Source: Fulvivirga lutimaris (GTDB lineage Bacteria; Bacteroidota; Bacteroidia; Cytophagales; Cyclobacteriaceae). Taken from it: DNA of 37,899 nucleotides. The stretch lies in assembly GCF_009711525.1 (NCBI RefSeq), contig NZ_SMLV01000412.1:1-37899 (forward strand), written 5' to 3'. Position 1 is the stretch's first letter, and every line of letters starts with the position of its first letter. Below are positions 1 through 37,899 of the stretch, piece after piece. The notes below the pieces were generated by a model. That model saw only the letters and a list, made by a program, of their open reading frames with translations, made no database searches and was not told the DNA's origin. A program made the translations under genes and the position numbers.

Positions 1-1452
1 CTGACCGAAGAAAAACTGGATGCAATGGCTGCCAAATATGCACAGCAGTCCTTCCCCATGCTCAAAGAGCTGCTGAGCATTCCTAATGATGCCGTTTATT
101 CTAAAGACATAGAAAAGAACATCCAATGGTGTGAAAAAGCCTTTGGAGATAGAAAGTTCACTACCACCAGAATTGAGACTTCTACCGTGCCTCTCCTACT
201 GGCAGAACGCAAAGTAAAGAAGCCTAAAAACACGGTGCTCATCTATTTGCAGATTGATGGGCAGCCTGTGGATACTTCAAGGTGGTTTCAGCAAGACCCG
301 TACATTCCTGCCTTAAAAATGAAAAATGCTAAAGGCGAATGGGAAGAAATGGACTGGAGTAAAATCGAGAATTATGATGATGACTGGCGGGTATTTGCCA
401 GATCAACTTCTGATGCTAAAGGTCCTGCGGCCATGTTTTTAGCAGCTATTGATGCTATTGATGATAATAAAATCAGCCCGAATTTTGACATCAAAGTTAT
501 TCTTGATTTTGAAGAAGAATTGGGATCGCCAAGGTTGCCTCAAGCAGTAATTGATAACAAGGAACTATTGAAATCAGACATGCTGGTAATCTTTGACGGG
601 CCAATGCACATCACTAACAAACCAACATTAGTGTTTGGTGCGCGAGGTATTGCTACCATCCAGCTGACTACCTACGGACCGATAGCACCGCAACACAGCG
701 GGCATTATGGTAATTATGCGCCAAATCCCGCTTTCAGACTGTCACAGATTTTGGCTTCTATGAAAGATGATGATGGCAGAGTGACCATACCAGGTTATTA
801 TGATGGTATCACCATTGATGCAGAAACAGAGAAGATATTAAGAGCAGTACCAGATGATGAAAAGGAAATTCAGGACAGGCTGCAGATAGGAAGTACGGAC
901 AAAGTAGGTCGCTTTTACCAGGAGGCTATACAGTATCCTTCTTTAAATATAAGAGGTATGCAGTCGGGATGGATCAATGAAAAAGCCAGAACCATAGTAC
1001 CTGACTGGGCACGAGCTGAACTTGATTTAAGATTGGTGCTGGAGTCTGACCCGCAAAGACTAGTGAGTCTTGTGAAAAAACATATTGAAGGCCTTGGGTA
1101 TTATGTCACCAAAGACACCCCAACCAAAGCAGAAAGAATGAGCCATGAAAAAGTGGCCTCGTTTACTTATGAGATCTCTTACCAGTCTTTCAGAACGGAT
1201 TATAACACAGACATCGGCATCTGGCTAAAAGAGTCGTTGAAAAATGCATATGGTACCGACCCGATTATGGAAAGAATGGCCGGTGGCTCCATCCCTATCT
1301 CTCCGTTTGTGACCACTTTGGACATTCCTGCGGTATCAGTACCTACAGTAAACAGGGACAACAACCAGCACAGTCCGAATGAGAACATCAGGCTTGGGAA
1401 TTATAGAGATGGTATTAAAACGATGATTGCTATTTTGGGGCAGAAGTTATAG
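1..1452 (+). CDS. M20-family metallopeptidase, 5' end outside the window
   Basis: This is a zinc-type M20 aminoacylase/dipeptidase-like hydrolase. The frame is open from base 1 and reads LTEEKLDA before the first ATG at 25, so the true start is probably upstream and 25 is internal. Numbered from that ATG, the ligand signature is visible: D78 in LQIDGQPVD, D130 in STSDAKGP, the glutamate run E163-E165 in DFEEELGS, D191 in IFDGP and H449 in NQHSPNEN. The H-x-D ligand motif normal for the family is Q-I-D here, so the first metal-binding His is Gln (Q76). A central dimerisation (lid) domain lies between the two halves of the catalytic domain. I recall a similar Gln in Bacteroidota relatives, so this may be a subfamily trait and not damage. 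The next gene starts one base after the stop, suggesting co-transcription. Substrate is unknown; any signal peptide would lie outside the window. Confidence 0.9.
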   Translation: MTEEKLDAMAAKYAQQSFPMLKELLSIPNDAVYSKDIEKNIQWCEKAFGDRKFTTTRIETSTVPLLLAERKVKKPKNTVLIYLQIDGQPVDTSRWFQQDPYIPALKMKNAKGEWEEMDWSKIENYDDDWRVFARSTSDAKGPAAMFLAAIDAIDDNKISPNFDIKVILDFEEELGSPRLPQAVIDNKELLKSDMLVIFDGPMHITNKPTLVFGARGIATIQLTTYGPIAPQHSGHYGNYAPNPAFRLSQILASMKDDDGRVTIPGYYDGITIDAETEKILRAVPDDEKEIQDRLQIGSTDKVGRFYQEAIQYPSLNIRGMQSGWINEKARTIVPDWARAELDLRLVLESDPQRLVSLVKKHIEGLGYYVTKDTPTKAERMSHEKVASFTYEISYQSFRTDYNTDIGIWLKESLKNAYGTDPIMERMAGGSIPISPFVTTLDIPAVSVPTVNRDNNQHSPNENIRLGNYRDGIKTMIAILGQKL

Positions 1453-1453
1453 G

Positions 1454-2293
1454 ATGAAAAACGTCTTCAAGATTCTTTGCTTAATTATAGGCGCACTTTT
1501 CACTTCTTGTGATCAAAATAAGGCAAATGCAACCTTAGATTATTCTACCAAAAGCGACTCTGCTCTATACTCTTACAACTTGGGTTGGAAGCAGATCATG
1601 GATGAAGGCTACTATTCTAAAGCAGAGAAATCCTATAGAAGAGCACTGGAGTATGATCCCAATTTCTTGGTTGGTCAAAGTGTACTCGCCAGGTTAACAC
1701 GAGATCTGGATGAGCGCCTGGCATTATATGAGAACCTGGAGGCCAATAAGAGTAACATTACCGGTGATGAACGATTGATTTTAGATGTTTACTTAGCACT
1801 AACTCATTTCACAAATGTTAGAGAACAAAACCCGGATAAAGCAAAAAAAGTAATTGCTGATGTGTTGCAGCTGGCATATGACAACTTTAAAATTATAGTC
1901 CATAAATACCCTGATCAAACATATCTTAAGGCTGAGTATATAGAAATTCTTCATTCGCTTTATGGGCCTCAAGCATCGCTTGATTCATTAAATGCCCTGA
2001 CCTCTAACCAACAAAAAGACAACCCTTTTCTTCTTGGTTATTCAGCAACCATCAATGCTGAGTTAGAAAATTTTGATGTTGCGCTTCAGCAAGCCGAACA
2101 GTTAGAATCACTGATGAAAAATCAATCTGTGCCCAAGCCCTCGGTAGTTTATGCGGACATTTATTTTAGAATGGATAGCCTCATGCTGGCAAAAAAGCAT
2201 ATTGACTTTGCCTATGCTTTGGATTCCTTAAATGTAGATGCTGGCAGGCTAAAAGTTAAAATTGATCAGGAGCTAGCTGACAGAGGAATGTAA
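1454..2293 (+). CDS. TPR-containing lipoprotein
   Basis: This is a predicted 279-residue lipoprotein. A start at 1454 places a hydrophobic signal ending in the lipobox LFTSC with the lipid-modified cysteine at residue 19; the longer in-frame start at 1427 would put nine residues, encoded inside the upstream gene, before the signal and is rejected. The mature part is helical. It holds a recognisable TPR unit around residues 40-70 (YYSKAEKSYRRALEYDPNF) and a second weaker one near the C-terminus (AKKHIDFAYALDSLNVDA). No catalytic motif is visible. TPR lipoproteins act as protein-protein scaffolds at the envelope. The one-base spacing from the M20 gene suggests the two are made together, but no specific partner can be named. 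Confidence 0.8.
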   Translation: MKNVFKILCLIIGALFTSCDQNKANATLDYSTKSDSALYSYNLGWKQIMDEGYYSKAEKSYRRALEYDPNFLVGQSVLARLTRDLDERLALYENLEANKSNITGDERLILDVYLALTHFTNVREQNPDKAKKVIADVLQLAYDNFKIIVHKYPDQTYLKAEYIEILHSLYGPQASLDSLNALTSNQQKDNPFLLGYSATINAELENFDVALQQAEQLESLMKNQSVPKPSVVYADIYFRMDSLMLAKKHIDFAYALDSLNVDAGRLKVKIDQELADRGM

Positions 2294-2334
2294 ATAGTCT
2301 AATATCAAAGTTTATTTTAACAATTATTGATATG

Positions 2335-2349
2335 GTATCAAGTTGATAC
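2335..2349. promoter_or_regulatory. Candidate operator palindrome upstream of the VOC gene
   Basis: GTATCAAGTTGATAC is a perfect palindrome with seven-base arms around one central base. It lies in the 216-base gap between the TPR lipoprotein and the broken VOC gene. It could bind a dimeric regulator, but no promoter boxes could be placed with confidence, and chance is possible in AT-rich DNA. Confidence 0.2.
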
Positions 2350-2509
2350 TAAAATGGAGCAGCAGCTTAAAGTTTGCCTTTAATAGTTAATCATAATCGT
2401 GTATTTTTATAAGATGCAGAATGAATTATTTGAAATAGTCTAACAACACTAGGTTGGTTAGGCGTAGGCACCAAAAGAGCACTGCACTTTAAATTAAAAT
2501 AATAGAAAT

Positions 2510-2865
2510 ATGAAATTAGGCGCATTTTCAGTAAGCCTTAGTGTAAAAGACATTAACGCTTCAAAACAATTTTATGAGAAACTCGGATTTACACAGTTTG
2601 CCGGTGATATCGAGAAAAACTATCTCATCATGAAAAATGGAGATTCATTAATTGGTTTATTTCAAGGGATGTTTGAAAACAATATTTTAACATTCAACCC
2701 AGGATGGGATGCAAATGCAAACAAGCTTGAAGATTTTGATGATGTAAGGGTAATACAAAAAACCTTAAAGGATAATAATATAGATTTAAAGGGTGAAGCG
2801 GACCTGCAAGTATTACAATGCTCGACCCAGATGGTAATGCCATTTTGATTGACCAGCATGTTTAA
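2510..2865 (+). pseudogene. VOC/glyoxalase-family protein gene, frameshifted near the 3' end
   Basis: The first ~97 codons encode a VOC (glyoxalase/bleomycin-resistance) fold: beta strand SVSLSVKDI, then FYEKLGF, then YLIMKNGDSLIGLF and a FDDVRVIQKTLKDNNI helix. After the codons for GEA the reading frame turns to LQVLQCSTQMVMPF and stops at 2848. In another frame, starting at base 2800, the same DNA reads GPASITMLDPDGNAILIDQH and stops at 2863-2865, which is the normal C-terminal strand of this family. The expected linker of about five residues between EAD and GPAS is missing, so this is a multi-base deletion and not a single-base slip. The open frame would give 112 residues without the last beta strand, so the product is probably inactive. 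Confidence 0.8.
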
Positions 2866-2920
2866 TAATATTGAGAAAAGGTTTGTCGTCAACTAATCTT
2901 GAAATACTCTTGAGCTAAAA

Positions 2921-3667
2921 ATGATCACCCCCCAACTCAACTCCTACTGGCAACGATTTTTCAAGTTTGACTGGAAATTTGGGCTCTTTCTTATTCTGCT
3001 GGTCTGTATTCCGCGCTTTGTTTTAGTGTTGCTGGCCAATCAAACCGGCAACTATGCCGCTATTGGCACTGTCATGCTTATCTCAGCGGCTATTCCGTTT
3101 ATCTTTTTAAGCAGAAAAAGTCTGAGCGGCATAGGCATTTGTGGTACTAAAAAGTTTAAAGCGCTGCTTATTGCTCTTGTTGCAGGCATTGCGTTAAGCC
3201 TCCTCCTCTACTTTATCGGTGCTACTTTGTTTGGCAACACCTACCAAAACTGGTATGTGTACATTGGTAAGTCGTATAACATTCCTGAGGTACTCTCCCC
3301 CGAAGCCAAATTGACCTTATTCATTCCAATGGCCATTATGGGTATGCTTTTTAGTCCTATTGGCGAGGAGCTGTACTTCCGCGGTATTGTGCATGGCAGC
3401 TTTGCTCAGTCTTTAGGAGATAAAAAGGCCTCTTATGTAGATAGTGCTGCTTTTGCCATCACGCACATTGCCCACTTTGGTTTGGTATTCGTTAACGGCA
3501 CGTGGGATTTTTACTTCCTTCCCACCCTGCTGTGGGTGGCAGGCATGTTTTTCACCAGTGTGATCTTTTTCAAAATGAAGCAGCTCAGCGGCTCACTATT
3601 AGGCGCGATATTATGCCACGCAGGCTTTAATCTGGGAATGATTTATAGTATTTTTTATCTGCTGTAA
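2921..3667 (+). CDS. CPBP-family intramembrane metalloprotease
   Basis: This is a multi-spanning membrane protein of 248 residues with the three signature motifs of the CPBP (CAAX protease and bacteriocin-processing, Abi/Rce1-like) family. They are E149-E150-x-x-x-R154 (GEELYFRG), F-x-x-x-H with H182 in FAITHIAHF, and H233-x-x-x-N237 (CHAGFN). These are the glutamate and histidine residues expected to hold a catalytic water or metal within the membrane. About seven or eight hydrophobic segments are seen. In bacteria such proteins act in bacteriocin immunity, peptide maturation or envelope signalling; nothing here picks one. It lies alone behind the broken VOC gene and is convergent with the next gene. 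A second, unrelated-looking CPBP protein occurs at 29147-29848. Confidence 0.88.
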   Translation: MITPQLNSYWQRFFKFDWKFGLFLILLVCIPRFVLVLLANQTGNYAAIGTVMLISAAIPFIFLSRKSLSGIGICGTKKFKALLIALVAGIALSLLLYFIGATLFGNTYQNWYVYIGKSYNIPEVLSPEAKLTLFIPMAIMGMLFSPIGEELYFRGIVHGSFAQSLGDKKASYVDSAAFAITHIAHFGLVFVNGTWDFYFLPTLLWVAGMFFTSVIFFKMKQLSGSLLGAILCHAGFNLGMIYSIFYLL

Positions 3668-3686
3668 AGTAATAAAAGCGCTCATT

Positions 3687-3850
3687 TTACTTTTCAAAAC
3701 ACAAGTTATAAATCAAAGAATCCCGGCTATTCCAGATTTGCAATCTACCCTTGAGTAAGTCATCCCGCCAGGGATCTTTTCCATAACTTCTGATCAGGAG
3801 ACTTCTCATCCGATAGCTATCGGATCGTTCCTCCTGCGAAGCGAGGTGAC
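3687..3850. repeat. Intergenic palindromic (REP-like) element
   Basis: This gap between two convergent genes carries a perfect 18-base palindrome, ATCCGATAGCTATCGGAT, at 3808-3825. It is flanked on one side by a small hairpin arm pair CCTC/GAGG around CTGCGAAGC and on the other by a repeated ACTTCT. On the minus strand the stretch stays open for 61 codons and would encode a peptide with QEERSDSYRMRS. Spurious ORFs with an EERSD string recur, to my recollection, in dispersed intergenic repeats of Bacteroidota and other phyla. I therefore call it a repeat and not a gene. Only one copy lies in this window, so its repetitive nature is an inference. Confidence 0.45.
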
Positions 3851-3861
3851 TTTCATTATTA

Positions 3862-5352
3862 TCATTTCTCAAAACCCTTCAAAAAATCAAGCACCTCTTT
3901 ATAAGGAATAGGCGAAGTGTGGAAGGCAAACACCGTCTCCACATCCAGTTTATATTTATCAACTGCTGATTTTACTTCAGTCAAATATTGTGGTGAAAAG
4001 AATTCCTTATTTCTTCCTGTGTACTGCACCAGATCACTGGCATAAAGCACTTTAGTTTTAGGGAAGTACAGCATGATCATGCGCTCACCACCCTCGCCAT
4101 TCACAGGTACCACTTTCACCGGATTGGTCTTATCCTTTATTTCTATAGGCTCATTGATCAGGTTAAATTTTGGTTTTGGTCTCGACTTCTCATACGCATC
4201 GGGCATCATAGAATAATCAGCAGCCAAAAGCTGTTTAATCAATGGTTCGTTAAGTCTGTGTGTGTAAATAGGAATGTTACGCGCAGCATATGCCCTGGCA
4301 CCTCCAATATGTGGCCATGCGTCAGAGGTTACAAACACAGCTTTTATGGGTTTATTAGGGTACTTCTTCTCCAGAAAAGCAATATGCCGCTCGCTGTAGC
4401 CAGAAGTAATAGGACTTTCAATTACCAAAATACCATCTTCCTGCACAGCATGCGCCACATACCACGAACCAGGGATAGTATAAACGTCCTCACCAACTGT
4501 CTGTTTATTCTCTGTGACCAATGGCATATCCTTTACCAGCGTAGGCTCAGGTACGGCAGCAGCCTCTTCAGGAACCGTAAACAAATCAGGAGCAACATCT
4601 GGGTTAAAATCAATATCATAAATGGTCACTGATCTGAAAGGTTTACCGAGCTTATAAACGTCCCACTGAGCCGGGTAACGCACCTTGGCAGGATATAACC
4701 ACTGCAAGGAGTACTTTATGGTAGTCATAAATTTACCCCATGGATAATTGAATAGGTCGTAAGGGGTAAAAGTTTCAATATCTGCCTGATAAAGCAAATG
4801 TGTATTCCTATTAATATAAAGTGTGTGCTTCAAATCATTTTTCACATAACTCACCACCCAGTGTTCAGTGCCTTCCAAAACCTTATCCTGTTCCTTCTTA
4901 ACCGGATATTTGAGAGCATCCAAAACCAACTTTTCCGGAGCATAGCGCATCCACTCATCATGCACCTGTCGGTAGCCCGAAGGCATGGCCATTACTCTTT
5001 CACCAAATTTCAGCATTCCTTTGTCCCCATTGATCATCATCTCCATCTTCATTTCATCTTTAGATTGGAACATTCTGGAGGCTTCCTTTCTGCTTAGCTG
5101 ATCTTTCCAAACCCCACGTGTTTCATCTACCACTTCATAAGATGTTATATAAGGGCCATTAGGGTTTTCTGATTGCTCCAGCCAGTACTTATGTCCTGCC
5201 ATTTTCATATTGATGTATTCAATAGACTTCCACTTGTCAAGACCACCCATGGCCTCTATGGTCTGGTTAATGATCTCCTTTGGCTCCTGAGCAACGGATT
5301 TGGCAAAAACCATGGTCAGGATAATGACGGCTATGTATCTGGTATTTCTCAT
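3862..5352 (-). CDS. Secreted protein: LolA-like domain plus degenerate metallo-beta-lactamase fold
   Basis: This 496-residue protein starts with a cleavable signal peptide (cleavage near A21). Residues ~25-265 resemble outer-membrane lipoprotein-sorting (LolA/LolB-like) domains: EAMGGLDKWKSIEYINMKM near the start and an IYDIDFNPDVAPDLFTVP ending. Residues ~285-496 have the layout of the metallo-beta-lactamase fold, but the H-x-H-x-D-H metal motif is replaced by S343-D-A-W-P-H348 in VTSDAWPHIGG. Only the last histidine, D440 (LYASDL) and H478 (FAFHTS) are left of the usual ligand set, and the GxGH ligand appears as NGEGGERM. Either it binds a single metal or it has lost catalysis and serves as a binding domain. 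I recall similar SD-WPHIGG motifs in Bacteroidota relatives. It diverges from the LytS kinase gene. Confidence 0.75.
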   Translation of the reverse strand: MRNTRYIAVIILTMVFAKSVAQEPKEIINQTIEAMGGLDKWKSIEYINMKMAGHKYWLEQSENPNGPYITSYEVVDETRGVWKDQLSRKEASRMFQSKDEMKMEMMINGDKGMLKFGERVMAMPSGYRQVHDEWMRYAPEKLVLDALKYPVKKEQDKVLEGTEHWVVSYVKNDLKHTLYINRNTHLLYQADIETFTPYDLFNYPWGKFMTTIKYSLQWLYPAKVRYPAQWDVYKLGKPFRSVTIYDIDFNPDVAPDLFTVPEEAAAVPEPTLVKDMPLVTENKQTVGEDVYTIPGSWYVAHAVQEDGILVIESPITSGYSERHIAFLEKKYPNKPIKAVFVTSDAWPHIGGARAYAARNIPIYTHRLNEPLIKQLLAADYSMMPDAYEKSRPKPKFNLINEPIEIKDKTNPVKVVPVNGEGGERMIMLYFPKTKVLYASDLVQYTGRNKEFFSPQYLTEVKSAVDKYKLDVETVFAFHTSPIPYKEVLDFLKGFEK

Positions 5353-5421
5353 ACTTCAAATAAAGCGCCTCTGGCATTTTTTAGCAGATATATTAGACAG
5401 ACCACGGTTTATAATCTGCAA

Positions 5422-5445
5422 GTCATGCCTTCTGTGCGACATGAC
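5422..5445. promoter_or_regulatory. Inverted repeat between divergent genes
   Basis: GTCATG and CATGAC form a perfect six-base inverted repeat with a 12-base spacer, in the 186-base region between the divergent MBL-like gene and the LytS/LytTR operon. The spacing of two major grooves would suit a dimeric regulator. No clear promoter boxes were found beside it, and the arms are short, so this is tentative. Confidence 0.2.
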
Positions 5446-5538
5446 CGGGTTGTCGATCAAAAAACAGATTATGTCGATTATTCAGTTAAAGCAGACCAAT
5501 AAGCGGGTTTAATCTAAGAGACTCCTTATTTTTAGCCT

Positions 5539-6561
5539 GTGAAATTTTCCTTTCTACGCAACCGGATCTTCTGGCTGAACTTCAGCTTTTGGGCACTGTT
5601 CTTCAGCTATAAAATCTATGATTTCACGGCTTTTATGGACTTCAAGGTGGCCTTTCTTAGGATTACCGTCCCCATGTTCTTTCATATCATCCTGAGCTAT
5701 ACGCACTATTTCTTCATCTTGCCAGACCTGCTCAGAACTAAAAGACTAAAAAGGTATCTAATCAAACTGGTGATGGCCATTGCGGTAGTTATGTTTTTTC
5801 AAGTGATTACTGAAAATGCTACACTTTCAAGTCTCGGCACATCAAACTATTTTGAGACTTTTGGCTGGATCAGATTTGTAAGTACCCTGTGGGATGAAAT
5901 GAGCTTCATGATTTTTACCGGGATGATCAAATTTGCCGTGGACTGGTTTGAGATGGAGAACAAAAAGAAGACACTGGAAAATGAAAAATTGGCCGTAGAA
6001 CTCAAATACTTAAAATCGCAAATCAATCCGCATTTCCTGTTCAATACACTACACAACCTCAACTACCTCACACAGATAAAGAGTGATCAGGCATCAGAAG
6101 TTATTGTAATGCTTTCCAATATCATGCGTTATATGATTTATGATTCCAATAAACCCAGCGTGACATTGCGAAAAGAGATAGATTATATTCAGGATTATCT
6201 TGCACTGGAAGCTATTAGGCTCAATAATAAGTTTGACCTTAAATTTGATGTGACAGAGGCCAATGACCAATTGGAAATTGCCCCGCTCATATTTATCCCC
6301 TTTGTTGAAAATGCTTTTAAGCATGGCATCAGCGATAAGGATGAAAAAAGCTGGATTGATATCAGGCTTTCAACAAAAGAAAATATCATGTATTTAGTTG
6401 TTGAAAATAGTATCGGAGAAAAGGTTGATATGGAGTCATCCGGTGTTGGACTAGAAAATGTTAAGAAGCGATTGGCACTGGGATATCCGGGTAAATACAC
6501 CCTGGATATTGATGAAAGTGAAAAAAAATATCATGTATCACTTACCCTTGACTTAGCATGA
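5539..6561 (+). CDS. LytS-type sensor histidine kinase (His_kinase/HATPase_c)
   Basis: This is a 340-residue membrane kinase. Residues ~10-140 hold four hydrophobic segments and no recognisable ligand-binding domain. A short coiled coil (ENKKKTLENEKLAVELKYL) leads to the His_kinase motif LKSQINPHFLFNTLHNL with phospho-acceptor H165. The ATPase domain follows, with the N-box PFVENAFKHGI (N258) and a glycine-rich SSGVGLENVKKRL. This is the architecture of LytS/YehU kinases that pair with LytTR regulators. The start is GTG with no convincing ribosome-binding site; the sequence from there runs straight into the first membrane segment. The stop overlaps the regulator's start by four bases (ATGA), implying translational coupling. 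The input signal cannot be read from the sequence. Confidence 0.92.
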   Translation: MKFSFLRNRIFWLNFSFWALFFSYKIYDFTAFMDFKVAFLRITVPMFFHIILSYTHYFFILPDLLRTKRLKRYLIKLVMAIAVVMFFQVITENATLSSLGTSNYFETFGWIRFVSTLWDEMSFMIFTGMIKFAVDWFEMENKKKTLENEKLAVELKYLKSQINPHFLFNTLHNLNYLTQIKSDQASEVIVMLSNIMRYMIYDSNKPSVTLRKEIDYIQDYLALEAIRLNNKFDLKFDVTEANDQLEIAPLIFIPFVENAFKHGISDKDEKSWIDIRLSTKENIMYLVVENSIGEKVDMESSGVGLENVKKRLALGYPGKYTLDIDESEKKYHVSLTLDLA

Positions 6562-7271
6562 CATTAAGGTGTGTAATTATAGAAGATGAGCCGATGGCCA
6601 GAAAGCTTTTGCTGGATTACTGCAGTCGGGTGTCAGAAATTGAAGTGGTAAAAGAATTTACCAACGGGCTAGATGCCCTACCCTACCTCAACAATAACCC
6701 GATTGATCTGCTTTTTATTGATATAAAAATGCCCGGCATAACAGGTGTCGACCTTGTGAAGACCTTACAGAACAAGCCTAAAATAATATTTACCACGGCC
6801 TTTGCCGAATATGCCGTTGATGGTTTTGAACTTGATGCAACTGATTACCTTCTCAAGCCATTCAATTTTCCCAGGTTCATAAAAGCAGTTAATAAGGTTC
6901 TCTCTCACACTCAGGCCAGTCAACCAAATACAGATGGCAATAAAAATACTGGTGGAGATTATATCTTTATTAAAGATGGTAGAGACATGGTCAAGGTTCC
7001 TTTGGCGGAGATCCTTTATATCAAAGGACAAAAAGACTATGTGAAATTCACCCTCAGGAACAGGAAAATTATGAGCCTAATGAACATGAAGGACCTCGAG
7101 AATAGCCTTGCTGAAAAAGGCTTTTTGCGTATTCATCAATCCTTCATTATTAACACTGCTCAAATTGAAGTAGTCTCCAACAATTCACTAAAAATCAACG
7201 GAGAGTTTTTACCTATCAGCCAGACTTACAAACAAGGATTTAAAAAGTTCTTAGACAAACATCAACATTAG
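6558..7271 (+). CDS. LytTR-family response regulator
   Basis: This 237-residue DNA-binding response regulator is the partner of the overlapping kinase. The receiver domain (1-120) has the acidic pocket E9-D10 in VIIEDEP, the phospho-acceptor D55 in LLFIDIKMPG, and the conserved lysine in TDYLLKPFNF. After a linker rich in Asn, Gly and Thr, residues ~138-237 form the LytTR domain: IFIKDGRDMVKVPLAEILY, then YVKFTL and FLRIHQSFIIN. LytTR domains bind paired direct repeats in promoters. The gene ends eight bases before the stop of the convergent exporter gene, with a hairpin spanning both stops. Confidence 0.93.
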   Translation: MTLRCVIIEDEPMARKLLLDYCSRVSEIEVVKEFTNGLDALPYLNNNPIDLLFIDIKMPGITGVDLVKTLQNKPKIIFTTAFAEYAVDGFELDATDYLLKPFNFPRFIKAVNKVLSHTQASQPNTDGNKNTGGDYIFIKDGRDMVKVPLAEILYIKGQKDYVKFTLRNRKIMSLMNMKDLENSLAEKGFLRIHQSFIINTAQIEVVSNNSLKINGEFLPISQTYKQGFKKFLDKHQH

Positions 7272-7296
7272 GTAGCAGCTCAACGAGCCACTACCT
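7270..7296. terminator. Bidirectional hairpin across two convergent stop codons
   Basis: AGGTAG pairs with CTACCT, and inside it GCTC pairs with GAGC around an AAC loop, with a symmetric CA/CA internal loop. The structure covers the TAG of the LytTR gene and the TGA of the convergent DMT gene. No good T-run follows on either strand, so it may act by blocking read-through or protecting 3' ends and need not be a classical intrinsic terminator. Confidence 0.45.
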
Positions 7297-8197
7297 GATC
7301 TTCTGCTATTTTGGATTTCGAAAATTTCAATTTGATATTAACGATCAATATTCCTGTCAGGATCAGCAGCATTCCTAAAACCATAGCACTGGTGATCACT
7401 TCATCTAAAAAAATGGCTCCCAGGGCAATTCCGAAGATGGGCACAATGTAAGTCACCAATGAAACAAAAGATGCTGCAGTCCTTTCTATAAGATAAAAAT
7501 AGAGTACAAAAGCCACAGCCGTCCCGAAAAAGCTTAACAAAAATATGGATAGCCAGGCAGGTCCACCTATTTGCGAAAAAACAGTTCGCGTATCAAAAAT
7601 AAAAGCCAGTGGCACCAGATACACTGAACTCGCTAGCAACTGCCCTGCCGGTGCATGCATAGGTTTGGCTTTACTTAAATGCTTCCTCGAGTATATTAAT
7701 CCAATGGCATAACTGACTGCTCCAAAGGTTACTGCAACTATTCCTAAAAAAGCTGAATCAAAGCCATTGCTCAACTTAGGAAGGCTCAGCACTACCAAAC
7801 CCGCAAAACCAAGCGCAACGCCTATTAGTTTTTTGGCAGATAGTCTTTCTGCCGATATGGTGAAATGAGCCAGCAATACCGTACTCAATGGCGTGAGTCC
7901 ATTAAGAATTGAAGCCAAACCACTGTCAATGTATTGTTCACCCCAGTTGAATAACATGAAAGGCAGAGCCTGAGCAAAGAAACCGGCCAGCGCCACATGC
8001 TTCCAAAAGGTTATATCTGTCGGAAGCTTTACCTTACGCATCAACAAAAAGACATTCAAAAATAACGCGGCAAAGCCAATGCGCATGGCGGCCATCATAA
8101 TAGGCGATATCTCCACCACAGCAATTTTTATAAACAGAAATGACGGTCCCCAAAGTGCGGCCAGTAGTATTAACAAAAAGTAGTTCTTTAATTTCAT
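7280..8197 (-). CDS. EamA/DMT-superfamily transporter
   Basis: This is a 305-residue inner-membrane protein with about ten hydrophobic segments in two homologous halves of five, the layout of EamA drug/metabolite transporters. Family marks are LLAALWGPSFLFIKIA at the N-terminus, the end of the first half (LSAKKLIGVALGFAGLVVL), and LVTYIVPIFGIALGAIFLDE in the last third. Such proteins usually export amino acids, metabolites or toxic analogues. The divergent LysR regulator next to it is a common arrangement in which the regulator controls the exporter. A 52-codon ORF ends five bases before its start and may be co-transcribed. A substrate cannot be given. Confidence 0.9.
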   Translation of the reverse strand: MKLKNYFLLILLAALWGPSFLFIKIAVVEISPIMMAAMRIGFAALFLNVFLLMRKVKLPTDITFWKHVALAGFFAQALPFMLFNWGEQYIDSGLASILNGLTPLSTVLLAHFTISAERLSAKKLIGVALGFAGLVVLSLPKLSNGFDSAFLGIVAVTFGAVSYAIGLIYSRKHLSKAKPMHAPAGQLLASSVYLVPLAFIFDTRTVFSQIGGPAWLSIFLLSFFGTAVAFVLYFYLIERTAASFVSLVTYIVPIFGIALGAIFLDEVITSAMVLGMLLILTGILIVNIKLKFSKSKIAEDQVVAR

Positions 8198-8202
8198 AGG
8201 CG

Positions 8203-8361
8203 TTATTTTGTAAAAGCTGCCAACCCGATATTGTGGCCGTTGGATGGTTTTAGATACTGTAAAATTTTAGAAGGTCCTGGGCTAACCGAGAGGCGGTTGG
8301 CTCTTGCTTCTTTAGATTTAGAAACTAGTAAATCGAAAGGGTGTAATGTTTGAGATTTCAT
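8203..8361 (-). CDS. Possible 52-residue leader peptide or small protein ahead of the DMT gene
   Basis: An uninterrupted ATG-started frame, MKSQTLHPFDLLVSKSKEA at its N-terminus and GHNIGLAAFTK at its end, lies in the gap between the divergent DMT and LysR genes. It stops five bases before the DMT start. It is basic, soluble-looking and has no domain I know. The tight spacing fits a translated leader or a small partner protein. Against it are the small size and lack of recognised homology. Translation has to be shown before it is trusted. Confidence 0.3.
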   Translation of the reverse strand: MKSQTLHPFDLLVSKSKEARANRLSVSPGPSKILQYLKPSNGHNIGLAAFTK

Positions 8362-8426
8362 AATGTTAGTTGATTTGGTTATGCCGAATGTAACGGTTCG
8401 AAAAATTTGACGTTCTATTAATTGGA

Positions 8427-8448
8427 TGAATTTATTTTGTTAAATTCA
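8427..8448. promoter_or_regulatory. Inverted repeat, candidate LysR-regulator operator
   Basis: TGAATTTA and TAAATTCA form a perfect eight-base inverted repeat with a six-base spacer (TTTTGT), ending 19 bases before the LysR gene. The outer TGAA...TTCA halves resemble MetR-type sites, which fits the regulator's resemblance to MetR. A second small palindrome TTCATGAA overlaps the right edge. It is well placed for autoregulation and for control of the divergent exporter. Confidence 0.45.
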
Positions 8449-8467
8449 TGAATAAAACTAATACTAG

Positions 8468-9370
8468 ATGGAGATACGTCACCTCAAGCTTGTAAAAGAA
8501 GTAGCCTCAAAAGGCAGCCTTACAAAGGCCATGAATGCACTTTTTCTTTCTCAATCAGCTTTAAGCCATCAATTGAAGGAAATTGAAACTCAACTTGGCG
8601 CACCACTTTTTCATAGAATCAACAAACGACTGTTGCTCACCGGAGCGGGTAAAATCGTGCTCGAATCTGCTGAAAAAATTTTATGTGAGCTGGAGCAAAC
8701 AGAACTTTCTGTCAAGAAATATGTGAGTGGGGACACCGGAACCATCAGACTGACCACCCAATGCTATACCACCTATCACTGGTTGCCATCGCTGATGATA
8801 GACTTCAATAAGGAGTTTCCAAAGATCGAAATTGAGATCTATCCGGATGATACTGATCATACTGAAAAACTGCTACTCAATGGTAAAATTGATCTCGCTA
8901 TTGTGAGTGAAAAGAGGAATTACCCAAACCTGAGGTACTATGACCTTTTTGAAGATGAAATGGTTGCCATTGTACCTGCATTTCACAAGCTTGCCAAAAA
9001 AAAGCACCTCAATGCCAAAGACTTTGCTGATGAAACGCTGATCATTCACTCCTATCCTTTAGAGTCAGTAGAGGTAATAAGAAGTGTATTGATGCCTGCT
9101 GGTGTTCAGCCAAAGAAAGTGATGTCTATACAGGTAACTGAAGCAGTAATAGAAATGGTAAAAGCCGGATTAGGCATAAAAGTGATGGCACAATGGATGG
9201 CCACACCTTACCTAAAAGACCGATCTCTAAACGCTATCCCTATTACCAAAAAAGGTTTATTTAGAAACTGGTATGCTGTTATGTTTGATAAACAGGACTC
9301 TCAACAGTACCTCTTGAATTTTATTGACCATCTGAAATGCAACATTGCCGGTATATGTGAAGTGAAATAA
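8468..9370 (+). CDS. LysR-family transcriptional regulator, MetR-like
   Basis: This 300-residue protein has an N-terminal winged helix-turn-helix (residues 1-60: IRHLKLVKEVASKGSLTKAM, LFLSQSALSHQLKEIE, PLFHRINKRLLLTGAG) and a periplasmic-binding-protein-like effector domain (~90-295). The recognition helix SALSHQLKEIE, the early IRHLKLV and the C-terminal half match the MetR branch, which senses homocysteine in enterobacteria; that ligand is not established here. Because it diverges from a DMT exporter, amino-acid or sulfur-compound export is a reasonable guess. An inverted repeat close to its start is a likely binding site. Confidence 0.9.
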   Translation: MEIRHLKLVKEVASKGSLTKAMNALFLSQSALSHQLKEIETQLGAPLFHRINKRLLLTGAGKIVLESAEKILCELEQTELSVKKYVSGDTGTIRLTTQCYTTYHWLPSLMIDFNKEFPKIEIEIYPDDTDHTEKLLLNGKIDLAIVSEKRNYPNLRYYDLFEDEMVAIVPAFHKLAKKKHLNAKDFADETLIIHSYPLESVEVIRSVLMPAGVQPKKVMSIQVTEAVIEMVKAGLGIKVMAQWMATPYLKDRSLNAIPITKKGLFRNWYAVMFDKQDSQQYLLNFIDHLKCNIAGICEVK

Positions 9371-9373
9371 AGG

Positions 9374-9469
9374 TTACTCCTTGTCTTTACCCATTAACTT
9401 GTTTTTGATATAAATCAATCCAGTCACTACGAAGACTAGAACAGCGGCATATATGATTATATCGGTCAT
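9374..9469 (-). CDS. Small single-span membrane protein, 31 residues
   Basis: A short minus-strand frame encodes a protein beginning MTDIIIYAAVLVFVVTGLIY and ending KNKLMGKDKE. It is one clean transmembrane helix with a basic cytoplasmic tail, the pattern of real bacterial small membrane proteins (N-out, C-in by the positive-inside rule). It lies alone in the 246-base gap between the LysR and S33-like genes and ends four bases beyond the LysR stop, on the opposite strand. It was found by reading the gap. No family is recognised; it could modulate a membrane complex. No convincing promoter was found. Confidence 0.5.
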   Translation of the reverse strand: MTDIIIYAAVLVFVVTGLIYIKNKLMGKDKE

Positions 9470-9573
9470 TGCACTTGATTGGTATTGTTCAACTAAAGAT
9501 AATTATTAAAATTAAATAGTTGGTATTGGTAAGGGCGGACAACCGCTTTCAAAAAATCATATTTGCAATTGTA

Positions 9574-9616
9574 GGTTTAAGTTAATTACTTACTAATTCA
9601 TACATCAACTTAAACC
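9574..9616. promoter_or_regulatory. Ten-base inverted repeat abutting a start codon
   Basis: GGTTTAAGTT and AACTTAAACC are perfect arms separated by 23 bases; the right arm ends at the base before the ATG of the S33-like gene. It could be a DNA operator or, in the mRNA, a hairpin that hides the translation start region. No Shine-Dalgarno sequence is present. Confidence 0.4.
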
Positions 9617-10669
9617 ATGAAACTTCAATTTTACACCTTGCTGATAGTTGTGGCAATATTTCAGAGCTGCAACAACACCCCTAAAGAGACTGCCACTGAA
9701 GCAGAACCTCAAAGTAATTATTTTGACTATTCTGGCTATGACGATAAGCTGAGTGGGGGTGTTAAAATGATTCCCATAAAAACGCCTGCTGGTGAATTTA
9801 AGGTATGGACTAAGCGAGTAGGTAATAACCCAACAAAAAAGGTATTGCTACTACATGGAGGCCCTGGAGCTACGCATGAATATTTTGAATGCTTTGATTC
9901 TTACTTCCCTAAAGAGGAAATACAATATTACTATTATGACCAGCTAGAGTCATTTTATAGCGATAAACCTAACGACAGCAGCCTTTGGACCATTGAAAGA
10001 TTTGTTGCTGAAGTGGAGCAGGTGAGAGTGGCTTTGGGGCTCGATGCTTCTAATTTCTACTTATTGGGTCACTCGTGGGGCGGTATCTTAGGATTGGAAT
10101 ATGCTTTAAAGCATCAGGATAAAATGAAGGCATTGATCATTTCTAATATGGTAGCTTCCATTCCTGAATATATGAAATATGCCAACGAGGTACTCGGTCC
10201 TCAACTTGATCCAGAAGTGCTAAAAGAAATAAAGGCATTTGAGGAAGCAGGAGATTATACCAACCCGAGATATACAGAGCTTATCTACACGCATTACTAT
10301 CCAGAGCATGTGCTTCGTATGCCTTTGGAGCAATGGCCTGATCCTGTAAACAGGGCATTATCAAACATCAATTATGATATGTACCTGGCCATGCAGGGCC
10401 CTAGCGAATTTGGTGTAGTTGGAGATGCCTTATTAAAAGACTGGGACAGAAGTAAAGATTTGGGGCAAGTGACTATTCCTACCCTAACCATTGGTGGAGA
10501 ACACGATACTATGGATCCAAAATATATGGAATGGATGGCTACCCAGTTCCCTCAGGGAAGTTACCTGTACTGTTCAAAAGGTAGTCACTGGTCTATGTAT
10601 GACGATCAGGAAACCTACTTCAAAGGAGTTATAGATTTCATCAATAAAGTAGACTCAAAAAATGAATAA
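9617..10669 (+). CDS. Alpha/beta-hydrolase lipoprotein, proline iminopeptidase-like (S33)
   Basis: This 350-residue lipoprotein has a signal ending at C18 (IFQSC) followed by an acid- and Thr-rich linker that fits surface or periplasmic anchoring. The catalytic domain shows the oxyanion motif LLHGGPGATHEYF, the nucleophile elbow GHSWGG with S153, the acid D297 in GGEHDTMDP and H324 in KGSHWSMYDD. The HGGPG motif and order are typical of proline iminopeptidase/S33 hydrolases, which release N-terminal residues from short peptides. The helical cap lies around residues 175-285. The last eight bases overlap the GH5 gene, so the two are coupled. Other esterase-like activity is possible. Confidence 0.85.
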   Translation: MKLQFYTLLIVVAIFQSCNNTPKETATEAEPQSNYFDYSGYDDKLSGGVKMIPIKTPAGEFKVWTKRVGNNPTKKVLLLHGGPGATHEYFECFDSYFPKEEIQYYYYDQLESFYSDKPNDSSLWTIERFVAEVEQVRVALGLDASNFYLLGHSWGGILGLEYALKHQDKMKALIISNMVASIPEYMKYANEVLGPQLDPEVLKEIKAFEEAGDYTNPRYTELIYTHYYPEHVLRMPLEQWPDPVNRALSNINYDMYLAMQGPSEFGVVGDALLKDWDRSKDLGQVTIPTLTIGGEHDTMDPKYMEWMATQFPQGSYLYCSKGSHWSMYDDQETYFKGVIDFINKVDSKNE

Positions 10670-11939
10670 AAACCTAAGCACCACAGGTGCTGCTACAATT
10701 TTTCTGTTAATTCTATTATCAGCTTGTGGTAATCCGGAACCCGCCAAGGAAGAAGTAGAACAACCTGCCCAAAAACTTTATGACAAGTCGGTAAGCTTTG
10801 TCAAAACCAAAGGCAAGGAATTGGTCAATGAGCAAGGCGAGGCCATTATTTTGAAAGGCACTAACCTGGGCAACTGGCTGGTGCCCGAAGGCTATATGTT
10901 TAAAATGGAGCAGGTAAATGCACCTCGTAAAATTGATGAATTGCTTTATGAGTTGATTGGCCCTGATAGCCTCACAGTATTTTGGGATGGATTTCTAGAG
11001 AATTACATCACTCAGGAAGACATCAAATACCTCAAGCGCATTGGTGCCAACCATATCAGGTTGCCATTCCATTATAAACTGTTTACTGAAGACCTGTACA
11101 TGGGCAAGCGCAATGCCGGCTTCACCTATTTTGACCGGGTGATAGAATGGTGCCGGCAGGAAAAATTATATGTGTTATTAGATATGCACTGCGCCCCGGG
11201 TGGACAAACTGGGGATAATATTGATGACAGCTATGGCTACCCTTACCTACTCAAAAGCAAATCATCACAAGACCTGATGACTGACATTTGGGTAAAGATA
11301 GCCGAGCGGTATGTGGGTGACCCGATTATTATAGGTTATGATCTGGTTAATGAGCCAGTGGCGCATTATTTTCAGGACGAACTGCCCGTTTTAAATCCAG
11401 CATTATTTAATCTTTACAAACGCATCACTTCTGAGATCAGGAAAGTAGATAAGGATCACACCATCTTCCTTAACGGCTCTATATGGGCAGGAAATTTTGA
11501 TGTCTTTGAATCCATTTTTGATGACAATGTGGTTTATGAATTTCACAAATACTGGTTTGAAGTTAATCAGGAGTCAGTACAGACTTATCTCGATTTTAGT
11601 GCAAAGCATAATGTGCCAATCTACATCGGTGAGACTGGCGAGAACTCAGATGAATGGGTAAATGACTTCAGAACACTACTGGATGAAAACAAGATCAGCT
11701 GGGCATTTTGGCCATATAAGAAAATGAACAACACCGCTGGCATAATGAACTTCGAACAGCCTGAAGATTATCATTTGATTACCGAATATGCCAAAAGCGA
11801 CCGATCATCTTATGCTAAGATGCGGGAAAACAGACCCGATGTAGGCAAAGTGCAAAAGGCCCTGAATGAGTTTCTGGAGAACTCATTATACAAAAACAAC
11901 TTTCAGAATGAAGGATATATTAAGGGGTTAGGGTTTTAA
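10662..11939 (+). CDS. GH5-family glycoside hydrolase lipoprotein
   Basis: This is a 425-residue lipoprotein with the lipobox LSAC (C22) and the acid-rich run NPEPAKEEVEQP after it, of the kind linked to surface export of Bacteroidota lipoproteins. The (beta/alpha)8 barrel has the GH5 marks KGTNLGNWLVPEGYMF, IGANHIRLPFHY, the acid/base E231 in DLVNEPVA and the nucleophile E324 in IYIGETGEN. It also has HKYWFE and WAFWPYKK, which line the active site. The NLGNWLVPEG opening resembles GH5 enzymes acting on beta-1,3/1,6-glucans or glucosylceramide-like substrates. The exact substrate is open. It overlaps the upstream peptidase gene by eight bases. Confidence 0.88.
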   Translation: MNKNLSTTGAATIFLLILLSACGNPEPAKEEVEQPAQKLYDKSVSFVKTKGKELVNEQGEAIILKGTNLGNWLVPEGYMFKMEQVNAPRKIDELLYELIGPDSLTVFWDGFLENYITQEDIKYLKRIGANHIRLPFHYKLFTEDLYMGKRNAGFTYFDRVIEWCRQEKLYVLLDMHCAPGGQTGDNIDDSYGYPYLLKSKSSQDLMTDIWVKIAERYVGDPIIIGYDLVNEPVAHYFQDELPVLNPALFNLYKRITSEIRKVDKDHTIFLNGSIWAGNFDVFESIFDDNVVYEFHKYWFEVNQESVQTYLDFSAKHNVPIYIGETGENSDEWVNDFRTLLDENKISWAFWPYKKMNNTAGIMNFEQPEDYHLITEYAKSDRSSYAKMRENRPDVGKVQKALNEFLENSLYKNNFQNEGYIKGLGF

Positions 11940-11954
11940 GGTGGAGAAATAGAA

Positions 11955-12281
11955 ATGGCTTCGAACCAGGAACTTGTCGATTTTATAGCAGACCAAATTA
12001 AAAATGCCGGTGAGATAACCACCCGCAAGATGTTTGGCGACTATGGCATTTTCAGCAATAAAAAGATCTTTGGGCTCATCTGTGACAACAAGCTTTTTAT
12101 AAAACCTACAGAATCTGGGAGAGCTTATATCAAAGATGTTGTAGAAGCTCAGCCCTATCCAGGAGCCAAAAACAGTTTTCTGATTGAAGATAAAATAGAG
12201 GACAGCGAATGGCTTAGCGAGTTGGTGCGCATCACACTCAAAGAACTTCCAAATCCCAAGCCTAAGAAAAAGAAGAAATAG
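11955..12281 (+). CDS. TfoX N-terminal domain protein
   Basis: This small 108-residue protein has the TfoX/Sxy N-terminal fold: ITTRKMFGDYGIFSNKKIFGLICDNKLFIK, interrupted here only by notation, then a Pro/Tyr turn (AQPYPGAKN) and a helix (SEWLSELVRITLKEL). It ends in a Lys tail (PKPKKKKK). TfoX in gammaproteobacteria activates competence genes, but stand-alone N-domain proteins in Bacteroidota have no established role. It lies 15 bases behind the GH5 gene and may share its transcript. The Lys-rich tail may bind nucleic acid. Confidence 0.8.
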   Translation: MASNQELVDFIADQIKNAGEITTRKMFGDYGIFSNKKIFGLICDNKLFIKPTESGRAYIKDVVEAQPYPGAKNSFLIEDKIEDSEWLSELVRITLKELPNPKPKKKKK

Positions 12282-12398
12282 TATAGCGCACCTCGTAAAC
12301 AAACCTAACCGTACCCCAATCAACTATTATTCTTCCTTACTTTTCTGCAAGCTACTTAAACTGTATATTAAACAACAGAATGCAAAAAACCTGAACTT

Positions 12399-14138
12399 AT
12401 GAAAGCCTCTATTATTACCATATTATGCCTATTTATACTTATAGGCTGTACCAGCGAAAAGCCTAAAGAAGAAACTACCACCCCAATGGCTACCAACTCC
12501 GACTGGTGGAAAGAAGGCACACTCTATCAGATCTATCCACAAAGTTTTAAAGACTCTGATGGTGATGGGTTTGGTGATTTCAGAGGCATCATCGAAGAGT
12601 TGGATTATCTTGAGAGTTTGGGAATAACTGCAGTATGGATGAATCCCTTCTTCGAATCTCCGATGGTAGATAACGGCTATGATGTGGCGGACTATAGGGC
12701 CATTAACCCACGCTATGGCACCATGGCTGACTTTGAAGAAATGCTCAATGGCATGCGAGATCGTGGTATTAAATTCGTACTCGATGTAGTGGTAAACCAT
12801 AGTAGTGACCAACACATGTGGTTTCAGGAAGCAAGGAAATCAAGAGATAGCCAGTACCGTGATTATTATCACTGGTGGCCTGCAGAAAAAGGCGAGCCTC
12901 CATACCGATTCAGCCTTTTCGATCCTGAAGGCGGATGGGATTATGTAGAAGAAACGGATTCTTACTACCTCCATACTTTTGCTGAACAACAGCCTGATTT
13001 GAATTGGGAAAACCCAAAACTCCGTCAGGAAGTGTATGACATCATGAAATTCTGGGCAGAAAAAGGGGTCAATGGCTTTAGAATGGATGCCTTTCAATTT
13101 GCCAGCAAAGACATCACTTATCCTGAGTTTCCAGAGGGTTATGAAAAAGATTTCATCAAATATCATGGCCTAAGACCTGCCCTGCATGACTACTTAAAAG
13201 AAATGTATAAAGAGGTTATGGAGCCTTATGATGTGTTTGCCGTTGCAGAAGGATCAGGAAGTACGCTTCAGGATGCACATGATCTGGTAGATGCTGACAG
13301 AAAAGAACTTCAGGTAGCTTATCATTTTGAATATGTGGACATGGCGCGTACTCCGGCTGGTTACGAGCTTTCACAGTTTAAGAAGGTATTCAGTAAGTGG
13401 GACAGTGCCTTTGCAGAGAATGGTTGGGTAGCCATCTTTTTGTCGAACCATGATAACGCTAGACTGGTCAACCGATTTGGCAATCCCAGTCCCGAATTCA
13501 GAACCGTGTCCACACAAATGCTCAACACTTTTCTCCTAAGTATGAGAGGTACACCCTACACGTATTATGGTGATGAGCTGGGCATGACCAACATTGATAT
13601 GCCTACCATTGAAGAATATGTTGATATAGATGCGATTGGGAAGTACAAAAGTGCAATGGCTAAAGGGGAAGACATGAAGGAGTTTATGAAAGTGCTCAAC
13701 TATAGCTCAAGGGAAAATGCAAGAACGCCAATGCAGTGGGATAGCACAACAAATGCTGGTTTCACCACAGGCAAGCCCTGGAAAAAAGTGAATCCTAATT
13801 ACAAAGAATTGAATGTGGCCGCCCAGGATGCCGACCCAAATAGTGTGCTTAATCACTTCAGAAAAATGGCACACCTTCGAAAAGGCAATCTGGTATTAGT
13901 CTATGGTGCCTATGACATAATTCTTGACGATCATGAACAGATACATGCCTATACCAGAATTCAGGGAGATGAAAAGTTACTTGTATTATTAAATTTCTCT
14001 GATTCTGATGCTACTGCGAATCTGCCTGAAGGACTAATGCCCGGTGAAATATTAATCAATAATTATGCTTCAAGCCCTGTGGATGGAGATGCCGTTACTC
14101 TGAAGCCATATCAAGCAGTTATTTTGAAAATAAATTAG
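12399..14138 (+). CDS. GH13 alpha-amylase-family glucosidase lipoprotein
   Basis: This 579-residue lipoprotein (C17 in LIGC, followed by SEKPKEETTT) carries a GH13 barrel. Conserved regions are DVVVNHSS (I), GFRMDAFQ with nucleophile D230 (II), VAEGSG with acid/base E284 (III), and LSNHDNAR with D352 (IV). QPDLNWENPKLR matches the region V seen in alpha-glucosidases and oligo-1,6-glucosidases, and DGDGFGDFRGI holds a calcium-type loop. A C-terminal beta domain (~500-579) closes the protein. It should hydrolyse short alpha-glucans outside the cytoplasm. It has no SusC/SusD pair nearby, so it does not form a classic polysaccharide-utilisation locus in this window. Confidence 0.92.
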   Translation: MKASIITILCLFILIGCTSEKPKEETTTPMATNSDWWKEGTLYQIYPQSFKDSDGDGFGDFRGIIEELDYLESLGITAVWMNPFFESPMVDNGYDVADYRAINPRYGTMADFEEMLNGMRDRGIKFVLDVVVNHSSDQHMWFQEARKSRDSQYRDYYHWWPAEKGEPPYRFSLFDPEGGWDYVEETDSYYLHTFAEQQPDLNWENPKLRQEVYDIMKFWAEKGVNGFRMDAFQFASKDITYPEFPEGYEKDFIKYHGLRPALHDYLKEMYKEVMEPYDVFAVAEGSGSTLQDAHDLVDADRKELQVAYHFEYVDMARTPAGYELSQFKKVFSKWDSAFAENGWVAIFLSNHDNARLVNRFGNPSPEFRTVSTQMLNTFLLSMRGTPYTYYGDELGMTNIDMPTIEEYVDIDAIGKYKSAMAKGEDMKEFMKVLNYSSRENARTPMQWDSTTNAGFTTGKPWKKVNPNYKELNVAAQDADPNSVLNHFRKMAHLRKGNLVLVYGAYDIILDDHEQIHAYTRIQGDEKLLVLLNFSDSDATANLPEGLMPGEILINNYASSPVDGDAVTLKPYQAVILKIN

Positions 14139-14179
14139 TTTCCTGCCAAAAAGAATAAATAAGGCTGACAATCATCATA

Positions 14180-14229
14180 TTCCCTGTCATAGTGTGAGTG
14201 TAACTTTATGAGATACTTAAAACAGGGAA
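14180..14229. promoter_or_regulatory. Inverted repeat just before the thioredoxin-like gene
   Basis: TTCCCTGT and ACAGGGAA are perfect eight-base arms with a 34-base spacer; the right arm ends three bases before the ATG at 14233. A TAACTTTA string at 14201-14208 could be a minus-7 box, but no good minus-33 element is in place. It is a candidate control site for the permease operon. Confidence 0.3.
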
Positions 14230-14232
14230 ATC

Positions 14233-14469
14233 ATGTCAAAAAACATCAAAATTTTAGGCAGTGGATGCTCCAGATGTCAAACGCTTACCGGTTTAGTAAA
14301 AGAAGTAGTTTCTGAAAACCACATTGACGCCACAATTGAAAAGGTGGAAGACATTCAGGAGATCATGAAATACAATGTAATGGCTACTCCCGCATTGGTC
14401 GTAGATAATGAGATTAAAACCAAAGGTAGAATTCCTTCAAAAGAAGAAATATTAGCTCACCTAAACTAA
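14233..14469 (+). CDS. Small thioredoxin-like redox-active disulfide protein
   Basis: This is a 78-residue single thioredoxin-fold domain with the redox pair C12-S-R-C15 (GSGCSRCQT) directly after the first strand, a cis-Pro region MATPALVVD and a final IPSKEEILAHL helix. It belongs to the mini-thioredoxins (TM0996 / redox-active disulfide protein 2 type), which often lie beside ArsP-like permeases. It is the first gene of a probable three-gene operon, six bases from the next. It may reduce or deliver a thiol-reactive substrate to the permease, which is an inference from context. Confidence 0.88.
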   Translation: MSKNIKILGSGCSRCQTLTGLVKEVVSENHIDATIEKVEDIQEIMKYNVMATPALVVDNEIKTKGRIPSKEEILAHLN

Positions 14470-14475
14470 CTGATC

Positions 14476-15453
14476 ATGTTTGATTGGTTGCAAAACATTG
14501 CCGACTGGCTGGTCTATGACCTCTTTAATTTAAATAGAGGCCAGCATTTAGCCGAAGCGCTGAACTTCTTTATTTATGACGCAGTCAAGATCTTAATTCT
14601 ACTAATAGCGGTCATCTTCCTTATGGGAATTGTCAATAGTTACTTCCCTATTGACCGCGTCAAAAATTACCTGTCGAGAAATAAACTTTATGGATTTGAA
14701 TATCTAATAGCCAGCATATTTGGTGTAGTTACCCCATTCTGCTCCTGCTCATCTGTACCACTTTTTATAGGATTTGTCAAAGGCGGTATTCCTCTGGGAG
14801 TCACCTTCGCTTTCCTTATCACGTCACCACTGGTAAATGAAGTAGCTATAGGTTTGTTTGTTGGGTTATTTGGTATCAAGACCACTGTTATCTACATTAT
14901 CAGTGGCATATTATTGGGCACCATATCGGGCATTATACTTCAAAAACTCAAATTAGAAAACTTGTTAACACCTTGGGTAAAAGAGGTGTTGGCTAATGCA
15001 CAAAGAGAGCAAGACCAATTTAAAAATGAGCAGCCCAGCCTCACGCAGCGTTTACCCTTGATTTGGAGCGAGGTAGTCACAATTTTGAAAGGAATTGTAC
15101 CCTATGTGATCATTGGCATTGCAATCGGTGGGTTGATGCATGGATACATTCCAGAAGGCTTCTTTGAGAAGTATATGAGTAAAGAAAATCTACTGGCGGT
15201 TCCGATGGCCACTATACTGGCCATACCTATGTACTCCAATGCTGCAGGCATACTTCCAGTCGTGCAGGTGCTGGTGGCCAAAGGCATACCTTTGGGCACC
15301 GCCATTGCCTTTATGATGGGTGTAGTAGGACTGTCATTGCCAGAAGCCATGCTGCTAAAAAAAGTAATGACCATGAAATTGATAGCCACCTTTTTTGGTG
15401 TGGTAGCCGTTTGCATCATCATTTCAGGGTACTTGTTTAATGTAATATTATAG
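14476..15453 (+). CDS. ArsP/DUF318-like permease
   Basis: This 325-residue inner-membrane protein has about eight to ten hydrophobic segments in two halves. The first half carries the family hallmark TPFCSCSSVP (a Cys-Ser-Cys triad in a membrane segment), then GIPLGVTFAFLITSPLVNE. The second half repeats the pattern with AIPMYSNAAGILPV, GIPLGTAIAFMMGVVGLSLPE. In ArsP proteins the cysteine motif is tied to trivalent organoarsenical export; many homologues of unknown substrate exist. No ArsR repressor or arsenate reductase lies in the window, so metal or metalloid transport is likely but not proven. Confidence 0.9.
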   Translation: MFDWLQNIADWLVYDLFNLNRGQHLAEALNFFIYDAVKILILLIAVIFLMGIVNSYFPIDRVKNYLSRNKLYGFEYLIASIFGVVTPFCSCSSVPLFIGFVKGGIPLGVTFAFLITSPLVNEVAIGLFVGLFGIKTTVIYIISGILLGTISGIILQKLKLENLLTPWVKEVLANAQREQDQFKNEQPSLTQRLPLIWSEVVTILKGIVPYVIIGIAIGGLMHGYIPEGFFEKYMSKENLLAVPMATILAIPMYSNAAGILPVVQVLVAKGIPLGTAIAFMMGVVGLSLPEAMLLKKVMTMKLIATFFGVVAVCIIISGYLFNVIL

Positions 15454-15475
15454 TAACGCTTAAAATAAAAAAGTC

Positions 15476-15862
15476 ATGATAGAACAAATTGAAACCTTTG
15501 AAGGAAACTCACTGGCCATAGAAGTAATAGATGGCTTCAGTGAAACAGATGAAAAACTAGCTCAAAAATTTTTCAATAAGAAGATTGAAGCTGGTTATGA
15601 CCATGTAAATGTATTGGTAAAATTGGATGAAATGAAAATTAGTCACACTAGCGTGAAGGCTTTCATGGAAGACATGATCTGGGTAATTAGAAATTTCAAA
15701 CACCTTGGAAATCTTGCCATTGTTGCTCATTCCAATATTCTAAAAGCGATGGTACCTATTGATAATTTTTTCTTTGAAAGATTGCAAAAAGGGTATGAAG
15801 AAAGATATTTTGACATCTCGCAAATGGATAAGGCTATGGAGTTCATCAAACCCAGTAGCTAA
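15476..15862 (+). CDS. SpoIIAA-like (STAS-related) protein
   Basis: This is a 128-residue cytoplasmic protein with the alternating beta-alpha pattern of the SpoIIAA-like family: SLAIEVIDGFSE, then a helix FFNKKIEAG, the strand VNVLVKLDEM, the helix FMEDMIWVIRN, LAIVAHSN and a final DISQMDKAMEFI helix. There is no catalytic signature. Proteins of this family bind lipids or act as small partner proteins. It starts 22 bases after the permease stop, so it is likely part of the same operon and might regulate the transporter, as STAS domains do elsewhere. A second member of this fold is at 22060-22491. Confidence 0.75.
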   Translation: MIEQIETFEGNSLAIEVIDGFSETDEKLAQKFFNKKIEAGYDHVNVLVKLDEMKISHTSVKAFMEDMIWVIRNFKHLGNLAIVAHSNILKAMVPIDNFFFERLQKGYEERYFDISQMDKAMEFIKPSS

Positions 15863-15988
15863 GAGCGGCATCTAATTCAATGACACGATAGCATGTTACC
15901 AGAGGATGAAACATTCTCTAAAAAGTCACCAATGTATATTTTCATATATTAGTATTGGCAGCTTTACCTTAACCCGATCCTGATCATT

Positions 15989-17368
15989 ATGAAAAGAGGT
16001 ACATTCCTACTATTGCTTAGCATCTTACTTACTATTTCTGTTGATGCTCAAAATTTGATTCTGGAAGGTGGCTGGCTGATTTTACCAGATTCTGAATCTG
16101 CGGTAAAAAATCCCGGACTACATATTAACAGTGGAAAGATCTTCACAATAGGTAATATCAATGAGGATAACACAATTCCACACATTAATCTGGAAGATGA
16201 TGACTATGTTCTTCCAGGGCTTTTTGATCTTCATGCACATCTTAAAGTATCTCATAAAGGAATGGTAAAGGAAGACACCCTTGCCACTCCATTGCTATAC
16301 CTTGCCAATGGCATTACCACCATTTTTACTTGCGGGGAAGTTGATCCTGAAGCCGTGTTTATTTACAAACAAAATGTATCCAAAGGTTTCTCAACAGGAC
16401 CAAGAATACTCAATTCAGGCCCATATTTTGGAGATCAGGCTCCCGGATGGAATGCTGATTATTCCACTGATGATATTTACAGGATTGTTGATGAATGGGC
16501 AGCCAAAGGAGTTGCCGGCTTCAAAGCCAGAGACATCAGTGCAGCTCATTTAGAAGCTCTTATAGACAGGGCACACATGCACGACCTGACAGTAACAGGG
16601 CACCTCAGTGGCTCTAAATTCCCAAGTGTCAGTGCTGGAATTGCCATTCCAATGGGCATTGATCGCCTGGAACATTATACTGGTGGAGTGGCACTACCGG
16701 GTGTAAAAAATGGCTATGCAGAAGTTGGTGAAATGGACTTAGCAAATCCATTAATTGATAAATCAATGGACATGCTCATTGACCATAAGGTGTATTTTAA
16801 TTCTACTTTGGCGGTGATTGGTGGGTTCACAGAAAGCAAAGATAAGTGGTTAGACTATTGGGTAGACGAAAAGAAATACTGGGCCCCATATGCACAAGCT
16901 CTTGTTGAGACCAACCCGGCAAAATATCACCCCACCAGAATTCAGTTTTATGAGAATAGTAAGGTGCTCTTAAAAAGGTTTTATGACCGGGGTGGATTGA
17001 TATCTATGGGTACTGATGGACCTTTAACCTTGGATTTTCTTTGGGACTTTAAAACTCCTGGATTCAATACCCATCGTGAAATGGCCCTGATGTCTGAAGT
17101 TGGCATCCCAAATCATGAGGTAATTAAGATAGCAAGCTTGAACAGCGCCAGAGCCATGGGTCTTGAAGACAAGCTGGGAAGTATAGAAGTTGGGAAAATG
17201 GGAGATTTGATGATCGTAAAAGGAAATCCGTTGGAAGATATTTATAACACGCACAATGTGCATACAGTCATCAAGCAGGGCAAAGTTTATAATACTCAAG
17301 AGTTGTTACAATCATGTGAAGGAATGCTGGGTCCGCAGAGTGAAGCATCGTGGTTGGGCAAGCAATAA
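15989..17368 (+). CDS. Secreted amidohydrolase-family metal-dependent hydrolase
   Basis: This 459-residue protein has a cleavable signal peptide ending near VDAQ. It has the amidohydrolase composite of an N-terminal beta sandwich (LILEGGWLILPD...SGKIFTIGNI) and a TIM barrel. Metal ligands are visible: H82-A-H84 (LFDLHAHL), K179 (GFKAR, likely carbamylated), H205 (VTGHLSG), H229 (LEHYTGG) and D343 (MGTDGPL). The C-terminal strand GDLMIVKGNPLEDI closes the sandwich. This set of ligands fits a binuclear hydrolase such as the imidazolonepropionase/Xaa-Pro or isoaspartyl dipeptidase-like groups. The substrate is unknown. It is 16 bases from the following gene. Confidence 0.88.
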   Translation: MKRGTFLLLLSILLTISVDAQNLILEGGWLILPDSESAVKNPGLHINSGKIFTIGNINEDNTIPHINLEDDDYVLPGLFDLHAHLKVSHKGMVKEDTLATPLLYLANGITTIFTCGEVDPEAVFIYKQNVSKGFSTGPRILNSGPYFGDQAPGWNADYSTDDIYRIVDEWAAKGVAGFKARDISAAHLEALIDRAHMHDLTVTGHLSGSKFPSVSAGIAIPMGIDRLEHYTGGVALPGVKNGYAEVGEMDLANPLIDKSMDMLIDHKVYFNSTLAVIGGFTESKDKWLDYWVDEKKYWAPYAQALVETNPAKYHPTRIQFYENSKVLLKRFYDRGGLISMGTDGPLTLDFLWDFKTPGFNTHREMALMSEVGIPNHEVIKIASLNSARAMGLEDKLGSIEVGKMGDLMIVKGNPLEDIYNTHNVHTVIKQGKVYNTQELLQSCEGMLGPQSEASWLGKQ

Positions 17369-17384
17369 GAAATGTGAATTGTAG

Positions 17385-18026
17385 ATGAAGATGCCATATT
17401 TAGAACCCACCTTTTATTTTGACTTTGAAAACACTTCGATTCAACAGCTGATATCTGACTATAAAAATGAGTCTATCTCGGATAAAGAAAAAGCTATCGA
17501 TATTTATACCAAAATACGTGATCAATGGAAGTATGATCCCTACAACATAAGTTTTTCAAAAGAGCATTATAGATCTAGTTTTATCGCTAAAAAGTCTACA
17601 GGCAATTGTGTTGAAAAATCGATACTGTTAATTGCATGCCTTCGTGCACTGGGAATACCAGCAAGGCTACATTTAGGGAAAGTTAAAAATCATATTGCTG
17701 TCGAAAGGTTAATAGAAAAATTTGGTTCTAATGAGTTATCTCCTCATGGAATGGTTAACGTTTTTCTCAACAACAAATGGCTCAAAATGTCACCTGCATT
17801 TAATGCGTCATTGTGTAAAAAATTCAACGTAGAACCTCTAGAATTTGATGGGGAAAACAATTCCTTTTTACAGCAATACAATAGTGAAGGGAGTAAGTTC
17901 ATGGAATATATAGATGACTATGGGCATTTCGAGGATGTACCCTTAGAGTTTATGGTCAGAATGCTAAAAGAACATTATCCTCATATTTTTGATGCTAATA
18001 ACAATTTGACTGAGTTTAAGCTTTAA
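17385..18026 (+). CDS. Transglutaminase-like domain protein
   Basis: This 213-residue cytoplasmic protein has a transglutaminase/protease-like core. C75 lies in STGNCVEKSILLIACLRALG, followed by GIPARLHLG, and H121 lies in SPHGMVNVFLNNKW. The usual Asp position reads K-M-S136-P-A-F-N140, so Asp is absent and Asn or Ser stands there. I recall a sub-family with a similar PAFN stretch followed by LEFDG, so this is probably a family trait. The role of these enzymes in bacteria is mostly unknown; cysteine-dependent amide hydrolysis is possible. It follows the amidohydrolase closely and may be its operon mate. Its AT content is higher than that of its neighbours. Confidence 0.75.
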   Translation: MKMPYLEPTFYFDFENTSIQQLISDYKNESISDKEKAIDIYTKIRDQWKYDPYNISFSKEHYRSSFIAKKSTGNCVEKSILLIACLRALGIPARLHLGKVKNHIAVERLIEKFGSNELSPHGMVNVFLNNKWLKMSPAFNASLCKKFNVEPLEFDGENNSFLQQYNSEGSKFMEYIDDYGHFEDVPLEFMVRMLKEHYPHIFDANNNLTEFKL

Positions 18027-18166
18027 AAAAGCTTCTTACCTTGGCTTTATATCCCATATCAACTAACAAGCCCCATCCACTTACTGGAACTAAATTATGT
18101 ATTGATTTCGCCTCCACCTGTTTGCCATATTATCCATGTGATAATGAATTCAGTATCTTTAGTCCT

Positions 18167-18943
18167 ATGACAAGTATTAAATCATTCTCACTTCTTATAT
18201 TACTACTTATTGCAATTTCCTGCAGTCGGCCTTCCGAGAATTCATTAGCACATATTAATTCTTCAGAAGTCAAATCCTTTTTAGAAAAAGCCTTAGAGAA
18301 GAATGGTGGTTTAGAAAGGTGGAAGGCAATAAAAATTTTGAAATACAACAAGAACTATGAATTGTATTTGGAGTCAGGAGAAGTGGAAATGGCAGCGCAA
18401 CAATTTCATGATTATACCTTATTGCCAAATATGGAGATTAATATTCTCAGCAAAGAAGGGAATGACAAAAAGCAAATCGTATTTGAGCAAGGCCAGATCA
18501 AAGAATATGTGAATGATACACTCAACAAACAGGTCAATGAAGAGTCGCTTACCAACAATATGCAAAGCGCTCTGTTTGTGATCAGTCAGCCTTTCAAATT
18601 AGCTGATGAAGGTCCGGAATTAACCTATGAGGGCATTAAAACATTAAATACAGGAGAAGAAGTTTATGTTCTTCGAGCGGTGTACAATTCATCATCAAAA
18701 GACAATCTTACCACTTCAGATACCTGGTGGGTGTATTTTGATAAGGAGTCTTATTTAATGACCGGATATACTGTCAAACACTTAGACCATTATTCTCTTG
18801 TTCGCAATATAGAAACAATAGAAGTGGAAGGGTTTCATTTTCCAAAGCTCAGAAAGAGTTGGAGAGTAAATGAAAAAGGAGAAGTGTTATATCTCCGTGC
18901 TTCTTATGAGTATAGTAATTTCGAAATCAATAGTAGTATTTGA
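18167..18943 (+). CDS. LolA-like (outer-membrane lipoprotein-sorting) lipoprotein
   Basis: The frame opens at 18041, but a start at 18167 gives a proper lipoprotein signal (lipobox AISC, C19), so 18167 is preferred and the product is 258 residues. The mature region resembles LolA-like lipid-binding domains: ALEKNGGLERWKAIKILKY near the start, then beta-rich segments such as TWWVYFDKESYLMTGY and a C-terminal EVLYLRASYEYSNFEI. The GGL-WK-I opening is also present in the N-terminal domain of the protein at 3862-5352. A decayed second copy of its last 24 codons lies beyond the DUF885 gene. Exact function is unknown; it probably binds a lipid or lipoprotein at the envelope. Confidence 0.7.
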   Translation: MTSIKSFSLLILLLIAISCSRPSENSLAHINSSEVKSFLEKALEKNGGLERWKAIKILKYNKNYELYLESGEVEMAAQQFHDYTLLPNMEINILSKEGNDKKQIVFEQGQIKEYVNDTLNKQVNEESLTNNMQSALFVISQPFKLADEGPELTYEGIKTLNTGEEVYVLRAVYNSSSKDNLTTSDTWWVYFDKESYLMTGYTVKHLDHYSLVRNIETIEVEGFHFPKLRKSWRVNEKGEVLYLRASYEYSNFEINSSI

Positions 18944-19008
18944 TGTTTGGCTTAAAATTTACTTATCTTGATTTCAAAAAAATATCGCTTTTAATAAAAC
19001 CCAAAAAC

Positions 19009-20838
19009 ATGCATCATCTAAAAATCAATCAAATATTAATAACAATACTGTTTTTAGTATTTATTTCTGGCTGTGCTGAAAAAGAAAAACCTGTAGTAGA
19101 TCAGAGCGAAGCCATTAATGCCTGGCTTGACGAAAAGTACGAAGAAGAGCTTCAGCAAAGTCCAATTACACTCACTTTTTTGGGCCGGAAAGATATATAT
19201 GACAAACTGGATGACATGAGCGAAGAGGCAGAGGAAAAGCAACTTGCATGGATGGCCTCCACTGTAGAAGAGCTAAAAACTACATTTGATTATGAAAACT
19301 TAAATGCAGATGACAAGCTCTCTTATGACCTTTGGGTATATCGTTATGAGTTAAGAAAGGAAGGCTCGGCCTTTAGAAATATGGATTATATCTATGATCA
19401 AATGAGGTCAGTACATACACAACTGCCCAACCTACTTATTAATCTTCATAGGGTTGATAGTGTGGCCGATATGAAAAATTATACATCAAGAATTTCCGAG
19501 TTAGGTCGTGCTATAAATCAATTAACCGAACGTGCAAAAAAGCAGGCAGCAGAAGGCATTATTCCTCCAAAGTTCTCTTTTGAAATAACCATAACACAAA
19601 CGGAAGCGTTGCTAGACGGCTACCCCTTTAATGATTCGGATAAAAATTCCCCATTATGGAATGATATTTCCGGTAAAGTAGATGCCTTACAAAATAAAAA
19701 CGAAATAGGCACTGAAGAAGCCAATATGTTAAAAACCAATGCAGAGCTGGCATTAACCAAACATTTTAAACCAGCTTATGACAACTTGCTGCAATGGTTT
19801 CAAAAGGAAATGGCTAATGCTGAAGAAGCCCCTACTGGTGTTAGCAGACATGCCAATGGTGCGGATTTTTATAATTACAAGTTAAAACAAATGACCACTA
19901 CCGATCTTACAGCAGAGGAAATACATGAGATAGGTCTGAAAGAAGTGGCTCGGATTCAGGAAGAAATGATGGCTATAAAAAATCAGGTAGGTTTTGAAGG
20001 CACTCTAAAAGAGTTTTTTGAATTTGTGAATACAGATCCACAATTTTTCTACCCCAATACAGATGAGGGTCGACAGGCATATCTAGATGATTCCAAAATG
20101 TTTTTAGATTCTATTTCAGCCAAGCTACCTGACTTTTTTGGCATCTTACCAAAGGCACAATTAGAGGTAAAACGTGTTGAGGCCTTTAGAGAGCAGGATG
20201 GCGCACCACAGCATTACCGACAGGGCACAGCTGATGGCTCAAGACCGGGAACTTATTATGTTCACCTGTCTGATATGAACAGTATGCCAAAATCAACTAT
20301 GGAGGGTGTAGCCTATCATGAGGGTAACCCAGGCCACCATATGCAAATATCTATTGCTCAGGAATTAGAATCAGTACCACAGTTTAGAAGGCAAAGTGAG
20401 TACAATGCCTATGTAGAAGGTTGGGCTTTGTATTCTGAAGTAGTAGCCAAAGAGATGGGTGGATACAAAAATCCGTATTATGATTTTGGCAGATTAGTAA
20501 ATGAAATATGGAGGGCCATAAGGCTGGTAGTGGATACAGGATTACATGCTAAAGGCTGGACAGAAGAAGACGGCATAAAGTATTTTAAAGAAAATTCTTC
20601 TATAGCCGATGGCGCCATTAAAGCAGAGGTAAGAAGGTATATGGTAATGCCGGGCCAGGCCACAGGCTATAAAATAGGCATGCTAAAGATACAAGAACTA
20701 AGAGCCAAAGCGGAGGAAGCACTTGGTGATAAATTTGATATCAGGGCGTTTCATGACACTGTTATAGGTGGGGGTGCCATGCCATTGTCAATCTTAGAAA
20801 AACATGTCGACCGCTGGATTGAATCACAGAAGATTTAA
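19009..20838 (+). CDS. DUF885-family metallopeptidase lipoprotein
   Basis: This 609-residue lipoprotein uses the start at 19009. The in-frame start at 18940 overlaps the previous gene's stop and would add 23 residues ahead of a clear lipoprotein signal with C22 (FISGC). It is mainly helical and carries the DUF885 zinc-peptidase motif H437-E-G-N-P-G-H443-H in YHEGNPGHHMQ, followed by the conserved YVEGWALYSE. The length is typical of the family. DUF885 proteins are thought to be extracytoplasmic peptidases or dipeptidases, often of peptide scavenging. It may share an operon with the amidohydrolase, transglutaminase-like and LolA-like genes upstream, all on the plus strand. Confidence 0.9.
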   Translation: MHHLKINQILITILFLVFISGCAEKEKPVVDQSEAINAWLDEKYEEELQQSPITLTFLGRKDIYDKLDDMSEEAEEKQLAWMASTVEELKTTFDYENLNADDKLSYDLWVYRYELRKEGSAFRNMDYIYDQMRSVHTQLPNLLINLHRVDSVADMKNYTSRISELGRAINQLTERAKKQAAEGIIPPKFSFEITITQTEALLDGYPFNDSDKNSPLWNDISGKVDALQNKNEIGTEEANMLKTNAELALTKHFKPAYDNLLQWFQKEMANAEEAPTGVSRHANGADFYNYKLKQMTTTDLTAEEIHEIGLKEVARIQEEMMAIKNQVGFEGTLKEFFEFVNTDPQFFYPNTDEGRQAYLDDSKMFLDSISAKLPDFFGILPKAQLEVKRVEAFREQDGAPQHYRQGTADGSRPGTYYVHLSDMNSMPKSTMEGVAYHEGNPGHHMQISIAQELESVPQFRRQSEYNAYVEGWALYSEVVAKEMGGYKNPYYDFGRLVNEIWRAIRLVVDTGLHAKGWTEEDGIKYFKENSSIADGAIKAEVRRYMVMPGQATGYKIGMLKIQELRAKAEEALGDKFDIRAFHDTVIGGGAMPLSILEKHVDRWIESQKI

Positions 20839-20860
20839 TTAATACAGCTATATAAAACAC

Positions 20861-20911
20861 AAGGCCAGAAGTTTTCTTAATGATTCAATGAGAAGATTTC
20901 TGGCCTTTTCA
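20861..20911 (+). terminator. Rho-independent terminator after the DUF885 gene
   Basis: AAGGCCAGAA and TTCTGGCCTT form a perfect ten-base stem with a 27-base loop, in which a shorter TTTTCTT/GAGAAGA pairing can form, followed by TTTTC. It starts 22 bases beyond the DUF885 stop. This is the best intrinsic terminator in the window. Confidence 0.75.
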
Positions 20912-20942
20912 TATCCAATCGTAGGTAGATTGAGACAAGAAG

Positions 20943-21014
20943 AGAGTAAATGAGAAAGGAGAAATATTATATCTCAGAGCTTCATATGAGTATAGCGGTT
21001 TTGAAATCGCATAA
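20943..21014 (+). pseudogene. 24-codon remnant of a second LolA-like lipoprotein gene
   Basis: In frame with a stop at 21012-21014 the DNA reads RVNEKGEILYLRASYEYSGF and EIA. This is nearly identical, in DNA and protein, to the last codons of the lipoprotein gene at 18167-18943 (RVNEKGEVLYLRASYEYSNF). Upstream of 20943 the similarity fades within about 15 bases and the frame meets stops. The fragment is a tail of a lost paralog, left between the terminator of the DUF885 gene and the DMT exporter start. It points to an old duplication or a recombination event around the DUF885 gene. It cannot be translated on its own from an obvious start. Confidence 0.75.
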
Positions 21015-21041
21015 AAACATATATCATTGGTTCTTTAAACC

Positions 21042-21911
21042 ATGCCAACTAACAAACGCCTCCAACATCTATTAGAACTCAACTTTGCTGTACTATTTAT
21101 TAGTACCTCCGGGGCATTGGGTAAGTATATTGATCTACCGGTGCCAGTCACCATAGGGTTGAGGGCAGTCATTGCAGGTATCTTCATCTTCCTGTTTTGC
21201 AAATGGAAAGGATTTAGCTTTGAAATTCATAAAGGCGATGTTCGAACCATATTTCTAAGTGGCCTCTTGATGGGCCTCCACTGGATCACTTATTTCTATG
21301 CTTTAAAACTCTCTAATGTTGCCATTGGTATGATCTCTCTTTTTACTTACCCGGTGATCACTACCTTTTTAGAACCGCTGGTGCTGAAAACTAAATTTCA
21401 AGTCATTCATCTGCTTTTAGGCATATTGGTGATCATTGGCATATTGTTGATTATTCCTTCATTCAGCCTTGAACATGACTATTCCAAAGCCATTGTTTTG
21501 GGCGTTTTGTCGGCCATATTCTATTCATTCAGAAACCTGATGACCAAAACCAAGGTAATCCAATATCAAGGTTCTGTTCTGATGTTTTATCAGCTTTTAG
21601 TAATTTCAATAGTCTTAGCGCCCAGTTACTTTTTAATGGATATGAGCAATATTTCAACGCATGTTTCTGAAATCATGCTGCTTGCATTATTAACCACCGC
21701 TATTGGTCACACCTGGTTCATCTATAGTTTCAAAAATTTCTCTGTTACTGCAGCAAGTATTATCAGCAGCTTGCAGCCGGTTTATGGTATTATTATAGGT
21801 ATGCTATTTTTAAAAGAGTACCCGGAGTTCACCACCATTATCGGTGGACTACTGATACTTACTTCTGTAGTAATGGAAAGTCTGATTACTTACTATAAGC
21901 GTTCGGAATAA
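21042..21911 (+). CDS. EamA/DMT-superfamily transporter
   Basis: This 289-residue membrane protein has about ten hydrophobic segments in two EamA repeats. Marks are AVLFISTSGALGKYI at the start, LSGLLMGLHWITYFYALKLS in the first half, and SIISSLQPVYGIIIGMLFLKE in the second. It resembles RhaT/YdcZ-like or S-adenosylmethionine-type carriers only at the level of the superfamily. It is the second DMT exporter in the window, and is not closely similar to the first. It begins 27 bases after the remnant paralog tail, so its own promoter may lie in the short gap behind the upstream terminator. Confidence 0.9.
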   Translation: MPTNKRLQHLLELNFAVLFISTSGALGKYIDLPVPVTIGLRAVIAGIFIFLFCKWKGFSFEIHKGDVRTIFLSGLLMGLHWITYFYALKLSNVAIGMISLFTYPVITTFLEPLVLKTKFQVIHLLLGILVIIGILLIIPSFSLEHDYSKAIVLGVLSAIFYSFRNLMTKTKVIQYQGSVLMFYQLLVISIVLAPSYFLMDMSNISTHVSEIMLLALLTTAIGHTWFIYSFKNFSVTAASIISSLQPVYGIIIGMLFLKEYPEFTTIIGGLLILTSVVMESLITYYKRSE

Positions 21912-21940
21912 CGGATAATGTGTCAAAAATCCGACCTTTT
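21912..21940 (+). terminator. Weak hairpin with T-run after the DMT gene
   Basis: CGGAT and ATCCG pair with a 12-base loop directly after the stop codon, then ACCTTTTTC follows. The stem is short but the T-run is in the expected place. Confidence 0.35.
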
Positions 21941-22059
21941 TCTTCCCTAACGATCTTCATATTGTAGCTAGTATCAAACACTGGTAATACTTTAAATATT
22001 AGATTAACTAGTATATTGGAAAGGAATTACATTTTTACAATTATATCAACGGAGCACCT

Positions 22060-22491
22060 ATGGATAACCATCAAATATATTTCGAATCTGCGACAGCAAA
22101 AGTTTACTACGATAAGGATTTAGACACTCTGTTTCTTGAATACCTGAAAAATGTAAAGAATCATGCTGATTTTCTAGTAATTAATGAAGCATTGACAAAG
22201 GCTTTTCAGGGGTTAAACACAAATAAGTTAGTGGCTGACATTCGTAAGATCGGTATTATCGCACTAGAATCTCAAGAATATGTAGCTAATGTGATGTTCC
22301 CTGCCATGCTAAAGCACCTTAAGGGAGGACAACTACATCATGCCCAATACCTGGATGAAAAAGATGTTTTTGCTAAAATTTCTGGTGGTGGCGTGAAAAG
22401 CAAAGCTGAAAAGAATAAGGATGCTACAATAATTGTAGAGCAGTTCTCCGATTGGGATAAGTTAATAGACTGGTTGAAATCTGTCAATTAA
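22060..22491 (+). CDS. STAS/SpoIIAA-like protein of unknown function
   Basis: This 143-residue soluble protein has a beta-alpha arrangement like STAS or SpoIIAA-like folds. The strands are AKVYYDKDLDTLFLEYLKN and KLVADIRKIGII; the helices follow ESQEYVANVMFPAMLKHL. It has a C-terminal EQFSDWDKLIDWL helix. Comparable small proteins are common in Bacteroidota, usually with no known role. There is no catalytic motif. It stands alone, with 148 bases before it and about 130 after it before the AraC gene. It shares fold type with the protein at 15476-15862, though sequence similarity by eye is weak. Confidence 0.6.
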   Translation: MDNHQIYFESATAKVYYDKDLDTLFLEYLKNVKNHADFLVINEALTKAFQGLNTNKLVADIRKIGIIALESQEYVANVMFPAMLKHLKGGQLHHAQYLDEKDVFAKISGGGVKSKAEKNKDATIIVEQFSDWDKLIDWLKSVN

Positions 22492-22501
22492 TTTTGTACT
22501 T

Positions 22502-22526
22502 CTTCCGTAAGCACAGTTGCCGGAAG
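22502..22526. other. Hairpin after the STAS-like gene
   Basis: CTTCCG and CGGAAG pair with a 13-base spacer, ten bases after the stop codon. No T-run follows on the plus strand, so it is only a possible transcript-end structure. Confidence 0.25.
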
Positions 22527-22620
22527 TGTTAGTATAGATTGGAAAAATCCTCCACTAAGCATCCAGCTTTTATATTAATTCAAAAATGGCTAATTTATTG
22601 AACCATAAGTCATTGCAATA

Positions 22621-23454
22621 TTGAAACAGGCAGTTTATTTTCCAAAAAACCCAGTCGTAAAGCAAGTAATCAATTGCATGGGCTACGTGGAGATGAGCCC
22701 TGAGGACATCATCGAAGGTTGGCTCGGTCTTTTTCCAAATGGCTCCAGTAACATGACCATTTCTTTAAATGACGACCCCGTCCACTATCATAAAAATAAA
22801 GGGCAATCGTTGATATTCGCTTCCTGGACTAATCCTGTTGCATTAAAAAGAACTAAAACCCTTAAGTTCATAAACCTGCAATTCAAACCCATTGGTTTGT
22901 ATTGCTTAAAAGCAATTCCTATGAGTGAGTTGCAAAACACCTCCCTCACCCTGGATGTGTTTTTCTCACGCAGTGAAAATGATGAATTGTTAGACCGAAT
23001 TTATACCTGCCAATCATTGAAAGCTAAATTTGCTACCATAGAACGATTTCTTTCAGCTAAAATAAATCCTGAACTATTTGATGATAGATTGAAATTGGCC
23101 TTGTCTCTTATTAAAAAAACAGATGCGCCAAGCATGGATTATTTGAGCGATGCTGTTTGTCTTTCATCCAGAAGGTTCAGAGAATTATTCAGTACTCATA
23201 CAGGCTTCAGTCCTAGTTTTTACAAAAAAGTCGTTCGGTTTACACGAGCTACCAAGCAAATGATGCAGCACCAACACACCTCTCTTACAGATGTTGCGCT
23301 AGAAAATAGCTATTACGATCAGGCCCACTTTATAAAAGACTTCAAATCCTTCTCAGGCATCACTCCTTCTCAGTTTCTCAAACAAAAATCTAAAACCTCC
23401 GATTTTTACAATTTTAACTTACCAGACCTTACCAAATTTGATTCAAGAGGATAA
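22621..23454 (+). CDS. AraC-family transcriptional regulator
   Basis: This 277-residue protein has a C-terminal double helix-turn-helix of the AraC type (about residues 165-262): MDYLSDAVCLSSRRFRELFS, THTGFSPSFYKKVVRF, TSLTDVALENSYYDQAHFIKDFK and FSGITPSQFL. The N-terminal ~150 residues resemble the poorly conserved sensor half found in Bacteroidota AraC proteins (DUF6597-like). The chosen start is TTG; the first in-frame ATG is codon 20 and would cut into the first strand. No ligand can be named. The membrane thioredoxin gene follows 54 bases later and may be a target. Confidence 0.88.
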   Translation: MKQAVYFPKNPVVKQVINCMGYVEMSPEDIIEGWLGLFPNGSSNMTISLNDDPVHYHKNKGQSLIFASWTNPVALKRTKTLKFINLQFKPIGLYCLKAIPMSELQNTSLTLDVFFSRSENDELLDRIYTCQSLKAKFATIERFLSAKINPELFDDRLKLALSLIKKTDAPSMDYLSDAVCLSSRRFRELFSTHTGFSPSFYKKVVRFTRATKQMMQHQHTSLTDVALENSYYDQAHFIKDFKSFSGITPSQFLKQKSKTSDFYNFNLPDLTKFDSRG

Positions 23455-23508
23455 TGATATAAAACATCATTAAAATATTTTCTAATTCAAATTTAAAGTC
23501 AAAGCTAT

Positions 23509-24378
23509 ATGGTACGGTTTGTTAAAAAAGTATTACTCTATTTCTTAATATTTATTACTTCAGCAATTGCCATTACCTTCTCAATACTAATCGGCATTGG
23601 CATGCTAGGTGTGCCCGAGTCTCTAAATCACATTGTAGTTTTTATCTTAATTACAATAATTACCCATTACTCATTATCAAAAACAAAAAACATATTATCA
23701 CCAAATGGTATATTAGCTATCATCATCGTTTCATTGCCGGTTATTTTTTATCCTAAAGCAATTAACTCAAGCTTAAATTTCACACTGAACACTATCCCGT
23801 TTTTTATTTCATTCCTGCTAGCTGTTATGTCAGGATACATAATCCACAAAAAACGGTCTTTTAAATTGCCTATGTTTCTGTCTATCATTCCGTTGACATT
23901 AACCATAGGTTTGGCTGGAATTATCCATAGCAAGATTTATTTTGGGTCTGTTGATGGTCAATTAAAGGGTATTGAAGCTCCTGTTTTCAATGTTCTGGAC
24001 AAGAGTGATAACGTCATCAACAATGACTTCATAAAAAATAAAATTGTTGTAATGGACTTTTGGTTTGTAAGCTGCCCTACTTGCTGGGTAAAGTTTCCTG
24101 AATTGCAGCGTATACATGAGAAATACAGTGAAAATGATCAAGTGGTTTTTTATGCAGTAAATAGACCTATGTACAATGATGGGCCTGATCAGTTATTCAC
24201 TGCTATTGAGAAAAAAAATTACACCTTTCCTGTTGTTAGAGGTTCAGAAGAATTGATGAATGATTTTGGTATAGCTTATTATCCCACAACAATAATTATC
24301 GATGCCAATGGAAACATTATATTTAAAGGAGATATAAGTCAGGTAGAAGAAACGCTTGAGAAGCTAATATCTTCCTAA
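23509..24378 (+). CDS. Membrane-anchored TlpA/ResA-like thioredoxin
   Basis: This 289-residue protein has four or five membrane spans in the first ~145 residues, then a periplasmic thioredoxin fold. The redox pair is C189-P-T-C192 (FVSCPTCWVKFPEL). The fold continues with FYAVNRP, a cis-Pro at AYYPTTIIID and the strand GNIIFKGDI. Most TlpA/ResA proteins have one anchor helix; several N-terminal spans are less usual and could serve as an electron-transfer or docking module. Such proteins reduce disulfides in the periplasm, for example in cytochrome c maturation, but no cytochrome genes are nearby. Rich in A/T and probably read with the AraC gene. Confidence 0.85.
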   Translation: MVRFVKKVLLYFLIFITSAIAITFSILIGIGMLGVPESLNHIVVFILITIITHYSLSKTKNILSPNGILAIIIVSLPVIFYPKAINSSLNFTLNTIPFFISFLLAVMSGYIIHKKRSFKLPMFLSIIPLTLTIGLAGIIHSKIYFGSVDGQLKGIEAPVFNVLDKSDNVINNDFIKNKIVVMDFWFVSCPTCWVKFPELQRIHEKYSENDQVVFYAVNRPMYNDGPDQLFTAIEKKNYTFPVVRGSEELMNDFGIAYYPTTIIIDANGNIIFKGDISQVEETLEKLISS

Positions 24379-24466
24379 GTTTCTGAAATTCATACATCTT
24401 CCATCAGGGCACTCATTAATGACTTAACCCCAATCATCTATATCTAAAATATTAACCCTTCTTCCA

Positions 24467-24498
24467 ATTGCATTCCTCAGTTGTTGCTGGTAAATTTA
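24467..24498 (+). promoter_or_regulatory. Candidate Bacteroidota-type promoter for the formate dehydrogenase operon
   Basis: ATTG at 24467-24470 (near the TTTG minus-33 consensus) and TAAATTTA at 24491-24498 (near TAnnTTTG) are separated by 20 bases, matching the known Bacteroidota sigma-A layout. The start of transcription would lie near 24505. The left outer arm of the nested inverted repeat overlaps the minus-7 element. Confidence 0.4.
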
Positions 24499-24547
24499 GT
24501 AGTCAAAATACGCCTTTGAAGTTATTTCAAAGGTTTGCACTACTAAA
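24495..24547. promoter_or_regulatory. Nested inverted repeat ahead of the formate dehydrogenase operon
   Basis: Two perfect inverted repeats are nested. The inner one is CCTTTGAA (24513-24520) and TTCAAAGG (24526-24533) with a five-base loop GTTAT. The outer one is TTTAGTAG (24495-24502) and CTACTAAA (24540-24547), with 10 and 6 unpaired bases between the stems. The right outer arm ends eight bases before the ATG. As DNA it could be a compound operator; as RNA the inner stem would form a stable hairpin in the leader. The two readings are not settled by the sequence. Confidence 0.6.
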
Positions 24548-24555
24548 ACTGCAGC

Positions 24556-26205
24556 ATGTCTAAAAATTTAAGTGAATTATCTGGCCGTAAAGGAGTTGTC
24601 GATAACCTGTTTGAGAAAATGGGGCAGCTGGCTTCTGAATCAGGCACCCCAGAAAAAGCAGATCTTGATGCCCTGGCCAAGGAGTTTCTCATCGGAAAAT
24701 CCTCCACCTACGGCACTACCACTTTCTATGATTTTATGAAGCCCGAAAACAAGGGCAAGAAAGTGTATGTCTGTAATGGTTCGGCTTGCCTTTGTGCCGG
24801 CACGCAACAGGAAGTTCACGATGCGTTGTTAAAGAAATTTAAAGCCGATGAAATTGGCCACATGACCTGCCTGGGTCGCTGTCATGAAAATGGGGCGTTC
24901 CATTATAATGGCACCAACTACTCAGCTAAGTCGGCATCAGAAATTGATAATATCATCAATACAAAAGCACCTGCAAAGGATTTCTACAATGTGGTGAGTG
25001 ACAACCCTGTGCTTACGGCTCCATACGAAGGCTTTGATGCACACTATGCTTTCTTAAAAGATGCATTAGCAAAATCACGCGAAGCAATATTAGAAGAAAT
25101 TAAAACCTCGTCCATTCGTGGTCGTGGTGGTGCCGGCTTCCCTATGGGATTTAAGCTGGAGAGCTGCAAAAAAGAAGAAAACGATACTAAATTCATTATC
25201 TGTAATGCCGATGAAGGTGATCCCGGAGCTTATTCCGATCGCTATTTACTGGAAGAACGACCTCATTCTGTGCTATTTGGGATGATGATAGCGGGCTATG
25301 TAACAGGCGCAACCTGGGGCATTGTGTATATCCGTGGAGAATATCCTGAATCCGTCACCATTGTAGAAAATGCCATCAATGAGCTGCGAGAGAATGGCTA
25401 TTTAGGAGAGAATATATTAGGTAAAGATTTTAGCTTTGATCTGAAAGTTATCCGTGCGCAGGGTGCTTATATCTGTGGGGAAGAAACAGCATTAATCAAC
25501 TCTATAGAAGGGCAGCGCCCGGAAGTGCGTACTCGTCCGCCCTTCCCTACCACGCAAGGCTTGTTCAACAAACCCACCGTGGTAAACAATGTGGAAACAT
25601 TGGCCGCGCTGCACTACATTATTAAAAATGGTGGCAAAGCCTATAAAGCATTGGGCACCGAAAAATCGGCCGGAACGAAGCTCATCTGCTGCGATAGTTT
25701 CTTCAATAACCCGGGCATCTACGAAGTAGAAATGGGTACACCCTTATCTAAGGTTGTGCACGAAATGGCGGGTGGATTCAAAAAACCTGTTAAAGCATTA
25801 CATATTGGCGGTCCATTAGGCGGCATTGTACCGGTAGATAAAATCAAAGACCTGAATGTAGATTTTGAGTCTTTTGCCATCAATGGCTTCTTGTTAGGTC
25901 ATGCGTCTGTGGTAAGTATTCCGGAAGACTTCCCTATGATTAAATATTTAGAGCATCTGTTTGAGTTCGCCTCATTTGAGAGCTGTGGAAAGTGCTTCCC
26001 ATGTCGCTTAGGCACAAAAAGAGCCCACGAAATGTTACAGAAGTCAGCGGATAGTGATTATAAAATCTCGAGAGAATTATTTGATGATTTATTATCTACC
26101 CTACAGCAGGGCAGCTTGTGCGCACATGGTGGTGGCATTCCACTTCCGGCAAAAAATGCACTGCAGTATTTTGGTGATGAATTGAATAAACATTTTGAAA
26201 AATAG
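24556..26205 (+). CDS. NAD-dependent formate dehydrogenase, fused NuoE/NuoF-like diaphorase subunit (FdsG-FdsB type)
   Basis: This 549-residue cytoplasmic protein passes electrons from the catalytic subunit to NAD+. Residues ~1-150 are a thioredoxin-like [2Fe-2S] NuoE/FdsG domain with the Cys set C73, C78 (CNGSACLC), C105 and C109 (CLGRCHENG). Residues ~165-549 are the NuoF/FdsB part: GRGGAGFPMGFK and ADEGDPGAYSDR for FMN and NAD, GAYICGEETALINSIEG, and the [4Fe-4S] motif SCGKCFPCRLG with the fourth Cys in GSLCAHGGG. FdsG and FdsB are separate proteins in the classic Fds enzyme, so the fusion is a notable feature. The gene starts in front of the catalytic subunit with a three-base gap, giving a two-gene operon. 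Confidence 0.9.
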   Translation: MSKNLSELSGRKGVVDNLFEKMGQLASESGTPEKADLDALAKEFLIGKSSTYGTTTFYDFMKPENKGKKVYVCNGSACLCAGTQQEVHDALLKKFKADEIGHMTCLGRCHENGAFHYNGTNYSAKSASEIDNIINTKAPAKDFYNVVSDNPVLTAPYEGFDAHYAFLKDALAKSREAILEEIKTSSIRGRGGAGFPMGFKLESCKKEENDTKFIICNADEGDPGAYSDRYLLEERPHSVLFGMMIAGYVTGATWGIVYIRGEYPESVTIVENAINELRENGYLGENILGKDFSFDLKVIRAQGAYICGEETALINSIEGQRPEVRTRPPFPTTQGLFNKPTVVNNVETLAALHYIIKNGGKAYKALGTEKSAGTKLICCDSFFNNPGIYEVEMGTPLSKVVHEMAGGFKKPVKALHIGGPLGGIVPVDKIKDLNVDFESFAINGFLLGHASVVSIPEDFPMIKYLEHLFEFASFESCGKCFPCRLGTKRAHEMLQKSADSDYKISRELFDDLLSTLQQGSLCAHGGGIPLPAKNALQYFGDELNKHFEK

Positions 26206-26208
26206 GAT

Positions 26209-28932
26209 ATGAGTAAGGTAGCATACATCAACGACAAGGCTTATCCCATTCATGAAGGTGAAACAATGCTTTCATTCTTAAAACGACATCAAGGCGAGAA
26301 ATCCGTTCCCACCTTATGCGATGCACCTAACCTGGAGCCTTTCGGCAGCTGTAGGGTGTGCAGCGTAGATGTGGCATTGCAGAAGGATGGTAAAACAAAA
26401 GCCATGGCCAGCTGCCATAGCCCCATGCAGGAAGGGATGTACCTCTACCCTGACTCGCCTAATATCCAAAAGCTTAGAAAAAACATTATAGAGCTCGTAC
26501 TTACAGACCATCCACTAGACTGCCTCACCTGTGAGGTAAATGGCAACTGCGAATTGCAGGATGTAGCTGCAAGTGTAGGTATTAGAGATGTGCGCTACCC
26601 TGAAGGTGAAACACACCTCCAACGAGAAAAAGACCTTTCTCACCCTTACATGACTTCCGATTTATCGAAGTGCATCAACTGCTATCGTTGTGTGCGTGCG
26701 TGTGATGAAGTGCAGGGTGAATTTGTATTGAACATGGCTGGCCGTGGGTTTGATAGCCACATCATCAAAGGAAATGATCAGTCTTTCAAAGAATCTGACT
26801 GTGTAAGTTGTGGTGCTTGTGCGCAGGCCTGCCCAACATCCGCCATAAGTGATGTATTTGAATCTAAGTCAGTAGCTAAAGCGGACAAAACCAGAACCGT
26901 TTGTACTTATTGCGGTGTGGGTTGTAACCTGGAGGTTTCTACCAAAAACGGTGAGATATTATCCATTCAGGCACCTTATGATGCTGCTGCCAATGGTGGT
27001 CATACTTGCCTTAAAGGGCGATATGCATTTAAATTCTACAACCATCCTGACAGACTAAGAACGCCATTGATCAAACGTAATGGTAAGTTCGAAGAAGCTA
27101 CCTGGGATGAAGCTTATGATTTTATCACCGACAAATTCAAACAGCTTATCGCTGATCATGGTCCGGACTCGATAGCTGGAATATCTTCTGCGCGTACACC
27201 TAATGAGGAAAATTACCTCATGCAGAAGTTTATGCGTGCGGTGGTGGGTACAAATAATATTGACTGCTGTGCGAGAGTATGCCACTCTCCTACTGCTTTG
27301 GGCATGCAGCGTGCCTTTGGTACAGGTGCTGCTACCAACTCTATTGACGATCTAAACTATACCGATTGTATTATCGTGATTGGTGCCAACCCAACAGATG
27401 CCCACCCGGTAACAGGTGCTAAAATCAAGCAGAAGTTGATGAAGGGCACGTTAGGAATTGTTATCGATCCTAGGAAGATTGAATTGGCAAAATATGCCAA
27501 ATACCACTTACAGCTTCGTCCGGGTACGAATGTCGCGCTATTGAACATGATGCTGTATTACATCATCACGGAAGATGTGATGGATAAAGACTTTGTGGCA
27601 AAAAGAACGGAAGGATTTGAAGAGTTTAAACAGGAAATTCTGAAACTCGATATGGATGAGCTGGCAGCCATCACAGGTGTAGATAAAGACTTGGTAAAAG
27701 AAGCGAGTTTGGCGTATGCTAATGCTAATGCTGCCATGGAATTCCATGGACTGGGTGTTACAGAGCACAGCCAGGGTACATTTACCGTTCAGTTGATTGC
27801 TGATTTGGCCATGATTACCGGAAATGTAGGTAAGCGAGGTGCCGGAATGAACCCACTTAGAGGACAAAATAATGTGCAGGGTGCTGCGGATATGGGGGCG
27901 CAGCCACATCAGGGTGCCGGTTATTTGGATGTGACCAATCCGGAGATCAATGCTCGATACAATACCTTCTATAATGCAAAGGTTCCAAGTCATATCGGTT
28001 ATAAAATTCCTGAAATGTTTGATGCGGCCATCAAAGGCGATCTTAAAGCATTGTGGCTGATAGGTGAAGATGTGGTACAAACCGATCCTAACACACAAAA
28101 GGTAATGAAGGCCATGGATAGTCTGGAGCTTTTGGTTGTGCAGGAAATCTTTATGACAGAAACTGCTAAGCATGCTACCGTAATCTTGCCGGGTGCTTCC
28201 TTCCTTGAGAAGAATGGCACGTTTACCAATGGTGAACGCAGGGTGCAGCGTGTAAAGAAAGTGGTAGAGCCATTGGAAGGCACCAAGCCAGATGGTGAAA
28301 TCATAGTTGATTTAATGAATAGAATGGGTTATCCTCAACCGCCTTACACACCAGAGGGAATGTTGGAAGAGATTTCGCAGATCGTACCCTTCTTTATGGG
28401 CATTACCTGGGATAATTTAGGTGATAATGGCTTACAGTGGCCGGTATTTGAAGGCGGCAAAGATACTCCTATGCTGCATATCAAAGAGTTCAAACGAGGA
28501 TTAGGCAAGTTCACTTTCCAAAACTTCAAAGAATCTACAGAAGTAGAAACGCACGGTAAGGATTATCCTTATATCATTACTACTAACCGGGAGCTGGAGC
28601 ATTACAATTGCGGTACGATGACACGTAGAACAGGTAATGTGGACATCCTTACAGAAGATGTGTTGCTCATCAACCCTAAAGATGCAGCAGAAAATATGAT
28701 TGAAGACGGCCAGATGGTTTGTGTAGAATCACCGAGAGGCAAAGTAGATATTAAAGCCTTTGTTACTGATGAAGTAAAACCGGGTGTGATGAGCTCAACT
28801 TTCCACTTCCCTGAAATTATGCTCAATAACATTACCAGCGATGTGCATGACAGCGAAGCCATGTGCCCGGAATACAAAGTGGTGATGTGTAGGGTGAGAA
28901 AGAGTAAGGGGAAGTATAAGCAGTTGGTATAA
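26209..28932 (+). CDS. Molybdenum/tungsten formate dehydrogenase catalytic subunit (FdsA/FdhF type)
   Basis: This 907-residue protein oxidises formate to CO2 at a bis-pyranopterin Mo or W site. In order it has an N-terminal [2Fe-2S] domain (C37, C48, C51, C69), a NuoG-like His/Cys cluster (DHPLDCLTCEVNGNC), two ferredoxin-type clusters (CINCYRCVRAC and CVSCGACAQACPT), a proximal cluster (CTYCGVGC...CLKGR), and the molybdopterin domain. The metal ligand is C358 followed by H359 (RVCHSPTALG), with Cys in place of selenocysteine. R551 in NPLRGQNNVQG is the formate-positioning Arg. There is no Tat signal, so the enzyme is cytoplasmic. No FdsC/FdhD sulfurtransferase or FdsD lies beside it. MoCo assembly would have to be encoded elsewhere. 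Confidence 0.93.
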   Translation: MSKVAYINDKAYPIHEGETMLSFLKRHQGEKSVPTLCDAPNLEPFGSCRVCSVDVALQKDGKTKAMASCHSPMQEGMYLYPDSPNIQKLRKNIIELVLTDHPLDCLTCEVNGNCELQDVAASVGIRDVRYPEGETHLQREKDLSHPYMTSDLSKCINCYRCVRACDEVQGEFVLNMAGRGFDSHIIKGNDQSFKESDCVSCGACAQACPTSAISDVFESKSVAKADKTRTVCTYCGVGCNLEVSTKNGEILSIQAPYDAAANGGHTCLKGRYAFKFYNHPDRLRTPLIKRNGKFEEATWDEAYDFITDKFKQLIADHGPDSIAGISSARTPNEENYLMQKFMRAVVGTNNIDCCARVCHSPTALGMQRAFGTGAATNSIDDLNYTDCIIVIGANPTDAHPVTGAKIKQKLMKGTLGIVIDPRKIELAKYAKYHLQLRPGTNVALLNMMLYYIITEDVMDKDFVAKRTEGFEEFKQEILKLDMDELAAITGVDKDLVKEASLAYANANAAMEFHGLGVTEHSQGTFTVQLIADLAMITGNVGKRGAGMNPLRGQNNVQGAADMGAQPHQGAGYLDVTNPEINARYNTFYNAKVPSHIGYKIPEMFDAAIKGDLKALWLIGEDVVQTDPNTQKVMKAMDSLELLVVQEIFMTETAKHATVILPGASFLEKNGTFTNGERRVQRVKKVVEPLEGTKPDGEIIVDLMNRMGYPQPPYTPEGMLEEISQIVPFFMGITWDNLGDNGLQWPVFEGGKDTPMLHIKEFKRGLGKFTFQNFKESTEVETHGKDYPYIITTNRELEHYNCGTMTRRTGNVDILTEDVLLINPKDAAENMIEDGQMVCVESPRGKVDIKAFVTDEVKPGVMSSTFHFPEIMLNNITSDVHDSEAMCPEYKVVMCRVRKSKGKYKQLV

Positions 28933-28988
28933 GAGTTAATTAACTGAAATATCTTCCTAGTTTACAATTTATTGTCATAATAGTTATT

Positions 28989-29015
28989 AGCATGGGATTC
29001 TTTTTTCTCCATGCT
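28989..29015. other. Hairpin in the gap after formate dehydrogenase
   Basis: AGCATGG and CCATGCT form a perfect seven-base stem with a 13-base loop that itself holds six T. It lies between two convergent genes. The T-run is in the loop, so it is not a standard terminator. The rest of the 214-base gap shows nothing I can call. Confidence 0.3.
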
Positions 29016-29146
29016 GATAAAGTACAAACAATAAAGGTTTGTTACCAGAATGAACAGTAATGTTGATTGGCTCACCTTAGTCAAATATCAGATTCGTGTT
29101 CTGCCTTCTGTGCATTTTCATATAGGCTATTAAACGGTTTACTACT

Positions 29147-29848
29147 TTATGCCACAAGATTAGTAATCCAATCAATGAAAATACGGTCCTTACCAAGGTA
29201 AATAAGTGTAATACCAATCATGTCATAAATACCATGTACAAGGATTGGTACTATTAATGTTCTTTCTTTCATGAAGATTAGACCCAATATAAATCCGATC
29301 ATTCCAGTTGTTATCATCCCTGATGGACCTTGATACATATGTGCTAAACCAAAAAATACAGCACTTATTAAAGCTCCTATTCGCCATGTCTTGGTTGTAT
29401 CACCTAATATTTGAGATAAACGTTTCATTATAAAACCACGATAGAAGAACTCTTCACCAAATGCGGCCACTATCCACATAAAGACAATAAAAAACACATA
29501 GCTTATGAAATTTCCACGCAACCCATTCAATGATGAGATATCGACTTGGCCGAATACCCCTTCAATAATTGGCTGCGTTATTATATCAATAAGAATAAAA
29601 ATACCTATCGAGTAAATGAATGCTTTTACAATTGAAGAAATCAGTTTAGCTTTTCTAAGACCAATTATTATCCAATTCCAACGGTTGGCCCAAAGCATTA
29701 TCATTACTGCACTTATACCTATTAAATAGCCGGGCGAACCTTTCCAAATGGAAAGTATTAGACTTAGGCTTGCTACAGCAAAAAAATATTCGTCACGATT
29801 CAATATAACTTGTGCCCTATCCCGAAATGTTAACTTTAGCGTATCCAT
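29147..29848 (-). CDS. CPBP-family intramembrane metalloprotease (second copy)
   Basis: This 233-residue membrane protein has six or seven hydrophobic segments and the CPBP motifs E132-E133-x-x-x-R137 (GEEFFYRG), H170 in FFGLAHMYQG, and H205-x-x-x-D209 (HGIYD), where the last position is Asp in place of the usual Asn. The N-terminal 40 residues are soluble-looking with many charges. It starts three bases after the stop of the small lipoprotein gene and so probably shares its transcript. The family function could be processing or immunity against a secreted peptide, but no peptide gene is evident next to it. Confidence 0.85.
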   Translation of the reverse strand: MDTLKLTFRDRAQVILNRDEYFFAVASLSLILSIWKGSPGYLIGISAVMIMLWANRWNWIIIGLRKAKLISSIVKAFIYSIGIFILIDIITQPIIEGVFGQVDISSLNGLRGNFISYVFFIVFMWIVAAFGEEFFYRGFIMKRLSQILGDTTKTWRIGALISAVFFGLAHMYQGPSGMITTGMIGFILGLIFMKERTLIVPILVHGIYDMIGITLIYLGKDRIFIDWITNLVA

Positions 29849-29851
29849 ATT

Positions 29852-30316
29852 TTATTTTTTTAATAAGTTAAAAACATATTCACCAGTAATTGCTTGTATT
29901 CGACTCGTATTATGAATTGCTTCGTCATGCATAAATGAAATAATAAGAGAAGAATCATTTTGAAGTTCGATTGTCATAATGAGTCCATCATCGCGTACTA
30001 ATTTATTAAGGTCAACAACTCCATCACTACTCTTAACATAGTTCCAAGTGCCATTTAAAGGCCAGGGGCTTGGAGAAATATTGCCAGTTGTGGTAAATGT
30101 ATTATCAGAAAAAATTGTAAGGTTAAAATCTGAAAAATAACTGGTCACATCATTATCATCTAACATCACTGATCCATTATTACCTACAGTCCAACTAGTT
30201 GAAATTTTGTTTGTTAGAATTTCCTGAGTTGATGGATCCTCATTTTGTTTACATGACTGAAACCAAATAATAAAGCCTATACCAATGATTGAAATAGTTA
30301 ATTTGAAAATTTTCAT
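29852..30316 (-). CDS. Lipocalin-like small lipoprotein of unknown function
   Basis: This 154-residue lipoprotein has a long hydrophobic signal ending in WFQSC (C22). The mature part is beta-rich: TSWTVGNNGSVMLDD, LTIFSDNTFTTTGN, WPLNGTWNYVKSSDGVVDL and SSLIISFMHDE. A strand with TGN followed by a W-x-Y strand is typical of the lipocalin-like domains found in many Bacteroidota lipoproteins. No partner protein is identified from its sequence. It lies between the T9SS surface protein and a CPBP protease, with three bases to the latter. Confidence 0.65.
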   Translation of the reverse strand: MKIFKLTISIIGIGFIIWFQSCKQNEDPSTQEILTNKISTSWTVGNNGSVMLDDNDVTSYFSDFNLTIFSDNTFTTTGNISPSPWPLNGTWNYVKSSDGVVDLNKLVRDDGLIMTIELQNDSSLIISFMHDEAIHNTSRIQAITGEYVFNLLKK

Positions 30317-30379
30317 AGTTGTTGAAATTAAGTGCCAGCCCTACGACAAACGAGGATTGAAGTAGGACCGACATGGTTG

Positions 30380-33190
30380 TTATAATTTGAGTATTCTAAT
30401 TATTTTTTGATATTCTGATCCTTTTAGCTGAAGGCTATAAAGGCCCTTTTGAAAATTGGTCATATCAATTTTGATACTACCATTGTCTGTATCTACTGAT
30501 TTTTGGAAGATCACAATCCCAGCAGCATTGCGCATGACTATTGATACTATGTTACTATTATCAATATTAACATTAAGAAGGTCGACTACTGGGTTTGGAA
30601 ACACATTTATAGTATTCCTACTGGCATCCACTAGAGTACCGGTTATCGTATTTACAAGCAGAGAATGTTCTACATTTTCTGCAGGATTATAGTTAGAATT
30701 CCCATTTTGTGACGCTGTTATTATCACTTCTCCAAATTTTAAAATGGTTAGTTCATTGTTGGTAATTGTAGCCACAGTTTCATCAGAAGAACTAAAATCA
30801 ACCATTTCACCACTGCTTGCCATAGCTGATAATGAGTAGTTTTCACCTATACCTAAAACTGGTATAGCATCGAAAGATAAAGTTTGATTGGCCTTATGTA
30901 TAGTAAGTGTATGTTCAACATCTGTAGCTGATTCAAAATTATTATTACCCGATTGGGATGCAGTGATAGTTGTTACTCCTGCTCCAACAATTGTCACTGT
31001 TGTACCTGAGATTACTGCTACTGATTCATCAGAACTTAAAAATGACACTTCAAGTCCTGCATCAGAAGTTGAAGAAAGTTCAAAAGCACTCTCACCGAAT
31101 GTTTTTTCTGGTAATGCCTCAAAATTTATGGTTTGAGAAGCTTTATTGACAATCACTGTTTGAGTGGAGTTAGGCGCAGCATTATAAAAGGAGTCTCCAT
31201 TTTGCGATGCAGTAATCGTTGTCTCGCCTGCTCCAATTATAGAAGCGGTATTTCCGTTAATTTGAATTACTGATTCATTGGAGCTTGTAAATGTAATTGG
31301 CAGGTTGGAAATAACTGAAGCGGTTAAGTTGAAATCAGGATCACCAAATGATTTGGCATTTTCTGGATTGAACTGTATGACTTGGTCAGCTTTAATAGCA
31401 TTTAGGGTATTTACAATTGGGGTAGCCTCTAAATAATTACCATTGCCTATTTGAGATGCAGTAATTTCAAATTGACCAATTCCGACAATGGTTACCTGGT
31501 CTCCATTGATTGTTGCCACAGTTTCGTCTGATGAGGTATATGCCACCTCTAAACCTGAGGAGGCAACTGCTTCGAGTGTATAGGATTGTCCAAATTGCAT
31601 ATCTGCTAATGCTCCAAAAGTTATAGACTGATCTACGGGATTAACAATTACGGTTACCTCATCGGTATCTGTACAACCAAATTCGTTGGAACCAATTACT
31701 GAATAGGTAGTGGTACCAATTGGAATTATTGATACACCATCTACTGCCCCGTTATCCCATTCATAAGTATTTGCACCACTGCCAGTAAGTGTAACTGACT
31801 CACCGCCATTGATATCAGTAGAGGTTGATGATGCTGTCACTACGGGTTCAGGATTAACAGTAACTGTAATTTCATCAATCGCCATGCAGTTATTGGCAGT
31901 TGTAGCAACAACTATGTAAGTAGCCGTTTCTGTTGGAATAAAACCAACTCCATTTACAATACCTCCCTCCCATTCATAAGTGTCCTCACCTACAACTTCT
32001 AAAACAACCTCTTCTCCAGGACATATCGAAACAGAAGAAGCTTGAATATCTATCACAGGAAGCGGATTTACTGTTACTGTTACTTGGTCTGTAACATCAC
32101 ATCCGTTTTCGCTTCCAGTAAGCGTATAGGTTGTAGTTTCGGTTGGCACAAACGCTAAACCATCCTCAACACCTTTATTCCAGGTGTAACTTGAAGCGCC
32201 CTGACCCGATAGAGTAACCTCTTCACCATAGCAAACTGCAATATCATCGCCTGCAAATGTTGTTGGTGGCGCAGTAATTTCGATGTCTACTGACGTTGAA
32301 CAGTCTTCATGTGGAATAAAGGCAACAAAATCATTTATGGCATAACCTTCATAGCTCCAACTAGTATTGTAGCGTTCCTGATAGTAAGTAAAACCAAAAT
32401 CCGGGTCAATGTAAGCATCTGTTGGGATGATCACTTCCGTATTATCTGCCCCTTTAATTCCTTGTGTTGCTGATGAAGTATAAGAGTTTGTACTATGAAT
32501 TTCGATCACGTTTGTAGTTTCAAACAGTTTTAGCTGGATGTTAGCAGGCTTGGTTAGGTCATTATTATAATGAGCTATATTCGTGAAGTCTACAATAAGA
32601 ATACGATTTGGAGCAGTACCAATTGTTTCATATTTCATTGTTCCTTGTGGAGGACTATTATCCCAGTCATCCCATAAAAAAGCAATTGTTTGAGCCATGA
32701 AAGTGGACTGTCCTGACAATACCAAGTTGACATTAAATGCATTTACCGCACCAGAGACAAACCGTAGCACGCCATTTGTTGACAGATAAAAATCGCTGTA
32801 GGTATTGCCATAAAAATCAAAATCAAACCCAATTGGCAAAGCACCGGATACACCATCATCGTAATTGCCAAATACTACATCAGTGCCTGATGATAAAATA
32901 TCTTCAGGTGCGAAGGGCCCCGACTTATCTACATAGTATTTTTTAGTGAAACTATAATCAAGGCTTACAGTACCTACAGAAGATGCTCCGGGATTAAAGT
33001 TGAAGCCTGATCCAGTGAAGGCTGATACCCCCGGTCCCGTCAGTGTACCTCCCGGAGGAAAGGGTTGTATCTCTATAGGTGATGATAATACACAATATTG
33101 GGAAGCAGCATTAATTTCACATTGCGCTTCCACCCTTTGAAAGGATAAAACACCAAGCATAAATAAGAGTAATTTTCTAGTAATGGTCAT
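30380..33190 (-). CDS. Large T9SS-exported surface protein with Ig-like repeats
   Basis: This 936-residue protein has a signal peptide (cleavage after RVEA). Residues ~30-300 are a beta-rich domain with FYGNTYSDFYLSTNGVLRF, found in many Bacteroidota surface proteins and resembling nidogen-like modules. Next come three PKD-like repeats (~305-515), each with a conserved pattern such as YGEEVTLSGQGASSYTWNKG and ending in a VTVNP linker. Four BIG2/MBG-like repeats follow (~515-850) with SSDETVATI-type strands and ITASQ-GN-NY. The last ~75 residues (FPNPVVDLLNVN ... KGLYSLQLKG) are a type A sorting domain for type IX secretion. It is likely displayed on the cell surface as an adhesin or scaffold. 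No ligand can be named. Confidence 0.9.
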   Translation of the reverse strand: MTITRKLLLFMLGVLSFQRVEAQCEINAASQYCVLSSPIEIQPFPPGGTLTGPGVSAFTGSGFNFNPGASSVGTVSLDYSFTKKYYVDKSGPFAPEDILSSGTDVVFGNYDDGVSGALPIGFDFDFYGNTYSDFYLSTNGVLRFVSGAVNAFNVNLVLSGQSTFMAQTIAFLWDDWDNSPPQGTMKYETIGTAPNRILIVDFTNIAHYNNDLTKPANIQLKLFETTNVIEIHSTNSYTSSATQGIKGADNTEVIIPTDAYIDPDFGFTYYQERYNTSWSYEGYAINDFVAFIPHEDCSTSVDIEITAPPTTFAGDDIAVCYGEEVTLSGQGASSYTWNKGVEDGLAFVPTETTTYTLTGSENGCDVTDQVTVTVNPLPVIDIQASSVSICPGEEVVLEVVGEDTYEWEGGIVNGVGFIPTETATYIVVATTANNCMAIDEITVTVNPEPVVTASSTSTDINGGESVTLTGSGANTYEWDNGAVDGVSIIPIGTTTYSVIGSNEFGCTDTDEVTVIVNPVDQSITFGALADMQFGQSYTLEAVASSGLEVAYTSSDETVATINGDQVTIVGIGQFEITASQIGNGNYLEATPIVNTLNAIKADQVIQFNPENAKSFGDPDFNLTASVISNLPITFTSSNESVIQINGNTASIIGAGETTITASQNGDSFYNAAPNSTQTVIVNKASQTINFEALPEKTFGESAFELSSTSDAGLEVSFLSSDESVAVISGTTVTIVGAGVTTITASQSGNNNFESATDVEHTLTIHKANQTLSFDAIPVLGIGENYSLSAMASSGEMVDFSSSDETVATITNNELTILKFGEVIITASQNGNSNYNPAENVEHSLLVNTITGTLVDASRNTINVFPNPVVDLLNVNIDNSNIVSIVMRNAAGIVIFQKSVDTDNGSIKIDMTNFQKGLYSLQLKGSEYQKIIRILKL

Positions 33191-33204
33191 ATTGATAAAT
33201 CAAT
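33191..33204. promoter_or_regulatory. Inverted repeat abutting the surface-protein start
   Basis: ATTGAT and ATCAAT pair around two A residues immediately upstream of the minus-strand start codon. It may act as an operator or as a start-region hairpin. It is short and could be chance. Confidence 0.25.
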
Positions 33205-33453
33205 GTTGATAATATTTCATCTATTTCAACGGCCAAATTAGGATTATGGAAGGCATACTATTTTAGATATGTAATGGATGGCCCTAATTCTGTAATGACT
33301 GTCAAAATTCATGTTATCAACGAAATAGCCCTTACCTATGAAGCACTCTAAACTTATGTTTGGTATCTTTACTTAATAAGATATACCATGATAATTATCT
33401 AGTTTAGACATACTATTTTTACTGAATGACTACTTATTGATGCATAAGAATGA

Positions 33454-33479
33454 ACAGAATTGATCGATTAGAATTCTGT
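33454..33479. promoter_or_regulatory. Inverted repeat just before the LytTR regulator
   Basis: ACAGAATT and AATTCTGT form a perfect eight-base inverted repeat with a 10-base spacer, ending 12 bases before the ATG. It is a good candidate for an operator or leader hairpin controlling the regulator. Because the arms are inverted and not direct, it does not look like a standard LytTR site. Confidence 0.4.
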
Positions 33480-33491
33480 CATTGAAGATTT

Positions 33492-34241
33492 ATGAAAAAA
33501 GGAAAAATTCTCATTGTTGAAGACAATAAAATTACCGCTAAACACTTAGCAACAACACTTCAAAAATTTGACTATGAAGTTACAGGTTGTGTTGATTCAC
33601 TTGAAAATGTTAAAAGTAGCATAGTTAAATCATGTCCTGATTTGGTTATACTCGACATCAATTTGGGAGGAGATTTTGATGGTGTTCAAATAGCTCAAGT
33701 CCTTAGATTAGAATTTGAAATACCTTACCTCTTTCTAACCTCACTTAATGATCAGGAGACAATAAATAGGATCATTCAAGCACAACCATTTGGTTATATC
33801 GTGAAGCCATTTGACACTGATAATTTACAAGCAGTAGTTGATCTTGCCATTTACAAGGCTAAAAGAAGAAATGATTTAATGAGCATAGATTCTAATCATA
33901 CTGTAAATAAGAGTGATTTGGATGAATTGAAAAACTATATTTTCGTCAAGAATGGGAGCAATATTGATAGGGTATTTATTCCCAATATTGAGTTTGTTGA
34001 GGCTGATGGTAGATATACCTATATTCATTTCCAAGGTCAAAAAAAGATTAGCAACGCTCCTCTAAAAGTGCTTAAGGAGAAGCTTCAAGGACGACATTTT
34101 ATCCAGACCCACCGTTCGTATATTGTCAATGTTACAAAAGTGGATACAATTACATTCAATTATCTTAATGTTGGTAAACATGAGGTACCCATTGGTAAGA
34201 CCTATCGAAGTGATTTACTAAATGGGCTGGAAGTTATTTAG
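33492..34241 (+). CDS. LytTR-family response regulator
   Basis: This 249-residue response regulator has a receiver domain (1-125) with E10-D11 in ILIVEDN, phospho-acceptor D55 in LVILDINLGG and K105 in GYIVKPFDT. After a linker comes a LytTR DNA-binding domain (~145-249) with IFVKNGSNIDRVFIPNIEFV, DGRYTYIHF and FIQTHRSYIVNVTKV. It lies 100 bases before the large propeller kinase on the same strand, and the two very likely form a pair. A HisKA-type propeller kinase paired with a separate LytTR regulator is less usual than the fused AraC-type hybrids. It is clearly different in sequence from the regulator at 6558-7271. Confidence 0.92.
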   Translation: MKKGKILIVEDNKITAKHLATTLQKFDYEVTGCVDSLENVKSSIVKSCPDLVILDINLGGDFDGVQIAQVLRLEFEIPYLFLTSLNDQETINRIIQAQPFGYIVKPFDTDNLQAVVDLAIYKAKRRNDLMSIDSNHTVNKSDLDELKNYIFVKNGSNIDRVFIPNIEFVEADGRYTYIHFQGQKKISNAPLKVLKEKLQGRHFIQTHRSYIVNVTKVDTITFNYLNVGKHEVPIGKTYRSDLLNGLEVI

Positions 34242-34341
34242 CCAAACTATCAATAATATCCTTTTCCTAATTATTTGTCTTAACTAAAGTATTTTTTGAA
34301 GAATTACTAATTTAAGAGTAATAATAAGAATCAGCCACTTC

Positions 34342-37300
34342 ATGATACAACAGGTCAAGTATATTCTCGTCATTTTGTTATTAGCAATTTTTGAAAATAT
34401 AAATGCACAGAAAGTAACTAGATTTGATATTGATACAATACCTAGCAATATTCCCGGGCAGAATGGATGGTCATTACCAACCACGGTATTGGCCCAATCA
34501 CCTAAAATTACCCCTTACTCTCTGGCACCCATTAAGATTCAGCCAAAAGTAACACCTATTGATTTTGAAAAATTAACATCAAATACTCCCGGTAAGAACG
34601 GGTTCTCATTTCCAAAGACATATAAAGTTCCTAAAGAAGGATTTCTTGTGTATGAAAACGATACAATTTACGCTCCCGTCAAAGTAAAGGCGAAAGCTCC
34701 AGAGATTAAAAGAGCATTGGAATTCAGACATAAGGATAACACCGCCTTCGATATTCAGTACTTAGATGTTGACCAGAATATGCCTAGTTCTAACATTCAA
34801 ACAATTGTATTTGATGATAAACAAAATGTTTGGTTTGGCACCTATCAGGGCAAGTTTGCAAGATATGACGGTAATAATTTCTATGTATATGGAGTTAAAC
34901 AGGGTTTCGACTGTAATAGCGTCAAGGAAATTATGATTGATAGTAAAGGAAATTTGTGGTTTGGAACCACCCTTGGTGGATTAATAATGTTTGATGGAGA
35001 CACGTTTACCTATTTTAAAGAAGAGCAAGGCTTTACAGAGCGCAACGTAATGGTTATTTACGAAGACAAGAAGGGGGCAATTTGGGTTGGATCCTACCTG
35101 GGTGGGCTTTGGCATTATGATGGAGAAAATGTAACCAGATACACGACAAAAGAAGGATTACCTAGCAATGATATTCAAGATATTGTGGAGGATGATAATG
35201 GAACTATTTGGATAGCCACGAGAGGAGGTGTTTGCTCATTTGATGGTGTTTCATTTACACCTATAACTTCGGAAAATGGATTATCTAACAATATGTGTTA
35301 TTCAATATCTATTGATGCAAACAAAGATATTTGGATAGGTACAAATGATGGGTTTAATATTTATAAACCCGATAAAATTGTTTCATATTCATCAGAAACT
35401 GATTTGAAAAAAATAGAATATCGAACTATACATCATGATGAAGACGGTATCACTTGGTTAGGTTCGAATGGTGCTGGCCTTATTAAGTTTGATGGAGAAC
35501 AAATTGAAATTATCGATATAAATTCAGGACTTACCAATGATGTTATATTTGATATTGCTCAAGATTTTAATGGCAATTTTTGGATAGCAACATATGGCGG
35601 AGGATTGTGCAAATTCAGGCCAAATTCATTTACACATCTTACTTCTGAACAAGGTCTATTTTCTTCAGTCCCTTTATGTATTAATCAGGACAATGCTGGA
35701 GACATGTGGTTCACTACATTTTTAGTGGGAGTTACCCGATTTAATGGCAAAACATTTGAAACATATTCAAAATTTGTGGAACAGGAAAATTCGGTATGTA
35801 CAATTCATCAAGATCATTCTGGTAATTATTGGATGGGCACCATGAATGGTTTAGTAGTATTTGATGGTAAGAAATTTACTAGATATACTACAGAAAATGG
35901 TTTTACAGACAATCGAGTATTTTCAATATATGAAAGTGAAAATCATGATATTTGGTTTGGTACATTCAGAGGCGTCTCTAAATATGATGGTAAAAGCTTC
36001 AAAACGTTCAATGAAAATCATGGATTAAGTAAGGACTTAACCCTTTGTATAACTGAGGACAAGCAAGGGAATATGTGGTTTGGCACATTTGATGGCGTTG
36101 CCAAAATAGAAGAAGATCGTTTGACATTATATACTGAAAAGGATGGATTACCACACAAAGTTGTTCGTTGCATATTGACTGATGGTCATGGAAATATTTG
36201 GGCTGGTACAGACGGAGGTCTTGTATTAATAGCAGATGATAAAGATGGGGCAGTTATTAAAGAATACACAGATAATGACATAATTACTGGTAACACGATT
36301 TTATCATTAATAGAAGACTCTAAGGGCAGGTTATGGGTAGGTACAGAAGTAGGTATAGTTTGTTTAAGTATTGATGATAATAAAGCCATTACAACATTAG
36401 CTAATTTTACCCAGCTTGATGGACTGCTAAATGGGTTAGATGTTGTGCAAAATTCAGTGCATGAGGATGATAATGGGGTTCTTTGGTGGGGAATGGGCAA
36501 AGGAATAACTCGACTTGATCTAGATAAATTTGTTATCCAAGAAAATGAACCACAAATCCAACTTAACAAAGTAGATATAAATGGTAGTGAAGTTAATTAT
36601 CATGTAATATCAGACAGCATTGCATATAATTTTGATCTTGGGTTGACTTTTGATTCAATAGCAAGGTTCTATGAATATCCTTTAAACCCAGTGTTTTCCC
36701 ATGACAATAACTATCTTACTTTTCATTATTCAGCAATAGATTTGACTGACCCAAAAAGTATGACATATAATTACATGCTTAATGGTTTTGATGACAAATG
36801 GAATTCTACAGCAGAAACCTATGCCGAATATAGAAACCTACCTGGTGGGGATTATACTTTTAAAGTAAAAGCAATTAATAAAGCCAACAAATGGAGCGAA
36901 ACATTTGAATATCAATTTAAAGTTCTCCCTCCATGGTATTTAGAATGGTGGGCGTTTGTAGTGTATGCTATAATAGGCATAGGAATTATATATGTTATTA
37001 TTCGCTTGAATTCACTGCGTCTAAAACAGCTAAACCTACAATTAGAGAAAACAGTAGCTGAGCGTACCGAGGAACTTAGGGTTACAAATGAAAAACTTTT
37101 GGAGCTGGATAAGTTCAAAGAAGGGTTAACAGGAATGATCGTTCATGATTTAAAAAACCCACTTAATGGAATTATCAATGTATCTAACTCTTATACAATT
37201 AATGAGCAGGTGTACCGCATGAAGGAGTTCGGTAAGCAGGTATTAAATATGGTAGTCAATATTCTCGATGTTCATAAATATGAGGATACTAAAATGGTAC

Positions 37301-37899
37301 CTGATAAATCAGTAGTTTCCTTAAATGACATTATACAAAGTGCCATTGCCGATACAGAATTTTTATTAAATGAAAAGGGCGTATCTGTTAAAGCCAAAAT
37401 AGAGAAGGCATACAATATCAATGTTGATAAGAAGCTAATTATTCGTGTTTTTGTTAATCTTTTAACCAATGCAATTAAATATTCTAAAGCGGGTGATGTA
37501 ATATTTATTAATGTCAGCGAAGATAATGATGATCAAATCAGGGTTGAAATCAGTGATTCTGGCCAAGGTATACCTCAAGATCAAGTAGACAAAATATTTG
37601 ATAAATTTGTTCAAATCAGTGCTAAAGACTCAGGCAAAATACGTTCAACGGGATTAGGTCTAACATTTTGCAAAATGGCAATTGAATCGCACAATGGTAA
37701 TATTGGTGTTATTTCCGAAGTAAATAAAGGAACTACATTTTGGTTCGTTCTTTCCTTACACTCTGTTGAGGATAGCTCTTCGTTAAGTATCAATAGTAGC
37801 ATAGACTCAAACGAAATTAAGTTAACGCAACCATCAAAACAGGCAATTAAACCGGTAGCACTATTAATTGAAAAACATAGATTTTATGAAATTACCGAA
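34342..37899 (+). CDS. Two-component propeller (reg_prop) sensor histidine kinase, 3' end outside the window
   Basis: The frame is open for 1186 codons to the last base, so the C-terminus is missing. A signal peptide (cleavage near INAQ) is followed by a short linker that holds two copies of an IPGQNGW/TPGKNGF motif. Then come 14 reg_prop repeats from about residue 154 to 735, each with the form I-D-GN-W-GT--G. Fourteen repeats would fold into two seven-bladed propellers. A Y_Y_Y domain (~780-863) ends in the helix WAFVVYAIIGIGIIYVI (~870-890). A coiled coil leads to the HisKA motif MIVHDLKNPLNGI with H935. The HATPase domain has N1043, D1072 in SDSGQGIP and STGLGL near 1104. It senses extracellular or periplasmic cues and probably phosphorylates the preceding LytTR regulator. 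Confidence 0.92.
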   Translation, partial: MIQQVKYILVILLLAIFENINAQKVTRFDIDTIPSNIPGQNGWSLPTTVLAQSPKITPYSLAPIKIQPKVTPIDFEKLTSNTPGKNGFSFPKTYKVPKEGFLVYENDTIYAPVKVKAKAPEIKRALEFRHKDNTAFDIQYLDVDQNMPSSNIQTIVFDDKQNVWFGTYQGKFARYDGNNFYVYGVKQGFDCNSVKEIMIDSKGNLWFGTTLGGLIMFDGDTFTYFKEEQGFTERNVMVIYEDKKGAIWVGSYLGGLWHYDGENVTRYTTKEGLPSNDIQDIVEDDNGTIWIATRGGVCSFDGVSFTPITSENGLSNNMCYSISIDANKDIWIGTNDGFNIYKPDKIVSYSSETDLKKIEYRTIHHDEDGITWLGSNGAGLIKFDGEQIEIIDINSGLTNDVIFDIAQDFNGNFWIATYGGGLCKFRPNSFTHLTSEQGLFSSVPLCINQDNAGDMWFTTFLVGVTRFNGKTFETYSKFVEQENSVCTIHQDHSGNYWMGTMNGLVVFDGKKFTRYTTENGFTDNRVFSIYESENHDIWFGTFRGVSKYDGKSFKTFNENHGLSKDLTLCITEDKQGNMWFGTFDGVAKIEEDRLTLYTEKDGLPHKVVRCILTDGHGNIWAGTDGGLVLIADDKDGAVIKEYTDNDIITGNTILSLIEDSKGRLWVGTEVGIVCLSIDDNKAITTLANFTQLDGLLNGLDVVQNSVHEDDNGVLWWGMGKGITRLDLDKFVIQENEPQIQLNKVDINGSEVNYHVISDSIAYNFDLGLTFDSIARFYEYPLNPVFSHDNNYLTFHYSAIDLTDPKSMTYNYMLNGFDDKWNSTAETYAEYRNLPGGDYTFKVKAINKANKWSETFEYQFKVLPPWYLEWWAFVVYAIIGIGIIYVIIRLNSLRLKQLNLQLEKTVAERTEELRVTNEKLLELDKFKEGLTGMIVHDLKNPLNGIINVSNSYTINEQVYRMKEFGKQVLNMVVNILDVHKYEDTKMVPDKSVVSLNDIIQSAIADTEFLLNEKGVSVKAKIEKAYNINVDKKLIIRVFVNLLTNAIKYSKAGDVIFINVSEDNDDQIRVEISDSGQGIPQDQVDKIFDKFVQISAKDSGKIRSTGLGLTFCKMAIESHNGNIGVISEVNKGTTFWFVLSLHSVEDSSSLSINSSIDSNEIKLTQPSKQAIKPVALLIEKHRFYEITE

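Follow-up and report, generated by a model that had tools for sequence, protein, structure and literature searches.

A one-sidedly conserved leader box within a nested inverted repeat at the putative promoter of a formate dehydrogenase operon in Fulvivirga lutimaris

The region in front of a formate dehydrogenase (fdh) operon of Fulvivirga lutimaris carries two nested perfect inverted repeats, which we tentatively read as a sigma-A-type promoter followed by a lineage-specific conserved, operator-like box for a putative regulator, the nested symmetry being partly coincidental. This account, which in our estimate falls just short of being probable, is drawn from sequence comparison: conservation of the nest is one-sided, with mainly its right half preserved in the closest relative, the uncultured Fulvivirga sp. 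of locus L026. All positions refer to the window, the whole stretch of 37,899 nucleotides analysed, and its relevant features are as follows.

24466..24478, plus strand: upstream promoter block AATTGCATTCCTC, identical in L026, with ATTG (24467-24470) at putative -36 to -33
24491..24498, plus strand: minus-7-like box TAAATTTA (consensus TAHHTTTG, last G replaced by A); GGTAAATTTAGTA is identical in L026
24495..24502, plus strand: left outer arm TTTAGTAG, at putative -8 to -1, first 7 bases kept in L026
24503..24505, plus strand: probable transcription start zone, placed by the position of the minus-7 box
24513..24520, plus strand: left inner arm CCTTTGAA, aligned with CCTTGACG in L026
24521..24547, plus strand: conserved leader box GTTATTTCAAAGGTTTGCACTACTAAA, 27 nt, at putative +19 to +45, containing both right arms
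24526..24533, plus strand: right inner arm TTCAAAGG, with the loop GTTAT between the inner arms
24540..24547, plus strand: right outer arm CTACTAAA, separated by 8 nt from the ATG at 24556, last 7 bases kept in L026
24556..26205, plus strand: operon gene 1, NuoE/NuoF-like NAD-side subunit of formate dehydrogenase (NuoF and NuoE model matches below curated cut-offs)
26209..28932, plus strand: operon gene 2, formate dehydrogenase alpha subunit (TIGR01591, 795.8 bits, cut-off 666.25)

The initial annotation described these repeats correctly in sequence and position, both arm pairs being perfect, and its placement of them over the promoter and leader of formate dehydrogenase genes is supported; the operon is of the NAD type and comprises two genes. 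Genes for FdhD and for a MoaA-type protein lie at other places in the same genome. The first gene of the operon was absent from the 14 congeneric genomes searched at E 1e-50 and present in 44 of 390 family genomes at 1e-150 (the window's own genome counted); a search for closer orthologues at 1e-260, covering 390 genomes from the order, returned only its own copy, and none was found on the plasmids searched at 1e-100. A contig scan for relatives yielded 58 loci, the best of which was L026 (87% protein identity), so that a gene missing in 14 congeners is nevertheless found in a Fulvivirga record, there with a different upstream neighbour. Such patchy presence of the operon (24556-28932), judged by its first gene, suggests transfer or repeated loss. 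A partial gene in locus L020 lies directly 3' of an fdhD-like end and has no such leader. Thirteen of the 44 gene-bearing family genomes gave no locus and their leaders are outside the survey, and four of 91 loci without a clear start (L072, L082, L085 and L092) were left out of the leader folding; the remaining 87 leaders, the window's included, were reduced to 74 by removal of near-duplicates, some loci representing the same genome twice (e.g., L003 and L051).

Among the fdh leaders inspected, only that of L026 could be aligned with the window, and the element is thus known in two species, its conservation footprint resting on one sequence comparison. Because the upstream neighbours of the two loci differ, a shared neighbourhood is not the cause of the similarity. 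Four-fold degenerate sites compared between the two operons are identical at 76 of 196 and 135 of 346 positions (39%), which places silent positions near saturation. Against this baseline, the leader box (GTTATTTCAAAGGTTTGCA-n-TACTAAA) is identical at 26 of 27 positions and keeps the same 8-nt gap to the ATG, a binomial probability of 1.5e-8 even if the baseline is set at 45%. Identity amounts to 30/37 in the promoter block (24466-24502), to 12/19 alignment columns between it and the box (24503-24520), to 36/104 columns in the DNA upstream of the promoter block, and to 3/8 in the last bases before the ATG. Within the first 20 codons, 13 of 18 synonymous codons are identical, and 122 of 1272 windows reach or surpass this value; the coding start is therefore not exceptionally conserved. 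It follows from these segment identities that the conserved units are a promoter-like block and the 27-base box, the left inner arm being less so. The box itself has little internal symmetry, only a weak dyad CAAA-GG-TTTG. Of the two functions proposed at the outset, an operator or an RNA switch responsive to formate, molybdenum or redox state, the operator is reasonable because of the contrast between 26/27 identity and 39% at four-fold sites, and since mainly the right half is preserved, a promoter of the usual kind, flanked by a short site for a bound protein, is likelier than a folded RNA switch. A link with formate, molybdenum or redox comes only from the gene that follows the element.

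The promoter can be described in some detail. The box TAAATTTA fits seven of the eight positions of TAHHTTTG, with A in place of G at -5, and is preceded by ATTG and N20, both motifs lying in blocks conserved in L026; as the initial annotation had it, the left outer arm overlaps this plausible minus-7 box (24491-24498 and 24495-24502). In the sections of the Flavobacterium johnsoniae study drawn on here (PMC6847099), the minus-7 box TAHHTTTG spans -12 to -5, the minus-33 consensus is TTTG, and the G at -5 is nearly invariant. Where the minus-7 box stands, read with this geometry, would put the start near 24503 and make the leader about 53 bases long; F. psychrophilum leaders have an average length of 65 and a median of 24 according to the part of PMC9723704 used here. 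If the promoter is placed correctly, the left outer arm lies at -8 to -1 and is probably untranscribed, and the outer arms therefore cannot pair as an RNA stem. The promoter assignment is of moderate strength because the minus-7 box alone is no commoner than chance, either in the window (TAHHTTTRG 11 times, 13.6 expected) or in the 74 leaders (TAHHTTTR in 17, 12.1 expected; TAHHTTTG in 6, 4.6 expected). The bipartite motif TTG-N18-21-TAHHTTTR occurs in five of the 74 leaders (1.03 expected), among which the window and L026, and L036 and L044, are related pairs. The same TAAATTTA also stands 4 bases before the ATG of fdhD in this genome.

On the favoured reading, a Bacteroidetes-type promoter recognised by the primary sigma factor (ATTG-N20-TAAATTTA) would start the transcript near 24503 and give it a leader of roughly 50 nt, in which the 27-nt box, at about +19 to +45 and 8 nt from the ATG, appears to be under strong purifying selection. 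The box would act as a DNA operator rather than as RNA, and a putative protein bound there may hinder promoter clearance or elongation and so adjust fdh expression, whereas the perfect inner hairpin would be largely a feature of the window species, overlying one half of the box.

How much weight the symmetry itself deserves is a separate matter. The idea that it arose by chance in AT-rich leader DNA, the repeats being functionless, is possible although we think it rather unlikely, and it is compatible with the favoured reading, so that the two do not compete for the same probability. A nest (perfect 8-bp repeats, inner loop of 3-12, outer arms at most 40 nt from the inner ones, starts less than 70 apart) occurs once in the window; in 200 dinucleotide shuffles of the window the mean was 0.115, with at least one nest in 23 of them. 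Single 8-bp repeats were as frequent as expected (8 observed, 7.8 expected), and a perfect 8-bp hairpin was present in four of the 74 fdh leaders against 1.8 expected, at four different sequences. The claim that two such repeats are unlikely to be chance was thus overstated at the scale of the window: the nested symmetry is noteworthy, yet not compelling alone, and although its occurrence in this particular promoter region is rarer, the region was chosen post hoc. Chance, however, accounts for the symmetry only and leaves the 26/27 conserved block unexplained. The stretch 34242-37899, mostly a reading frame open at the contig end, was mistakenly counted in the 'intergenic' set, which affects the listing of z-scores but not the count of nested repeats.

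An RNA hairpin in the leader, formed by the inner stem and perhaps also the outer one and controlling translation or mRNA stability of fdh, is in our view somewhat improbable. In its favour, the RNA of the 81-nt region 24490-24570 is predicted to fold strongly (-22.1 kcal/mol, z -4.35, none of 200 shuffles as stable), and for F. psychrophilum the part of PMC9723704 used here reports 64 5' regions that are structured and probably regulatory. The transcribed part alone is still more stable than most shuffles in the window (-12.1 kcal/mol, z -2.26, 5 of 200 shuffles as good); the corresponding leader of L026 does not fold above shuffles (-6.4 kcal/mol, z +0.55, 139 of 200 as good). The initial annotation suggested looking for compensatory changes in sister species; between the window and L026 none of the 16 pairs is compensated: 11 are invariant, which is uninformative either way, 4 are broken and 1 becomes G-U, so that 4 of the 5 varying pairs are lost (in the outer helix 7 pairs are invariant and 1 is broken; in the inner helix 4 stay the same, 3 are broken and 1 goes from A-U to G-U). 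This test has low power because it involves two sequences only, and although 87.5% of cells pair in the nested structure as against 31-56% in slid versions, a high share is expected because the window served as the source of the structure. The transcript would probably also lack the left outer arm. An RNA role is thereby lowered, not removed, because an inner stem with a bulge and some G-U pairs can still form in L026 at the corresponding position.

Searches with structural models point the same way. Rfam gave no match in the window at the gathering threshold and none in the leader at a relaxed one (E 5), a single chance-level match lying outside it. A model built from the two leaders and run against 89 sources scored strongly only for the window and L026; the element's own minus strand reached E 0.035 and all others E 0.83 or worse, among them L054 (525-592, E 2.1), which overlies the fdh start of that locus and is best read as chance. 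The same model found nothing in 18 further loci (L010-L023 and four Pelagibacteraceae loci), and over both searches it had no other significant match among 105 other loci; in 15 genomes of the genus it recovered the window's copy and a single further place, at E 0.8, the 14 congeners being without a significant match. The other fdh leaders share no common hairpin. In L099, from another family member, a strong hairpin of unrelated sequence (TACGGCATTGCA...TGCAATGCCGTA, z -5.4) lies about 52 nt before the fdh start. Taken with the absence of compensation and the L026 fold, these results weaken the RNA-switch half of the original proposal. Elsewhere in the window, a hairpin at 20850-20945 (-32.8 kcal/mol, z -6.2; GGCCAGAA...TTCTGGCC followed by TTTT) after an ORF ending at 20838 is probably a terminator, and a stable hairpin at 28960-29060, between the fdh alpha gene and a convergent gene and with low z on both strands, is probably a two-way terminator. 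The stretch 33492-37899 encodes a LytTR response regulator and then a large sensor-like protein, open at the contig end, in which repeated propeller-type motifs and a histidine-kinase-like end were read by eye.

The box could also be conserved for translation initiation, as the region through which the ribosome approaches an mRNA without a Shine-Dalgarno sequence. The constant distance of 8 nt between box and ATG in both species would fit, as would the need of initiation in F. johnsoniae for upstream bases and low structure, described in the portion of PMC6847099 drawn on here. We nevertheless regard this as improbable: conservation is poor in the 8 nt that adjoin the ATG, the A at -3 is G in L026, and the box extends to -35 relative to the ATG, with no A at -12 or -13. 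Less probable still is that TTTAGTA, over the minus-7 and start region, and TACTAAA, next to the ATG, are paired sites of one DNA-binding protein bridging or looping the promoter, for although both are intact in both species, with their inner ends bounded by the changed bases 24502 and 24540, and the exact 8-mer pair at 15-45 nt occurs once in the whole 4.86-Mb genome, their spacing shifts from 39 to 40 between the species and the left copy, since it belongs to the promoter, would be kept in any case. Four further candidates were rejected, three of them by eye: an intrinsic terminator or attenuator, the stem being followed by TTTGCACTA without a U-run (GGTTTGCACTA), which also tells against a hairpin function of that kind; a leader peptide, since the frame that crosses the box in the window meets a stop just upstream and lacks a start in L026; a minus-strand promoter over the box (AACCTTTG), which has a mismatch at the nearly invariant -12 and no TTTG upstream; and a sigma-54 site, the GG/GC spacing being absent.

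If the box is read by a regulator, further copies might mark other target genes, as the initial annotation envisaged for the inner repeat near metabolic genes. No regulon is visible. CTTTGAA-N5-TTCAAAG with at most two mismatches occurs at 60 places in the whole genome (29 for a reversed control), and the places opened, all four with one mismatch and three of the 55 with two, lie within reading frames. The box in the form TTTCAAAGGTTTGCANTA with at most three mismatches occurs at 43 places (control 28); of the three opened, two lie inside reading frames, and the single one-mismatch place (L125, 1501-1518) reads TTTCAAACGTTTGCAATA, a near-perfect dyad with central CG inside a GTG-started frame, more likely the leader of a secreted glycoside-hydrolase-like gene, recognised by eye, than coding. 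In the 390 family genomes, TTATTTCAAAGGTTTGCANTACTAAA was found at three places besides its own (control 3), two in reading frames and one between frames (L159). Searched for in 58 relatives, the leader DNA gave, apart from itself, a single match (E 7e-4), which falls within a reading frame, and the fdhD and moaA stretches, parts of which were masked, held no copy with fewer than three mismatches. None of the near copies opened thus stands clearly before another promoter.

In our judgement the control of formate oxidation in Bacteroidota seems little studied; the literature searches on it listed no paper on the topic, judged by titles and the opening of abstracts. Here, a conserved box in a defined place could serve as bait for finding the regulator. 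It is conceivable, if speculative, that the element is an undescribed control element in which a putative regulator reads the lineage-specific 27-nt box, perhaps with the TTTAGTA/TACTAAA arms gripping both the start region and the zone through which the ribosome approaches, and thereby makes fdh expression in Fulvivirga-like bacteria depend on formate or redox state. More generally, a palindrome that catches the eye in a single genome can turn out to be a minor addition to a site whose conservation is one-sided.

Several known systems invite comparison. In having a folded leader before a molybdenum-enzyme operon, the element recalls the structured flavobacterial 5' leaders and the molybdenum-cofactor riboswitch; the window element, however, shows neither an Rfam match nor covariation. 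Operators of the FNR/Crp type have the form TTGAT-N4-ATCAA, with inverted TTGA/TCAA spaced by 6 nt. Inverted TTGA and TCAA half-sites near the formate dehydrogenase promoter are likewise present in both species, but they stand 7 nt apart in the window and 8 nt apart in L026, a distance neither equal to 6 nor constant. Operators of the LacI family are dyads with a central CG, and the dyad of L125 resembles such a site. The TTTCAAA-nn-TTTGCA in the box resembles the one-mismatch genome site TTTCAAACGTTTGCA before the likely sugar-hydrolase gene of that locus, although both species have GG in place of CG at its centre and the gene is of a different class. Finally, the promoter of the Bacteroidetes primary sigma factor (sigma-ABfr) has minus-33 TTTG and minus-7 TAnnTTTG elements; relative to a start site that is itself only putative, the window has A, not G, at -5, and in window and L026 alike 20 nt separate ATTG at -36 to -33 from TAAATTTA at -12 to -5.
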